A stretch of DNA of 50,042 bases from contig JAKLET010000029.1 of assembly GCA_022711595.1 (NCBI GenBank), forward strand, positions 1 to 50,042, read 5' to 3'. The position numbers were made by a program, and so were the translations under genes. This DNA comes from Deltaproteobacteria bacterium. GTDB lineage: Bacteria; Desulfobacterota; Syntrophorhabdia; Syntrophorhabdales; Syntrophorhabdaceae. Positions 1 through 50,042 of this stretch are shown here, piece after piece. Under the pieces are notes generated by a model. It had not been told where the DNA came from. It did no database searches and saw only the letters and a program-made list of their open reading frames with translations. How positions within the stretch are numbered: position 1 is the first letter of the stretch; each line of letters starts with the position of its first letter.

Positions 1-1028
1 ATGATTGGAACACCTTTGAGGAAATGCTTATCTCTCTTGGCTTCTGTGAGGAGCTAACCATCACACATAACAACAACGCGGTGCGCGCAGCGGAAGTGGT
101 GCGAAATGCTCTGGAGCGTGCAACGCAAGGAGGACGGCAACAATTCCCACTTGCCAACGCTGGAAGTCGCGATGCGCTTACCGCCGCACTGAATGCCGTC
201 ATAGACCAGCAAAGTATTCAGTACATTTTCCCAAGCAAGGACCCGCGGGTGCGCCTGCAAAACCGAGTGCAGGACATCCTGACAAATCGGTTGGATGAAG
301 TTCTAAACAACAAATGGATTCCTCTCTGCAGCCTTTTCGCTGCAGGGCCAGGGAGGCGGCGATTGTATGGGATCGTATCGGACTTGATGGGAACCGCAAA
401 CGTAGCAGGATCACGTCCAGTGGTTGTTATCGACTTATCTGCGCGAGGCAATCAGAACCGTTTCTGGACCGAAGATCTGGAGCGCCGTCTGCTGAGCAAA
501 TTGCTGAATGTTCTCATTGCCCAATCGACATCCAGCTTGTCAACAAGGCAAAGTGCAAACGTTCTTGTTCTTCTTGATGAGGCGCATAGACATGCCCCCA
601 GCGGTCGATTGGAACAGGATACTGAGGCCGAGCGGCTACGGGTGTTGCTGCGTCGCGCAGTAAGGGAGACGCGGAAATACGGTTTGGGATGGTTCTTTAT
701 TAGCCAAACGCTCGGAGGTCTTGATCCGGAGATTCTGCAGCAACTTCGAATACTGGCGTTTGGATTCGGGCTCGCCATGGGCACGGAGTTCGACCGCCTT
801 CGGGACTTCGTGGGTGGAGACAAACGCTCATTGGAGTTGTACCAGTCATTCCGTGATCCGCAGAGTTTCCCAGCCCGTAACCTCCAGGAGTTTCCATTCA
901 TGGCGGTTGGTCCAATATCCCCGCTGGCTTTTTCAGGGAAACCCGTTTTCTTCAGCATGTTCACTGACATGAATCGATTCCTGCAAGCAAACAACATGGA
1001 CCAAGGTAACGGAGATGGCCAGCCGTGA
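1..1028 (+). CDS. HerA/DUF87-like ATPase, 3' part (5' end outside window)
   Basis: The frame is open from base 3 and reads DWNTFEEM into the ATG at 24, so that ATG is probably internal and the gene starts left of the window. The visible part has a Walker B-like strand, VLVLLDEAHR, at about residues 179-188 counted from that ATG. It is followed by an arginine-rich stretch (LRVLLRRAVRETRKYG) and a sensor-like FISQT motif, the order typical of the C-terminal half of HerA/DUF87 hexameric DNA-translocating ATPases. No Walker A is visible; it would lie upstream. Such ATPases act with NurA-type nucleases in repair or, in many accessory loci, in phage defence. The partner would be upstream, so the role here is unknown. 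The next gene on the right is an unrelated metabolic enzyme. A general AAA or conjugative ATPase is the main alternative. Confidence 0.6.
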   Translation, partial: DWNTFEEMLISLGFCEELTITHNNNAVRAAEVVRNALERATQGGRQQFPLANAGSRDALTAALNAVIDQQSIQYIFPSKDPRVRLQNRVQDILTNRLDEVLNNKWIPLCSLFAAGPGRRRLYGIVSDLMGTANVAGSRPVVVIDLSARGNQNRFWTEDLERRLLSKLLNVLIAQSTSSLSTRQSANVLVLLDEAHRHAPSGRLEQDTEAERLRVLLRRAVRETRKYGLGWFFISQTLGGLDPEILQQLRILAFGFGLAMGTEFDRLRDFVGGDKRSLELYQSFRDPQSFPARNLQEFPFMAVGPISPLAFSGKPVFFSMFTDMNRFLQANNMDQGNGDGQP

Positions 1029-1433
1029 CTTGCGGTACGAACACAGAAGTGCCGAAAATAATGACCTGTCGGGTAACCAAGTCAAAATGTCAATAAGAGG
1101 GAGGTAGAAAAATCAGGCAGAGGGATGAAATCCGGGTCAACGCCGCTTCCGGCATGTCGGGAACGGCGTGCTCTTTGATAACCCGTTGATATGAAAGGTT
1201 TTCGTTTAACGGCGGGAGAAAGAGAACGGTTATGAAGAGGGTTGCACACGGGGAGCTTTTTTATGGACCCGATGCGCGGATGGCCGCTGAACACGCCGCT
1301 GATATTGACCGGACCTTGCCTGTAAGGTTTTTTACAATTGATGTTTCGCCTCTTTTCCCCCTATAATAAATATCCTTGGTCATGATAAGAGAAAAAGTTG
1401 TTTCTTGACGCATCAGCCGGGAAAAAAGAATAT
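1029..1433. other. 405-bp spacer between the ATPase and gapN
   Basis: No convincing gene is seen. A 44-codon open frame at 1232-1366 (starting MKRVAHGEL) has only a weak purine-rich stretch upstream and no recognisable family, so I do not call it. The right part holds a good promoter at 1338-1367 for gapN. This spacer has none of the 9-bp-period arrays found at most other gene ends in the window. Confidence 0.5.
1338..1367 (+). promoter_or_regulatory. Sigma70-type promoter for gapN
   Basis: TTGATG at 1338-1343, an 18-bp spacer, then a perfect TATAAT at 1362-1367. A start near 1374 would give a leader of about 60 nt before the ATG at 1434. Confidence 0.6.
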
Positions 1434-3005
1434 ATGAAAACCGTTTTTCCATATGAACAAGACATTCCTGCCGAAATGCTGGAAGGTTTACCCGCAGGCC
1501 GGAAGGACTATCTTGTCAACGGGAAGGTCACGGGTTGGAAGGGACCTTTTAGAGAGGTTCTGTCACCATTATTGATACGAAATAACGACGGTCTGTCCCA
1601 GAAATGCATCGGACAGGCGCCTTCAATGGATGAGGAGGCCTCTTTGAGCGTCCTGCGACAGGCCCTCGATGCCTTTTCGAACGGGCAGGGCGAATGGCCC
1701 GGATTGCCTGTCGGGGAGAGAATAGAACGCTTCGACGCCTTTCTGACGCGCATGGAGGAGGTGAAGGACAAGATCGTACGCCTTCTCCAGTGGGAGGTGG
1801 GAAAGACTTCCCGGGATGCCCGGGATGAGTTCGACCGGGCGCTTGGTTACGCACGGGCATGCTTCGAGCAGCTCGGGCAACCGGGAGGAATGTCTGCAGG
1901 GCCGATCGTTGACAATGGGATCACTGGAAGGCTTACGCGGATCCCTTACGGGGTAACCCTTGTTATGGGCCCTTTCAATTATCCTTTGTTCGAGACCATG
2001 ACGGCTTTTGCCCCGGCAATGCTTGCGGGTAACGCCGTGATAATAAAGCCTCCGAGGATCGGGTGCCTTTTTTTTCAGCACATGCTCAAGCCCATCGAGG
2101 ACCTCTTTCCCGCGGGGTCGGTCAGTATTGTTTATGGTGAAGGGAAGAGGACGATACCGCCCCTTCTCGCGTCGGGAATGGTAAATGTCTTCTATTTTAT
2201 CGGAACCAGTCCTGTTGCCACCTATCTCAGGGGGCTTCACCCGAAACCGCACCGCCTGAAATGTATCCTCGGACTGGAAGCGAAGAACCCTGCCATTATA
2301 TTACCCGATGCCGATATGGACACGGCAGTTGGAGAATGCGCCAGAGGCACCCTGGCGTTCAATGGACAAAGATGTGCCGCGCTGAAGATCCTTTTCGTGC
2401 ATCGATCGATCGCAGGGGAGTTCAACGAACGTTTCAAAGAGGCACTCTCTGCTTTGAGCTATGGGATGCCATGGGAAAAAGATGTTTTTATCACCCCCCT
2501 TGCGGAACATGACCGTACGCAGTATCTGTCAGGACTGGTAGAGGACGCCGTCAATCTCGGCGCCGGGGTCGTCAATGACGGCGGCGGCGAGGTGAGCGGC
2601 AGCTTTTTCTATCCGGCGCTGCTTTATCCTGCCTCGACACATATGCGTGTTTGCAGGGAGGAGCAGTTCGGACCTGTCGTGCCGATCGTTCCCTACGATG
2701 ACCTCGACGAGCCGATCCGGTATATCTCGGCTTCCAACTACGGCCAGCAGGCAAGCCTTTTCGGCAGGGACAGGGCGACCCTTACCAAGCTTGCCGGCCG
2801 CATGGTGCATAACGTGTCAAGGGTCAACATAAATTGTCAGTGCCAGCGCAGCCCCGATACGGTTCCCTTTACCGGGAGAAAAGATTCCGCCGAAGGCAGC
2901 CTTTCCATTTCGGAAGCCGTCAATGCCTTCACTGTCCCGACCTTCATCGCGACAAAGAGCGAAAGCGGGGATGTGGGGATCATCGAAAAGATGTTTGTAG
3001 ACTGA
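1434..3005 (+). CDS. gapN: NADP-dependent non-phosphorylating glyceraldehyde-3-phosphate dehydrogenase (ALDH family)
   Basis: Aldehyde dehydrogenase fold of about 523 residues. Catalytic Cys is at about 314 in FNGQRCAALK and the general-base Glu at about 282 in LGLEAKNPA. The cofactor and oxyanion region reads VMGPFNYP, and the C-terminal part has EEQFGPVVPI. Length and overall pattern fit GapN, which oxidises glyceraldehyde-3-phosphate directly to 3-phosphoglycerate with NADP+ and no ATP yield, supplying NADPH in the cytoplasm. I chose ATG 1434. The alternative TTG at 1398 adds 12 residues and lacks a clear Shine-Dalgarno; 1434 itself has only a weak purine run. A classical GAPDH is encoded at 35604-36881, so the cell seems to have both routes. 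Another succinate-semialdehyde-type ALDH is possible but less likely. Convergent with ald. Confidence 0.72.
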   Translation: MKTVFPYEQDIPAEMLEGLPAGRKDYLVNGKVTGWKGPFREVLSPLLIRNNDGLSQKCIGQAPSMDEEASLSVLRQALDAFSNGQGEWPGLPVGERIERFDAFLTRMEEVKDKIVRLLQWEVGKTSRDARDEFDRALGYARACFEQLGQPGGMSAGPIVDNGITGRLTRIPYGVTLVMGPFNYPLFETMTAFAPAMLAGNAVIIKPPRIGCLFFQHMLKPIEDLFPAGSVSIVYGEGKRTIPPLLASGMVNVFYFIGTSPVATYLRGLHPKPHRLKCILGLEAKNPAIILPDADMDTAVGECARGTLAFNGQRCAALKILFVHRSIAGEFNERFKEALSALSYGMPWEKDVFITPLAEHDRTQYLSGLVEDAVNLGAGVVNDGGGEVSGSFFYPALLYPASTHMRVCREEQFGPVVPIVPYDDLDEPIRYISASNYGQQASLFGRDRATLTKLAGRMVHNVSRVNINCQCQRSPDTVPFTGRKDSAEGSLSISEAVNAFTVPTFIATKSESGDVGIIEKMFVD

Positions 3006-3011
3006 ACAAAA

Positions 3012-3120
3012 GACAATTTGAAGATTTGAAAGTTTGTGAACCGTTCCAAGGGAAGGAATAAGCCTTTTTGTGTCGTTTATAAGCTCTCAAACTATCAAAC
3101 TTTAAAACTTTCAAACTGTC
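3012..3120. repeat. 8/9-bp-period inverted array between gapN and ald
   Basis: The left half (3012-3040) has repeated TTTGAA cores and the right half (3084-3120) has repeated TCAAAC cores, the latter at exact 8-bp spacing. The outer 28 bp of the two halves pair with about 80% identity, so either transcript could fold back. It lies between two converging genes. Confidence 0.6.
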
Positions 3121-3152
3121 TTTCCCATAACCCATCATCTATAACCTCTATT

Positions 3153-4262
3153 TCATATCTTATTCCATGGCTTCCATTTCATCCTGAATGCTTCAGCGAC
3201 GGCGGGATGAGTGATGATGCCTTTTTTCATGTTGATCCCCGAGGCTATCACAGGATCCTCCGATGCCGCCTTTTTTATCCCTCTGGAGGCAATGGCCCGG
3301 ACATACGGAAGCGTTGCGTTTGTCAGGGCAAACGTCGATGTCCTGGGAACCGATGCGGGCATGTTCGGGACGGCGTAATGGATGACGTCGTGGAGCTTAT
3401 AGATGGGTTCCCTGTGTGAGGTCGGCCTGATGGTTTCAATGCATCCGCCCTGGTCGATGGAGACGTCGACAATGACCGAACCGGGTTTCATGTGCGATAC
3501 CATTTGTTCTGTAACGAGAACGGGGGCCTTTGCCCCGGGAACCAGCACAGCGCCTATGAGTACATCGGCGTTCGCAATGGCCTTCTGGATGGCATATTCT
3601 GTTGAATAGACGGTCGTGACACAACCGCGCATGATATCTTCCACGTATTTCAGACGGTTGTGTGAAATGTCCAGAACGGTCACATGGGCCCCGAGACCTG
3701 ACGCGATCTGTGCTGCATTGAGCCCTACGACGCCGCAGCCGATAATGACGACCTCGCCCGGCGGGACGCCTGGCACTCCAGAAAGAAGGACCCCTTGTCC
3801 TCCGTGATCGCTTTCAAGGAAGCGCATGGCAACCTGGACGGATATCCGTCCCGCCACCTCGCTCATGGGGATGAGCAGGGGCAATCTGCCTTCTTTGTCC
3901 TCCATCGTTTCATAAGCGATACCGGTGATCTTTCTTTTGAGGAGGGCCTTTGTCAGTTTTTCTGACGAGGCGAGATGGAGGTAGGTGAACAGCATCTGGC
4001 CTTCGCGAAGGAGGGGCCATTCGTCTTCAAGGGGTTCCTTTACCTTGACGATCATGTCGGCTTTCGAAAAGGTCAGTTTATTTGATCTCATGATCTCGGC
4101 GCCTTCGTTTGCGTATTCCGCATCGGAAAGTCCGCTGCCTTCGCCTGCCCCTTTTTCGAAAAGGATGGTATGACCATCGGCAGCGAGGGCGTGGACGCCT
4201 GCCGGTGTTATGGAAACCCTGTTCTCACCTTCCTTGACCTCTTTCGGTATGCCGATGATCAT
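3153..4262 (-). CDS. ald: Alanine dehydrogenase
   Basis: 369 residues beginning [16 protein letters not shown], the classic start of the AlaDH/PNT family. NAD-dependent alanine dehydrogenase interconverts L-alanine with pyruvate plus ammonia in the cytoplasm. Visible features are the substrate lysine in KVKEPL, the catalytic His in TYLHLAS, the Rossmann motif [15 protein letters not shown] at about residues 170-185, and the conserved [11 protein letters not shown] stretch. The ATG at 4262 is preceded by GGAGG with good spacing. The frame extends about 66 codons further upstream, but that part is basic junk overlapping the neighbouring gene. The DUF6125-like gene ends 40 nt upstream on the same strand, so the two are probably co-transcribed. 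Fully intact. Confidence 0.95.
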
Positions 4263-4302
4263 GCAGTTCCTCCGCTTTCGACGGTATGATCGGGTGCCTG
4301 TT

Positions 4303-4818
4303 CTATTGCTTGTTCTCGGTGAATCTCCACTTGCAGAACATCTCTTCAGGGTGTTTATCGGGTGGAGCGAAGACACACTCGACCTGGATCGAAGGGTCCA
4401 CGGCCCGTGCGATGCTTTCAAACTCCCCGCGGTGCATCTCCTTGCAGACGAATTCCTCAAGGCCGCGTCTCAAGCGCGCTTCCTGGGTGGGGCAATGGGG
4501 TATGGTAATGATCACCTCGTCTTCCTTTTCCTCGATCTTGTATTCCACGAGAATGGTCCACGGGAAAAGCCTCAGCACACTCAAAAAGCCCTTCAGACCT
4601 TTTTCCTTGATATCGAAACGCTTTGCGAGGTCTCTCGCACCCATCTCAGGCACCCTGGACCACACCTTTTCATTTATCCTTTCGGCCTGCTCCTGGCTGT
4701 AGGTATCACCGACGTAGATGAACCAGAAGGCATCAACCAGGCGATAGTGCCATAACAGAAAGGTAAGGTAATTTTTAAGCTGGTCGTTGTCCATGTTATC
4801 AAACGCGGAAAGATCCAT
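4303..4818 (-). CDS. DUF6125-like cytoplasmic protein
   Basis: 171 residues from ATG 4818, which is preceded by GGAGG with 6-nt spacing; the TTG at 4821 is less likely. There is no signal peptide or membrane segment. Residues 1-60 are rich in aromatic residues ([18 protein letters not shown]), and the C-terminal half has a mixed alpha/beta pattern with conserved Cys in [18 protein letters not shown] and VECVF. It resembles the uncharacterised DUF6125/L-2-amino-thiazoline-4-carboxylate-hydrolase-like group common in anaerobes, an assignment from memory of the pattern. Its position upstream of ald, 40 nt away on the same strand, hints at a link with amino-acid metabolism. No function is claimed. 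Confidence 0.7.
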
Positions 4819-4883
4819 CAAGCCCCTCCTTTTTTAGTGCAGTATGCTGTTGTTTATTGTAAATTAGTGCACGCCAAAAGACA

Positions 4884-6128
4884 ATGAAGAGCCTTATCTT
4901 TAACAAAAAAATATTCTCGTGGTGCCTCTTTGATTTTGCGAACTCAAGTTATTCCGCAGTCATAGCAGCCGTCATCTTTCCAGTTTACTATACGACCGTG
5001 ATTGTCGGGAACGATAACAACATGGGTGATGTCTGGTGGGGCAGGGCCATATCTCTGAGCATGGCCTTTGTTGCCCTGAGTTCCCCTTTCCTCGGGGGCA
5101 TTTCCGACTATGCCAGAGCGAAAAAGAAATTCCTTCTTGTATATACGCTTCTGTGTGTTATCGCCACGGCTTCCCTGTTGTTTATGGAGAAGGGTATGGT
5201 GATCACGGGTTTTCTCCTGGTGACCCTTGCCAACATAGGCCTGGAGGGAGGGATTGTCTTTTACAATTCCTTTCTGAATGACATTGCCGGCAGCGAATAT
5301 CAGGGGAGGGTGTCCGCATGGGGATACGCGACGGGTTATCTTGGATCGATCGTTTCACTCGTCATAGGGCTGTGCCTGATCAAGTCGGGGCATATCACCC
5401 TGGCCTGGCCGATGGTTGCCGTCTTTTTCATGGTTTTTTCACTTCCGGCATTTTTCTTTCTGCCCCGCGATGAAGGGAAAGGCGCCGGACTTATAAAGGC
5501 GGCGAAGGACGGTTTTACAACAACGTTGAGCGTATTGAAAAAGATGTGGTCCAATAAGGACCAGCGCAGGTTTTTACTCGCCTACCTTCTCTATGAGGAC
5601 GGTGTCAATACGGTCATTGTTTTTTCAAGCATATTCGCGGCCACCACCCTCGGCTTCATGCCCGAGCAGTTGATCGTGCTCTATCTTGTTGTTCAGGTCA
5701 CCGCTCTCATCGGAGCTTTTTTGATGGCAAGACCCATAGATTACTGGGGGCCGAAAAAGGTGGTTTCGTTCTCGCTGATACTCTGGGTCCTTATGACCGT
5801 TTTTGTCTATTTCATCTACCAGAAGGCCTTATTTTTTGTTGCCGCGTCCATGGCGGGTCTTGGTCTCGGAACAGTGCAAGCGGCAACACGGGCTTTTTTC
5901 TCCCAGTTCATTCCACCCGGAGATGAATCGAAATACTTCGGTGTTTACAGCCTTGTAGGCAAGACATCGGCTGTTGTCGGACCACTTATTTTCGGCACCA
6001 TATCTTCACTGACAAAGAACCAGCGGCCCGCTGTCGTGGCGGTATCCGTTCTGTTCATCGCCGGATTCATCATCCTCCAGACGGTACACGGGGGATTGCC
6101 GAATGTGAAGAAGACAGGTGATGGGTGA
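4884..6128 (+). CDS. MFS transporter of the UMF1/Atg22-like group
   Basis: 414 residues, with about 12 hydrophobic segments spread over the whole length. It starts with the signature WCLFDFANSSYSAVIAAV typical of UMF1-family permeases (Pfam ATG22-like). The loop GGISDYARAKKKFL after the second or third helix is the major-facilitator cytoplasmic motif, so this is an inner-membrane transporter. In yeast, Atg22 exports amino acids from the vacuole; substrates of bacterial UMF1 proteins are largely unknown. The gene is divergent from the ald operon across a 62-bp spacer, so an amino-acid link is tempting but only inference. The Shine-Dalgarno is weak. Confidence 0.85.
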   Translation: MKSLIFNKKIFSWCLFDFANSSYSAVIAAVIFPVYYTTVIVGNDNNMGDVWWGRAISLSMAFVALSSPFLGGISDYARAKKKFLLVYTLLCVIATASLLFMEKGMVITGFLLVTLANIGLEGGIVFYNSFLNDIAGSEYQGRVSAWGYATGYLGSIVSLVIGLCLIKSGHITLAWPMVAVFFMVFSLPAFFFLPRDEGKGAGLIKAAKDGFTTTLSVLKKMWSNKDQRRFLLAYLLYEDGVNTVIVFSSIFAATTLGFMPEQLIVLYLVVQVTALIGAFLMARPIDYWGPKKVVSFSLILWVLMTVFVYFIYQKALFFVAASMAGLGLGTVQAATRAFFSQFIPPGDESKYFGVYSLVGKTSAVVGPLIFGTISSLTKNQRPAVVAVSVLFIAGFIILQTVHGGLPNVKKTGDG

Positions 6129-6140
6129 TAGGTCATAGGG

Positions 6141-6173
6141 AAAACAGTTGGGATCTTTTCGTTGTCCCGTTTT
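6141..6173. terminator. Possible bidirectional terminator between the MFS gene and gpsA
   Basis: AAAAC...GGGA, an 11-nt loop, then TCCC-GTTTT between two converging genes. The stem is short and has an asymmetric bulge. Confidence 0.4.
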
Positions 6174-7169
6174 CTATCCATCCTCTTCCTTGAATTCCCT
6201 CTTGATGATGTCCTGGAGGGACGAGGCAATGTCCTTGTTTTCGTAGACGATCCGATAGAGCTCTTCGGTGATGGGCATTTCCACGCCCATCTTTGCGGCA
6301 AGATTGTAAACTGCGTTGATCGTGTAATATCCCTCGACGACCGCTTTCTGGGAATCGATGATATCGGCTGGTTTCCTGCCGGAGGCAAGTTCGATGCCGA
6401 ACAGCCTGTTTCTGCTCAGACTGCCGTATGATGTGAGGATGAGGTCACCTATGCCGGAGAGGCCCATAAAGGTTGTTTCCCGGGCGCCGAGAGCCTTACC
6501 GAGGCGCTTTATCTCGGCAAGGGCCCTCGTCGTGAAGGCCGCCTGAGTGTTTGACCCGAAACGCAGTCCTTCCAGGATGCCCGCACCGATGGCCATGACA
6601 TTCTTCAAAGCCCCTCCCAGTTCGACCCCGGTGATATCGTCGCTGCGGTATACCCTGAAATGATCGCTGTGTATCTCCTGTTGAAAGCGGAAGGAAAGAT
6701 CCATGCTTTCCGATGCCACAACGGCCGCGGTGAAGAGGCCGCCGGCTACTTCCCTGGCGAAAGACGGCCCCGAGAGCGTTGCGATCCCTTTGCCGTCGGA
6801 ACCGGTCAGTTCTTCCACCACCTCATTCATCAGCTTGAAGGTTGAGCGTTCTATCCCTTTCGTCAGGATCAGGAGCTTTTTTTCCTTAAGATCCGATGAG
6901 AAGGGGGCAAGAGTCTGTCTGAGGGCAAAGGAGGGGGTGGCCACGACCACCATTTCGGCAAAGTCCAGTATCTCCCTTATCTCCTGCGTAAAATCGATGG
7001 GACCATCAAGTTTGAATCCGGGCAGGTATGTCCTGTTTTCCCTGGAATCGCGAAGTACCGGGTAAAGTTCCTTTTCAAATGCCCAAAGGAGGACCTTTTT
7101 ACCGGTCCTTGCGAGGTGGATGGAGAAGGCTGTTCCCCATGCACCCGCCCCGATCACCCCTGCGTTCAT
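6174..7169 (-). CDS. gpsA: Glycerol-3-phosphate dehydrogenase [NAD(P)+]
   Basis: 331 residues, the normal length for GpsA, which reduces dihydroxyacetone phosphate to sn-glycerol-3-phosphate for phospholipid synthesis. The N-terminus has the Rossmann [17 protein letters not shown]. The catalytic lysine lies in [14 protein letters not shown], followed by [17 protein letters not shown] and the [11 protein letters not shown] stretch typical of the family. Its ATG overlaps the gyrA stop in an ATGA tetranucleotide, so it is translationally coupled to gyrA and transcribed after it. Intact. Confidence 0.95.
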
Positions 7170-9637
7170 TCATTATCACCGATGTTGTTTTCTCCAATGC
7201 CGTTCTCACCGTCCATCGCTTCACTCTCGATGATTGCCACACCGCCTATCACTTCGCCCTCCCTGAGGCCCATGAGCTTAACGCCGAGGCCGCCTCGTTT
7301 CTGGATGGGGATGTCGCGGGAACGGAACCTGATGGTCCTGCCCGTGTCGGTGACCAGTATAACGTCCTCGTTCTCGCTCAGCCTGTTGAGGCCGACGACA
7401 CTGCCGTTCTTGGATCCGCATCTCACGTTGATGATCCCTGAACCTCCCCGTGCCTGGATGCGGTAGTCGGAGCATGGAGCACATTTGCCGTAACCTTTCT
7501 CGGTTACCGTGAAGATCGTGCAGGACTGGTTTACCTTCTCGACGGACACGACCTCGTCAGACTGTTTCTTGAAACGTATACCCCGGACGCCGTAGGCTGT
7601 CCTTCCCATGGGCCTGATCTGCTTTTCGTCGAACCGTATGGCAAGGCCGAACCTGGTGCCTATCATGATCTCGCCATCGCCCTGCGTTTCAAGGACCGCA
7701 ATGAGGCTGTCCTCTTCCGGCAGCGTGATGGCCTTGATCCCCGATGACCTGATGTTCTTCAAAAGATCCAGGCTCAGTCTCTTGACATGGCCCTTTTTGG
7801 TCACGAAAAAGAGAAAGCTCGTTTCACTGTATTCCTTGACATGGGCAACCGCCGTTATGTGCTCGTTCTTTTCGAGGTTGATGAGGTGAACCACTGGTTT
7901 ACCCTTTGATGTCAGCGACGCTTCAGGGATAGTATGGACCCTGACGGCGTAAACCTTCCCGATATTGGTGAAGAAAAGGATGTTTGAATGAGTGGACGCG
8001 ATATACAGATGGTCAACGAAGTCCTCTTCCCGCACGATGATGCCTGTCCTGCCTTTGCCCCCGCGGATCTGGTTTTTATACTGATCGAGAGAGGTCCTCT
8101 TGATGTAGCCCTTGTTCGTGATTGTTACGGCCACTTCCTCTTCCTTGATCATGTCTTCGAGGGTGATCTCGGGAAAATAATCCTCGATCTCCGTGAGGCG
8201 CTTGTCGCCGTACCTGTCGCGGATCTCGACGAGCTCGTTCTTTACGATCTCCAGGAGCAGTGACTCGTTGGCAAGGACCATTTCGAGGCGTTTGATGTCT
8301 TCGGTGGTATTCTTGTGATCGTCGAGTATCTTTGTCCTTTCAAGGGAGGTCAGCCTTTGCAGGCGCATCTCGAGGATATTTGTGGCCTGTTTCTCGGAGA
8401 AAGTGAAACGTCCCATCAGGGCCTCGCGTGCCTCAGGCGTGTTGGTGGATTTTTTAATGATGGCTATGACTTCGTCGATATGATCCAGGGCGGTCTTGAG
8501 GCCTTCAAGCAGATGGAGGCGGTCGAGGGCCTTGTTCAATTCGAAGATGGACCTTTTCGTGACTATATCCTTGCGGAAATCGACAAATTCCTTGAGCATC
8601 TCCTTCAGATTGAGAAGCTTTGGTTCGTTGTTGACGATGGTGAGGAAGATGATGCCGAATGTGGTCTGGAGCTGTGTGTGTTTATAAAGCTTGTTAAGGA
8701 TGGGGATCGCTATTTCCCCTTTTTTCAGGTCAATGACTATGCGCATGCCTTCTCTGCTCGACTCGTCCTTTATATTGGATATCCCTTCGATCTTCTTCGT
8801 GTTTATGAGTTCGACGATGCTTTCTATGAGGCGGGCCTTATTCACCTGGTAGGGGATCTCGGTGATGACGATGGACTCGCGGCCGTCTTTCTTTCTCTGT
8901 TCGATGTCGGCCTTTGCGCGCAGGATGATATGTCCCCTGCCGTTCTGATATGCCTCGATAATGCCTTGACGGCCGTAGATGATCCCCTGAGTAGGGAAAT
9001 CCGGCCCAGGGATGATCTTCATCAGTTCGGTTATGGATATTTCGTTGTTCTCAATGAACGCGATGAGGCCGTTTATGACCTCGTTGGTGTTATGGGGAGG
9101 GATATTGGTAGCCATGCCGACAGCGATGCCGGAAGAGCCGTTTATGAGCAGGTTGGGTATCCTGGAGGGAAGGACAAGAGGCTCCTCCAGTGAATCGTCG
9201 TAGTTGGGCCTGAAAAGAACCGTGTCCTTCTCTATGTCCTTGAGGATCTCTTCCGCTATGCGGGAAAGACGTATCTCGGTGTAACGCATTGCAGCGGGTG
9301 AGTCGCCGTCCACGGAACCGAAATTACCTTGGCCGTCGATGAGAGGATACCTCAGGGAGAAATCCTGAACCATTCTGGTGATGGCGTCATAAACAGCCTG
9401 GTCACCGTGGGGATGAAATTTACCGATAACGTCGCCGACAACCCTGGCGGATTTCTTGTAGGGTTTGTCGTGCATGTTGTTCAGTTCATACATCGCGTAA
9501 AGGATCCTGCGATGAACGGGTTTCAATCCGTCCCTGATGTCAGGCAGAGCCCTGCCTATTATGGTGCTCATGGCGTAATCGAGGTAAGATCTTTTCATCT
9601 CCTCTTCAATGGGAACGGTAATTACAGATGACTGCAT
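7166..9637 (-). CDS. gyrA: DNA gyrase subunit A
   Basis: 823 residues. The N-terminal winged-helix/tower part has [16 protein letters not shown], the quinolone region [11 protein letters not shown] and the catalytic tyrosine in AAMRYTE (Tyr119). The C-terminal beta-pinwheel has GyrA-box-like QIRGGKG and further QARGGSG and QKRGGLG repeats, which favours gyrase over topoisomerase IV ParC. It forms A2B2 with GyrB and introduces negative supercoils. The start at 9637 has GGAGG 6 nt upstream. The residue at the E. coli Ser83 position is Gln80 and the Asp87 equivalent is kept. gyrB is not adjacent; gpsA follows with a 4-nt overlap. Confidence 0.96.
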
Positions 9638-9673
9638 TCAAATCCTCCGAATTGGTCCAAAATTTTTCTTTTA

Positions 9674-9702
9674 ATCTAACATAAACAAGAACCAGTTGAC
9701 AA
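9674..9702 (-). promoter_or_regulatory. Possible gyrA promoter
   Basis: Reading the minus strand: TTGTCA, 17 bp, TTAGAT, about 37 bp upstream of the gyrA start. The -10 is weak. A TTGACA on the plus strand (9696-9701) overlaps it and could serve the divergent lipoprotein gene, but I see no good -10 for it. Confidence 0.35.
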
Positions 9703-9731
9703 TCATTGGAACATCGTGGAAAAATAAGGCA

Positions 9732-10103
9732 ATGAGATATCTGCTGATATTTGCGGTTATGGTTTCCCTCTCATTCCTTTGCCCATCCTGCAGCAAGGAG
9801 GTCAAAAGCCTTCAGGAAGAGGTCAAGGTGCTCAAGGAAGAGAACAACTTTCTTAAGGCCGAGAACATTTCCTTGAAGAAAGAGATCGAAGAACTCTACA
9901 AAAAGATTGAAGAAAAAGACAAGCCCAGGGTGACAACGGGCGTGCCGGGAAAGACGGATGCGGCCGCGAAAACCGAGGCGCCCTCCAGGACGGATGCACC
10001 TAAAACGGAACAGAAAAAAGCCGAAACAAAACCCCCGAAACCCGATAAACCTGAAAAACAGCAGGAAATTGACAAGATCAAGAAACGGAAAACAGAAAAT
10101 TAA
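9732..10103 (+). CDS. Small coiled-coil lipoprotein-like exported protein
   Basis: 123 residues from ATG 9732; the longer TTG 9696 start would spoil the signal sequence. Residues 1-20 are a hydrophobic signal ending LSFLCPSC, which resembles a lipobox, although the residue at -3 is Cys and so not canonical. Residues 25-60 form a leucine/lysine/glutamate heptad coiled coil (VKSLQEEVKVLKEENNFLKA). The rest is a Lys/Pro/Thr/Ala/Glu-rich disordered tail ending in lysines. It is not a recognised family. The truA reading frame begins at or overlaps its stop, suggesting co-translation. Likely a periplasmic or envelope-anchored spacer protein, by inference from composition only. Confidence 0.7.
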   Translation: MRYLLIFAVMVSLSFLCPSCSKEVKSLQEEVKVLKEENNFLKAENISLKKEIEELYKKIEEKDKPRVTTGVPGKTDAAAKTEAPSRTDAPKTEQKKAETKPPKPDKPEKQQEIDKIKKRKTEN

Positions 10104-10839
10104 TAACAGGAACATATCCCTCGTCGTGGAATACGACGGAACGAACTATCACGGATGGCAGTGCCAGCCGAACGGCATTACCGTTGAAGAGACCCTTCGC
10201 CTGGCGATCGAAAGGATACTTGACCATCCCGTGAAGATGTACAGCGCCGGCAGGACAGATGCCGGCGTCCATGCCTTCGGTCAGGTCGTGAACTTTACAA
10301 CTGGAAAGCAGATCCCGCTGACAAACATACAGCGCGGTCTGAACAGCCTTTTGCCTCACGATATCAGGATAAAAGACGCGTCGGAACAAAACAGCGGGTT
10401 CCATGCGCGCTATTCGGCCCGGAGCAAGACCTATATATACAGCATCCACAACGCCCCATGTCATTCCCCGTTCTCCGCCCGCTATTCCTGGCATATACCG
10501 TACGCTCTGGAGATTGCTCCGATGAACAGGGCGATCAGGACACTTACCGGAAAACATGATTTTTCCTCCTTCAAGAAAAAGAACGAACCTTACAAAAGCT
10601 GCGAGCGCGCAGTGCTCAGGGCCGGGGTTAAAAGAAGGGGGGCCTTTGTCTATGTCATAATAGAGGCAACGGGATTTTTGCGGTACATGGTGAGAAATAT
10701 TGTCGGTACACTGGTACTTTTAGGGTCAGGAAAGATCACTTTTGAAGAATTCGAAGGGATCATCAATGCGAAGGACCGTGACAACGCAGGTCCGACCGCT
10801 CCTCCGCAGGGACTGTTTCTGAGAAAGATAAAGTATTAA
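10099..10839 (+). CDS. truA: tRNA pseudouridine(38-40) synthase TruA, apparently non-canonical start
   Basis: The conserved TruA body begins at NISLVVEYDGTNYHGWQ and runs to LFLRKIKY. The catalytic aspartate is in YSAGRTDAGVHA (about residue 54). TruA isomerises U38-U40 in tRNA anticodon arms. Normal homologues start just before this point, but there is no ATG, GTG or TTG there. The closest candidate is ATT at 10099, overlapping the stop of the upstream gene (ATTAA). The in-frame ATGs at 9958 and 9994 would add 47 or 35 strongly basic residues inside the upstream coding region. I give the ATT start provisionally. The body is intact, and about 246 residues is normal length. Confidence 0.85.
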   Translation: MNNRNISLVVEYDGTNYHGWQCQPNGITVEETLRLAIERILDHPVKMYSAGRTDAGVHAFGQVVNFTTGKQIPLTNIQRGLNSLLPHDIRIKDASEQNSGFHARYSARSKTYIYSIHNAPCHSPFSARYSWHIPYALEIAPMNRAIRTLTGKHDFSSFKKKNEPYKSCERAVLRAGVKRRGAFVYVIIEATGFLRYMVRNIVGTLVLLGSGKITFEEFEGIINAKDRDNAGPTAPPQGLFLRKIKY

Positions 10840-10971
10840 GAACAGTTTCAGGGGTTTGGGCCGTTTAAACCGCTTCAACGTGATAAAAGAAACAAAGGAA
10901 CAGAGCCCGGGAACGAGAAGAAAAGCATCGAAGAACAGTTTCAGTGGTTTGAGCCGTTTAAACCGCTTGAA
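10840..10971 (+). repeat. 9-bp-period array, two 39-bp copies 93 bp apart
   Basis: Copy 1 (10840-10878) and copy 2 (10933-10971) differ at only 3 of 39 bases. Within each copy the cores GTTT, GTTT, GTTT, GCTT recur every 9 bp (10845, 10854, 10863, 10872 and 10938, 10947, 10956, 10965). The array fills the spacer between truA and the methyltransferase gene. Confidence 0.8.
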
Positions 10972-11010
10972 TGAGAAAAAGAAAAAAGCAGGCTCTGGGA
11001 GCGCTAAACA

Positions 11011-12147
11011 TTGGGTACAGTTAATGGGACAAAAAAATACAAGCTTGTCGCCACGGCGGCGTTCGGGCTCGAATCCGTTGTTGCGCGTGAGCTCAAGGGC
11101 CTCGGGTTCAACGATATTCACGCAGAGAACGGACGTGTGTCCTATGAGGGTGACGGAATGGACATCGCCAGGTCCAATATCTGGCTCAGGGCGGCAGACC
11201 GGGTGCTCATCGAACTTGCCCGTTTTCATGCCTCCGATTTCGAAGAACTCTACCAGGGTGTGTTTAAAATACCCTGGGAGGAGATCATACCCTGTTCAGG
11301 CATCATGCATGTGACAGGCAGGTCCTCCGGATCGAAGCTTTCAAGTGTGCCGGGTTGCCAGGGGGTTGCAAAAAAGGCGGTGATCGAGGCGATGAAGAGG
11401 AGGTACCGGACAGAATCATTTCCGGAGACAGGCCCGCATTTCGGCATAGAGGTTTCGCTCCTGAAAGACACCGCCGCCATATATCTGGACACAACGGGTC
11501 CGGGACTCCACAAAAGGGGATACCGGACAGGGGCAGGAGAAGCCGCGATCAAGGAGACGCTCGCTGCGGGGCTTATACTGCTTAGCCGGTGGAGACCGCC
11601 GGCCGTACTTGCAGATCCTTTCTGCGGCTCAGGGACTATAGCCATAGAGGCGGCGATGATCGGTAAAAACATGGCCCCCGGAGCCTCGAGGCAGTTTGCG
11701 TCCGAACAGTGGCCCTTTGTTTCGTCGCGGGTCTGGGAAGATGCCAGAAAGCAGGCGCGCCAGGCTGTTAATGACAAAATGTTTCGAATTGAGGCATCCG
11801 ATGTCGACGAAGAGATCCTGAGCAAGACCCGCAGGAATGTGCGGCACGCAGGAGTGGGCCGGTATGTAGATCTTAAAAGAAGCGATGTCCGGGAGTTCAG
11901 ATCGAATGAAAAAGGCGGCGTTATCATATGCAATCCGCCTTACGGCGAGCGCCAGGGAGAAAAAGGACAGATTGCTCAGTTGAGCAGGGATATGGGGAAT
12001 ACGTTCAAAGACCTTGAGGGCTGGTCGTTTTTCATATTTACCGCCTTCGAAGAGTTCGAAAGGCACTTCGGAAGACACGCGGACGGCAACCGGAAACTCT
12101 ACAACGCCAGGATAAAGTGTTATCTGTATGAGTACAGGAACAGGTAA
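11011..12147 (+). CDS. THUMP-domain RNA methyltransferase, RlmL/YpsC-like
   Basis: 378 residues. Residues 8-160 look like the N-terminal ferredoxin-like plus THUMP RNA-binding region (KLVATAAFGLESVVARELKGLG). Residues 160-378 form a class I SAM methyltransferase with DPFCGSGTIAIEAA and the catalytic NPPYGER motif expected for N2-guanine methylation. The family modifies 23S rRNA (m2G2445 in E. coli RlmL). The E. coli protein carries an extra C-terminal RlmK half that is absent here, as in the shorter YpsC type. The start is TTG 11011 with a poor GGGAG upstream; no ATG or GTG is available near the conserved beginning. Confidence 0.85.
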   Translation: MGTVNGTKKYKLVATAAFGLESVVARELKGLGFNDIHAENGRVSYEGDGMDIARSNIWLRAADRVLIELARFHASDFEELYQGVFKIPWEEIIPCSGIMHVTGRSSGSKLSSVPGCQGVAKKAVIEAMKRRYRTESFPETGPHFGIEVSLLKDTAAIYLDTTGPGLHKRGYRTGAGEAAIKETLAAGLILLSRWRPPAVLADPFCGSGTIAIEAAMIGKNMAPGASRQFASEQWPFVSSRVWEDARKQARQAVNDKMFRIEASDVDEEILSKTRRNVRHAGVGRYVDLKRSDVREFRSNEKGGVIICNPPYGERQGEKGQIAQLSRDMGNTFKDLEGWSFFIFTAFEEFERHFGRHADGNRKLYNARIKCYLYEYRNR

Positions 12148-12150
12148 TAT

Positions 12151-12241
12151 GTCGGTTTGTATGGTTTGTTTAGTTTATTCGGTTTATATGGTTTGAATAA
12201 CCAAAGAAACCAAAGAAACAGGGGAAACCTTAGAAACCTAT
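12151..12241. repeat. 9-bp-period fold-back array between methyltransferase and mscL
   Basis: GTTTG/GTTTA cores occur at 12155, 12164, 12173, 12182 and 12191, then the reverse-complement type GAAAC at 12206, 12215, 12224 and 12233, each exactly 9 bp apart. Five forward units followed by four reverse units can fold into one hairpin. It fills the whole spacer between two converging genes. Confidence 0.85.
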
Positions 12242-12244
12242 AGC

Positions 12245-12697
12245 CTAGTCACCTTTCCCGATCTCCGATGTGCAATGGGCGCATTTTATCGCGTTCAGCG
12301 GAATGACGGACAGGCAATAGGGGCATTCTTTGGTGTCGGGGTCCGCGGGTGCGGGTTCATGCCTCATTTTGTTGATGTACCTGACAAGCAGGAACACGCA
12401 GAAAGCGACGACAAGGAAGCTTATGATGGTGTTGATAAAGAAACCGTAGTTGATTGTAACGGCGCCTGCAGCCTTTGCCGCGGCAAGCGTTTCATAGGGC
12501 CCCGGTACCTTGCCGATCTTCAAAACGGCAAAAAAGTTCGTAAAGTCGATATTACCGAGCAAAAGCCCTATGGGCGGCATGATCACGTCCTCGACAAGAG
12601 ATTTTATGATGGTGCCGAAGGCCGCACCCACGATGATGCCGATCGCCATGTCTACAACATTTCCCCGCATAATGAATTCCCTGAACTCCTTTATCAT
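12245..12697 (-). CDS. mscL: Large-conductance mechanosensitive channel MscL with C-terminal zinc ribbon
   Basis: 150 residues from ATG 12697 (GGAGG 5 nt upstream; the ATG at 12700 is too close). The N-terminal amphipathic helix and TM1 read IKEFREFIMRGNVVDMAIG, and TM2 is around residues 84-108 (FFINTIISFLVVAFCVFLLV). This pentameric inner-membrane channel opens under membrane tension to release solutes. Instead of the plain C-terminal helix, the tail carries CPYC...CAHC, a zinc-ribbon-like pair of CxxC knuckles, ending EIGKGD. Similar tails occur in some other bacterial MscL proteins as far as I know. Monocistronic and convergent with the methyltransferase gene. Confidence 0.93.
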   Translation of the reverse strand: MIKEFREFIMRGNVVDMAIGIIVGAAFGTIIKSLVEDVIMPPIGLLLGNIDFTNFFAVLKIGKVPGPYETLAAAKAAGAVTINYGFFINTIISFLVVAFCVFLLVRYINKMRHEPAPADPDTKECPYCLSVIPLNAIKCAHCTSEIGKGD

Positions 12698-12880
12698 CAT
12701 GCCCTCCTTCGTGATTACTTGGTATCTTCAGGATAATTCTAACTGATTATCGAAGAATGTTGTAAAAAAGATTTAATAGAAAAATATGATGGTGAAAGAC
12801 CTGTGGTATATTACAGGCTGAAGGTAAGAGGTGATAGGTAATTGCCCGTATTGCCCATGACCATGACCCGTTTTCATTGA

Positions 12881-12909
12881 TTGACATCCCCGGTGCTCTC
12901 TGCTACCAT
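12881..12909 (+). promoter_or_regulatory. Sigma70-type promoter for corA
   Basis: TTGACA at 12881-12886, 17 bp, TACCAT at 12904-12909. The predicted start is near 12916, only about 11 nt before the ATG at 12927. It overlaps and so argues against the TTG at 12909 as a start codon. Confidence 0.6.
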
Positions 12910-12926
12910 TGATTGAAAATCCCCTT

Positions 12927-13991
12927 ATGACAAAATTGCTTTCAAAACGCTCACTGAAAGCCGGGCTCCCGCCAGGGTCCCTGGTGCATCTGGGCAACAA
13001 TGTCCGGGAAAAAGCTGATATCACCATCATTAATTACAATGAAACTGATTTCAGGCTCAACAAGACTGAAGAAGCCGGAGAGTGCCTGTCTTATATCGAC
13101 CCTTCAATGGTAACATGGATAAACGTCGAGGGGATCAGCGACGCCGGGGTGATAGAAACGATAGGCCGGCATTTCGATCTCCATCCTCTTCTTCTCGAAG
13201 ACATTATGAATACGGACCAGAGACCGAAGATGGAAGATTACGGAGATCATCTCTTTATTGTCGTCAGAACGCTGCTCCTTGAGAACGGAGGCAGCAGGGT
13301 CGTCACCGATCAGGTGAGCTTTGTTCTGGGGAGGCAATACGTCATATCTTTTCAGGAGAGGCAGAACGATCTGTTCAAGCCTATCGAGGCACGCCTGGGA
13401 AACGGAAAGTGGCGCATACGTAAAATGGGAGCGGATTACCTGGTCTATTCCCTCATCGACGCCATCGTTGATAACTACTTTGCCATTCTCGAAAAACTCG
13501 GGGAGCATATCGAAGTCCTCGAAAGCCAGCTCGTTGCTTCACCAATACCTGAAACATTGAGGTCGATCCAGGCCATGAAGAGAGACCTCATCTTTTTAAG
13601 GAAATCCGTATGGCCTCTAAGGGAGGTCGTGTCCGGTATGGAACGGGGTGAATCGGACCTGATAGAGGCTTCATCGCGTGTCTACTTCAGAGATGTTTTT
13701 GATCATACAGTTCACGCCATCGATACCGTCGAAACCTTCCGCGACATGCTGTCCGGGATGCTCGACATCTATCTCTCAAGCGCCAGCAACCGCCTTAACG
13801 AGGTCATGAAGGTGCTCACCATAATTGCCACGATCTTCATCCCGCTCACGTTCATCGTCGGGCTGTACGGCATGAACTTCAAGTATATGCCGGAAACTCA
13901 GTGGGTATTCGGCTATCCGGCGGCCGTACTGCTGATGATCATTGTTGCCCTGTCAATGGTCAGGTTTTTCAAGAAAAAGAAGTGGTTCTAA
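12927..13991 (+). CDS. corA: CorA-family magnesium/cobalt channel
   Basis: 354 residues from ATG 12927. The large N-terminal cytoplasmic domain includes WINVEGISDAGVIETIG and the HPLLLEDIMNTDQRPKMEDY stretch typical of CorA. A long helix follows, then two C-terminal transmembrane segments with the signature YGMNF loop (VGLYGMNFKYMPE) and a basic tail, FFKKKKWF. The pentameric channel admits Mg2+ (and Co2+/Ni2+). There is no clear Shine-Dalgarno and the leader predicted from the promoter is very short. Intact, convergent with the DUF362 gene. Confidence 0.93.
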   Translation: MTKLLSKRSLKAGLPPGSLVHLGNNVREKADITIINYNETDFRLNKTEEAGECLSYIDPSMVTWINVEGISDAGVIETIGRHFDLHPLLLEDIMNTDQRPKMEDYGDHLFIVVRTLLLENGGSRVVTDQVSFVLGRQYVISFQERQNDLFKPIEARLGNGKWRIRKMGADYLVYSLIDAIVDNYFAILEKLGEHIEVLESQLVASPIPETLRSIQAMKRDLIFLRKSVWPLREVVSGMERGESDLIEASSRVYFRDVFDHTVHAIDTVETFRDMLSGMLDIYLSSASNRLNEVMKVLTIIATIFIPLTFIVGLYGMNFKYMPETQWVFGYPAAVLLMIIVALSMVRFFKKKKWF

Positions 13992-13993
13992 AT

Positions 13994-15097
13994 CTATATT
14001 TTTACAAGGCTGTATTTTCTCGTACCCAGGCCCAGTTTTTCCGCGTGGTCAAGCTGGATGTTCCAGTCTATTGCAGGATAGATGGCGCGCCATTTGTCCT
14101 CTCCTTTTCCAAGAGGGTGCTTGATGGCTGTGCCGGGGAGTGAGATTTCGTTGTTGACAAGATCACAGGATGCCGCGTCGATGGCAACGGGATCATCGGA
14201 TGCGAGTATCCCTATGTCCCTGACGATTGGGGAATCGCTGTGCGAGTAACAATCACAGGCAGGGCTTACCTGGACGACAAAATTTATAAAGACCGATCTC
14301 TTTTCCTTGCCCTTTATTGCCCCGAGGGCATATTCCATCATCTTTTTCTGGAAGATGTCCGGTGATTCGTTCCAATCTATCTCTATTGCCTTGAAGGGGC
14401 AGACGATGATGCATTCCCCGCATCCTATACATTTTTTTTCGTTGATGGAAGCCTTTTTGGCCGTGACGGAGATGGCGCCGGAAGAGCAATAGTCGAGGCA
14501 GAGCCTGCATCCTTTGCATATTTCCCTGTTTATTTTCGGCGCAACCGTGGAATGCTGGACCAGTTTGCCTTCACGGGTAGCGCATCCCATGCCGATGTTC
14601 TTTAGGGAGCCCCCGAATCCTGAAAGTTCATGGGCCTTGAAGTGGGTGACGGCAACCAGAGCATCGGCTTCCGCTATGGCCCTTGCTATATTCACTTCCT
14701 TCAAAACCTCGCCTTCTATGGGAATCCTTATACCGCTTGCACCTTTCAGGCCATCAGCTATTATGATGGGGCATTCAACACAGGAAAAATCGAAACCGTT
14801 GTGGATGGCTGTTGTCAGGTGACTGATTGCATCGCTTCGCGAGCCGGTGTAAAGCGTGTTGGTATCGGTCAAAAAAGGTTTTCCCCCGGCCTCTTTGAGT
14901 CTCTTCACGATGCAGCGCAGGAAGACCGGCCTCAAGTATGCCGTGTTGCCCATTTCACCGAAATGGAGCTTCACCGCGACCATGTCATTGGGCCTGATCT
15001 TTGATTGGATCCTCACCTTGTCCATCAGCTCGACAACCTTGTCGAGCATGTTCCTTTTCGGCGTCGTTCTTAGATCCGTGAAGTATACCTTTGCCAT
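13994..15097 (-). CDS. DUF362 protein with two [4Fe-4S] ferredoxin motifs
   Basis: 367 residues from ATG 15097, preceded by AAGGAGC; the upstream frame extension to 15118 is not needed. The DUF362 body (AKVYFTDLRTTPKRNML... VAVKLHFGEMGNTAYLRP) is interrupted at about residues 190-240 by two clusters, CKGCRLCLDYC and CIGCGECIIVC. There is a conserved TDTNTLYTGSR and a GSLKNIGMGCATREGK stretch. The family is common in anaerobes and its reaction is undefined; the clusters imply electron transfer. It is divergent from the acyl-CoA dehydrogenase gene across 83 bp. A role as electron carrier to or from that enzyme is only a guess. Confidence 0.88.
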   Translation of the reverse strand: MAKVYFTDLRTTPKRNMLDKVVELMDKVRIQSKIRPNDMVAVKLHFGEMGNTAYLRPVFLRCIVKRLKEAGGKPFLTDTNTLYTGSRSDAISHLTTAIHNGFDFSCVECPIIIADGLKGASGIRIPIEGEVLKEVNIARAIAEADALVAVTHFKAHELSGFGGSLKNIGMGCATREGKLVQHSTVAPKINREICKGCRLCLDYCSSGAISVTAKKASINEKKCIGCGECIIVCPFKAIEIDWNESPDIFQKKMMEYALGAIKGKEKRSVFINFVVQVSPACDCYSHSDSPIVRDIGILASDDPVAIDAASCDLVNNEISLPGTAIKHPLGKGEDKWRAIYPAIDWNIQLDHAEKLGLGTRKYSLVKI

Positions 15098-15129
15098 AAA
15101 TGCTCCTTTTTTATTCACTTTACATGAAA

Positions 15130-15159
15130 ATTATGTTAGAAGTAAGGCGAATTTGTCAA
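15130..15159 (-). promoter_or_regulatory. Sigma70-type promoter for the DUF362 ferredoxin gene
   Basis: On the minus strand: TTGACA (15159-15154), 18 bp, CATAAT (15135-15130). This leaves a leader of about 26 nt with AAGGAG. Confidence 0.55.
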
Positions 15160-15180
15160 CCATTTAAGGAGGTTCATCGG

Positions 15181-16359
15181 ATGCTAAATCTTTCCGAAAA
15201 GCATAGCATGATACAGAAGATTGCCGAGAAACTGGCAAAAGAGAAGGTTGCCCCGAGGGCAAAAGAGATCGACTCGACAGGGGCATTTCCGTGGGACCTC
15301 GTTGACATGTTCAAAAAACACGGTTTCCTGTATCTCATGCTTCCGGAGAAATTCGGCGGCCTCGACGGAGACATCACTTCGCTGTGCCTTGTTATCGAAG
15401 AACTTGCCAAAGTGTCGGGCGCGTGTTCCCTTATCCCCCTTGCCCATAATGTGGGGATCATGCCGATCATGGTGTCGGCAAACGATGAGCAGAAAGAATA
15501 TATATACAGCAAGATATGCGATCCCGAAAAATCACATATCGTCGCTTTCGCCCTTACGGAGCCAGATGCCGGTTCCGATGCTTCACATATGCGAACGACA
15601 GTGACAAAAGAGGGCGATCATTACTATCTTAACGGCAAGAAATCGATGATAACCAACGGGGCAAATGCCCAGTTCTATTCCGTTTTTGCCGCGACGGATT
15701 CCAAAAAACGGACCAAGGGGATCACAGCTTTTTATCTTGAAAAAGACTATCCAGGCGTGATCATCGGTAAAAGTGAGGACAAACTGGGTATGATCGGGTC
15801 TGATATCACGGAGCTCATCTTCGACAACGTGAGGCTCGAAAAGGAGAATGTGCTCGGCAAGGAAGGGCAGGGCTGGGATATCGCCATGTCAACGCTCAAC
15901 CTCTCCAGACCGGCGGTGGGTGCGCAGGCTGTCGGCATCGCGCAGGGAGCACTCGACTTTGCAGTCGAATATGCCTGGAAAAGGGTCCAGTTCGGCCAGA
16001 AGCTGGCTGATTTCGAAGGTATCCAGTTCATGGTTGCCGATATGGCAACAGGGGTCGAGGCCGCGCGTGCTCTTGTCTATGACGCATCACATCTTCTGGA
16101 CATGAAGGTCTACGAAAGGGACAAGATGAGTGCCATCGGTGTCGACAAACTGTCAGCCATGGCAAAGGTCTATTCGGCGGACGTTGCCATGAAAGTCACG
16201 ACAGACGCAGTTCAGATACTCGGCGGATATGGATATACAAAAGAATACCCTGTCGAGAGGATGATGCGCGATGCCAAGGCCACGCAGATTTACGAAGGGA
16301 CAAACCAGGTTCAGCGGATCGTCATAGCAAGGGATATTTTCAGAAACTTCATGTCATAG
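15181..16359 (+). CDS. Acyl-CoA dehydrogenase (short-chain/butyryl-type)
   Basis: 392 residues from ATG 15181, with AAGGAGG 8 nt upstream; an earlier in-frame start at 15100 lacks support. FAD-binding motifs FALTEPDAGSD and YYLNGKKSMITNGANA are present. WKRVQFGQKLADFEGIQFM lies in the helical domain, and the catalytic Glu372 is in IYEGTNQVQ, the position used by short- and medium-chain enzymes. It oxidises acyl-CoA to 2-enoyl-CoA, passing electrons to ETF. In a fermentative or syntrophic anaerobe it could work in either direction. The exact chain length cannot be read from the sequence, and glutaryl-type enzymes are less likely. No etf genes are adjacent. Confidence 0.93.
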   Translation: MLNLSEKHSMIQKIAEKLAKEKVAPRAKEIDSTGAFPWDLVDMFKKHGFLYLMLPEKFGGLDGDITSLCLVIEELAKVSGACSLIPLAHNVGIMPIMVSANDEQKEYIYSKICDPEKSHIVAFALTEPDAGSDASHMRTTVTKEGDHYYLNGKKSMITNGANAQFYSVFAATDSKKRTKGITAFYLEKDYPGVIIGKSEDKLGMIGSDITELIFDNVRLEKENVLGKEGQGWDIAMSTLNLSRPAVGAQAVGIAQGALDFAVEYAWKRVQFGQKLADFEGIQFMVADMATGVEAARALVYDASHLLDMKVYERDKMSAIGVDKLSAMAKVYSADVAMKVTTDAVQILGGYGYTKEYPVERMMRDAKATQIYEGTNQVQRIVIARDIFRNFMS

Positions 16360-16362
16360 AAG

Positions 16363-16401
16363 AAAACCCCGGACGATCATTGGATCTTCCAGGGTTTTTT
16401 T
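16363..16401 (+). terminator. Terminator of the acyl-CoA dehydrogenase gene
   Basis: AAAACCC-cGGA ... TCCa-GGGTTTTTTT. The stem starts 4 nt after the stop codon and has a run of seven Ts. Confidence 0.7.
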
Positions 16402-16402
16402 A

Positions 16403-16436
16403 CGTTCAGGCAGTTCAAACAGTTTGAGCTGTTTTC
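16403..16436. repeat. Short 9-bp-period array between two converging genes
   Basis: GTTC, GTTC, GTTT and GTTT cores at 16404, 16413, 16422 and 16431, exactly 9 bp apart, between the acyl-CoA dehydrogenase terminator and the stop of the GYD gene. Confidence 0.7.
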
Positions 16437-16437
16437 C

Positions 16438-16722
16438 TTACCCCATTTTTTCGACAAATTCAAAGATCGGTATAGCTGCAAGTGTCATAATCTCCACAGT
16501 GCCCCGTGCGCCAAGCTCCGTGGACACCCGGGCAATTGTCTCATTGTCCGGGGCCTCAAGGACGCTGAGGAAATCGAACATGCCCAGTGTAGCATACTGG
16601 GCAAGGACCTTTGCCCCCATTTTCTCTATCTCTTTATCGACCTCCTTGATACGGTCGGGGTTGTTCTTGATCGTTTTTCTGCCCTCATTCGTAAGCTTGC
16701 TTATCATTATATATATAGGCAC
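16438..16722 (-). CDS. GYD-domain protein
   Basis: 94 residues, the usual size of the GYD family, which are small ferredoxin-like-fold proteins. It starts MPIYIMISKLTNEGRKTI, with YATLGMFDFLSVLEAPD in the middle (where GYD proteins have the G-x-YD element) and LGARGTVEIMTLAAIP near the end. A run of Gs (AAAGGGGGTGGC) precedes the ATG. Function unknown for the family; there are no catalytic residues I can point to. Divergent from the ctpA-like gene with its own promoter. Confidence 0.82.
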   Translation of the reverse strand: MPIYIMISKLTNEGRKTIKNNPDRIKEVDKEIEKMGAKVLAQYATLGMFDFLSVLEAPDNETIARVSTELGARGTVEIMTLAAIPIFEFVEKMG

Positions 16723-16741
16723 ATGCCACCCCCTTTGTGAA

Positions 16742-16770
16742 ATATTATAATAGCGGCACCTTTATTGCAA
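16742..16770 (-). promoter_or_regulatory. Promoter for the GYD gene
   Basis: On the minus strand: TTGCAA (16770-16765), 17 bp, TAATAT (16747-16742); a TATAAT shifted by 2 bp gives a 15-bp spacer. Confidence 0.5.
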
Positions 16771-16834
16771 TACGTTTTTCCCGTTACTTTGCCGCCGGGG
16801 ACAAGGTTGCCAGTTTGCCATAAACCCGGCGCTG

Positions 16835-16863
16835 TTGAAAGTTGGCCATTATTGTAGTATCAT
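16835..16863 (+). promoter_or_regulatory. Promoter for the ctpA-like protease gene
   Basis: TTGAAA (16835-16840), 17 bp, TATCAT (16858-16863). It predicts a leader of about 13 nt that consists mainly of the AGGAGG before ATG 16883. Confidence 0.6.
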
Positions 16864-16882
16864 CATCAGGACAGGAGGTTCT

Positions 16883-18202
16883 ATGAACAAAAAAACAAAA
16901 GTTTTCCTGAGCCTGTTCTTTGTGTCTGTTTTTTTACTGGGCATACTGATCGGGGCTCATGGGAAACGTACCGCACCGGGTCCAAACGACAAGGAAATAT
17001 ATGAATATCTGAAAACCTTTTCCGATGTGATCGACCTGGTGAAACGCAACTATGTTGAAGACGTGAAAGACAAGGACATCGTCTATGCCGCTATCAAGGG
17101 CATCCTTGAATCCTTAGACCCTCATTCGTCATTCCTTCCTCCGGACATGTACAAGGAGATGCAGACAGATACCAAGGGCGAGTTCGGCGGTATAGGCATC
17201 GAGATAACCATCAAGGACGGTTTTCCCACGGTAATCACCCCCATAGAGGATACGCCTGCGTACCGTGCAGGGCTGAAGCCGAACGATCACATTGTCAAGA
17301 TCGACGGCAAGCCGACAAAGAACATGAGCCTTATCGATGTGGTAAAGCTCATCCGGGGGCCAAAGGGCAAGGCGGTGACCCTGACAATCGCCCGGGAAGG
17401 GGTGCAGGGACTCAAGGAATATACGGTTTCCCGCGACACCATATTTGTCAAGAGCGTAAAATTCAGGATGCTCGAGAATAACTATGGGTACATCAGGATC
17501 GCCCAGTTCCAGGAGAAGACGTCCCGCGATCTGGACAACGCCATCAAGGAACTTGAAAAAAGCAATAAAGATAAACCGTTGCAGGGCATAGTACTCGACC
17601 TCAGGAACGACCCCGGGGGTCTTCTGGAACAGGCAGTGGAAGTGTCCGACAGGTTTTTGACGGACGGCGTCATTGTATCCATAGAGGGGAAAAAGGATGC
17701 GAAGAAAAAACCCGATGACAACAAGATGAAGTTCTATGCCTCAAAAAAAGGCGTTGAATATCAGGGCCCCCTCGTTGTGATCGTCAATGAAGGAAGCGCC
17801 AGCGCCTCCGAGATCGTTGCCGGGGCGCTGCAGGATTACAAGCGTGCCATCATAGTGGGAACGAAAAGCTTCGGGAAAGGTTCCGTTCAGACCATATTCC
17901 CCCTGGGAGATGGTTCTGCCGTCAGGCTGACAACGGCCAAGTATTACACACCGAAGGGGCGTTCCATCCAGTCTGAAGGAATTGCGCCCGATATTACCGT
18001 TGAAAGCAATCTGGTGAAATCCAGGGAAAAAGCAACACCCATTACGGAAAAAGACCTTGTTGAAAAGAAGGCTGACAAGGAAAAGCCTGTTAAAAAGCCT
18101 GAAGACTTCAACATCAAAACTCTGGAAGACGACGACTTCCAGCTTCATATGGCCCTCCAGATACTGAAGAGCTGGGAAGCTTTGAGGGGTAAGAACCCCT
18201 GA
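16883..18202 (+). CDS. C-terminal processing peptidase (S41 family)
   Basis: 439 residues from ATG 16883 (AGGAGG, 6-nt spacing). Residues 5-27 are an uncleaved-looking signal anchor (VFLSLFFVSVFLLGILIGA), so the enzyme is periplasmic and membrane tethered. A PDZ domain follows at about 95-180 (GGIGIEITIKDGFPTVITP, GLKPNDHIVKIDG). The S41 core has the catalytic Ser307 in GSASASEIVAG and Lys332 in SFGKGSVQT. It cleaves C-terminal, often non-polar, tails of envelope proteins. The C-terminus is a Lys/Glu-rich linker followed by a helix. Ends in a strong terminator. CtpA is the likely subgroup name. Confidence 0.93.
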   Translation: MNKKTKVFLSLFFVSVFLLGILIGAHGKRTAPGPNDKEIYEYLKTFSDVIDLVKRNYVEDVKDKDIVYAAIKGILESLDPHSSFLPPDMYKEMQTDTKGEFGGIGIEITIKDGFPTVITPIEDTPAYRAGLKPNDHIVKIDGKPTKNMSLIDVVKLIRGPKGKAVTLTIAREGVQGLKEYTVSRDTIFVKSVKFRMLENNYGYIRIAQFQEKTSRDLDNAIKELEKSNKDKPLQGIVLDLRNDPGGLLEQAVEVSDRFLTDGVIVSIEGKKDAKKKPDDNKMKFYASKKGVEYQGPLVVIVNEGSASASEIVAGALQDYKRAIIVGTKSFGKGSVQTIFPLGDGSAVRLTTAKYYTPKGRSIQSEGIAPDITVESNLVKSREKATPITEKDLVEKKADKEKPVKKPEDFNIKTLEDDDFQLHMALQILKSWEALRGKNP

Positions 18203-18219
18203 TCCATACAGAACAATTC

Positions 18220-18261
18220 AAGACGGGCAGGATCTTTTATGAAGCCTGCCCGTCTTTTTAT
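18220..18261 (+). terminator. Strong intrinsic terminator after the protease gene
   Basis: A perfect 10-bp stem, GACGGGCAGG (18222-18231) / CCTGCCCGTC (18245-18254), followed by TTTTT. Confidence 0.92.
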
Positions 18262-18384
18262 TAAAAAAATGAGTTTTGCCGGGCATTTCCTCTTTCAGCG
18301 ACTTGTTTTTTTTCTCGTAAGGTTTTATTTTTTAATACATTCAGCTGGTTTGGGAATTCAAAATCAAAAGAACAAGGAGGATGA

Positions 18385-19599
18385 ATGAAACCTGTAGAGA
18401 TCAAACCGGACATATACTGGGTGGGTGTGATCGATTGGTCCGTACGTGATTTTCACGGCTATGTCACTCAGAACGGTACGACCTATAATAATTATTTGAT
18501 CATGGACGAGCAGGTAACGCTTGTCGATACCGTAAAGCACGACTTTGACGCTGTTGCCGTTGAGAACATCAAGAGGGTCGTGGAACCTTACCGCATCAAG
18601 AATGTCATTATCAACCATATCGAACCAGACCATGCAAGCAGTATCGCCGCAATCATGGAATATATACCAGATGCCACGATCTATATCACTGAAAAGGGAA
18701 AAAAGGGGCTCGACCGGCACTTCGACACATCGAGATGGAAATTCAAGACAGTCAAAAGCGGTGATACCCTGAACACCGGTAAGTACACACTTGTTTTCCT
18801 GGAGACGCCGATGCTCCACTGGCCCGATTCCATGGTGACTTATGTGAAGGAGGCGAAACTCCTCATATCCCAGGATGCCTTCGGACAGCACATGGCATCC
18901 GCTGAAAGGTTCGATGATGAGTTCTTTTCCTGTCATTCGCAGTTCGAACTTGACGATGCCATTGTCGATTATTACGCCAATATACTCATGCCCTTTGGTA
19001 AACTGATCCAGGCGAAGATCGAAGAGATCGTAAAGCTGGGGCTCGAGATAGACATGATAGCCCCGGACCACGGGATCATCTGGCGCAAAGACCCGGGGTC
19101 CATCATACAACGTTATCTTGAGCTTGCCAAAGGCAAGGCGGACCTGAGCGCCGTTATCATATATGATACCATGTGGCACAGCACGGAGCTGATGACGGAT
19201 CCCATAATGAAAGGCATCAAGGACGAAGGGGTGCCCTGCAAGGTGATCAAGCTCAGGGCGACCCCGATGAGCACGGCCATTAAAGAGTTCTGGAGATCGA
19301 GGGGCTGTCTGATCGGTACGCCGACCATAAACAATGTCATGTTCCCGTCAGTGGCGGAATTTCTCTACCATCTTGCGGGCCTGAGGCCGAAAGACAGGAT
19401 CGTTGGCGGGTTCGGAAGCTTCGGCTGGGGCGGAGGCGGAGTAAAGGAAGCGTACGAGAAGTTCAAACAGATGGGGCTCGAAATGGTGGAACCCGGCCTT
19501 CAGGTGCATTACAAACCGTCAGAGGCAGATATGCATAAATGTTATGAATTCGGACAGAATTTTGCAAAACGGCTCAAGGAATATCATGAGAAGTATTGA
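18385..19599 (+). CDS. Flavodiiron protein (FprA-type oxygen/NO reductase)
   Basis: 404 residues from ATG 18385 (AAGGAGG upstream). The N-terminal metallo-beta-lactamase-like domain has the complete di-iron ligand set: His78, Glu80, Asp82 and His83 in NHIEPDHA, His145 in PMLHWPDSM, Asp164 in SQDAFGQ, and His229 in APDHG. The C-terminal flavodoxin domain (about 255-404) has IYDTMWHSTELM and GGFGSFGWGGGG for FMN. It reduces O2 to water or NO to N2O in the cytoplasm, taking electrons from rubredoxin or F420-type donors. Rubrerythrin follows 41 nt downstream with its own Shine-Dalgarno, probably the same operon. No fused rubredoxin, so the donor is encoded elsewhere. Confidence 0.95.
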   Translation: MKPVEIKPDIYWVGVIDWSVRDFHGYVTQNGTTYNNYLIMDEQVTLVDTVKHDFDAVAVENIKRVVEPYRIKNVIINHIEPDHASSIAAIMEYIPDATIYITEKGKKGLDRHFDTSRWKFKTVKSGDTLNTGKYTLVFLETPMLHWPDSMVTYVKEAKLLISQDAFGQHMASAERFDDEFFSCHSQFELDDAIVDYYANILMPFGKLIQAKIEEIVKLGLEIDMIAPDHGIIWRKDPGSIIQRYLELAKGKADLSAVIIYDTMWHSTELMTDPIMKGIKDEGVPCKVIKLRATPMSTAIKEFWRSRGCLIGTPTINNVMFPSVAEFLYHLAGLRPKDRIVGGFGSFGWGGGGVKEAYEKFKQMGLEMVEPGLQVHYKPSEADMHKCYEFGQNFAKRLKEYHEKY

Positions 19600-19640
19600 T
19601 CGGCAATGATCATTTTAAAGATCTTTGAAAGGAGAAATTA

Positions 19641-20135
19641 ATGTCCAGGACCGAAAAGAATCTGCTTGAAGCTTTTGCAGGTGAATCACAGGCAAACAGG
19701 AAATACCTTGCTTTCGCGAAAAAGGCCGATGACGAAGGTTTTAAACAGGCTGCAAAGCTTTTCAGGGCTGCCGCTGAAGCTGAAACCATCCATGCGCATA
19801 ACCACCTGAGGGAATTGAAGGGTATAAAGAGCACAAAGGAGAACCTCGGAGAGGCGCTGGACGGCGAAACACATGAATTCAAATCAATGTATCCCGGTAT
19901 GATCGAAGAAGCCAGGGCGGAAGGTGCCCAGGGCGCGCTGAGAAGTTTCCAGTTTGCCAATGATGTCGAGAAGATACACGCCGGTCTTTACAAGAAAGCA
20001 CTCGATAGCCTGGGCAGCAATGAAGATGTTGATTACTGGGTATGCAAGGTGTGCGGCAACACCGTCGAGAATGAACCTCCCGATGAGTGTCCTGTCTGCA
20101 AGGCAAAGAAGGCAGCCTTTTACAAGGTGGCATAA
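19641..20135 (+). CDS. Rubrerythrin
   Basis: 164 residues, with AAGGAG before the ATG. The N-terminal four-helix ferritin-like domain carries di-iron glutamates (LLEAFAGESQANRKYLAFA, AAEAETIHAHNH, LDGETHEF, NDVEKIH). The C-terminal rubredoxin domain has CKVCGNTVENEPPDECPVC, a complete FeCys4 site. It reduces hydrogen peroxide to water in anaerobes. Placed between the flavodiiron protein and a flavoprotein gene, it completes an O2/peroxide scavenging unit. A hairpin follows directly. Confidence 0.96.
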   Translation: MSRTEKNLLEAFAGESQANRKYLAFAKKADDEGFKQAAKLFRAAAEAETIHAHNHLRELKGIKSTKENLGEALDGETHEFKSMYPGMIEEARAEGAQGALRSFQFANDVEKIHAGLYKKALDSLGSNEDVDYWVCKVCGNTVENEPPDECPVCKAKKAAFYKVA

Positions 20136-20143
20136 CAGGGCCT

Positions 20144-20186
20144 GTCGACCGGAAGGGCTTAAAGATTCCTTCCGGTCGACCTTTTG
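20144..20186 (+). terminator. Hairpin after rubrerythrin, probable (leaky) terminator
   Basis: A perfect 13-bp stem, GTCGACCGGAAGG (20144-20156) / CCTTCCGGTCGAC (20168-20180), followed by a short CTTTTG. The T tract is weak, so readthrough into the next gene is plausible; the next gene's Shine-Dalgarno overlaps the end. Confidence 0.6.
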
Positions 20187-20196
20187 AGGTCAACCA

Positions 20197-20772
20197 TTGA
20201 GGATCATCGCGTTTAACGGAAGTCCGAGGGCGGGAGGGAACACCGATATTCTGCTCTCATCTGCACTGCAGGGGATCGACCGGAGGGAGAACCGGATCGA
20301 TGTCTTCAGACTGAATGACATGAATATCAGGCCCTGTCAGAATTGCGGCGGATGCACCGAGACTGGGGTCTGTGTTGTTGATGACAGGATGCAGCAGATA
20401 TACCCGGCGATCAGGGACGCCGACAGGGTCATCCTTGCCTCGCCTATATATTTTTTTGCACTTTCCGCCCAGTCGAAGATCATGATCGACCGTTGCCAGC
20501 CTTTCTGGTGTGAAAAGTACCTCCATAACAGGACGCTGGAGAAAGAGGACGGCCCGCACAGGCACGGGCTTTTGCTCCTTGTGGGCGGAATGAAGAAACA
20601 AATAGGTGTTGACTGCGCGTCCGCGTCTGCAACGGCATTTTTTAGAACAATCACCGTTCAGGAACACAGGACACTCTCCTACCTTGGCATAGATCAAAAA
20701 GGTGCCATCAGGAACCATCCCACCGCACTCAAGGACGCGTTCGAGGCAGGGAGGAGACTGGTAAACCTCTAA
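20197..20772 (+). CDS. NADPH-dependent FMN reductase/iron-sulfur flavoprotein-like
   Basis: 191 residues, start TTG 20197 with TGAGGT 7 nt upstream. The flavodoxin-like fold begins IIAFNGSPRAGGNTDILL (phosphate-binding loop for FMN) and continues with CQNCGGCTETGVC, a compact cysteine motif found in iron-sulfur flavoproteins of anaerobes, then ILASPIYFFALSAQSK. It probably shuttles electrons between NAD(P)H or ferredoxin and small acceptors. Position behind the flavodiiron protein and rubrerythrin suggests it serves the oxygen-defence system; this is inference. Only four cysteines in the motif are visible, enough for one cluster. Confidence 0.82.
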   Translation: MRIIAFNGSPRAGGNTDILLSSALQGIDRRENRIDVFRLNDMNIRPCQNCGGCTETGVCVVDDRMQQIYPAIRDADRVILASPIYFFALSAQSKIMIDRCQPFWCEKYLHNRTLEKEDGPHRHGLLLLVGGMKKQIGVDCASASATAFFRTITVQEHRTLSYLGIDQKGAIRNHPTALKDAFEAGRRLVNL

Positions 20773-20880
20773 AGACGGCTTGAACGGCTTAAGCAGTTTG
20801 AACCACCTGAACGGAAAAGCATAAAGCATTCAAAGATATCTACATTAAAGCTCTCAAGCATTCAAACGGCTCAAACCGTT
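20773..20880. repeat. 9-bp-period array between flavoprotein and feoAB genes
   Basis: Forward cores GCTT, GCTT, GTTT, (ACCT), (GAAA) at 20778, 20787, 20796, 20805 and 20814. Farther on are reverse-type cores AAAG/CAAGC/CAAAC at 20846, 20855, 20863 and 20872. It begins immediately after the stop codon of the flavoprotein gene. Confidence 0.7.
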
Positions 20881-20941
20881 TCTCTTCATTGACAATATCC
20901 TGTTGCCATAGTATAAACAAACCGATTACGAAGGCCACACC

Positions 20942-23191
20942 ATGACAGATGATGAACTTTTCCCTGTTACGTCCCTTGATGAAGGTCAGGAAGGGACAAT
21001 AAAGCTGCTTTCCGGAGGAGAGGGGCTGACGGGGAGGTTTGCCTCTATGGGCATCATGCCCGGCGCACGTATCAAGGTTCTGCGCAAAAGCAGGGGACAG
21101 ATCATTATACTCGCATCGGATACGCGTGTCGCCCTCGGAAAGGGACAGGCTGAAAAGATACTTGTTGTAAAGGACGAGGCAGGGCTGTTTCGTGCTGCAG
21201 CAAAACAACCGGGAAAACGGATACTCGTCGCCCTGGCGGGGCAGCCGAACGTGGGGAAAACAACAGTTTTCAATCTGCTCACCGGACTTTCCCAGCATAT
21301 AGGCAACTGGCCGGGGAAGACGGTTGAGCGCAAGGAAGGCATACATACGGTCCGGGACATGGAAATACATCTTGTTGACCTTCCCGGCACTTACAGTTTG
21401 AGTGCATATTCCGAGGAGGAAAGGGTCACCAGGGATTTCCTTATACACGAGAACCCGGATGTGACGGTACTTTTTGTTAATGCTTCGGCACTGGAAAGGA
21501 GCCTGTATCTCCTCGCGGAGCTTCTCATGCTCAGATCACCTGTCATAGTTGCTGTCAACATGCTTGATGTCGCAGAGAAACAGGGTGTCCACATTGATGC
21601 CGAGGCACTGCAAAAATCGCTCGGCATTCCCGTTTTGCCTATAATTGCAACAAAGAACAAAGGTGTAAAGGAACTCCTTGAAGAGATCGTCAGTATGGCA
21701 AAGGGCAAGAGCAGTTTCAAACCCAAAAGACCCGGGGTCACCGAGGACCACAAGGATATCTACCTGCATCTGACAGAGCTCGTCAGGGGCCATATACCAC
21801 TGCCTTTAACAGTGGACTGGATCGTTACAAAGCTCATGGAGGGGGATTCGGAGATAACTGATTCCATGAAGGACATAATGCCCGTTGAAGTGTGGAACGA
21901 AATTCAGACGCTCCTTGTCAAACACGAGGATGCATTGCGGGCTGTAGTCGGCGGCAGATACGACTGGATCGAGGATGCGACAAGGGCTGCGGTATCAAGG
22001 TTCAAGAGAGGGCAGGTCCTCATGACGGACCGCATCGACCATGTCCTTACGCGGCCGTCAACAGGCATCCCGATACTCCTCGCCATACTGGCGGTGGTTT
22101 TTGTCGTCACGTTTATTGCAGGATATCCCTTCCAGGGTTTCCTCGAATCCCTCGTTTCGTCTTTCGGCTCCTTCATGGAGAAGGTACTCGCAAACGAACC
22201 CCATTGGATAAAAGGGCTACTCGTCAACGGCATTATAGGCGGAGTCGGTTCGGTCCTCACTTTCATTCCCATACTGGTCATTTTCTTCTTCGTCATGTCA
22301 TTCCTGGAGAACGTTGGCTACATGGCGCGGGCAGCCTTCGTTATGGACAGGTTCATGCACATCATAGGTCTGCACGGGAAAAGCTTTCTTCCCATGTGTC
22401 TCGGGTTCGGGTGCAACGTTGCTTCGGTCCTGGGGGCCAGGATCGTGGAATCAAAGAAGGCAAGACTGCTGACCATATTCCTCACGCCCTTTGTTCCCTG
22501 TACCGGCAGGCTCGCCGTGATCACATTCATTACGGCGGCCGTTTTCGCGAAGAACGGCCTTTTTATAAGCTGGGGCCTCGTTGCCCTGAACATATTCATG
22601 CTCGGAATTGCAGGAATGATAATAAGCAGGTTCTTCCTTCGTGAAGAACCGGTGCCTTTCATCATGGAACTGCCGCTGTATCACAAGCCCGACTTCAGGA
22701 CCATCGCGATAGTTGTCTGGCACCGCACCATCGCCTTCATTAAAAAAGCGGGAACGGTGATCTTTGCCTTTTCCATTATCCTTTGGATCATGTCCAACTT
22801 TCCCGGTGGGGTCGTGGAGGAGAGCATGCTGGGCAGACTGGGAAAGGTTCTTGAACCGGTGGGGAGACCAATAGGGCTTGACTGGCGCATGGTTGTGGCG
22901 CTTTTGTCGAGTGTTATCGCCAAGGAGAATTCCGTAGCAACGCTCGGAATACTGTACAACGTCGGCGACCAGGGGCTCATGACGGTCCTGTCGACCAGTA
23001 TACCCCACGCTTCGGCATTTTCTTTTCTTGTCGTACTCATGCTTTTCATACCATGCGCGCCTACGATCACGGTTATGAAACAGGAGATGAACGACAGGAA
23101 ATGGTTTATCATATCCTTCCTTTTCATGATCTTCATATCCTATGCGGGTGGTATCGCCGCGTACCGGATCGCCCTGGCTGCAGGACTTTAA
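20942..23191 (+). CDS. feoB: Ferrous iron transporter, FeoA-FeoB fusion
   Basis: 749 residues. Residues 8-78 form a FeoA-like SH3 domain (GRFASMGIMPGARIKVLRKS) normally encoded by a separate gene. Then the G domain: G1 GQPNVGKTT at 100-108, G3 DLPG at 146-149 and G4 NMLD at 206-209. From about 375 comes the membrane channel with two Gate repeats, including GFGCNVASVLGARIVE, CTGRLAVITF and the SSVIAKENSVATLG segment. It imports Fe2+ across the inner membrane in a GTPase-regulated way. Start ATG 20942 with GAAGG upstream. No FeoC and no Fur-box-like palindrome were recognised upstream. Confidence 0.95.
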   Translation: MTDDELFPVTSLDEGQEGTIKLLSGGEGLTGRFASMGIMPGARIKVLRKSRGQIIILASDTRVALGKGQAEKILVVKDEAGLFRAAAKQPGKRILVALAGQPNVGKTTVFNLLTGLSQHIGNWPGKTVERKEGIHTVRDMEIHLVDLPGTYSLSAYSEEERVTRDFLIHENPDVTVLFVNASALERSLYLLAELLMLRSPVIVAVNMLDVAEKQGVHIDAEALQKSLGIPVLPIIATKNKGVKELLEEIVSMAKGKSSFKPKRPGVTEDHKDIYLHLTELVRGHIPLPLTVDWIVTKLMEGDSEITDSMKDIMPVEVWNEIQTLLVKHEDALRAVVGGRYDWIEDATRAAVSRFKRGQVLMTDRIDHVLTRPSTGIPILLAILAVVFVVTFIAGYPFQGFLESLVSSFGSFMEKVLANEPHWIKGLLVNGIIGGVGSVLTFIPILVIFFFVMSFLENVGYMARAAFVMDRFMHIIGLHGKSFLPMCLGFGCNVASVLGARIVESKKARLLTIFLTPFVPCTGRLAVITFITAAVFAKNGLFISWGLVALNIFMLGIAGMIISRFFLREEPVPFIMELPLYHKPDFRTIAIVVWHRTIAFIKKAGTVIFAFSIILWIMSNFPGGVVEESMLGRLGKVLEPVGRPIGLDWRMVVALLSSVIAKENSVATLGILYNVGDQGLMTVLSTSIPHASAFSFLVVLMLFIPCAPTITVMKQEMNDRKWFIISFLFMIFISYAGGIAAYRIALAAGL

Positions 23192-23215
23192 ATATCGAAA
23201 CTGTTTTTTTCACCC

Positions 23216-23244
23216 TTGACAGCCCCCGTGCATTCCGATAAACT
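23216..23244 (+). promoter_or_regulatory. Promoter of the tetR-RND operon
   Basis: TTGACA (23216-23221), exactly 17 bp, TAAACT (23239-23244). The predicted start is around 23251, so the leader before ATG 23259 would be under 10 nt. The -10 touches the first operator palindrome. Confidence 0.75.
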
Positions 23245-23273
23245 GAACGTTGGTTCACATGAACAGACGTTCA
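23244..23273. promoter_or_regulatory. Twin palindromic operator over the tetR start codon
   Basis: Two palindromes of identical design, TGAAC-N4-GTTCA, at 23244-23257 (spacer GTTG) and 23260-23273 (spacer AGAC), offset by 16 bp. The first runs from the -10 element to the transcription start; the second overlaps the ATG (23259-23261). This is the expected place for TetR-family autorepression. Binding by this TetR is inference. Confidence 0.72.
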
Positions 23274-23852
23274 GCAGAAGAGACGCGCAGGATAATCGCT
23301 GACGCGGCGCTTAAGATGTTCTCGATGTCCGGCTACGAAGGCACCAATATGAGGATGATTGCCAACGAGGCCGGCATAAGCGTCGGTGCTCTTTATCTTT
23401 ATCATAAAAGCAAGGAAGAGTTATGCTTCACTCTTCTGAAAAGGCTTTTTAATGATTTTTTCGAGGAAATAAAAAACAAGATTGACGGGATCGATGATCC
23501 TGCAGAACAGGTGCGTGCATATGTGGAAACATACATGGCCCTGTCAAAAAAACATCGTCAGCTCATTCTTGCCTTCAACAAGGAAAAAGGGTTCACATTC
23601 GGCGTTGAATCGAAACGCGAGTTCTTTCTTGAGCTGAGGCTGTTCGTCGGGAAGATAATAAAGAGCGGGATCGAAAAAGGTGTGTTTTACCCATCAGACG
23701 AGAAGGAGGCAACAAAGGTTCTCATCAGCATGTTAAGGGGTTATGTGCTTTCCATAGTCATTGATCCGGAGAACCTTTTCACATCCGAAGCATGTACGGA
23801 TATTTTTCTGAACGGTCTCATCAAAAGGCGTGGTTCATACGGAAAAGGATAA
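23259..23852 (+). CDS. TetR-family transcriptional repressor
   Basis: 197 residues from ATG 23259; a TTG at 23250 would add three residues and lies in the operator. The N-terminal helix-turn-helix has TRRIIADAALKMFSMSGYEG and MRMIANEAGISVGALYLYHKSKEEL, the standard TetR DNA-binding unit. The C-terminal ligand domain is divergent. It heads a compact operon with an RND efflux system (next gene 9 nt downstream), so it probably represses that pump until an inducer binds. No Shine-Dalgarno is possible because the operator sits there; translation may be leaderless or nearly so. Confidence 0.93.
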   Translation: MNRRSAEETRRIIADAALKMFSMSGYEGTNMRMIANEAGISVGALYLYHKSKEELCFTLLKRLFNDFFEEIKNKIDGIDDPAEQVRAYVETYMALSKKHRQLILAFNKEKGFTFGVESKREFFLELRLFVGKIIKSGIEKGVFYPSDEKEATKVLISMLRGYVLSIVIDPENLFTSEACTDIFLNGLIKRRGSYGKG

Positions 23853-23861
23853 CTGTCTATT

Positions 23862-25250
23862 GTGAAAAAATGTGCGGTTTTTATTGCAAGCTTCCTTTGC
23901 CTTCTTTTCATTTCGAACGGTTTTGCCGAACAGTACACGCTCGATGATCTCTATGCCATCGCCCTTGCGCGTTCGGAAAAGATAAAGATATCCGAAGAAG
24001 ACCTTTATATCGCTAAAAAAGGGAAGGACAAGGCCCTTTCAGTCATGATGCCGAAGATCTCCGGTCTTGGAAGCTATACGGGTTACAATGACCAGAAGGT
24101 TTCCGATACGGGAAGCCTTGTACAGCCCGATGAAGCCTCCAACTGGAGCCTTCGCCTCGACCAGTCCATGTCTCTGTCGGGCAGGGAGATAACCGCCTAT
24201 AAGGCTGCCAGGGACAATATCAAGAAAAGCGGTTTTGATCTTTTCGCCATGAAAGAGTCTTATATACTCTCCGTCACTAATGCCTACTATGACGTCCTTA
24301 AGGCCAACCGCCTCGTTGAGATCCAGAAACAGAACGTTGACCGCCTTACCAAGCACAGAGACGCGGCGTCTGTAAGGCTCAGGGTCGGCGAGGTCACAAA
24401 GACCGCCGTCCTCAGGGCGGAGGCTGAACTTTCCGGCGCGAGGTCCGATCTTATAAAAGCCCGGAACCTTTTAAAATATTCAAAGGCCGTACTGAAAAGG
24501 GTCGTGGGGCTTGAAGATGAATTTGAGATCGTAGACACCCATACGGCAGGTCCGACGGGGCTAAAGGACATCAGTGAAGCAAACGGTGATCCGGTTATAG
24601 GTAAATGCCCGGGTCTTAAAATTGATTGTCTTATAGAAATGGCAATAGATGAAAGGGCCGAACTGAAGTCATCTTCTGTCCAGAAAGATATTGCCAGGGC
24701 ACAGGTCACGTATACCAAGGGCTCATTCTGGCCCACTCTTGCGGTAGAGGGGGTTTTCCAGCAGAAAAAGGAAACACCCGAAACGTCGGGACTGATCAGG
24801 GACAACCTGTACGGAGGTGTCAGGGTCGTTTTCCCCTTCTTTGAGGGTGGGCTCAGGGTTGCTGAAGTGCAGGAAGCGGAAGCTAAAAAGAGACAGACAG
24901 ACTACGCGCACTCCGACCTGAAAAAGACCGTTACCGTGGAAGTCGAGAGTTCATACCTCGATTTCATTACCCAGAAGGGGGTCCTTAAATCCCTTGAAGA
25001 CCAGTACGTTTTTGCCGAGGACAACTACAAGGCGGTCTCGAAGCAGTTCGACTTCGGCCTGGCCCAGAGCATAGATGTCATGGATGCCAATACTCTCCTG
25101 GTAACGGCAGAGCGCCAGCTCATCGACGCGCTTTACCGATTCCAGCAGGCCATTGTCAGGCTGAAAAAGGCGACGGGAACGCTTCTTGCGTCCCTTGGAC
25201 CAAAGACACCCAATGTCGAAAACGCAGCAAAGGAGAACGGCAGAAAATGA
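23862..25250 (+). CDS. TolC-family outer-membrane efflux protein
   Basis: 462 residues from GTG 23862. Residues 1-22 are a Sec signal (KKCAVFIASFLCLLFISNGFAE). The mature protein is two repeated halves of long amphipathic helices with SVTNAYYDVLKANRLVEIQKQ in the first and TVEVESSYLDFITQKGVL in the second, the outer-membrane factor pattern of a trimeric periplasmic tunnel. Partners are the following membrane-fusion and RND genes. Its stop overlaps the start of the next gene (ATGA), so it is translationally coupled. Confidence 0.93.
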   Translation: MKKCAVFIASFLCLLFISNGFAEQYTLDDLYAIALARSEKIKISEEDLYIAKKGKDKALSVMMPKISGLGSYTGYNDQKVSDTGSLVQPDEASNWSLRLDQSMSLSGREITAYKAARDNIKKSGFDLFAMKESYILSVTNAYYDVLKANRLVEIQKQNVDRLTKHRDAASVRLRVGEVTKTAVLRAEAELSGARSDLIKARNLLKYSKAVLKRVVGLEDEFEIVDTHTAGPTGLKDISEANGDPVIGKCPGLKIDCLIEMAIDERAELKSSSVQKDIARAQVTYTKGSFWPTLAVEGVFQQKKETPETSGLIRDNLYGGVRVVFPFFEGGLRVAEVQEAEAKKRQTDYAHSDLKKTVTVEVESSYLDFITQKGVLKSLEDQYVFAEDNYKAVSKQFDFGLAQSIDVMDANTLLVTAERQLIDALYRFQQAIVRLKKATGTLLASLGPKTPNVENAAKENGRK

Positions 25251-26371
25251 GAAAAAGTGCCTTGGCGCTGACAGGGTTGCATCTATTGTTCATCGTGGTT
25301 CTGGTCCTGCCTGTTGTGGGGTGCAAGAAGAAGGCGCCGGAGGAGAAGGTTGTAAATGTTATTGTTCAAACGGCTGAAAGCAAAAAACTGCGTCCCTTTA
25401 TCGAATCGACAGGCACGCTCAATCCAAACGAAGAGATCATAATGGGCGCAGAAATAGACGGTATCGTCAAGAGCGTCAAGGTCAATGAAGGTACTATCGT
25501 CAGTAAGGGCATGCTGCTCGCGACACTCGATGATACGGAATTCTCTCATGAGGTGATAAGGGCGCGCGCCGCGCTGAAACAGACAGAGGCATCGCTGGCG
25601 AATACAAAGATGGAATTTTCCCGCAAGGACGCCCTTTACAAAGAGCAGCTAGTTACAAGGCAGCAGTATGACGACGTCTTCACCAGGCTGACGCTCGCCG
25701 AATCCGAAGTAGAACGGGCCAGGGCCGCCCTTGTCATAGCCAATCAGAAGCTGGCAAAGACGCGGCTCATTGCTCCTGTCGCGTCCCGGGTCAAAGAAAA
25801 AAAGGTGTCTGTCGGGGATTTCGTAAAGAACGGCACCCAGATGCTGATACTGATCCAGCCCAACCCTCTCAAACTGAGGTTTACCGTACCCGAACGCGAT
25901 ATAGGAAAGATCAAGGCCGGCCAGGATGTGAATGTAAAAGTGGATGCTTTCCCCGGCCGTGAGTTTATCGGGAAAGTTTCCATTGTTTTCCCGAGCCTGG
26001 AAGAGAAGACGCGGAGCCTTACCGTGGAAGCCATAATCCCCAATAACGAAGACCAATTGAAGCCCGGCCTCTTTGCAAGGGTCATTCTCTATACAGGTGA
26101 ACCGCAGGATATGGTTGTGGTCCCGGTCACATCGCTTCTTTATGAAGGCGAAAAGGTCCGCCTGTTTGTCGTCGAAGGCAATGTTGCGAAAGAGCACCCT
26201 GTTAAGCTTGGCAACAAGTATGGCGAGCTGATGGAGATCCAGGAAGGATTAAGGGCCGGCGAGACTGTAGTTACAGCTGGACAGCAGAGTCTCTCGGAAG
26301 GGGCGAAGGTAGCATCGCAAAGATCAGCCCGGGAAGAGAACGGCAAACCGGGCACGAAGGACAACCGCTAA
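25247..26371 (+). CDS. RND efflux periplasmic adaptor (membrane fusion lipoprotein)
   Basis: 374 residues. The signal peptide ends in a good lipobox, LPVVGC, so the mature protein is lipidated and anchored in the inner membrane facing the periplasm. It has biotinyl-lipoyl half-motifs (IMGAEIDGIVKSVKVNEG and TRLIAPVASRVKEKKVSVG) flanking a helical hairpin at about 100-165, then beta-barrel and membrane-proximal domains. It bridges the RND pump and the TolC-like channel. It overlaps the upstream gene by 4 nt and is followed after 3 nt by the pump gene. Confidence 0.94.
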   Translation: MRKSALALTGLHLLFIVVLVLPVVGCKKKAPEEKVVNVIVQTAESKKLRPFIESTGTLNPNEEIIMGAEIDGIVKSVKVNEGTIVSKGMLLATLDDTEFSHEVIRARAALKQTEASLANTKMEFSRKDALYKEQLVTRQQYDDVFTRLTLAESEVERARAALVIANQKLAKTRLIAPVASRVKEKKVSVGDFVKNGTQMLILIQPNPLKLRFTVPERDIGKIKAGQDVNVKVDAFPGREFIGKVSIVFPSLEEKTRSLTVEAIIPNNEDQLKPGLFARVILYTGEPQDMVVVPVTSLLYEGEKVRLFVVEGNVAKEHPVKLGNKYGELMEIQEGLRAGETVVTAGQQSLSEGAKVASQRSAREENGKPGTKDNR

Positions 26372-26374
26372 CCC

Positions 26375-29300
26375 ATGTGGCTTTCCGATGCCTCCATAAA
26401 AAGACCTGTTTTTGCGACGATGCTCGTTATGGCGCTTGTCGTTCTCGGCGTTGTCAGCTATCCCAGCATAGGCGTGGATCTTTTTCCCAAGATTGACCTT
26501 CCCATAGTCAATATCACCACCCGTCTCAAGGGCGCAAGCCCCGAGATCATGGACATCGACGTCACCGACAAGATAGAGGAATCCGTCAATACTATCAGCG
26601 GCATCAAGACGATCACCTCGTCGAGCACTGAAGGGGCATCGAATATCACCGTAGAGTTCGTACTTGAGAAAGACATCGATCTTGCCGTTCAGGATGTCCG
26701 TGAAAAGATATCCGTCATACGTTCGAAGCTTCCCAATGATATCGATGAACCTGTTGTGGAGAAGGTCGATCCCGATGCAACGCCGGTCCTCTGGCTTGCC
26801 CTGCACGGACAAAAATCCGTCCGTGATCTTTCGACCTATGCCGACGAGGTGCTCAAGGAACAGCTCCAGAGGATAAACGGGGTTGGGGCCATACGGCTTT
26901 ACGGCCTGAGACTCAGGCAGGCGAGGATATGGCTGGACAACGACAAACTCCGGTCTTACGGGGTAACGGCCCACGATGTCATGAAGTCCCTCCAGCGGGA
27001 GAACATAGAACTGCCTGGCGGAAGGATTGAAAGCGGCACAAAGGAATACACCATCAAGGTCAAGGGTGAATTTCCAACGATCCAGCAATTCAACGAGATG
27101 GTGGTGGGCTATTACAAGGGCACGGCTGTCAGGATCAGGGATATCGGGCGCGCTGAGGACGGCATGGAGGAAAAACGGACTATCGCCCGTTACAACGGCA
27201 CCCCTTCGGTCAGCGTCGGCATCCAGAAGCAGTCCGGGACAAATACCGTTGAGGTCATAGACAGGATAAAAAAGGAACTTCAGGGAATTGCCAGGACCCT
27301 TCCGCACGGGATGGACCTGTCGATCGGCTTTGATCAGTCGGATTTTATCAAGAGGTCAATAAGCGAGGTCCAGCACCACCTGATATACGGCGGCTTCTTC
27401 GCCATCCTTGCGGTGCTCCTGTTTCTGAGGAACCTGAGAACGACTGTCATAAGCGCGCTTGCGATCCCCGCGTCGGTGATCTCGACATTTGCCATCATGA
27501 ACGCGTTCGGTTTTACATTCAATAATATGTCGATGCTGGCGCTGTCTCTTTCCATAGGTATTCTCATAGATGATGCCATTATTGTCATAGAGAACATCCA
27601 GCGCCACATCGAAGGCGGGATGACGCCAAAAGAGGCCGCTTTTTTCGCGACCTCAGAGATCGGCCTTGCCGTTTCGGCCACGACGCTTGCCATCATCGTC
27701 ATTTTTATCCCCGTTGCCTTCATGAAAGGCATTATCGGGAGGTTTTTCTTTCAGTTCGGAATGACCGTCGTCTTTGCCGTGATGGTTTCCTGGTTTGTTT
27801 CTTTTACATTGACCCCCATGCTGGCATCCTTGTACCTGAAAGGGAAGGACAGCATTAAAAAACCGCTGAAGCTGCCTGACGGTGTTACGAAGGTAATGGA
27901 ACGCTACCGCCTTTCACACCATGCGCGGAGATCTTCGGAAAAGCTCGAGCTGGGTTACGAAAAGCTTGAAGCCCGTTACCGAAGGATCCTCGCGTGGGCG
28001 CTTTCCAATCGTTTCAAGGTGCTGGCTTTTGCCGGCGCAACGTTTCTGGTCGGTCTTTCCTTCATGTTCTTCATCGGGAAGGAGTTCACCCCTTCAGAGG
28101 ATCAGAGCCGCTTCGTTATCAGGCTCCAGACGCCCATCGACTATTCGGTTGATGAGGTTGACCAGATGAACCGTAAGGCCGAAGAGATTGTAAAAAAGTT
28201 CCCCGAGGTCAGAAGTGTTCTCTATACCCAGGGCGGTGGACGGACAAGTGAAACGAACAAGGCCAACCTGTCGATCAACCTTGTCCCTAAGTCAAAACGC
28301 AAAAAAAACCAGGAAGAGGTCAAGGCCGATATGAGGAAGGCTTTGAGGAAGATACCCGGACTGAGAGCTTCCGTTGAGAACATCTCCATGATAGGCGGAG
28401 GTCAGAGGCAGGTCGCCATCATGTACAGCATACGCGGTCTTGAGCTGGACAAGCTCGAGAGCTACACGAAAGATATCCGCGAGAGATTCGGCAAACTTCC
28501 GGGAATCGTCGATCTGGACACATCTCTGGAAAAGGGCAAACCTGAGGTTCGTGTTTTCATAGATCGCGATAAGGCCGCCGATCTTGGGATCGATGTGGCA
28601 ACAATAGCTGAAACGGCCAACTTTCTTTTGAGCGGCGAAGTCGAGATAACGAAGTTCAAGGATGAGGCAAGGGGCAGGCGCTATGATGTAAGGGTGCGGC
28701 TCAATCCCGAGAACAGGGCCAATCCGGACGATATAGGGCAGATCTACGTCAGGTCAAGGGACGGCAAGCTTGTCATGCTCTCCAATATTGTTGCATTGAA
28801 AGAGGGCGGGGGGGCGAGCGTCATAAACAGGGTCGACAGGCAGCGGGCGGTCACCCTTTTTGCGAACCTCGAGAAAAAACCTCTTGGACAGGCAAGAGCG
28901 GAACTTGACGATATATCATCGAAAGTTCTCACTTCGGGTTATTCGGGCAGTTACAAGGGACAGGCCGATGTCATGAAGGAGTCCTTCGGATACCTCCTGT
29001 TTGCCGCCCTTCTCGGGATCGTCATGGCCTATATGGTCCTTGCTGCACAATTTGAAAGCTTTGTCCATCCCTTCACGGTCCTGCTTTCCATGCCTTTTTC
29101 ATTGATAGGCGCTTTCGGGGCCCTTTTTGTGTGTGGAAAAACACTCAATATATTCAGCATAATAGGCCTCATACTCCTCATGGGCCTCGTGAAGAAGAAT
29201 GCCATCCTTCTCGTAGACTATACCAATATTCTCAGGGAGAGAGGGTCTTCGAGAAGAGAGGCGATCCTTGAGGCGGGACCGGTAAGGCTTCGCCCCATTC

Positions 29301-29509
29301 TAATGACCACCTTCGCCATGATCATGGGCATGATGCCCATAGCTATCGGCATAGGCGAGGGCGCCGAGACCCGTTCGCCCATGGCGCTCGCTACCATCGG
29401 CGGGCTGATCACATCGCTTCTTTTAACGCTCATCGTCATACCTGTCGTATACGACCTGTTCGATGAGATCCAGCAAAAGCATCTTTCAAAAGGGAGGGAT
29501 GACCGGTGA
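26375..29509 (+). CDS. RND-family efflux pump (AcrB/MexB-like)
   Basis: 1044 residues, the standard length. It starts MWLSDASIKRPVFATMLVMALV, with 12 membrane segments and two large periplasmic loops. Proton-relay residues are present: Asp399-Asp400 in ILIDDAIIVIENIQRH and Lys941 in GLVKKNAILLVDY. The porter and funnel domains have the usual SGIKTITSSSTEGAS and FDQSDFIKRSI stretches. It exports hydrophobic or toxic compounds using the proton gradient; the substrate cannot be inferred. A linker at about 493-520, between the two halves, is rich in Lys/Arg. It ends in a 4-nt overlap with the PII-like gene. Confidence 0.95.
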   Translation: MWLSDASIKRPVFATMLVMALVVLGVVSYPSIGVDLFPKIDLPIVNITTRLKGASPEIMDIDVTDKIEESVNTISGIKTITSSSTEGASNITVEFVLEKDIDLAVQDVREKISVIRSKLPNDIDEPVVEKVDPDATPVLWLALHGQKSVRDLSTYADEVLKEQLQRINGVGAIRLYGLRLRQARIWLDNDKLRSYGVTAHDVMKSLQRENIELPGGRIESGTKEYTIKVKGEFPTIQQFNEMVVGYYKGTAVRIRDIGRAEDGMEEKRTIARYNGTPSVSVGIQKQSGTNTVEVIDRIKKELQGIARTLPHGMDLSIGFDQSDFIKRSISEVQHHLIYGGFFAILAVLLFLRNLRTTVISALAIPASVISTFAIMNAFGFTFNNMSMLALSLSIGILIDDAIIVIENIQRHIEGGMTPKEAAFFATSEIGLAVSATTLAIIVIFIPVAFMKGIIGRFFFQFGMTVVFAVMVSWFVSFTLTPMLASLYLKGKDSIKKPLKLPDGVTKVMERYRLSHHARRSSEKLELGYEKLEARYRRILAWALSNRFKVLAFAGATFLVGLSFMFFIGKEFTPSEDQSRFVIRLQTPIDYSVDEVDQMNRKAEEIVKKFPEVRSVLYTQGGGRTSETNKANLSINLVPKSKRKKNQEEVKADMRKALRKIPGLRASVENISMIGGGQRQVAIMYSIRGLELDKLESYTKDIRERFGKLPGIVDLDTSLEKGKPEVRVFIDRDKAADLGIDVATIAETANFLLSGEVEITKFKDEARGRRYDVRVRLNPENRANPDDIGQIYVRSRDGKLVMLSNIVALKEGGGASVINRVDRQRAVTLFANLEKKPLGQARAELDDISSKVLTSGYSGSYKGQADVMKESFGYLLFAALLGIVMAYMVLAAQFESFVHPFTVLLSMPFSLIGAFGALFVCGKTLNIFSIIGLILLMGLVKKNAILLVDYTNILRERGSSRREAILEAGPVRLRPILMTTFAMIMGMMPIAIGIGEGAETRSPMALATIGGLITSLLLTLIVIPVVYDLFDEIQQKHLSKGRDDR

Positions 29510-29796
29510 AGATGTTGATCATTGTTTACAACGACATAGTCGATGAGTCGCTGATAATGACATTGAAAGAGGCGGGTGTGTCGGGATACACGAAATGGAA
29601 AGAGACCCTCGGTGAGGGGCCGGGAACGGAGCCGAAGCTGGGTTCGCATATCTGGCCCGGCAAGAACAACGTAGTGGCCGCCGTTGTTGAGGACGACAAG
29701 CTTGCCGGGATTACCGAGCTTCTGCGTGGGCTCAAGGACCAGCACCCGAAAGGCGGCATCAAGACCTTTGTCCTCCAGGTCGAAGACACCATTTAG
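29506..29796 (+). CDS. PII-like small protein coupled to the RND pump
   Basis: 96 residues from GTG 29506 (overlapping the pump stop as GTGA) or 94 from ATG 29512. It begins KMLIIVYNDIVDESLIMTL and ends TFVLQVEDTI. The beta-alpha-beta spacing and size resemble the PII/CutA-like ferredoxin fold, and similar short proteins are annotated as P-II family proteins beside RND pumps. The uridylylated-Tyr T-loop of true GlnB/GlnK is not recognisable. A regulatory subunit for the pump is the natural inference from translational coupling; no ligand is evident. Confidence 0.68.
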   Translation: MKMLIIVYNDIVDESLIMTLKEAGVSGYTKWKETLGEGPGTEPKLGSHIWPGKNNVVAAVVEDDKLAGITELLRGLKDQHPKGGIKTFVLQVEDTI

Positions 29797-29818
29797 CCCA
29801 ACCCCTTTATTTTTGGGC
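29796..29818 (+). terminator. Hairpin at the end of the efflux operon
   Basis: GCCCAA, an 11-nt loop, TTGGGC directly at the stop codon. There is no T tract after it, so it is at best a weak terminator or an mRNA-end hairpin. Confidence 0.28.
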
Positions 29819-29873
29819 ATCCAGTGCCTATCTTTTAGACAATGAATTTTCCCGGAAGATACAAGGCAGATCA

Positions 29874-31013
29874 ATGAGCATTTTTTTTATTACCTTCTTC
29901 ACGCTCTATTCAGTGCTTCACGCGTATGTGATGCTCAAGGCGTGGTATGCGTTTCGGTTCAGGTTTTCAACCGGCTGTGTGATCGCGGCCGTGTTCCTCA
30001 TTTTTCTTTTCGCACCTGTCATTGTCCGTTTTCTCGAGAACGGGGGTCACGAAACTACGGCGCGTTTAGCTGCCTATGCAGGTTATATCTGGATGGGTGC
30101 AGTTTTTTTCTTCTTTGCCGTTTCCCTGACTCTCGATATCGTGAGGTTTTTTGTCTATATTTTTTCACTGGTTATCAGATCGGGTATGCCCGGGTTTTTC
30201 CATTCCAATCTTCTTTTTTTTCTACTGCCCCTTGCCGCATCTGTGTTTGTCACCGCTTACGGTTTCTTTGAGGCCCAAAATGTCAGGACAGAAAGGATAC
30301 GTATAGAAACTAACAAACTGCCGGCAGGGATCGAAAGGCTTACCATCGTACAGGTGTCCGATGTCCATCTGGGCCTTGTTATCAGGGAAGACAGGCTTAA
30401 AAAGATCGTTCAGGCAATAAGGGAGGCCAATCCCCAGATCCTGGTATCCACGGGCGATCTCGTCGACGGGCAGATAAACGATCTTAACGGCCTCTACGAA
30501 ATGCTCGGCGGGATCAAGCCTCGATACGGCAAGTTTGCCATCATGGGCAACCACGAGTTCTATGCTGGAACGGATGTTTCCCTGGATTTCACGCAGAAGG
30601 CCGGTTTCAGGATGTTAAGAGGGGAATCGGTAACGATCGATGAGATGATCAATATTGCGGGGGTGGATGATATCGTTTCGGGAAGGCATGGCAACGATAC
30701 ATACAGGCAGGAGAGGGCGGCATTAAGCGGCCTTTCACCGGGGCTTTTCACAGTCCTGTTAAAGCACAGGCCCGTTGTCGACCCCGCATCGGCCAGAATA
30801 TTCGATCTCCAGCTGTCCGGACATACCCATAACGGGCAGATATTTCCCTTTACATACCTGACCCGCATTGCCTTTCCCATGTACGCAGGACTGCACAAAC
30901 TGGATGCGGGCCCGCTTCTGTACGTGAGCCGGGGCTCGGGAACCTGGGGCCCCCCGATACGTTTTCTCTCCCCTCCGGAAGTGACGGTGATTGAGATCGT
31001 GAGGACCCCATAG
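29874..31013 (+). CDS. Membrane-anchored calcineurin-like metallophosphoesterase
   Basis: 379 residues. About 130 N-terminal residues contain four to five hydrophobic segments. The catalytic domain then has the complete dimetal motif series: QVSDVHLG, STGDLVDG, MGNHEFYAG, a conserved LLKHRP, and SGHTHNGQIFP near the end. Similar YkuE/YaeI-type enzymes hydrolyse UDP-2,3-diacylglucosamine or other phosphoesters; the substrate here is unknown. The orientation of the catalytic domain (probably periplasmic, after the last helix) is not certain. Shine-Dalgarno AAGG 7 nt before ATG. Confidence 0.88.
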   Translation: MSIFFITFFTLYSVLHAYVMLKAWYAFRFRFSTGCVIAAVFLIFLFAPVIVRFLENGGHETTARLAAYAGYIWMGAVFFFFAVSLTLDIVRFFVYIFSLVIRSGMPGFFHSNLLFFLLPLAASVFVTAYGFFEAQNVRTERIRIETNKLPAGIERLTIVQVSDVHLGLVIREDRLKKIVQAIREANPQILVSTGDLVDGQINDLNGLYEMLGGIKPRYGKFAIMGNHEFYAGTDVSLDFTQKAGFRMLRGESVTIDEMINIAGVDDIVSGRHGNDTYRQERAALSGLSPGLFTVLLKHRPVVDPASARIFDLQLSGHTHNGQIFPFTYLTRIAFPMYAGLHKLDAGPLLYVSRGSGTWGPPIRFLSPPEVTVIEIVRTP

Positions 31014-31034
31014 CCGTTCAAAAGAGAAAGATCA

Positions 31035-31125
31035 TGGTTTGTCCGGTTCCCTTGGCTTCCCTGGTTTGTGAAACTAAAGAAACAGGATAAACTGAAGGAA
31101 CCGGACAAACCAGATTTAAACCGGG
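31035..31125. repeat. 9-bp-period fold-back array with perfect 16-bp outer stem
   Basis: Forward cores GTTT, GTTC, GCTT, GTTT at 31037, 31046, 31055 and 31064. Then reverse cores GAAAC, GAAAC, TAAAC, GGAAC, CAAAC at 31070, 31079, 31088, 31097 and 31106, all 9 bp apart. The outer arms TGGTTTGTCCGGTTCC (31035-31050) and its exact complement (31097-31112) pair perfectly. It begins about 20 bp after a stop codon. Confidence 0.9.
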
Positions 31126-31141
31126 ACCGTCTTCTCGGCTC

Positions 31142-31170
31142 TTGCATTATTGAGACAATATCTTTAATCT
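31142..31170 (+). promoter_or_regulatory. Possible promoter giving a leaderless mRNA for the dikinase-like gene
   Basis: TTGCAT (31142-31147), 17 bp, TAATCT (31165-31170). The ATG is at 31177, just where transcription would begin, and there is no Shine-Dalgarno. Confidence 0.4.
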
Positions 31171-31176
31171 ATTGCC

Positions 31177-34100
31177 ATGGAAAAGATAGAAATGGAACAC
31201 TGGCGCTCGAGCGCCCTTGAGATAAACCTTGAACGAACGAAAGCGATCGTCGAGATACCCGAGAAATACCGGATACTCATGGAGGTGGTACAGAAGCATT
31301 ACGGCGTTCTCAAGCGCGTCGAAGACCTTCTCCTCGAATTAAACCATCCCTACGTCAACTGGGAATATGTTTTGACACAGCTCAAAAGCCTTTCCATCGG
31401 TGATTTCTACGATTTCAACCGCCACGAAAGGGGCCTCGATGCCTTGAAGCTCCTTGCCGGCATATACATGGACATCGTTTCTTCCGCTCGTGACGAGAGG
31501 GTGCAGGACAGCGCCGCCAGGTACCTTTTTGAATTTATCAATACCGTTGTCGGTAAAAGCGGAGACAGCCTGGAAAGGAACATGGGCCTTGTTTTTTTTG
31601 TTTTTACTTCGCTCCTTTCCTTCACGAAGAGTGATATCCCCCATCCATTCCTGAAAAAATCATCGACATACCTGAAGGTCACCCTGGACCTGCTCAGGGA
31701 AAAGGGCCGAGCAATTGACGGCGAAGAGATCAAAGACCTTTTTCATGTTATATTTCGCGAGACTTACAGCTTCTGGATGACCCAGCCCGACCCGACGCTG
31801 TGGTATGAGACCGAAGGAGAGGACGGTGAAGGCCGCTCGGGGTTCCAAAAGATAGTCGGTCCTTTGGGCCATGTCCATATAAAGGAGCTCATGGACAGGC
31901 TTGACGCTCTCCGTCCGCGCGTCGTCTCGGGCACGGAAGGCGGGATCCATCTCTATCTTGATTTGCCCGACTATTTCCAGATCGTCAACGGATACCTGCT
32001 GGTGGCCGATGAGCTTGAAAGGTCCCCGGTCTTTTCGGGTCGAAGCTATCTGGTCAAACTCGATTTCCTCTTTCATGTCATGAATGTGCCGGGCCTTGGA
32101 GACATTCACAGCTCCGGCCTGATAGAGATCAACCGTTGCCTGGGGAAGGTTTTCCAGGAGACCGGCGGGCAGGACCTTCACGAGTTCGTCAGGAAGGTCT
32201 TCCAGTCCATGAAGAAGACGGTCGGCAGAAGCCGTTATCAGTCCAAGATCATCGACTGTATCACGACCCTTGCCAAGGGTGTCTTCGATCAGAACAACCA
32301 TCCGCTGGTGGACGCCTTTGTTGAAGAACTGATCCGTTTTGGTTTCCAGTATCCGGAGATCATCGGCTCCACCGCCGAATGGCAGGTCAAGGCCAATCCT
32401 TCCCATATAGAGAATGTCCGGTCATGGCTCGAGATCATCTCTTTCAAGTCAAGATGGACGAAAAGGCTCCTGTCCGCCCTCATCATTAACCTGAAACTGA
32501 AAGGGGTGTTCGTCAGGGACACCGACCTTTTCCAGAAGGACATCTCATCGCTGCTCAATACAGATATAACGCCTTCGTATAACCTTACGAAACAGCTGCT
32601 TCGGCTTTTCCCCATCTTTTTTACGGAGATAGGAGCCGAAGGCGAACTCAGGGATACATCGACGAATGTGGATGAGCTGACTTCCAGGGGCGACAAGCTC
32701 ATATTTTTCCTGAGGAAGCAGTCCCATGTAGAAAGCAACAGCCTGCTCGTTCCCTTCACTGAGGACATCTTCCGCTACTGGGCAACGGGCGACAGGTCCT
32801 TCATAAAAAAGCATCTCCCCGAGGAGGTCTTCGAGCAGGTCGCGAATGAGGGGGAGTATTTCGACGATCTCCATGCCGTTTTTAAAAACCTTCTTCCCCG
32901 TGTCAAGAACGATCCGAGGAATTTTCTGGAATGGGACAATGCCAGGATATCAAAAGAAGTCAAAGGGGTACGCAAGATCAGCGAAAGGGAGCGTGAACGG
33001 GCAAGGCTCATCCTCAGATACTACCAGCTCATATATAAAAAATACAATCATCAGCACATCGACCTCATAAGGGACCTTGAACTTTCGTGTATGATCGAGG
33101 TTCCGAAAATACGGTCCCTCAAGAGGGCGCTGGACAGAAAAGACTATTATACCGCTATCTCCGCTACTCTCGACATCCTCGAAAAATTGAAAGAAAAGAT
33201 CCTGTCGCCCGTCAAAACAGAATATTTCGAGAATATCTATCACAAAAGGCATATCGCCGCCGGCATCCCTTCAATGTACGGCACATACCGGGAAGAGAAG
33301 TTCGAGGCCATGGGACTTACCTTCAGCCTTGAAAACCTTGCCGCAATGCTCTTTGAAAAACTTGTGGAATCATTGAATCTGAAGTTTATCACCAAGAGCA
33401 CCCTCATGAAGATCCATGAATACCTCTGGCTCTACGTGAGGGCCCTTGACCTCGACGGCATCGCGACGGAGGGCCTTGTCTCGAAGATGCGGTATATAAC
33501 ATCGGCCCTCCAGATACGGCAGTTTTCCATTGACCAGTACATCGATATATTCCAGTTCATCTCCAAGGGTATCCAGGACATTATCCGCGATTATTATATC
33601 GACGCACACAGCATTAACCTGCCCATTATTATCGGGCAGATGATGGATTCGGAAGACGGAAATGCAAGTTTACAGGCTGATGGCCGCAGCAGGCAGGAGA
33701 TCATCTACAGGTACTCGGAGAACTTCATACGTTCCATGATCGCCCACGCCTTCGGCCTCCAGGTGTTCGACAATTTTGTGAACTCTGTTGTCAGGGCCCT
33801 CAGCCAGGAGCTTGAGAAGTTCAAGGACAACAAACAGATCCTAAACCTTGTTATGGCCTATATCCCGGAGCTGGCCATATCACCGATCTACAAGAAGAAA
33901 AAAGATATCGATAACCAGGTGCTGCTGGGAAACAAGGGTTATTTCCTTAAAGAACTGGCCTCACTTTCCTTTCCTGTACCGCCGGGCTTTATCATAACGA
34001 CGGAGGTTTTCAGGGGATACGAGGCGGTGATCGGCTACAAGTACATCTTCAAGGACCTCAGCCTGAGGATATATAATGAGATACAGGCCCTTGAGCACAC

Positions 34101-35406
34101 AACGGGAAAAAAATTCGGCAACCCGCGCAACCCGCTTTTGCTTTCGGTCAGAAGCGGTGCCACCATCTCGCTTCCGGGAATGATGCATTCCTTCCTGAAC
34201 GTGGGTCTGAACGAAACCATAGCGGACGGCCTGGCCAGAAAGAGCGATTTCAAGTGGGCTGCCTGGGATTCGTACAGGAGGTTTCTGCAGACATGGGGTA
34301 TGTTCCAGGGCCTTGAAAGGAACATCTTCGACGAGATAATGACCGGTTTCAAATCCCGTCATAACGTGTCGAAAAAGATAGAATTCGGTCCCGACCAGAT
34401 GAGAGAGATGGCGCTTGCCTACAGACAGGCGATGGAGGACCGCGGGGTCTTGATAAACAATGACCCTTACGAACAGCTGCAGCAGGCGATCCTCCTGGTG
34501 TTTGCATCCTGGTATTCCCAGCAGGCACGCATATACCGTCATCAGATGCACGTTTCCGATGAATGGGGGACGGCGGTCATTGTCCAGGCCATGGTATTCG
34601 GGAACCTCAACGAAAACTCGGGGTCCGGCGTGATCTTCACCCGTGACCCGAAAGGGCCTTCCCAGAATGTCACACTTTACGGTGATTTTATTTTCGGCGT
34701 ACAGGGCGACGACATAGTGTCCGGGCTTGTGGAGACATATCCCATATCGGAGAAGCAAAGGGTATCTGAAAAGAGGCAGTCGCTGATATCTCTCGAGCAG
34801 CGCTTCCCTGAAATATACGGGGAACTGGTGAGGATCGCCGAGTTCCTCATTTATGAGAAACGCTTTAACCATCAGGAAATAGAGTTCACTTTCGAGAACG
34901 ATACGCCGAAAGGGCTCTACATCCTCCAAACGCGGGACATGGTACAGAGGGGCGCGGGTAAAGTGAGGACATTCCATGACAGCCCCGAGCTTGAAGGGTC
35001 GCTCCTTGGCATCGGGATAGGAGTGAGCGGCGGTGCCCTGTCAGGACGCGTAGTTTACTCGGAAGAAGAGATCGAGCGCTACCACAGGGAGGAAGGCGAT
35101 GTGCCCCTTATCCTCATAAGGCCCGATACGGTGCCCGACGATGTGGGCATCATTCTCAAGGTGGAGGGTATACTGACCGCCCGAGGCGGCGGCACCTCTC
35201 ATGCCGCGGTGACGATACCCCAGCTCAACAAGGTGGGGGTTGTTGGGTTCAGCAAGCTCCATGTCTTCGAGAATGAGGCATACAGCATCTGCGAAGGAAA
35301 GGTCATCAGGGGAGGGGACTTTATCAGCATCGATGGCTGGACCGGTGCGGTATACCACGGCAAACATGCCATAGAAGCGGAAGAATCATACAAAATAACC
35401 CTCTGA
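31177..35406 (+). CDS. Large PPDK/PEP-synthase-like phosphotransferase with ~900-residue novel N-terminal region
   Basis: 1409 residues. About 910 N-terminal residues are mostly helical, soluble, and match nothing I recognise. From about 915 comes a PPDK-type ATP-grasp: GNKGYFLKELASLSFPVPPGF, then LLSVRSGATISLPGMM (about 987-1002), SGSGVIFTRDPKGP and GVQGDDIVSG. From about 1290 is a phosphohistidine swivel domain with catalytic His1342 in RGGGTSHAA. The C-terminal PEP/pyruvate TIM barrel that should follow is missing; the protein ends about 67 residues after the histidine. So ATP would phosphorylate His1342, but the final acceptor is not given by a known domain. Similar long proteins exist in Desulfobacterota annotated only as PEP/pyruvate-binding. 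Start ATG 31177 without a Shine-Dalgarno. Confidence 0.85.
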   Translation: MEKIEMEHWRSSALEINLERTKAIVEIPEKYRILMEVVQKHYGVLKRVEDLLLELNHPYVNWEYVLTQLKSLSIGDFYDFNRHERGLDALKLLAGIYMDIVSSARDERVQDSAARYLFEFINTVVGKSGDSLERNMGLVFFVFTSLLSFTKSDIPHPFLKKSSTYLKVTLDLLREKGRAIDGEEIKDLFHVIFRETYSFWMTQPDPTLWYETEGEDGEGRSGFQKIVGPLGHVHIKELMDRLDALRPRVVSGTEGGIHLYLDLPDYFQIVNGYLLVADELERSPVFSGRSYLVKLDFLFHVMNVPGLGDIHSSGLIEINRCLGKVFQETGGQDLHEFVRKVFQSMKKTVGRSRYQSKIIDCITTLAKGVFDQNNHPLVDAFVEELIRFGFQYPEIIGSTAEWQVKANPSHIENVRSWLEIISFKSRWTKRLLSALIINLKLKGVFVRDTDLFQKDISSLLNTDITPSYNLTKQLLRLFPIFFTEIGAEGELRDTSTNVDELTSRGDKLIFFLRKQSHVESNSLLVPFTEDIFRYWATGDRSFIKKHLPEEVFEQVANEGEYFDDLHAVFKNLLPRVKNDPRNFLEWDNARISKEVKGVRKISERERERARLILRYYQLIYKKYNHQHIDLIRDLELSCMIEVPKIRSLKRALDRKDYYTAISATLDILEKLKEKILSPVKTEYFENIYHKRHIAAGIPSMYGTYREEKFEAMGLTFSLENLAAMLFEKLVESLNLKFITKSTLMKIHEYLWLYVRALDLDGIATEGLVSKMRYITSALQIRQFSIDQYIDIFQFISKGIQDIIRDYYIDAHSINLPIIIGQMMDSEDGNASLQADGRSRQEIIYRYSENFIRSMIAHAFGLQVFDNFVNSVVRALSQELEKFKDNKQILNLVMAYIPELAISPIYKKKKDIDNQVLLGNKGYFLKELASLSFPVPPGFIITTEVFRGYEAVIGYKYIFKDLSLRIYNEIQALEHTTGKKFGNPRNPLLLSVRSGATISLPGMMHSFLNVGLNETIADGLARKSDFKWAAWDSYRRFLQTWGMFQGLERNIFDEIMTGFKSRHNVSKKIEFGPDQMREMALAYRQAMEDRGVLINNDPYEQLQQAILLVFASWYSQQARIYRHQMHVSDEWGTAVIVQAMVFGNLNENSGSGVIFTRDPKGPSQNVTLYGDFIFGVQGDDIVSGLVETYPISEKQRVSEKRQSLISLEQRFPEIYGELVRIAEFLIYEKRFNHQEIEFTFENDTPKGLYILQTRDMVQRGAGKVRTFHDSPELEGSLLGIGIGVSGGALSGRVVYSEEEIERYHREEGDVPLILIRPDTVPDDVGIILKVEGILTARGGGTSHAAVTIPQLNKVGVVGFSKLHVFENEAYSICEGKVIRGGDFISIDGWTGAVYHGKHAIEAEESYKITL

Positions 35407-35410
35407 AAGA

Positions 35411-35594
35411 CTGTTTCAGCTGTTTCAACAGGTTCAACCGTTTCAATGGAAAAACTCCCATAAAAAAGTGATTTAATATGGTTCTTAATGGTAAGTAAAT
35501 GAATAAAAAACCAGCCCCGAAGTGCCAAGATTCAGGGCTGGTATCTTCTTTTGCCTTTACGGTTGAAACTGTTGAAACAGCTGAAACGTTTGAA
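35411..35594. repeat. Paired 9-bp-period arrays forming a 27-bp inverted repeat
   Basis: Left array, GTTTCA/GGTTCA cores at 35413, 35422, 35431 and 35440. Right array, TTGAA/CTGAA cores at 35563, 35572, 35581 and 35590. Positions 35413-35439 and 35561-35587 are reverse complements with 26 of 27 bases matching. The pair encloses a terminator hairpin between converging genes. Confidence 0.9.
35511..35551. terminator. Bidirectional terminator between the dikinase-like gene and gap
   Basis: CCAGCCC-c-GAA ... TTC-a-GGGCTGG, preceded by AAAAAA (a T run on the minus strand for gap) and followed by TATCTTCTTTT on the plus strand. Confidence 0.75.
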
Positions 35595-35603
35595 ACTTGT
35601 ATC

Positions 35604-36881
35604 TCAAGCCATGCTCTTGTGTATGTAAGTTGTCAGGTCACCCATCCTGTTGGTGTAGCTCCCATATTCATTGTCATACCAGCCGAATATCTTGGCATGT
35701 ACGACAGGCACCCTCATGGTCCCTTTGGGAAGGGTCTTCAGGAGGTTTTCGGGAACGTTGGGGATCCCTGCAAGGTCCACATCGATAAAGGCCGTTCTCG
35801 TGTGATTGAATTGGCCTTCTATAACGATCGCGGCATCCGTTCCGATAAGATCCGTCGACACGTTCTGCTCCATCGTGAAGATCACCAGGTGTTCCGGGTC
35901 ATTTCCCGCTGCGTTCCGGTATATCTCGTTGAGCATCTTCGTGGTGAGGGGCTCTTTTTTACCATCGCTGCCCGTACGGGTCTGAAAGGTGAGGTTGAGG
36001 ACGATCAACGATTCGGTGTTCGTGGGGATACGGATCGAATCGGCCATAAATCCGATGTCCTTTACCTCGGGGATGACCTGGATGAGGGCCGCGGCAGCGT
36101 TTGTAGAGGTGAGGATGATATTGTTGAGGATGCTCCTGTTCTTCCTCATGTCCTTTTCCCCTGCCTTAGGTGTCTTGTCAAGGACGCTCTGTGAATTTGT
36201 AACCGCGTGGACCGTCGACATGGAAGCCGTAAGTATCCTGCTCGTTGCTTCATTGTTGAGCAGAGGCTTGACCATGTGGGCAAGTCCGGTGGTCGTGCAT
36301 GACGCGGCTGAGACGATCTTGTGCTTCTTGTAATCGAAGGCTGTGTGGTTGATGCCGTAGATCAGCGTTATCGCATCGTCCGGGATGGACATGGACTTGT
36401 TCTTCAATTTAAAGGCCGAAGAATTGATGGCGACTTTGGCGCCGCTCGCGAGGTGGCCTTTTATGGACCCGCCTTTATCGTCGGTCGCGATGGTAGGGTC
36501 CTGAAACTTGCCCGTACATTCGACGACGATGTCCACTCCGTGATCGCGCCAGGCGATCTCCGCCGGGTTCCTCGCCTCGCGCAGGATCGTTACCGGTATC
36601 CCGTCGATCATGAGCTTACCTTTTTTTTCGTCTACGATCTCTATGATCCTTTTCGATTTGATGCCGTAGAGAAAGCGATGGATGCTTCCATAAGTGGCAT
36701 CTTTTTCAATGATCTGTGCAATTGCGGGGAGACCGTTGCCCACGTCTCTTCCAAGGTTTACAACGATCTCCTTAAAGTATTTTCGCCCGACATGGTGCCA
36801 GAGTGTCAACTTTCCTATTCTTCCCAGGCTGTTTATCCCGAGAACAGGGTTTTTGTTTTCAAATACTTCAACTTTACCCAT
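35604..36881 (-). CDS. gap: Glyceraldehyde-3-phosphate dehydrogenase (phosphorylating), long form
   Basis: 425 residues, about 90 longer than typical GapA. Start ATG 36881 with GAGGAGG. NAD-binding GINSLGRIGKLTLWHHV, catalytic Cys195 in SAASCTTTGLAH with partner His225 in MSTVHAVTNS, and the C-terminal WYDNEYGSYTNRMGDL are all present, so it should be active. The extra length lies in an extended N-terminus, the region around 44-75, a loop near 125-145, and an insertion around 300-330 (TFQTRTGSDGKKEP). It makes 1,3-bisphosphoglycerate, complementing the GapN at 1434-3005. Convergent with the dikinase-like gene. Confidence 0.93.
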   Translation of the reverse strand: MGKVEVFENKNPVLGINSLGRIGKLTLWHHVGRKYFKEIVVNLGRDVGNGLPAIAQIIEKDATYGSIHRFLYGIKSKRIIEIVDEKKGKLMIDGIPVTILREARNPAEIAWRDHGVDIVVECTGKFQDPTIATDDKGGSIKGHLASGAKVAINSSAFKLKNKSMSIPDDAITLIYGINHTAFDYKKHKIVSAASCTTTGLAHMVKPLLNNEATSRILTASMSTVHAVTNSQSVLDKTPKAGEKDMRKNRSILNNIILTSTNAAAALIQVIPEVKDIGFMADSIRIPTNTESLIVLNLTFQTRTGSDGKKEPLTTKMLNEIYRNAAGNDPEHLVIFTMEQNVSTDLIGTDAAIVIEGQFNHTRTAFIDVDLAGIPNVPENLLKTLPKGTMRVPVVHAKIFGWYDNEYGSYTNRMGDLTTYIHKSMA

Positions 36882-37113
36882 GGCGCTACCTCCTCTGTGT
36901 AGTAGAAAACCCGAATGGTGTGGGATGTGTTCTCATTTCGAAAAGGGTCCTCCCTTTTGAAGCGAGAGGCAAGTATTGACATGCGTTAAAACAAACGAGA
37001 AGGCATACATGCCTCTTTTGAATATCCATCTATATAACAAAAAAAACGCTCCAAGTCAATGGAGGCGGAGCCCGCTCAGCAAGCAATGACAACGCTTTCC
37101 ACGTCAGTTTTTA

Positions 37114-37142
37114 TTGAAATCATCAGGAGAAATGTTTATAAT
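37114..37142 (+). promoter_or_regulatory. Promoter of tRNA-Arg
   Basis: TTGAAA (37114-37119), 17 bp, perfect TATAAT (37137-37142), 9 nt before the mature tRNA. Confidence 0.78.
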
Positions 37143-37151
37143 CAGAAACTT

Positions 37152-37225
37152 GCCCCCGTAGCTCAGGTGGATAGAGCAATGGATTCCTAATCCATGTGCC
37201 GCATGTTCGAGTCATGCCGGGGGCA
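37152..37225 (+). tRNA. tRNA-Arg, anticodon CCU
   Basis: Full cloverleaf: acceptor GCCCCCG/CGGGGGC, anticodon stem ATGGA/TCCAT with loop TTCCTAA (anticodon CCT in DNA), T stem GCATG/CATGC with loop TTCGAGT, discriminator A at 37225. CCA is not encoded. It reads AGG codons. Confidence 0.95.
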
Positions 37226-37230
37226 TTTTT

Positions 37231-37320
37231 AAAACCGTTCCAAGGTTCCAGAGTTTGAAAAACGTTCAAGGGATAAAAGACAATTATCTTTTTTAAACGT
37301 TTGAACTCTTGGACTTTGGG
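37231..37320. repeat. Irregular 8/9-bp array after the tRNA
   Basis: GTTC/GTTT cores at 37237, 37245, 37253 and 37264, then a roughly complementary stretch 37294-37320. In the middle an A/T hairpin, AAAAGA-caatta-TCTTTT (37275-37292), could terminate the tRNA transcript. Less regular than the other arrays. Confidence 0.5.
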
Positions 37321-37408
37321 ATGTTTTTTATCCTCTCCATAACTCATAACCCATAACCCGTTTCCTTGCGATCCTTAATCTGAATTAACAAATCTATACA
37401 AAAAATTA

Positions 37409-37437
37409 TTGAAATCATTAAAATATTGTGCTATAAA
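37409..37437 (+). promoter_or_regulatory. Promoter of the small exported protein gene
   Basis: TTGAAA (37409-37414), 17 bp, TATAAA (37432-37437). It shares the 13-mer TTATTGAAATCAT with the tRNA promoter about 295 bp upstream. Confidence 0.7.
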
Positions 37438-37468
37438 AAGAAAAGATGTTAAGAAAAGGGGGTAACAT

Positions 37469-37849
37469 ATGAAAAAAGTTACAATATTTGCGTTGGTAGC
37501 TATTCTTTCATTTGGTATGTTGGTACTCCCGGCTTTTGCTGAGGAAGCGAAAGACACCAAAGAAACAAATGAAACAACCGAATTCCTGCTGTCTGAAACC
37601 GAAAAGCCCACCTACAGGGGAACGGGGAAAGGCGAGGCAATGCTTGCCGACCTTATCTTTCTGAGGCCTGTGGGTTTTGCAAGTATTGGCGTTGGTTTTG
37701 TAGCTACCATCGTAGGACTGCCGTTTTCCATAATCGCAAACAACACACGCGAGGTCGGAGACGCAATGCTCGGAGAGACGATGAACTACACATTTGTGAG
37801 ACCGCTTGGTGACAACTATCAGCCGTTGCCGTTATCGGAACAGCAATAG
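37469..37849 (+). CDS. Small exported protein, low-complexity Thr/Glu segment
   Basis: 126 residues with a clear cleavable signal (KKVTIFALVAILSFGMLVLPAFAEE) and a GGGGG Shine-Dalgarno. After the signal comes KDTKETNETTEFL, encoded by DNA with a 9-bp period. The rest, ADLIFLRPVGFASIGVGFVATIVGLPF...MNYTFVRPLGD, resembles a group of small envelope proteins in Proteobacteria with paired LRPVG/FxRPLGD motifs around a hydrophobic stretch; I cannot name it. It lies upstream of glycogen phosphorylase but 211 bp away, so no functional link is claimed. Confidence 0.8.
   Translation: MKKVTIFALVAILSFGMLVLPAFAEEAKDTKETNETTEFLLSETEKPTYRGTGKGEAMLADLIFLRPVGFASIGVGFVATIVGLPFSIIANNTREVGDAMLGETMNYTFVRPLGDNYQPLPLSEQQ
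37550..37583 (+). repeat. 9-bp-period segment inside a coding region
   Basis: GACAC, GAAAC, GAAAC, GAATT cores at 37553, 37562, 37571 and 37580, exactly 9 bp apart. They encode the Thr/Glu-rich linker after the signal peptide and have the same look as the reverse-type intergenic arrays. Confidence 0.5.
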
Positions 37850-38060
37850 GTGTTGTAATATTGCGGCCGCAGGTGCCGGCAAGGTGTCTTGAAAGATTTT
37901 AACGTTGTTGATCAAAGCGTTGAAAGGGTGATTGCAATCCGCCCTTATGCCAACCCTCTTCTTAATAACAAAACTAAAGAACTTTCCATAACCATCGATA
38001 ATCAAACTACAACACCAGGGGCTTGGCCCTTATCTTGTGAAATCATAAGGAGATAAAATT

Positions 38061-40520
38061 ATGGGCCAGACGACCCGGGAAGAAAACAAAGCAAACGGTG
38101 GTGATACGACAAGAAGGGATTTTTTCAGGAAGGTCATCGCGAACCAGCTTACATATTCCCTCTCGAAGGATATGTATTCCGCGACTGAAAGGGACAAACA
38201 TGCAGCAACCGTCCTTTCAGTAAGGGCCCAGATCGTCAACAAATGGATAAAGACCCAGCAGACATATTACAAGGTGGACGCGAAACGCCTCTACTACCTT
38301 TCCCTTGAGTTTCTTATGGGAAGGCTGCTTAAAAATTACCTCATTAACCTCGATCTCCTCGAGGATTATCGCGACGCAATTGACGTGCTCGCCATCAAGA
38401 TGGAGGATGTTTTCGATTATGAATGGGACGCCGGTCTTGGAAACGGCGGGCTCGGAAGGCTCGCCGCATGCTTCATGGACTCCATGGCGACGCTTGATTA
38501 CCCTTGTTACGGTTACGGGATCCGTTATGAATATGGTATCTTCACACAGAAGATCAAGGACGGCTACCAGACCGAAGCGCCCGATAACTGGCTGCGCTAC
38601 GGCAATCACTGGGAGTTCCCCAGGCCGGAGCTGCTCTACCCGGTAAGGTTCTATGGAAAGGTTGAGACCCACGCGAAAAAAACGGAGTGGGTAGACACAA
38701 GCGAACTTTTTGCCATGGCATATGATTACCCGATACCGGGTTTCAGGACGGACACTGTCAACACGCTGCGTCTCTGGGCTGCAAAATCCACGCGCGACTT
38801 CGACTTCGAATATTTCAACAGCGGTGATTACGTGAAGGCGGTTGAGAACAAGAACAACAGCGAAAATATCTCCAAGGTCCTTTACCCGAATGACCTGTCG
38901 CTTGCCGGCAAAGAGCTCAGATTGAAACAGCAGTATTTTTTTGTTGCAGCCACCCTTGCCGATATCATAAGAAGGTATAAAAAAACACACAATAATTACG
39001 ATGAATTGCCTGACAAAGTTGCGATTCAGCTTAATGATACACATCCGTCGATAGCGATAGCCGAGATGATCAGGATACTTGTCGACGAAGAGGGTTTCCA
39101 CTGGGATGTCGCTCTGGAATTGACAAAAAAGACCTTTGCCTATACGAACCACACGATCCTCCCCGAAGCCCTCGAAAAGTGGTCGGAAGATCTCATGGGG
39201 CACCTGCTGCCGAGACATCTCCAGATAATCCAAGAAATGGACAGCAAGTTCCGTATACAGGTGTCGAGACGTTTCCCTGATGAACTGGGCAAGGCCAAAG
39301 AGATGGGGATCATTACGGGAGAAGGCGATAAGATGATCAATATGGCCCGTCTCGCCATCGTAGGTTCTCATGCGGTGAACGGAGTTTCCCGCCTTCATAG
39401 CGAGCTCCTGAAAAGCCGTGTGTTCAATGATTTTTACCTCATGTACCCCGACAGGTTTCTCAATGTGACGAATGGTATCACTCACAGGCGCTGGCTCATG
39501 GAGTCGAACCCGGAGTTGTCCAGGCTCATAACGGACGCCATAGGCGACAGGTGGATGACAGACCTTTGCGAGCTTAAAAAGATCGAGCCCATGGCCGAGG
39601 ATAACGCCTTCAAGGAACGCTTCTGCGCCATTAAAAGAGAGAACAAGCTCAAACTTGTGGCTATATCGAAACGCACGTTCAACCTCAGTTTCGAGCCCGA
39701 CTTCATGCTCGACTGCCAGGTAAAAAGGTTCCATGAATACAAAAGGCAGCTTCTCAATGTCTTCCACATCATCACGCTCTATAACCGCCTGAGAGAAGGA
39801 AACGTGCCAGACGGCTTTACCCCGAGGACCGTCATGTTCTCAGGGAAATCGGCCCCCGGATACATGATGTGCAAACTTATCATCAAACTGATCCATAACG
39901 TATCCGAGGTGATAGCAGCACATCCGGCGGTCAGGGACAAGCTCCAGGTCGTATTTATCCCCAATTTCGGCGTCACCATAGCTCAGACCATCATGCCGGC
40001 CGCCGAGCTCTCCGAACAGGTATCGACGGCCGGGTACGAGGCATCAGGCACGGGCAACATGAAATTTGCCTTGAACGGCGCGCTGACGATCGGGACCTAT
40101 GACGGAGCCAATATTGAGATCAGGGAAGAAGTCGGTGAAGAAAACTTCTTCCTCTTCGGATACAAGGCCGAAGAGATCTTCGAGATAAGAAAGGGGTACG
40201 ACCCTAAAAGATACATCGATGAGAACAAGGAGCTTGCATTGATCATGAAACAGCTGCAGTCCGGATACTTTTCACCGGAGGACCCGGGACTGTTCCAGCC
40301 TATCGTCCAATCCATTATGGACGGGGACCGTTACTGCCTGCTTGCGGATTACCCTCTGTACATAGAATGCCAGGAAAAAGTATCACAGGCTTACAAAGAC
40401 AGGGACAATTGGACTCGAATGGCGGTACTCAACGTGGCGCGTTCCGGCAAGTTTTCAAGCGACAGGGCCATTGACGAATATGCGCGCAACATCTGGCATA
40501 TATCGTCTGTGAAATCGTGA
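38061..40520 (+). CDS. glgP: Glycogen/alpha-glucan phosphorylase
   Basis: 819 residues from ATG 38061 (AAGGAGATA upstream). The family body has GNGGLGRLAACFMDS, the IQLNDTHPSIAIAEM stretch and FHEYKRQLLN. The pyridoxal-phosphate lysine, Lys668, lies in SGTGNMKFALNGALTIGT. It releases glucose-1-phosphate from stored glucan ends in the cytoplasm. It shows no truncation or unusual insertion. Glycogen synthesis genes are not in this window. It precedes the flavoenzyme gene by 86 bp, which contains a regulatory palindrome, so the two are likely separate units. Confidence 0.96.
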   Translation: MGQTTREENKANGGDTTRRDFFRKVIANQLTYSLSKDMYSATERDKHAATVLSVRAQIVNKWIKTQQTYYKVDAKRLYYLSLEFLMGRLLKNYLINLDLLEDYRDAIDVLAIKMEDVFDYEWDAGLGNGGLGRLAACFMDSMATLDYPCYGYGIRYEYGIFTQKIKDGYQTEAPDNWLRYGNHWEFPRPELLYPVRFYGKVETHAKKTEWVDTSELFAMAYDYPIPGFRTDTVNTLRLWAAKSTRDFDFEYFNSGDYVKAVENKNNSENISKVLYPNDLSLAGKELRLKQQYFFVAATLADIIRRYKKTHNNYDELPDKVAIQLNDTHPSIAIAEMIRILVDEEGFHWDVALELTKKTFAYTNHTILPEALEKWSEDLMGHLLPRHLQIIQEMDSKFRIQVSRRFPDELGKAKEMGIITGEGDKMINMARLAIVGSHAVNGVSRLHSELLKSRVFNDFYLMYPDRFLNVTNGITHRRWLMESNPELSRLITDAIGDRWMTDLCELKKIEPMAEDNAFKERFCAIKRENKLKLVAISKRTFNLSFEPDFMLDCQVKRFHEYKRQLLNVFHIITLYNRLREGNVPDGFTPRTVMFSGKSAPGYMMCKLIIKLIHNVSEVIAAHPAVRDKLQVVFIPNFGVTIAQTIMPAAELSEQVSTAGYEASGTGNMKFALNGALTIGTYDGANIEIREEVGEENFFLFGYKAEEIFEIRKGYDPKRYIDENKELALIMKQLQSGYFSPEDPGLFQPIVQSIMDGDRYCLLADYPLYIECQEKVSQAYKDRDNWTRMAVLNVARSGKFSSDRAIDEYARNIWHISSVKS

Positions 40521-40533
40521 TAACCTAAATGCA

Positions 40534-40551
40534 GCTTGACTTGGATCAAGC
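40534..40551. promoter_or_regulatory. FNR/CRP-family-like binding palindrome
   Basis: GCTTGACTTGGATCAAGC: the core TTGAC-N4-ATCAA differs at one base from the FNR consensus TTGAT-N4-ATCAA, and the outer GC/GC extend the symmetry. It lies 56 bp upstream of the flavoenzyme start and 14 bp after the glgP stop. It could alternatively be a short terminator hairpin (T-rich about 15 nt later). Confidence 0.5.
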
Positions 40552-40606
40552 GTGTGTGTTACTCATTTTTTTGTTTTCAAAATAACTGAATTAAAACAGG
40601 ATTGCC

Positions 40607-42535
40607 ATGGATCGATATACGCATCTTTTCCAATCGGGACGCATCGGAAAGCTTACCGCAAAGAACAGGATAAAGTATGCCGCCACAGAAACTAATTTCC
40701 CCTTCGGAGACGGCTATGTCAGCGACAGGGAAGTGGCCTACATGGAAGCCCAGGCAAAAGGCGGTGCCGGCATCATCACAACCCAGGGTGCTTATCCGGA
40801 CCAAAAGGGTGAAGGAAAAGGCTTTAAGGGAATGATGTCCATAAATGATGACAGGTTCATCCCCGGGCTTGCCAGGATAGCGGAAGTGATCCGCGCGAAC
40901 GGCGCGTTGTCGAGCCTGCAGATACTTCATTGCGGCAGGGAAGGGGGCGTCGATCTGGATTATTGTCTTATGCCTTCCGTGGTTGCTCAAAAGCTTTCCT
41001 ATTTCAAACCTCCGAGGGAGATAACGAGGGACGAGATAAAAAAGGCCCTGAAGGACCACATCGATGCCGCAAGAAGAGCAAAGCAGGCTGGTTTCGACAT
41101 GATCGAACTGTCGGGAATTGTCGGTTATCTCTTATCGACTTTCATATCGAGCTATACCAACAAGAGAACCGATGAATACGGTGGGGACCTTCACAGTCGC
41201 TGCAGGCTGATGACCGAGGTGATCGAAGGGGTGAAGGGCGAAGTGGGCGATATGCCTGTCGGCATCCGTCTTTGCGGCCACGAATTGCTTGATGACCGTG
41301 GAGGCAACACCTTTGAGGAAAGCGTTGAAAGTTTCAGGATAGCACAGGAGGCAGGGGCCGATTACCTGAGCGTCACCATCGGATGGCACGAATCTTCACA
41401 ATCAGTTATCACCAGGGATGTTCCCATGGGACACTGGCTTTATATAGCAGAGGCGATAAAAAAGACCGTTGATGTTCCGGTTATGATGGCTTTTCGCCAG
41501 TTTCTCCCTCATATTCCGGAAGAGGCCATTGCAGCCGGAAGGATCGATTTTCTTGAGATGTGCCGCCCCATGATCGCAGATCCGGAATTCCCGACCAAGG
41601 TCAGGCAGGGCCGCGAAAAGGAGATCATACCCTGTATAGCGTGTAACGTATGTTTTTCAAGGCTTTACTATCATCAACCCATCATGTGCTCGGTCCGCCC
41701 CAGTCTTGGCCATGAAGGTGAGGAAAGCTGGGGATATTACGGCTTTGGTCCGGTGCAGAAAAAAAAGAAGGTCGTAGTTGTTGGAGGCGGACCGGCTGGA
41801 CTTCAATGCGCTGCAACCGCGGCACGCAAGGGACATACCGTCACTTTATTTGAAAAGAACACAAAACCGGGCGGCAATATCCTTCTGGCCTCCATGGTGG
41901 ACGAGGGGGCAATAGAGCTTTTGCGGCCGATAGCTTCGCTGGAAGAGCATTGCAGGATATCGGGCGTCGATATCAGGCTTGGCGTTGAGTGCACCCCTGA
42001 GAATGTCAGGGCCATGTCTGCCGACGTGGTCGTGATAGCTACGGGACCTGTCGTAAAAAAACTGCAAGAAGGGATAATGGGACCAGGCGAAGTAATGGAT
42101 AACGCTCAAAAACTTGGCAAAAAGATCGTGATCCTGGGAGGCAGCGGGGCCGGATTGGGGATTGCTGTTCATCTGCTGCGTCGGGGTAATTTTGAGATCA
42201 CCATTATAGATGAGGCAGCGAAACCAGGCAGAGATGTAAACCCGTTCTATCTCTGGCAATATACGGCTCTCATGAGAAAGAAAAAGGTCAATTTCATGAT
42301 GAGAACAAAGGTGATCGGAATTGAAGGCTGCACGCTGAAGGTGCTTGGACCGTCAGGGGAAAATACGGTTCAGGCCGACAACATTGTCCAGGCCATTTTC
42401 CATCCTGAGGAAGGCGTTTGGAAAAAGGAAGCCTCGGCCCTTGCAAAAGAGGTATATTTCATAGGCGATGCAAAGAAACCTCGCCGTCTGAACAATGCGA
42501 TCCATGACGGCTACCGTCTGGGGATGGTGCTCTGA
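40607..42535 (+). CDS. Old-Yellow-Enzyme/2,4-dienoyl-CoA-reductase-type flavoenzyme
   Basis: 642 residues. Residues 1-370 form an FMN TIM barrel (RIGKLTAKNRIKYAATE... EYGGDLHSRCRLM). Next the iron-sulfur motif CIACNVCFSRLYYHQPIMC, then from about 385 a Rossmann FAD/NAD(P) part (KVVVVGGGPAGLQCAATAAR and KIVILGGSGAGLGIA). This is the architecture of FadH, trimethylamine dehydrogenase and BaiCD-type enoate reductases, which reduce conjugated C=C bonds. The exact substrate is unknown. Start ATG 40607 with AGGA. The stop overlaps the start of a ferredoxin gene by one base, making that ferredoxin its probable electron partner. Confidence 0.92.
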   Translation: MDRYTHLFQSGRIGKLTAKNRIKYAATETNFPFGDGYVSDREVAYMEAQAKGGAGIITTQGAYPDQKGEGKGFKGMMSINDDRFIPGLARIAEVIRANGALSSLQILHCGREGGVDLDYCLMPSVVAQKLSYFKPPREITRDEIKKALKDHIDAARRAKQAGFDMIELSGIVGYLLSTFISSYTNKRTDEYGGDLHSRCRLMTEVIEGVKGEVGDMPVGIRLCGHELLDDRGGNTFEESVESFRIAQEAGADYLSVTIGWHESSQSVITRDVPMGHWLYIAEAIKKTVDVPVMMAFRQFLPHIPEEAIAAGRIDFLEMCRPMIADPEFPTKVRQGREKEIIPCIACNVCFSRLYYHQPIMCSVRPSLGHEGEESWGYYGFGPVQKKKKVVVVGGGPAGLQCAATAARKGHTVTLFEKNTKPGGNILLASMVDEGAIELLRPIASLEEHCRISGVDIRLGVECTPENVRAMSADVVVIATGPVVKKLQEGIMGPGEVMDNAQKLGKKIVILGGSGAGLGIAVHLLRRGNFEITIIDEAAKPGRDVNPFYLWQYTALMRKKKVNFMMRTKVIGIEGCTLKVLGPSGENTVQADNIVQAIFHPEEGVWKKEASALAKEVYFIGDAKKPRRLNNAIHDGYRLGMVL

Positions 42536-42723
42536 TGATACCCTTGATCGATGAAACAGTATGCACAGGATGCGGCAGGTGCACCGAAGTTTGCCCGCCC
42601 GGTGCCCTTTATTTGAAAGAAGAAAAGGTCTGCATCGCCGGGGACCTCTGCGAAGAATGCGGTTTTTGTGCGCCTGAGTGTCCCGTCGAAGCGATCAATA
42701 TACCCTTCCCAAACAAAGAATAG
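42535..42723 (+). CDS. 2[4Fe-4S] ferredoxin
   Basis: 62 residues with two cluster motifs, CTGCGRCTEVCP and CEECGFCAPECP, the typical clostridial-type small ferredoxin with slightly longer spacing between motifs. It starts in the stop codon of the flavoenzyme (TGATG), so the two are translated together; it likely exchanges electrons with it. Nothing is missing. Confidence 0.93.
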   Translation: MIPLIDETVCTGCGRCTEVCPPGALYLKEEKVCIAGDLCEECGFCAPECPVEAINIPFPNKE

Positions 42724-42724
42724 A

Positions 42725-42790
42725 TCAAACCGCTCGAGCCGTTCTTTTTAGCGTTTAAGCGGCTTAAGATGTTCAAACTGTTTAAACTGT
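42725..42790. repeat. 9-bp-period array between ferredoxin and cheV
   Basis: Reverse-type CAAAC/CGAGC at 42726 and 42735, then forward GTTT, GCTT, GTTC, GTTT at 42753, 42762, 42771 and 42780. It starts within 3 bases of the ferredoxin stop. Confidence 0.75.
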
Positions 42791-42871
42791 CTTTTTCTTA
42801 AGACATCCCCTTTTTTTCCGATAAACCAGACAGCATACTACCGGCCTGCCAGCCGGACATGAGGAGGGGCC

Positions 42872-43837
42872 ATGGCTCAGGGAACATCGAATATTCTGCT
42901 GGAAACAGGAACGAACGAAGTTGAGATCCTTGAACTTTTTATCGATGAAGAAGGCTATCGGGGCTACTACGGCGTCAATGTCGCTAAAGTCATTGAAATT
43001 ATACCTGTTCCAGAAAAAAAGATAAATCCTCCCGATTCCAGGAAAGGTATCGTCTCGGGGCTTTTCAACCACCGCAACAAGGTGGTGGTCCTCATTGACC
43101 TTGCACTCTGGCTGGACAAAAAAAGAGTTGAAATGAAACCGTGCAACGTTTTGATAACCGAATTCAATAACGTTGTGACAGCTTTCCTCGTCTCAGGTGT
43201 AACGAGGATACACCGCGTTACCTGGCAGGATATCAAACCTCTCGACGGTTATATGGAAAATGTGAGCGATGCCGTGACAGGCGTTATCGAACTGGAAAAC
43301 AAGCTGGTCTTTCTCCTTGATCTCGAAAAGGCCATAGCGGAACTGAACCCCGAGTTTGCATTGAAGGCCCCTTCCGAAGAGGAGGGTGGGGCCGGATCCA
43401 TAAAACTCGACCTCGACAAGCCTATCAAGGTGCTCCACGCAGACGATTCGAATGTCATAAGGCACAACGTGAAGCTGCGCCTCGAGGAACACAACAATTT
43501 CATTGTCCATTCGGTGACGAACGGTGAAGAAGCGTGGAGATATCTTGCCGAGATAGAGGAACAGGCGCGGCAGAACGGAAGTGACATCACTGAATTTGTC
43601 GATGTTGTTCTCACCGATATCGAGATGCCCGGAATGGACGGATATCACCTGTGCAAAAAGATCAAGGAAGACCAGGGATTGAGCAATGTCCCCGTGATCC
43701 TTTTTTCCTCCCTCATCAATGAAAAACTGATCCACAAAGGGCAGTCCGTGGGTGCCGACGGGCAGTTTGCCAAACCTGACCTTGGTCTCATGACGTTCAT
43801 GAGAGATCTTGTTCAGAAAAGACAAAAGGCAGCGTAA
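42872..43837 (+). CDS. cheV: Chemotaxis coupling protein CheV (CheW-receiver fusion)
   Basis: 321 residues with GAGGAGG before the ATG. Residues 14-165 form a CheW-like coupling domain (VEILELFIDEEGYRGYYGVNVAKVIEII, GLFNHRNKVVVLIDLALWL). Residues 185-321 are a response-regulator receiver with acidic pair HADDSN, phosphoacceptor Asp249 in VLTDIEMPGMDG, and the conserved Lys in FAKPD. It links chemoreceptors to CheA and allows adaptation by phosphorylation. No other chemotaxis genes are in the window. It is followed by an array and a terminator. Confidence 0.94.
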   Translation: MAQGTSNILLETGTNEVEILELFIDEEGYRGYYGVNVAKVIEIIPVPEKKINPPDSRKGIVSGLFNHRNKVVVLIDLALWLDKKRVEMKPCNVLITEFNNVVTAFLVSGVTRIHRVTWQDIKPLDGYMENVSDAVTGVIELENKLVFLLDLEKAIAELNPEFALKAPSEEEGGAGSIKLDLDKPIKVLHADDSNVIRHNVKLRLEEHNNFIVHSVTNGEEAWRYLAEIEEQARQNGSDITEFVDVVLTDIEMPGMDGYHLCKKIKEDQGLSNVPVILFSSLINEKLIHKGQSVGADGQFAKPDLGLMTFMRDLVQKRQKAA

Positions 43838-43840
43838 ATC

Positions 43841-43882
43841 AAAAGGTTTCAACCGTTTCAACTGTTTTAGCGTTTCAAGCGA
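43841..43882. repeat. 9-bp-period array after cheV
   Basis: GTTTC, GTTTC, GTTTT, GTTTC at 43846, 43855, 43864 and 43872 (9, 9, 8 bp apart), starting a few bases after the stop codon and just before the terminator. Confidence 0.75.
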
Positions 43883-43897
43883 TAACGATAAATACGG

Positions 43898-43926
43898 CCG
43901 TTTGATATATCTCAAACGGTCTTTTT
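43898..43926 (+). terminator. Terminator of cheV
   Basis: CCGTTTGA-tatatc-TCAAACGG followed by TCTTTTT. The stem itself contains a forward and a reverse GTTTG/CAAAC core, matching the adjacent array. Confidence 0.78.
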
Positions 43927-43963
43927 ACATATACGGGTATTTCAATTCATTCCATCGAGGTCA

Positions 43964-44085
43964 TTAGAACTGTCCAACCAATGGAAATTGTTATAAAAGA
44001 ATGGCCACCGGTTTTTAGTGGGGTGACCGGTGGCCTGAATTATTAGGACAGCCCTGGTGGAAATGAATGTTCAGGACTGTGACCA
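43964..44085. other. Structured non-coding segment with strong hairpin and repeated flanks
   Basis: This is the left part of the roughly 690-bp gap between cheV and the secreted protein gene. A perfect 10-bp stem, GGCCACCGGT (44003-44012) / ACCGGTGGCC (44026-44035), sits inside an outer pair, CTGTCC (43970-43975) / GGACAG (44046-44051). The flanks share ATTAG-n-AC-n-G-n-CC...GGAAAT at 43964 and 44043. No T tract follows. It may be an RNA element or the remnant of a small mobile element; no protein is encoded. Confidence 0.4.
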
Positions 44086-44233
44086 ATATAACGCTTTTTA
44101 AAGGCAAAATAAATGATATTTGTCACAAATATGAAAAAACCATGCTGACATCTATTACATAAGTGTATCAGGATGGAGCCGCATATATCGTAAAGCACAA
44201 GGTGCGAAGCATGGAGAGGAAGACATTAAAAAA

Positions 44234-44322
44234 GCCACCGGAGAACAGTCGGGGGGGATTGAATCCGGTGGCGGTAGGGTGCTGCAGGCGGTTTTTCGAC
44301 TGCAAGCAGCACGTTTTAATTA
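44234..44322 (+). ncRNA. Candidate small structured RNA with terminator
   Basis: Two successive hairpins: GCCACCGG (44234-44241) / CCGGTGGC (44265-44272), and GTGCTGC (44279-44285) / GCAGCAC (44306-44312) followed by GTTTTAATT, terminator-like. The first stem has the same sequence as the core of the hairpin at 44003-44035. No match to a riboswitch class I can recall. The promoter is unclear. The rest of the gap (44323-44514) shows nothing definite. Confidence 0.35.
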
Positions 44323-44527
44323 TAGCATTGAAGCTTGCAAGGTCAAGGATTATCGTTAAAAACACAGGTGATGCCATTACATGGAACATCGCCGCGCTGC
44401 ATGCGGCATCCGAATCTCCTTGACACCTCGCCTGACCATCCATATAATTTTTCTGCTTTTTTATTAAAGACAGGAAATGTTGCACTGTCATTCGGTCAAC
44501 GGGTCCTTATACAGAAGGAGGATGATA

Positions 44528-45787
44528 ATGAAGATGTCGGGAAAGAGTACAAATGCTATTGCCGCAAGAGTTTTTCTTGTGTTTTGCGCGGCCGTCCTCA
44601 TTATGAGCGTCGGCAGTGTTTTTGCCCAGGAAAGGGGATCGAAAACACCTGTAACAAGATACTGGATGAGCGTTTCCACAGAGAAGAGCGGTTTTCCGGG
44701 AATGCCCGCAGGGATGCCTGGTATGGGGGGAATGTTTGGCGGGGGAGGCGGAGATTCAGGAAAAAGGCTCCTTCTCCAGGTAAACTCACCGAAGCCCACT
44801 CCGGCTGACCCGAACGCGACACATGACATTCCGCCGGGACAGAACATGGGCCCGACCCTGCCTCTCGTTACACCGGAAAGGGAACGAGCAGAACGCGGTG
44901 AACCCGGACAGCGGCCGGATAAGTTTGAAAAACCCAAGATGCGCATGGTGATTTACTGGGGATGCTCCGAGACGGTGAAACCTGGCCAGCCCTTTGTTAT
45001 TGATACAGATAAAATGAGCTCTGCTGACTTCGGAAGGGTGTTCCAGGGAAGACCGATCTCCATGCAGCACCCTCCTTCACCACGTCAGGGCTGGTCCTAT
45101 GCGGATTGGCCGAACAAGAAGGATGGAAAGAAGGTGCCTCAGGACAGTTCTCTTATTGGAAGCCATTTTGTCCACGGTAATTACCTTCCCGACATCCGTT
45201 TCTCTATAGACAGCGGTCATGATTTTATGGCGCCCGTTGAGTTTACTTCCACAAAAGGTTCGCCAGCCGAAAGCTTCTATTTCCAGTGGAATTCCATCCC
45301 CACGGCGACGGGTTATTTCGCGACCGCCATGGGACACGACCAGAAAACGGGCACCATGATCATCTGGAGTTCCAGCGAGGTCCGCGAGGCCGGTTATTCA
45401 CTGATGAATTTTCTTTCTGACGAAGATGTGCGCAGACTGATCAGGGACAAAGTGGTCATGCCTCCGTCTGTAACGCAATGCGTGGTTCCAGCGGGCATCT
45501 TCAAGGATGCCCAGGGCGGTATGATCCAGTTCATTGCTTACGGCGATGAACTCAATATAGCCTATCCGCCAAGACCCAAAGAACCCATCTGGACAGTAAA
45601 GGTAAGGCGCAAATCAACCTCCATGCTGCCCCTTATGGCAATGGAGGATATGCCTTCAGGTAAAGGCAGGCGCGACAGGGGGAGGACGAGAGACAGGGAT
45701 GATGCACCCCAGCCTCAGCCGAGGGAGGAAGAAAGACCTGAAGGCGTAACCCCCGGGAAAATATTCAAAGGGATATTCGGACTGTAA
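44528..45787 (+). CDS. Secreted protein of unknown function, Met/Gly-rich and Pro/Arg-rich segments
   Basis: 419 residues from ATG 44528, the ATG best spaced (6 nt) after AAGGAGG; ATGs at 44522 and 44534 are alternatives. Signal peptide to about residue 32 (VFLVFCAAVLIMSVGSVFA-QE). A low-complexity GFPGMPAGMPGMGGMFGG segment at about 54-72 is followed by a soluble domain with YWGCSETVKPGQP, GWSYADWPN, and STKGSPAESFYFQWNSIPTATGYFATAMG. The C-terminal tail is Arg/Asp/Pro-rich (GRRDRGRTRDRDDAPQPQP). I do not recognise the family. Probably periplasmic or extracellular. It stands alone between a structured gap and a strong terminator. Confidence 0.8.
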   Translation: MKMSGKSTNAIAARVFLVFCAAVLIMSVGSVFAQERGSKTPVTRYWMSVSTEKSGFPGMPAGMPGMGGMFGGGGGDSGKRLLLQVNSPKPTPADPNATHDIPPGQNMGPTLPLVTPERERAERGEPGQRPDKFEKPKMRMVIYWGCSETVKPGQPFVIDTDKMSSADFGRVFQGRPISMQHPPSPRQGWSYADWPNKKDGKKVPQDSSLIGSHFVHGNYLPDIRFSIDSGHDFMAPVEFTSTKGSPAESFYFQWNSIPTATGYFATAMGHDQKTGTMIIWSSSEVREAGYSLMNFLSDEDVRRLIRDKVVMPPSVTQCVVPAGIFKDAQGGMIQFIAYGDELNIAYPPRPKEPIWTVKVRRKSTSMLPLMAMEDMPSGKGRRDRGRTRDRDDAPQPQPREEERPEGVTPGKIFKGIFGL

Positions 45788-45820
45788 GAGACAACCTCAA
45801 CTGTTTAAAAAATATAAAAA

Positions 45821-45852
45821 AAGACCGCCTGGACGAACCAGGCGGTCTTTTT
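45821..45852. terminator. Strong terminator after the secreted protein gene
   Basis: GACCGCCTGG-acgaa-CCAGGCGGTC with TTTTT after and an A-rich run before, so it can work on both strands. The main use is for the plus-strand gene. Confidence 0.92.
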
Positions 45853-45934
45853 AATACCTGTTTTCTATTGAATATCAGTATAGATTCAGGGAAAATATAA
45901 AATTAGGATAATGCGATAAAAAGACAGGGGCGGC

Positions 45935-47917
45935 ATGGAACCGGAGATCAAGCACAGTTTCGGGATCCTGAAAAAGCAGGGCGACAGCAGATGTGCCGAA
46001 GAGGCGCTGAAAGAAGCAGTCTCTCATCTTCAGTTGATCTTTCAGAACATGATCAACGCTTTTGTTGTGTTTGAATCAGTATTTGATGATCAAAACCGGT
46101 ACGTCAGTTTTCGTTTCGGGTATTTCAACGAAGCCTACTCGAAGATAGCAAAACTGGAACTCGACGATGTCCTTGGCAGGGATGTTTTCGAGGTCTGGCC
46201 CGGGACGGAAAAATCCTGGCTCGATGTTTATCGTGATGTGGCCCTGACGGGGCGGCCGAAGACCTTCGACATGTATCATGAGCCCACGAAGGGATTGTAT
46301 CACTGCAATGCCTACCGGCCCGGGGATGCGCCCGACTACGTTTGTGTTATCTTTGAAGATATCACTGAACGCGACCGGGACGCAAAGACCCTGAGAGAGA
46401 GCGAAGAAAAATACAGGGCATTGATCGAAACGACCGACACAGGATATGCGATATGCGACGCAGATGGGAATGTGCTTGACGGAAATGCGGAATATGTCCG
46501 TTTGACAGGCCATAAGGACCTGGATGAAATACGCGGCAAAAATATACTGGAATGGACCGCCAGGCACGACATCAAGAAAAACTCCCTTGGATTTGCGTCA
46601 TGTGTTGAAAAGGGTTTTATAAGAGACCTGAACATTGATTACATAGATGAGGAAGGCAGGGCGACCCCGATAGAGATCAATGCCACGCTCATCGAAACCA
46701 GTTCGGGGCCGCAAATCCTGACCCTGTGCCGCGACATTACAGAGCGAAAAAAAGCGGAAGAAGAAAAAGAAAAGCTTCGGGCCCAGTTGAACCAGGCGAA
46801 CAAGATGGAGGCCATAGGAACTCTCGCAGGCGGCATTGCCCATGATTTCAACAATCTTCTTACCAGCCTTATGGGATATACTTCCCTGATACAACTGAAA
46901 ATGGACAGGAACAACCCGTTGCAGCAATATGTGCAGCAGGTCCTTTCTGCATCCCAGAAGGCGGCCGATCTCATCCGCAGCCTTCTGGCCTTCAGCAGAC
47001 AGCAGCTCGTGACCCTCAATCCTCTCGATATGAATAAAACGATAAGCACCACGAAACAATTGCTTAAAAGGCTTCTGACCGAAGATATCGAATTGCGCAC
47101 ATCCCTCAAACGGGGTGATGCCGTTGTAATGGCCGACAGGTCGCAAATGGACCAGATCCTTTTCAATCTTGCGACCAATGCAAGGGACGCCATGCCGAAA
47201 GGGGGATTGCTTTTCATTGAAACAGACATCGTTTCAATAGATGAGGGCTTCAGGGAAGCTCACGGATTCGGAAAGAAAGGAAGATACGTATTGATCACTG
47301 TTTCAGACACGGGAGAAGGGATGGATCAGACCACCCTGGAAAAGATCTTCGATCCTTTTTTTACGACAAAAGAGATTGGAAAAGGTACAGGACTGGGTTT
47401 GGCTACCGTTTACGGGATAGTCAAGCAGCACAACGGCTACATCACCGTCTGCAGCGAACCTGGCCGCGGGACAATATTCCGTATCTATCTTCCCGCCATA
47501 GGGGCAAAGGCCGTCGATGAAAAGGATAGGGCAGCAACTTCTGTAATTACGGGAAATGAAACGATCCTTGTAGCGGAGGACGATGAAGATGTGAGGCATT
47601 TTATGATGGAAACACTAAAGCAGCACGGCTATAAGACCGTAGAGGCCGTCGACGGCGAAGATGCCGTAGAAAAATTCAAAAAACACAAGGGAATTGACCT
47701 TATAATCGCTGACTCCGTGATGCCGAAGAAGAACGGGCGAGAGGTCTATGAAGAGATACACAATATAAATCCCAGTACCAGGGTGCTTTTTATCAGCGGG
47801 TACACAAAAGATATTGTCCTAGACAGGGGAATAGGAGATGGGGAGTTTGATTTTGTGGCAAAACCATTATCACTGGACACACTGCTTCATAAGGTCCGCG
47901 AGGTTCTTGACAGATAG
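45935..47917 (+). CDS. Hybrid sensor histidine kinase: PAS-PAS-HisKA-HATPase-receiver
   Basis: 660 residues without membrane segments, so a soluble cytoplasmic sensor. PAS domains at about 25-145 and 155-275 (each ending in an EDITER or RDITER motif), a short coiled coil, then HisKA with His303 in GGIAHDFNNLL. The ATPase has NLATNARDAMPKGG (N box), VSDTGEGM (G1), FDPFFTTK (F box) and GTGLGLATVYG (G2). The C-terminal receiver (about 545-660) has AEDDEDV, phosphoacceptor Asp593 in IADSVMPKKNG and the Lys in FVAKPLS. The signal is unknown and no separate response regulator is adjacent; a HPt or external regulator would be elsewhere. Confidence 0.94.
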   Translation: MEPEIKHSFGILKKQGDSRCAEEALKEAVSHLQLIFQNMINAFVVFESVFDDQNRYVSFRFGYFNEAYSKIAKLELDDVLGRDVFEVWPGTEKSWLDVYRDVALTGRPKTFDMYHEPTKGLYHCNAYRPGDAPDYVCVIFEDITERDRDAKTLRESEEKYRALIETTDTGYAICDADGNVLDGNAEYVRLTGHKDLDEIRGKNILEWTARHDIKKNSLGFASCVEKGFIRDLNIDYIDEEGRATPIEINATLIETSSGPQILTLCRDITERKKAEEEKEKLRAQLNQANKMEAIGTLAGGIAHDFNNLLTSLMGYTSLIQLKMDRNNPLQQYVQQVLSASQKAADLIRSLLAFSRQQLVTLNPLDMNKTISTTKQLLKRLLTEDIELRTSLKRGDAVVMADRSQMDQILFNLATNARDAMPKGGLLFIETDIVSIDEGFREAHGFGKKGRYVLITVSDTGEGMDQTTLEKIFDPFFTTKEIGKGTGLGLATVYGIVKQHNGYITVCSEPGRGTIFRIYLPAIGAKAVDEKDRAATSVITGNETILVAEDDEDVRHFMMETLKQHGYKTVEAVDGEDAVEKFKKHKGIDLIIADSVMPKKNGREVYEEIHNINPSTRVLFISGYTKDIVLDRGIGDGEFDFVAKPLSLDTLLHKVREVLDR

Positions 47918-47947
47918 ATGCCTTCAGGAGGGATCAACCTAATCTAA

Positions 47948-47976
47948 TTGAAAAATATCAAAAAACCTGATACATA
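47948..47976 (+). promoter_or_regulatory. Possible promoter upstream of prfC
   Basis: TTGAAA (47948-47953), 17 bp, TACATA (47971-47976) in an A/T-rich 276-bp spacer. It would give a leader of about 210 nt that includes a 32-codon frame starting at 47979 without a Shine-Dalgarno; a later promoter is also possible. Confidence 0.42.
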
Positions 47977-48193
47977 ATATGGCCATGCAGAAACATGATC
48001 ATGTTCCAACCGGACAATACGGCCGCATATATGCAATGCGTATATTAAAAAGGCCTTTTTTTCTTACACCACCTTAATAAAAATCAGCCATCAAAAACTA
48101 AGGTTGTAATATCCGGGTGCCGGTTTTCTGCTTTTATATTGCAGTTTGTTTTTTTTGAAACGTTTATTTTGTTAAATCAACGAGAGGCATAAT

Positions 48194-49807
48194 ATGGAAA
48201 GCGCAGTTGATATATCACCAAAGAACCGATCCAATCATGCACAGATAGAGCGTCGCCGCACCTTCGGCATTATCAGCCACCCTGATGCGGGCAAAACTAC
48301 CCTTACAGAAAAACTGCTGCTCTTTGGAGGAGCTATCCAGATGGCCGGATCGGTCAAGGCGCGCAAGACCGGCCTCCATACTATCAGCGACTGGATGGCC
48401 ATCGAGAAAGAACGAGGCATTTCGGTCACCAGTTCAGTGATGAAGTTCAATTACAGGGATTACGAGATCAATCTGCTCGATACACCGGGCCACCAGGATT
48501 TCTCCGAAGACACCTATCGGGTGCTGACTGCCGTTGACAGCGCGGTAATGGTCATCGACAGCGTCAAGGGGGTCGAACCGCAAACGCGCAAATTGATGGA
48601 GGTTTGCCGGATGCGCAACACCCCGATCCTGACCTTCATCAACAAGCTCGATCGTGAAGGTATGCCGCCTTTGGATATCCTTGCCGATATCGAAGAAACC
48701 CTGCAGATCGAGTGCGCACCCATGTCGTGGCCCGTAGGTATGGGCAAGAGCTTCAAGGGTATTTATAATCTTTACCGAAAAGAAATGGCTTTATTTAAAC
48801 CAGGCCGGGATTACCCGGCCAATGACATGATCACCCTTCACGATGTCGGGGACCCGTTGCTTGATGAAATGTTAGGCAGTCAGGTCGATGAATTGCGGGA
48901 GAACGTGGCTTTACTGGAGGAGGCGGCAAGCCCCTTCAACCTGCGCGATTTTCTCAAGGGCAGCCAGACACCAGTCTTTTTCGGCAGTGCGGTCAACAAT
49001 TTCGGTGTTCGTGAATTGCTCGATACATTTGTGGAGATCGCCCCCGCTCCGTTGCCGCGACCAACCACTACACGAATGGTGTCGCCCGGTGAGGACGCCT
49101 TTTCAGGTTTTGTCTTCAAAATACAGGCCAATATGGATCCGGCGCACCGTGATCGTCTCGCCTTTATGCGCGTTTGTTCCGGTTGTTTCATTCGGGGTAT
49201 GCGGGTCCGTCATCATCGTATCGGCAAAGATGTACTCATTTCCAACCCGATCATATTCATGGCCCAGGAACGGGAGACTGTTGACAGGGCATGGCCGGGT
49301 GACATAATCGGCATTCACAACCATGGCACGATCAAGATAGGCGACACATTCTCCGAGAAAGAGCCTCTCAAATACATCGGTATTCCCAATTTTGCCCCGG
49401 AACATTTCCGTCGGGTACGATTGAAAACGGCATTGAAATCAAAGCAACTCCAAAAAGGTTTGGTACAGCTTGCAGAAGAGGGGGCGGTGCAGTTGTTCCG
49501 GCCAGTCATGGAAAGCGCTTTTATCCTTGGAGCGGTGGGTATTCTACAATTCGATGTGGTGATTGCCAGGCTTAAGGCCGAGTATGGCGTCGATGCTGCT
49601 TACGAAACGGTTGGTTACGTTGCTGCCCGCTGGGTAGGCAGCGATGATAAGAAACGGCTGGCCGATTTTGAAAAGATGAATCGGACCAACCTTGCCCTTG
49701 ATCTGGATGGCAATCTGACATATCTTGCAGCCAGCGAATTCCGGCTCGAACGTGTGGTTAAAGAGTGGCCGGAGATCACTTTTATGAGAACCCGTGAACA
49801 TGACTGA
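48194..49807 (+). CDS. prfC: Peptide chain release factor 3
   Basis: 537 residues, the normal RF3 length. G1 SHPDAGKTT at 28-36, the switch [14 protein letters not shown]3 [11 protein letters not shown]4 FINKLDREG, and the RF3-specific C-terminal half ([20 protein letters not shown]). This translational GTPase removes RF1 and RF2 from ribosomes after termination. Shine-Dalgarno GAGAGG before the ATG. It is preceded by an unusually A/T-rich spacer and no gene-end array follows it. RF3 is patchily distributed in bacteria, so horizontal acquisition is possible but not shown. Confidence 0.96.
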
Positions 49808-50012
49808 TCTCCTGCAGGCCGCACGTTGTTGATTACCTCAAATACAGGTCAATCCGGTACTGAAAAAAAACTTGCTTTCAAGAAGAGACAAAGCAACGAA
49901 GAAAAGCTATGCCGGGATAACGTAAAATATTTTTCGCACAATTGAGCCATGGCAACCTCGAATCTGGTAATGTAAAGCACCACCAAAACAAAACCAGAAG
50001 GAGGAGAATACC

Positions 50013-50042
50013 ATGGCTCAGAGACAGTCTACCACAAACGGG
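50013..50042 (+). CDS. Start of a further gene, cut by the window end
   Basis: ATG at 50013 with AAGGAGGAG 7 nt upstream; ten codons, MAQRQSTTNG, are visible with no stop. The Shine-Dalgarno is among the best in the window, suggesting strong expression. The product cannot be identified from ten residues. The 205-bp spacer after prfC shows no clear promoter or terminator. Confidence 0.6.
   Translation, partial: MAQRQSTTNG

Follow-up and report, generated by a model that had tools for sequence, protein, structure and literature searches.

The gene at positions 31177-35406 of the window, by which is meant the whole 50,042-nucleotide stretch of DNA analysed, encodes what looks like a previously undescribed relative of PPDK in which the pyruvate-binding part has been swapped for a large helical part. 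The enzyme has an obligate partner, a divergent long GAPDH referred to here as gapL, and a functional link between the two is well supported. Tentatively, dikinase and gapL would constitute one functional unit at the node of glyceraldehyde-3-phosphate, 1,3-bisphosphoglycerate and 3-phosphoglycerate, with the last of these as the substrate of the dikinase. The steps of glycolysis and gluconeogenesis that connect triose phosphate with 3-phosphoglycerate are thought to be almost completely catalogued, and the presence of an obligate pair, a rebuilt dikinase and a second GAPDH, within gap-pgk-tpi operons implies that a reaction or control step at this point has gone undescribed. The features of the locus are as follows:

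31177..35406, + strand: dikinase gene, 1409 aa, PPDK-like without the PEP/pyruvate barrel
31177..33891, + strand: N-terminal part, residues 1-905, predicted all-helical (AlphaFold, pLDDT 86) with alpha-solenoid-like fold matches only; probable acceptor-binding part
32305..32736, + strand: residues 377-520, the most conserved N-terminal segment (31.9 residues in every 100 invariant, versus 26.1 in the ATP-grasp part)
33217..33336, + strand: invariant beta hairpin KRHIAAGIPSMYG, residues 681-720, of low model confidence (conservation and AlphaFold)
33913..34980, + strand: PPDK-type ATP-grasp domain, residues 913-1268 (Pfam, phmmer against PDB, alignment, structure comparison)
34987..35367, + strand: swivel phosphohistidine domain, residues 1271-1397 (Pfam, alignment, structure comparison)
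35200-35202, + strand: codon of His1342, equivalent to PPDK His455
35604..36881, - strand: gapL, divergent long GAPDH of 425 aa, obligate partner (neighbourhood, profile search, co-occurrence, residue alignment)

The dikinase is read from a single unbroken ATG frame, and the original prediction of a PPDK-like enzyme without the barrel is confirmed by this frame together with Pfam, PDB alignment and structure comparison. Pfam places PPDK_N at residues 961-1264 (E 6e-30) and the PEP-utilizers mobile domain at 1311-1390 (E 5e-12), and returned nothing further on the protein, the PF02896 barrel included. Residues 913-1402 align to PPDK residues 14-512 (E 1e-74, phmmer against PDB), and a structure model of residues 210-1409 superposes on residues 2-524 of PPDK (1kbl) with a Z of 40.9 and an rmsd of 2.4 over 486 residues. 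The ATP-grasp and swivel His domains follow the same order as in PPDK at 31-34% identity, and PHROGs returned a single kinase family covering the ATP-grasp domain. Both domains had been predicted; the limits of the first are revised from 915-1290 to about 913-1268, with the His domain at 1271-1397. Unlike PPDK, the protein ends at the equivalent of about residue 520 of 874, lacking the C-terminal barrel, and bears about 905 extra N-terminal residues; its score of 381.6 bits against the PPDK equivalog TIGR01828 falls short of the 843.45-bit cut-off.

The ATP- and phosphate-site residues of PPDK are kept, with K22, R92, E323, Q335, R337, T453 and H455 represented by K920, R992, E1236, Q1251, R1253, T1340 and H1342, all invariant or nearly so. 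His1342, the conservation of which had been proposed as a check, occupies the position of the phosphorylated His455 of the PPDK swivel domain (TSHAA) and is invariant across 49 sequences with identities down to about 36%. To judge from these residues, the ATP-grasp domain and His1342 are probably functional, as had been expected. Because the dikinase matches TIGR01828 at E 7e-114 versus E 5e-19 for the PEP-synthase-like TIGR01418, its ATP-grasp domain is taken to be PPDK-like, and so phosphate-using, rather than PEP-synthase-like. About 80 loci were found in at least seven bacterial groups, with carriers including syntrophs, Geobacter relatives and other anaerobes. All full-length relatives share the layout and end after the His domain without PF02896, which answers in the affirmative the question of whether homologues always lack the barrel; annotation of such genes as ‘PEP/pyruvate-binding protein’ would mislead. 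The missing PF02896 would also be expected of a broken or truncated PPDK, or of one served by a barrel in trans, but either is extremely improbable. The former is rejected because the gene is full-length and intact at about 80 loci in many groups and its catalytic residues do not vary, and the latter because PF02896 occurs in this genome only in a complete PPDK and a 598-residue enzyme-I-like ORF.

Residues 1-910 gave no match to Pfam, NCBIfam or PDB sequences, and a search of the N-terminal part for an internal sequence repeat found none. The region is predicted to be all-helical (mean pLDDT 86) and, on this model, does not fold as a PEP/pyruvate barrel; Foldseek and VIA-align returned only alpha-solenoids (CRM1, importins) at a TM of about 0.2 and a Z around 10 with large rmsd, which are read as generic helical-repeat similarity, although the part may yet have a known fold. 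The fold and sequence matches from Foldseek, VIA-align, Pfam, NCBIfam and PDB did not pinpoint the acceptor. Conservation is unevenly distributed, with residues 1-376 evolving fast (3 invariant residues per 100) and segments 377-520 and 641-730 reaching 32 and 27, respectively; invariant in the former are H410, R415, D448, K472, R476, GAEGELR 486-492, R513, K514 and H517. Both segments are rich in Lys, Arg and His, in a manner resembling a phosphate-ligand site. Since they are conserved like the ATP-grasp core, the N-terminal part looks like an acceptor site, and the earlier suggestion of an acceptor-binding role gains support from this putative second site. The hairpin could possibly act as a substrate lid; the similarity of its GIPSMYG motif to the PPDK loop SLPGMM is no higher than that of shuffles.

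The helical solenoid might instead bind a target protein, such that His1342 autophosphorylates and gapL or another glycolytic enzyme is then phosphorylated or switched. A precedent is found in VadK (Rv1127c) from Mycobacterium tuberculosis, likewise PPDK-derived with an ATP-grasp and His domain and a lost barrel, whose equivalent His is the site of autophosphorylation; it interacts with enzymes from a nearby pathway and is proposed to act on methylcitrate cycle enzymes (PMC13400623). The dikinase possesses the VadK-type domains and the conserved His, and both its strict pairing with one enzyme and its exclusive fold matches to alpha-solenoids, many of them protein-binding, are consistent with a regulatory phosphotransferase. 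VadK itself is about 50 kDa, is devoid of the large N-terminal part and is linked to the methylcitrate cycle, not to GAPDH. Against a regulatory role, the solenoid matches are weak, and conservation in two N-terminal segments resembles that of an active site while residues 1-376 evolve fast. The protein target that had been conceived of is the less likely reading, and we regard such a regulatory role as unlikely.

The GAPDH next to the dikinase, initially offered as a clue, proved a strong one. gapL adjoins the dikinase gene in most loci in either orientation, and this adjacency outlasts the orientation switch between lineages. Among 247 genomes of the phylum, both genes are present in the same 75, including 17 in which they lie apart, the remaining 172 have neither, and none holds only one (Fisher p 3e-65, a calculation that ignores shared ancestry); the genome-wide co-occurrence is owed in part to shared ancestry. 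Likewise, the distance correlation of the two (r 0.98; 0.51 among distant pairs) is mostly a matter of shared phylogeny. In Bacteroidota, gapL is confined to 1 of 218 genomes, the starting genome, and an independent count is therefore impossible there; in a carrier from another group (G049), no gapL was seen on a contig that stops just past the dikinase gene.

gapL forms a separate clade with about 35% identity to canonical GAPDH, and the window protein (276 bits) and its relatives (332 and 340) score below the TIGR01534 equivalog cut-off of 367 bits. The residues examined for TIGR01534 are nevertheless retained, namely the catalytic Cys195 and His225 and the phosphate-site Thr196, Thr228, Thr260 and Arg284. 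The NAD-selecting Val-Asn-Asp is replaced by Asn-x-Gly-Arg and, with the selecting Asp gone, NADP(H) is the likely cofactor. In one complete genome (G078), gapL is the sole type I GAPDH found.

Examination of co-occurring genes, also proposed at the outset, identified gapL, canonical gap, pgk and tpi as the conserved neighbours of the dikinase. Complete gap-dikinase-gapL-pgk-tpi runs exist, such operons occur in many genomes, and a canonical gap or pgk lies no more than 1.5 kb from the pair in at least 33 of the 75. Together, the pairing and these glycolysis operons suggest that anaerobic bacteria have an undescribed step in their central sugar metabolism. Replacement of PGK by the dikinase is rejected, as canonical pgk is retained in nearly all carriers, the sole exception (G200) being a fragmented assembly. 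The glycogen or glucan target formerly entertained is unsupported; glycogen phosphorylase is near the dikinase in 3 of about 80 loci, those of the window and two close relatives, and the link is rejected on that account.

With slightly more reserve than the functional unit itself, the enzyme may be specified as a ‘3-phosphoglycerate, phosphate dikinase’, which would supply 1,3-bisphosphoglycerate to a dedicated NADPH-type GAPDH with release of AMP and PPi and provide a parallel gluconeogenic bypass of PGK and GAPDH in several bacterial groups through an undescribed acceptor domain. The overall reaction would be 3PG + ATP + Pi <-> 1,3-BPG + AMP + PPi via His1342, where substrate, direction, cofactor and physical channelling are all as we infer them. 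The ATP-grasp domain would phosphorylate His1342 from ATP and Pi with release of AMP and PPi, the PPDK half-reaction, which is suggested by the completely conserved site. The His domain would then swing to the N-terminal helical part holding 3-phosphoglycerate and transfer the phosphoryl group to its carboxylate. gapL would take over the resulting 1,3-bisphosphoglycerate and reduce it to glyceraldehyde-3-phosphate, NADPH being the probable reductant. Phosphoglycerate kinase and type I GAPDH share the operons and the proposed metabolites, but PGK works in a single step with ADP/ATP and has an unrelated fold. Beside gap and pgk, this second, AMP- and PPi-forming route would be pulled by PPi hydrolysis and fit gluconeogenesis in energy-poor anaerobes; if two high-energy bonds are spent on making 1,3-BPG, this would account for the way in which organisms living near the energy limit drive carbon uphill into sugars. 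Against 3-phosphoglycerate stands the 900-residue acceptor part, which far exceeds what binding it needs.

PPDK reactions are reversible, and the same anatomy and glycolytic operons would serve a PPi-saving glycolysis in which gapL oxidises glyceraldehyde-3-phosphate, His1342 regains its phosphoryl group from the acyl phosphate of 1,3-BPG, and ATP arises from AMP and PPi. Direction is not readable from sequence, but gapL is predicted to prefer NADP(H) and gap and pgk are retained, two points that favour a biosynthetic role and make this catabolic use improbable.

A literature search, which covered few subscription papers, returned no description of the dikinase-gapL pair or of phosphoglycerate dikinase activity, the words ‘phosphoglycerate dikinase’ appearing only in a rice seed proteomics paper; as suggested earlier, the enzyme looks like an undescribed dikinase. 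Among characterized systems, glucan and phosphoglucan water dikinases differ in having the His domain before the ATP-grasp domain and in bearing starch-binding modules, the dikinase showing the reverse order and no carbohydrate-binding Pfam match. Rifampin phosphotransferase (RPH) likewise works as a swivelling dikinase in which a different acceptor domain takes the place of the barrel (PMC4844700), but that domain lies between the ATP-grasp and His domains, which are contiguous in the dikinase; the ATP-grasp match to RPH is also weaker (Z 25), and the NF041857 score is 39 against 999 bits. The phenol-type kinases PpsAB, CreHI and HpeHI similarly serve a non-pyruvate acceptor by phosphohistidine relay (PMC12167813), but are two-component, RPH-type enzymes of aromatic substrates. 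The ready change of acceptor on this chassis (PMC4844700, PMC12167813) lends some weight to a different small acceptor at the triose node, such as glycerate, glyceraldehyde, dihydroxyacetone or some other phosphorylated acid, with a product used or made by gapL. This is fitted equally by the anatomy and genomic evidence, but we consider it rather doubtful: among the conserved neighbours no other gene supplies an alternative substrate, and gapL keeps the residues that form the two phosphate sites in an ordinary phosphorylating GAPDH, so its partner metabolite is probably 1,3-BPG or glyceraldehyde-3-phosphate. The PPDK phosphohistidine swivel is here joined to what looks like a new kind of acceptor part.

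The dikinase, a 1409-residue PPDK-like protein, and gapL, a divergent GAPDH of 425 residues, are neighbours in the window, where the following frames are considered:
29874-31010, + strand, ORF of 379 aa upstream of the dikinase
31177-35406, + strand, dikinase, uninterrupted from ATG to stop, 1409 residues
35604-36881, - strand, gapL

The sole Pfam matches of the dikinase, PPDK_N and the PEP-utilizers mobile domain, lie at its C-terminal end, and PPDK is clearly its top NCBIfam model (E 7e-114), with a score of 382 bits that falls far short of the cut-off of 843. PPDKs are likewise its top PDB matches (residues 913-1402 aligned to PPDK 14-512), and the predicted structure of residues 210-1409 (pLDDT 85) superimposes on PPDK 2-524 with a Z of 40.9 and 2.4 A over 486 residues. 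Mapped by hand from the alignment, PPDK K22, R92, E323, Q335 and R337 correspond to K920, R992, E1236, Q1251 and R1253, and T453 and H455 to T1340 and H1342. All of these are invariant across 49 diverse members except T1340, which is almost so; the conservation of the phosphohistidine, His1342, on which the original prediction depended, is thereby confirmed. A mode of action like that of a swivelling dikinase is predicted.

A single scan of public genomes yielded 79 dikinase loci, the majority full length, in Syntrophorhabdales, Syntrophaceae/Smithella, Geobacteraceae, Clostridia/Bacillota, Bacteroidales, Cloacimonadota, Gemmatimonadetes and Kapaibacterium. The closest named relatives are Syntrophorhabdus metagenome bins (~80% identity), and the source genome of the window is Syntrophorhabdus-like. 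Because all 87 full-length copies (some redundant), with open frames of ~1330 to 1570 residues, stop directly past the His domain, loss of the PEP/pyruvate barrel is a trait of the whole family and not a local truncation, as had been asked of the homologues at the outset. Several metagenome copies (G032 C305/C334, L026, L080 and L082) run into contig ends or carry in-frame stops, which are probably errors of assembly. In the complete genome G113 (L137:6933-11097; C1 682935-687100) the dikinase is divided, either by a frameshift or by a natural split, between two overlapping frames (651 and 794 aa), and the gapL downstream of them is intact.

Identity as a PPDK is ruled out by the absent barrel and the score below cut-off, and as RPH by domain order; the early likeness to glucan water dikinases fails on domain order and on the absence of a starch-binding module. 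RPH and the phenol kinases PpsAB, CreHI and HpeHI can be counted, by analogy, as barrel-free counterparts. The dikinase might alternatively be a regulatory kinase resembling VadK, a PPDK-derived enzyme that also lacks the barrel (PMC13400623). Neither VadK nor any of these counterparts has the dikinase's N-terminal part or a GAPDH partner. No prior description of the family or of the pair was found in the literature searched.

In the first locus set, gapL (412-425 residues) adjoins the dikinase wherever the contig is long enough, with few exceptions. The two genes converge in the Syntrophorhabdales/Syntrophaceae group; in Geobacteraceae, Clostridia, Bacteroidales and Cloacimonadota gapL runs in the same direction as the dikinase, usually 5 to 230 bp downstream of it. 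Searched whole, 19 of 20 dikinase genomes contain gapL at 50-75% identity, non-adjacent cases included. Among 247 genomes (≥90% complete) of the one phylum sampled in depth, that of the window's genome, the 75 with gapL are precisely those with the dikinase N-terminal part, and the remaining 172 have neither (Fisher p 3e-65, treating related genomes as independent). Most genomes in the analysis are metagenome bins. In 47 carriers the two genes adjoin each other on the same strand, in 11 they do so on opposite strands, and in 17 they are distant or on different contigs; the weight of the co-occurrence lies in zero exceptions across many families and in a link kept where the two are separated.

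gapL preserves the catalytic Cys and His as well as the residues at both phosphate sites, and the NAD-selecting Val-Asn-Asp of canonical GAPDH is replaced by Asn-x-Gly-Arg, its Gly and Arg invariant. Loss of this Asp with an Arg nearby indicates NADP(H) in GAPDHs, so NADP(H) is the predicted cofactor. The complete genome G078 has gapL as its sole type I GAPDH match, which suggests that it can act as a true GAPDH; G113 and G243 likewise have a single such match each. The G078 gapL adjoins the dikinase (L138), clustered with rapZ, nusB and cytidylate kinase genes.

At least 33 of the 75 carriers have canonical gap or pgk ≤1.5 kb from the dikinase or gapL. At L131-L136, canonical gap, dikinase, gapL and pgk form a single run (gap follows gapL in L134; the L135 gapL, absent from that locus's ORF list, comes from a separate gapL search), and triosephosphate isomerase is the next gene in 2/2 runs tested. 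Canonical gap and pgk adjoin each other elsewhere in the window's genome, and canonical pgk is retained in every carrier except one fragmented assembly.

Residues 1-930 of the dikinase are predicted as ~46 helices and two short beta hairpins (pLDDT 86), so the helical character first proposed stands; Foldseek and VIA-align, which cover long solenoids poorly, gave no specific fold, returning alpha-solenoid proteins alone at low TM or large rmsd. Invariant residues number 3 per 100 in 1-376, 32 in 377-520 and 27 in 641-730, with 26 in the ATP-grasp part. Blocks 377-520 and 641-730 abound in Lys, Arg, His, Asp and Glu; one of them is a hairpin predicted with low confidence (KRHIAAGIPSMYG). From this pattern we infer a ligand or catalytic site, so that the N-terminal part is probably the acceptor domain.

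With anatomy, residues, co-occurrence and gene context of the pair observed directly, acyl phosphate exchange best accounts for a PPDK half-enzyme that carries a new acceptor part and shares a glycolytic operon with an obligate GAPDH partner. His1342 would be phosphorylated from ATP and Pi, releasing AMP and PPi; His-P would convert 3-phosphoglycerate (3PG) to 1,3-bisphosphoglycerate (1,3-BPG), and gapL would reduce the latter, presumably with NADPH and by channelling between the two proteins. An acceptor other than 3PG is one rival; another has the pair run in reverse, in the catabolic direction. Under acyl phosphate exchange, since PEP is richer in energy than 1,3-BPG, the dikinase would face an easier reaction than PPDK does, and one more favourable than the backward reaction of PGK; if so, it would fit anaerobes short of energy.

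The stretch that separates the convergent dikinase and gapL (35412-35596) holds a GTTGAAACN repeat with 9-base spacing, arranged as two inverted arms around a hairpin (ACCAGCCC...GGGCTGGT; RNA fold z-score -7.3). The repeat pattern has 8 matches against 0.03 expected, two of them at 43846-43869. The 379-aa ORF, which by eye looks like a putative membrane-anchored metallophosphoesterase, is common to ten close-relative loci and absent from the others.
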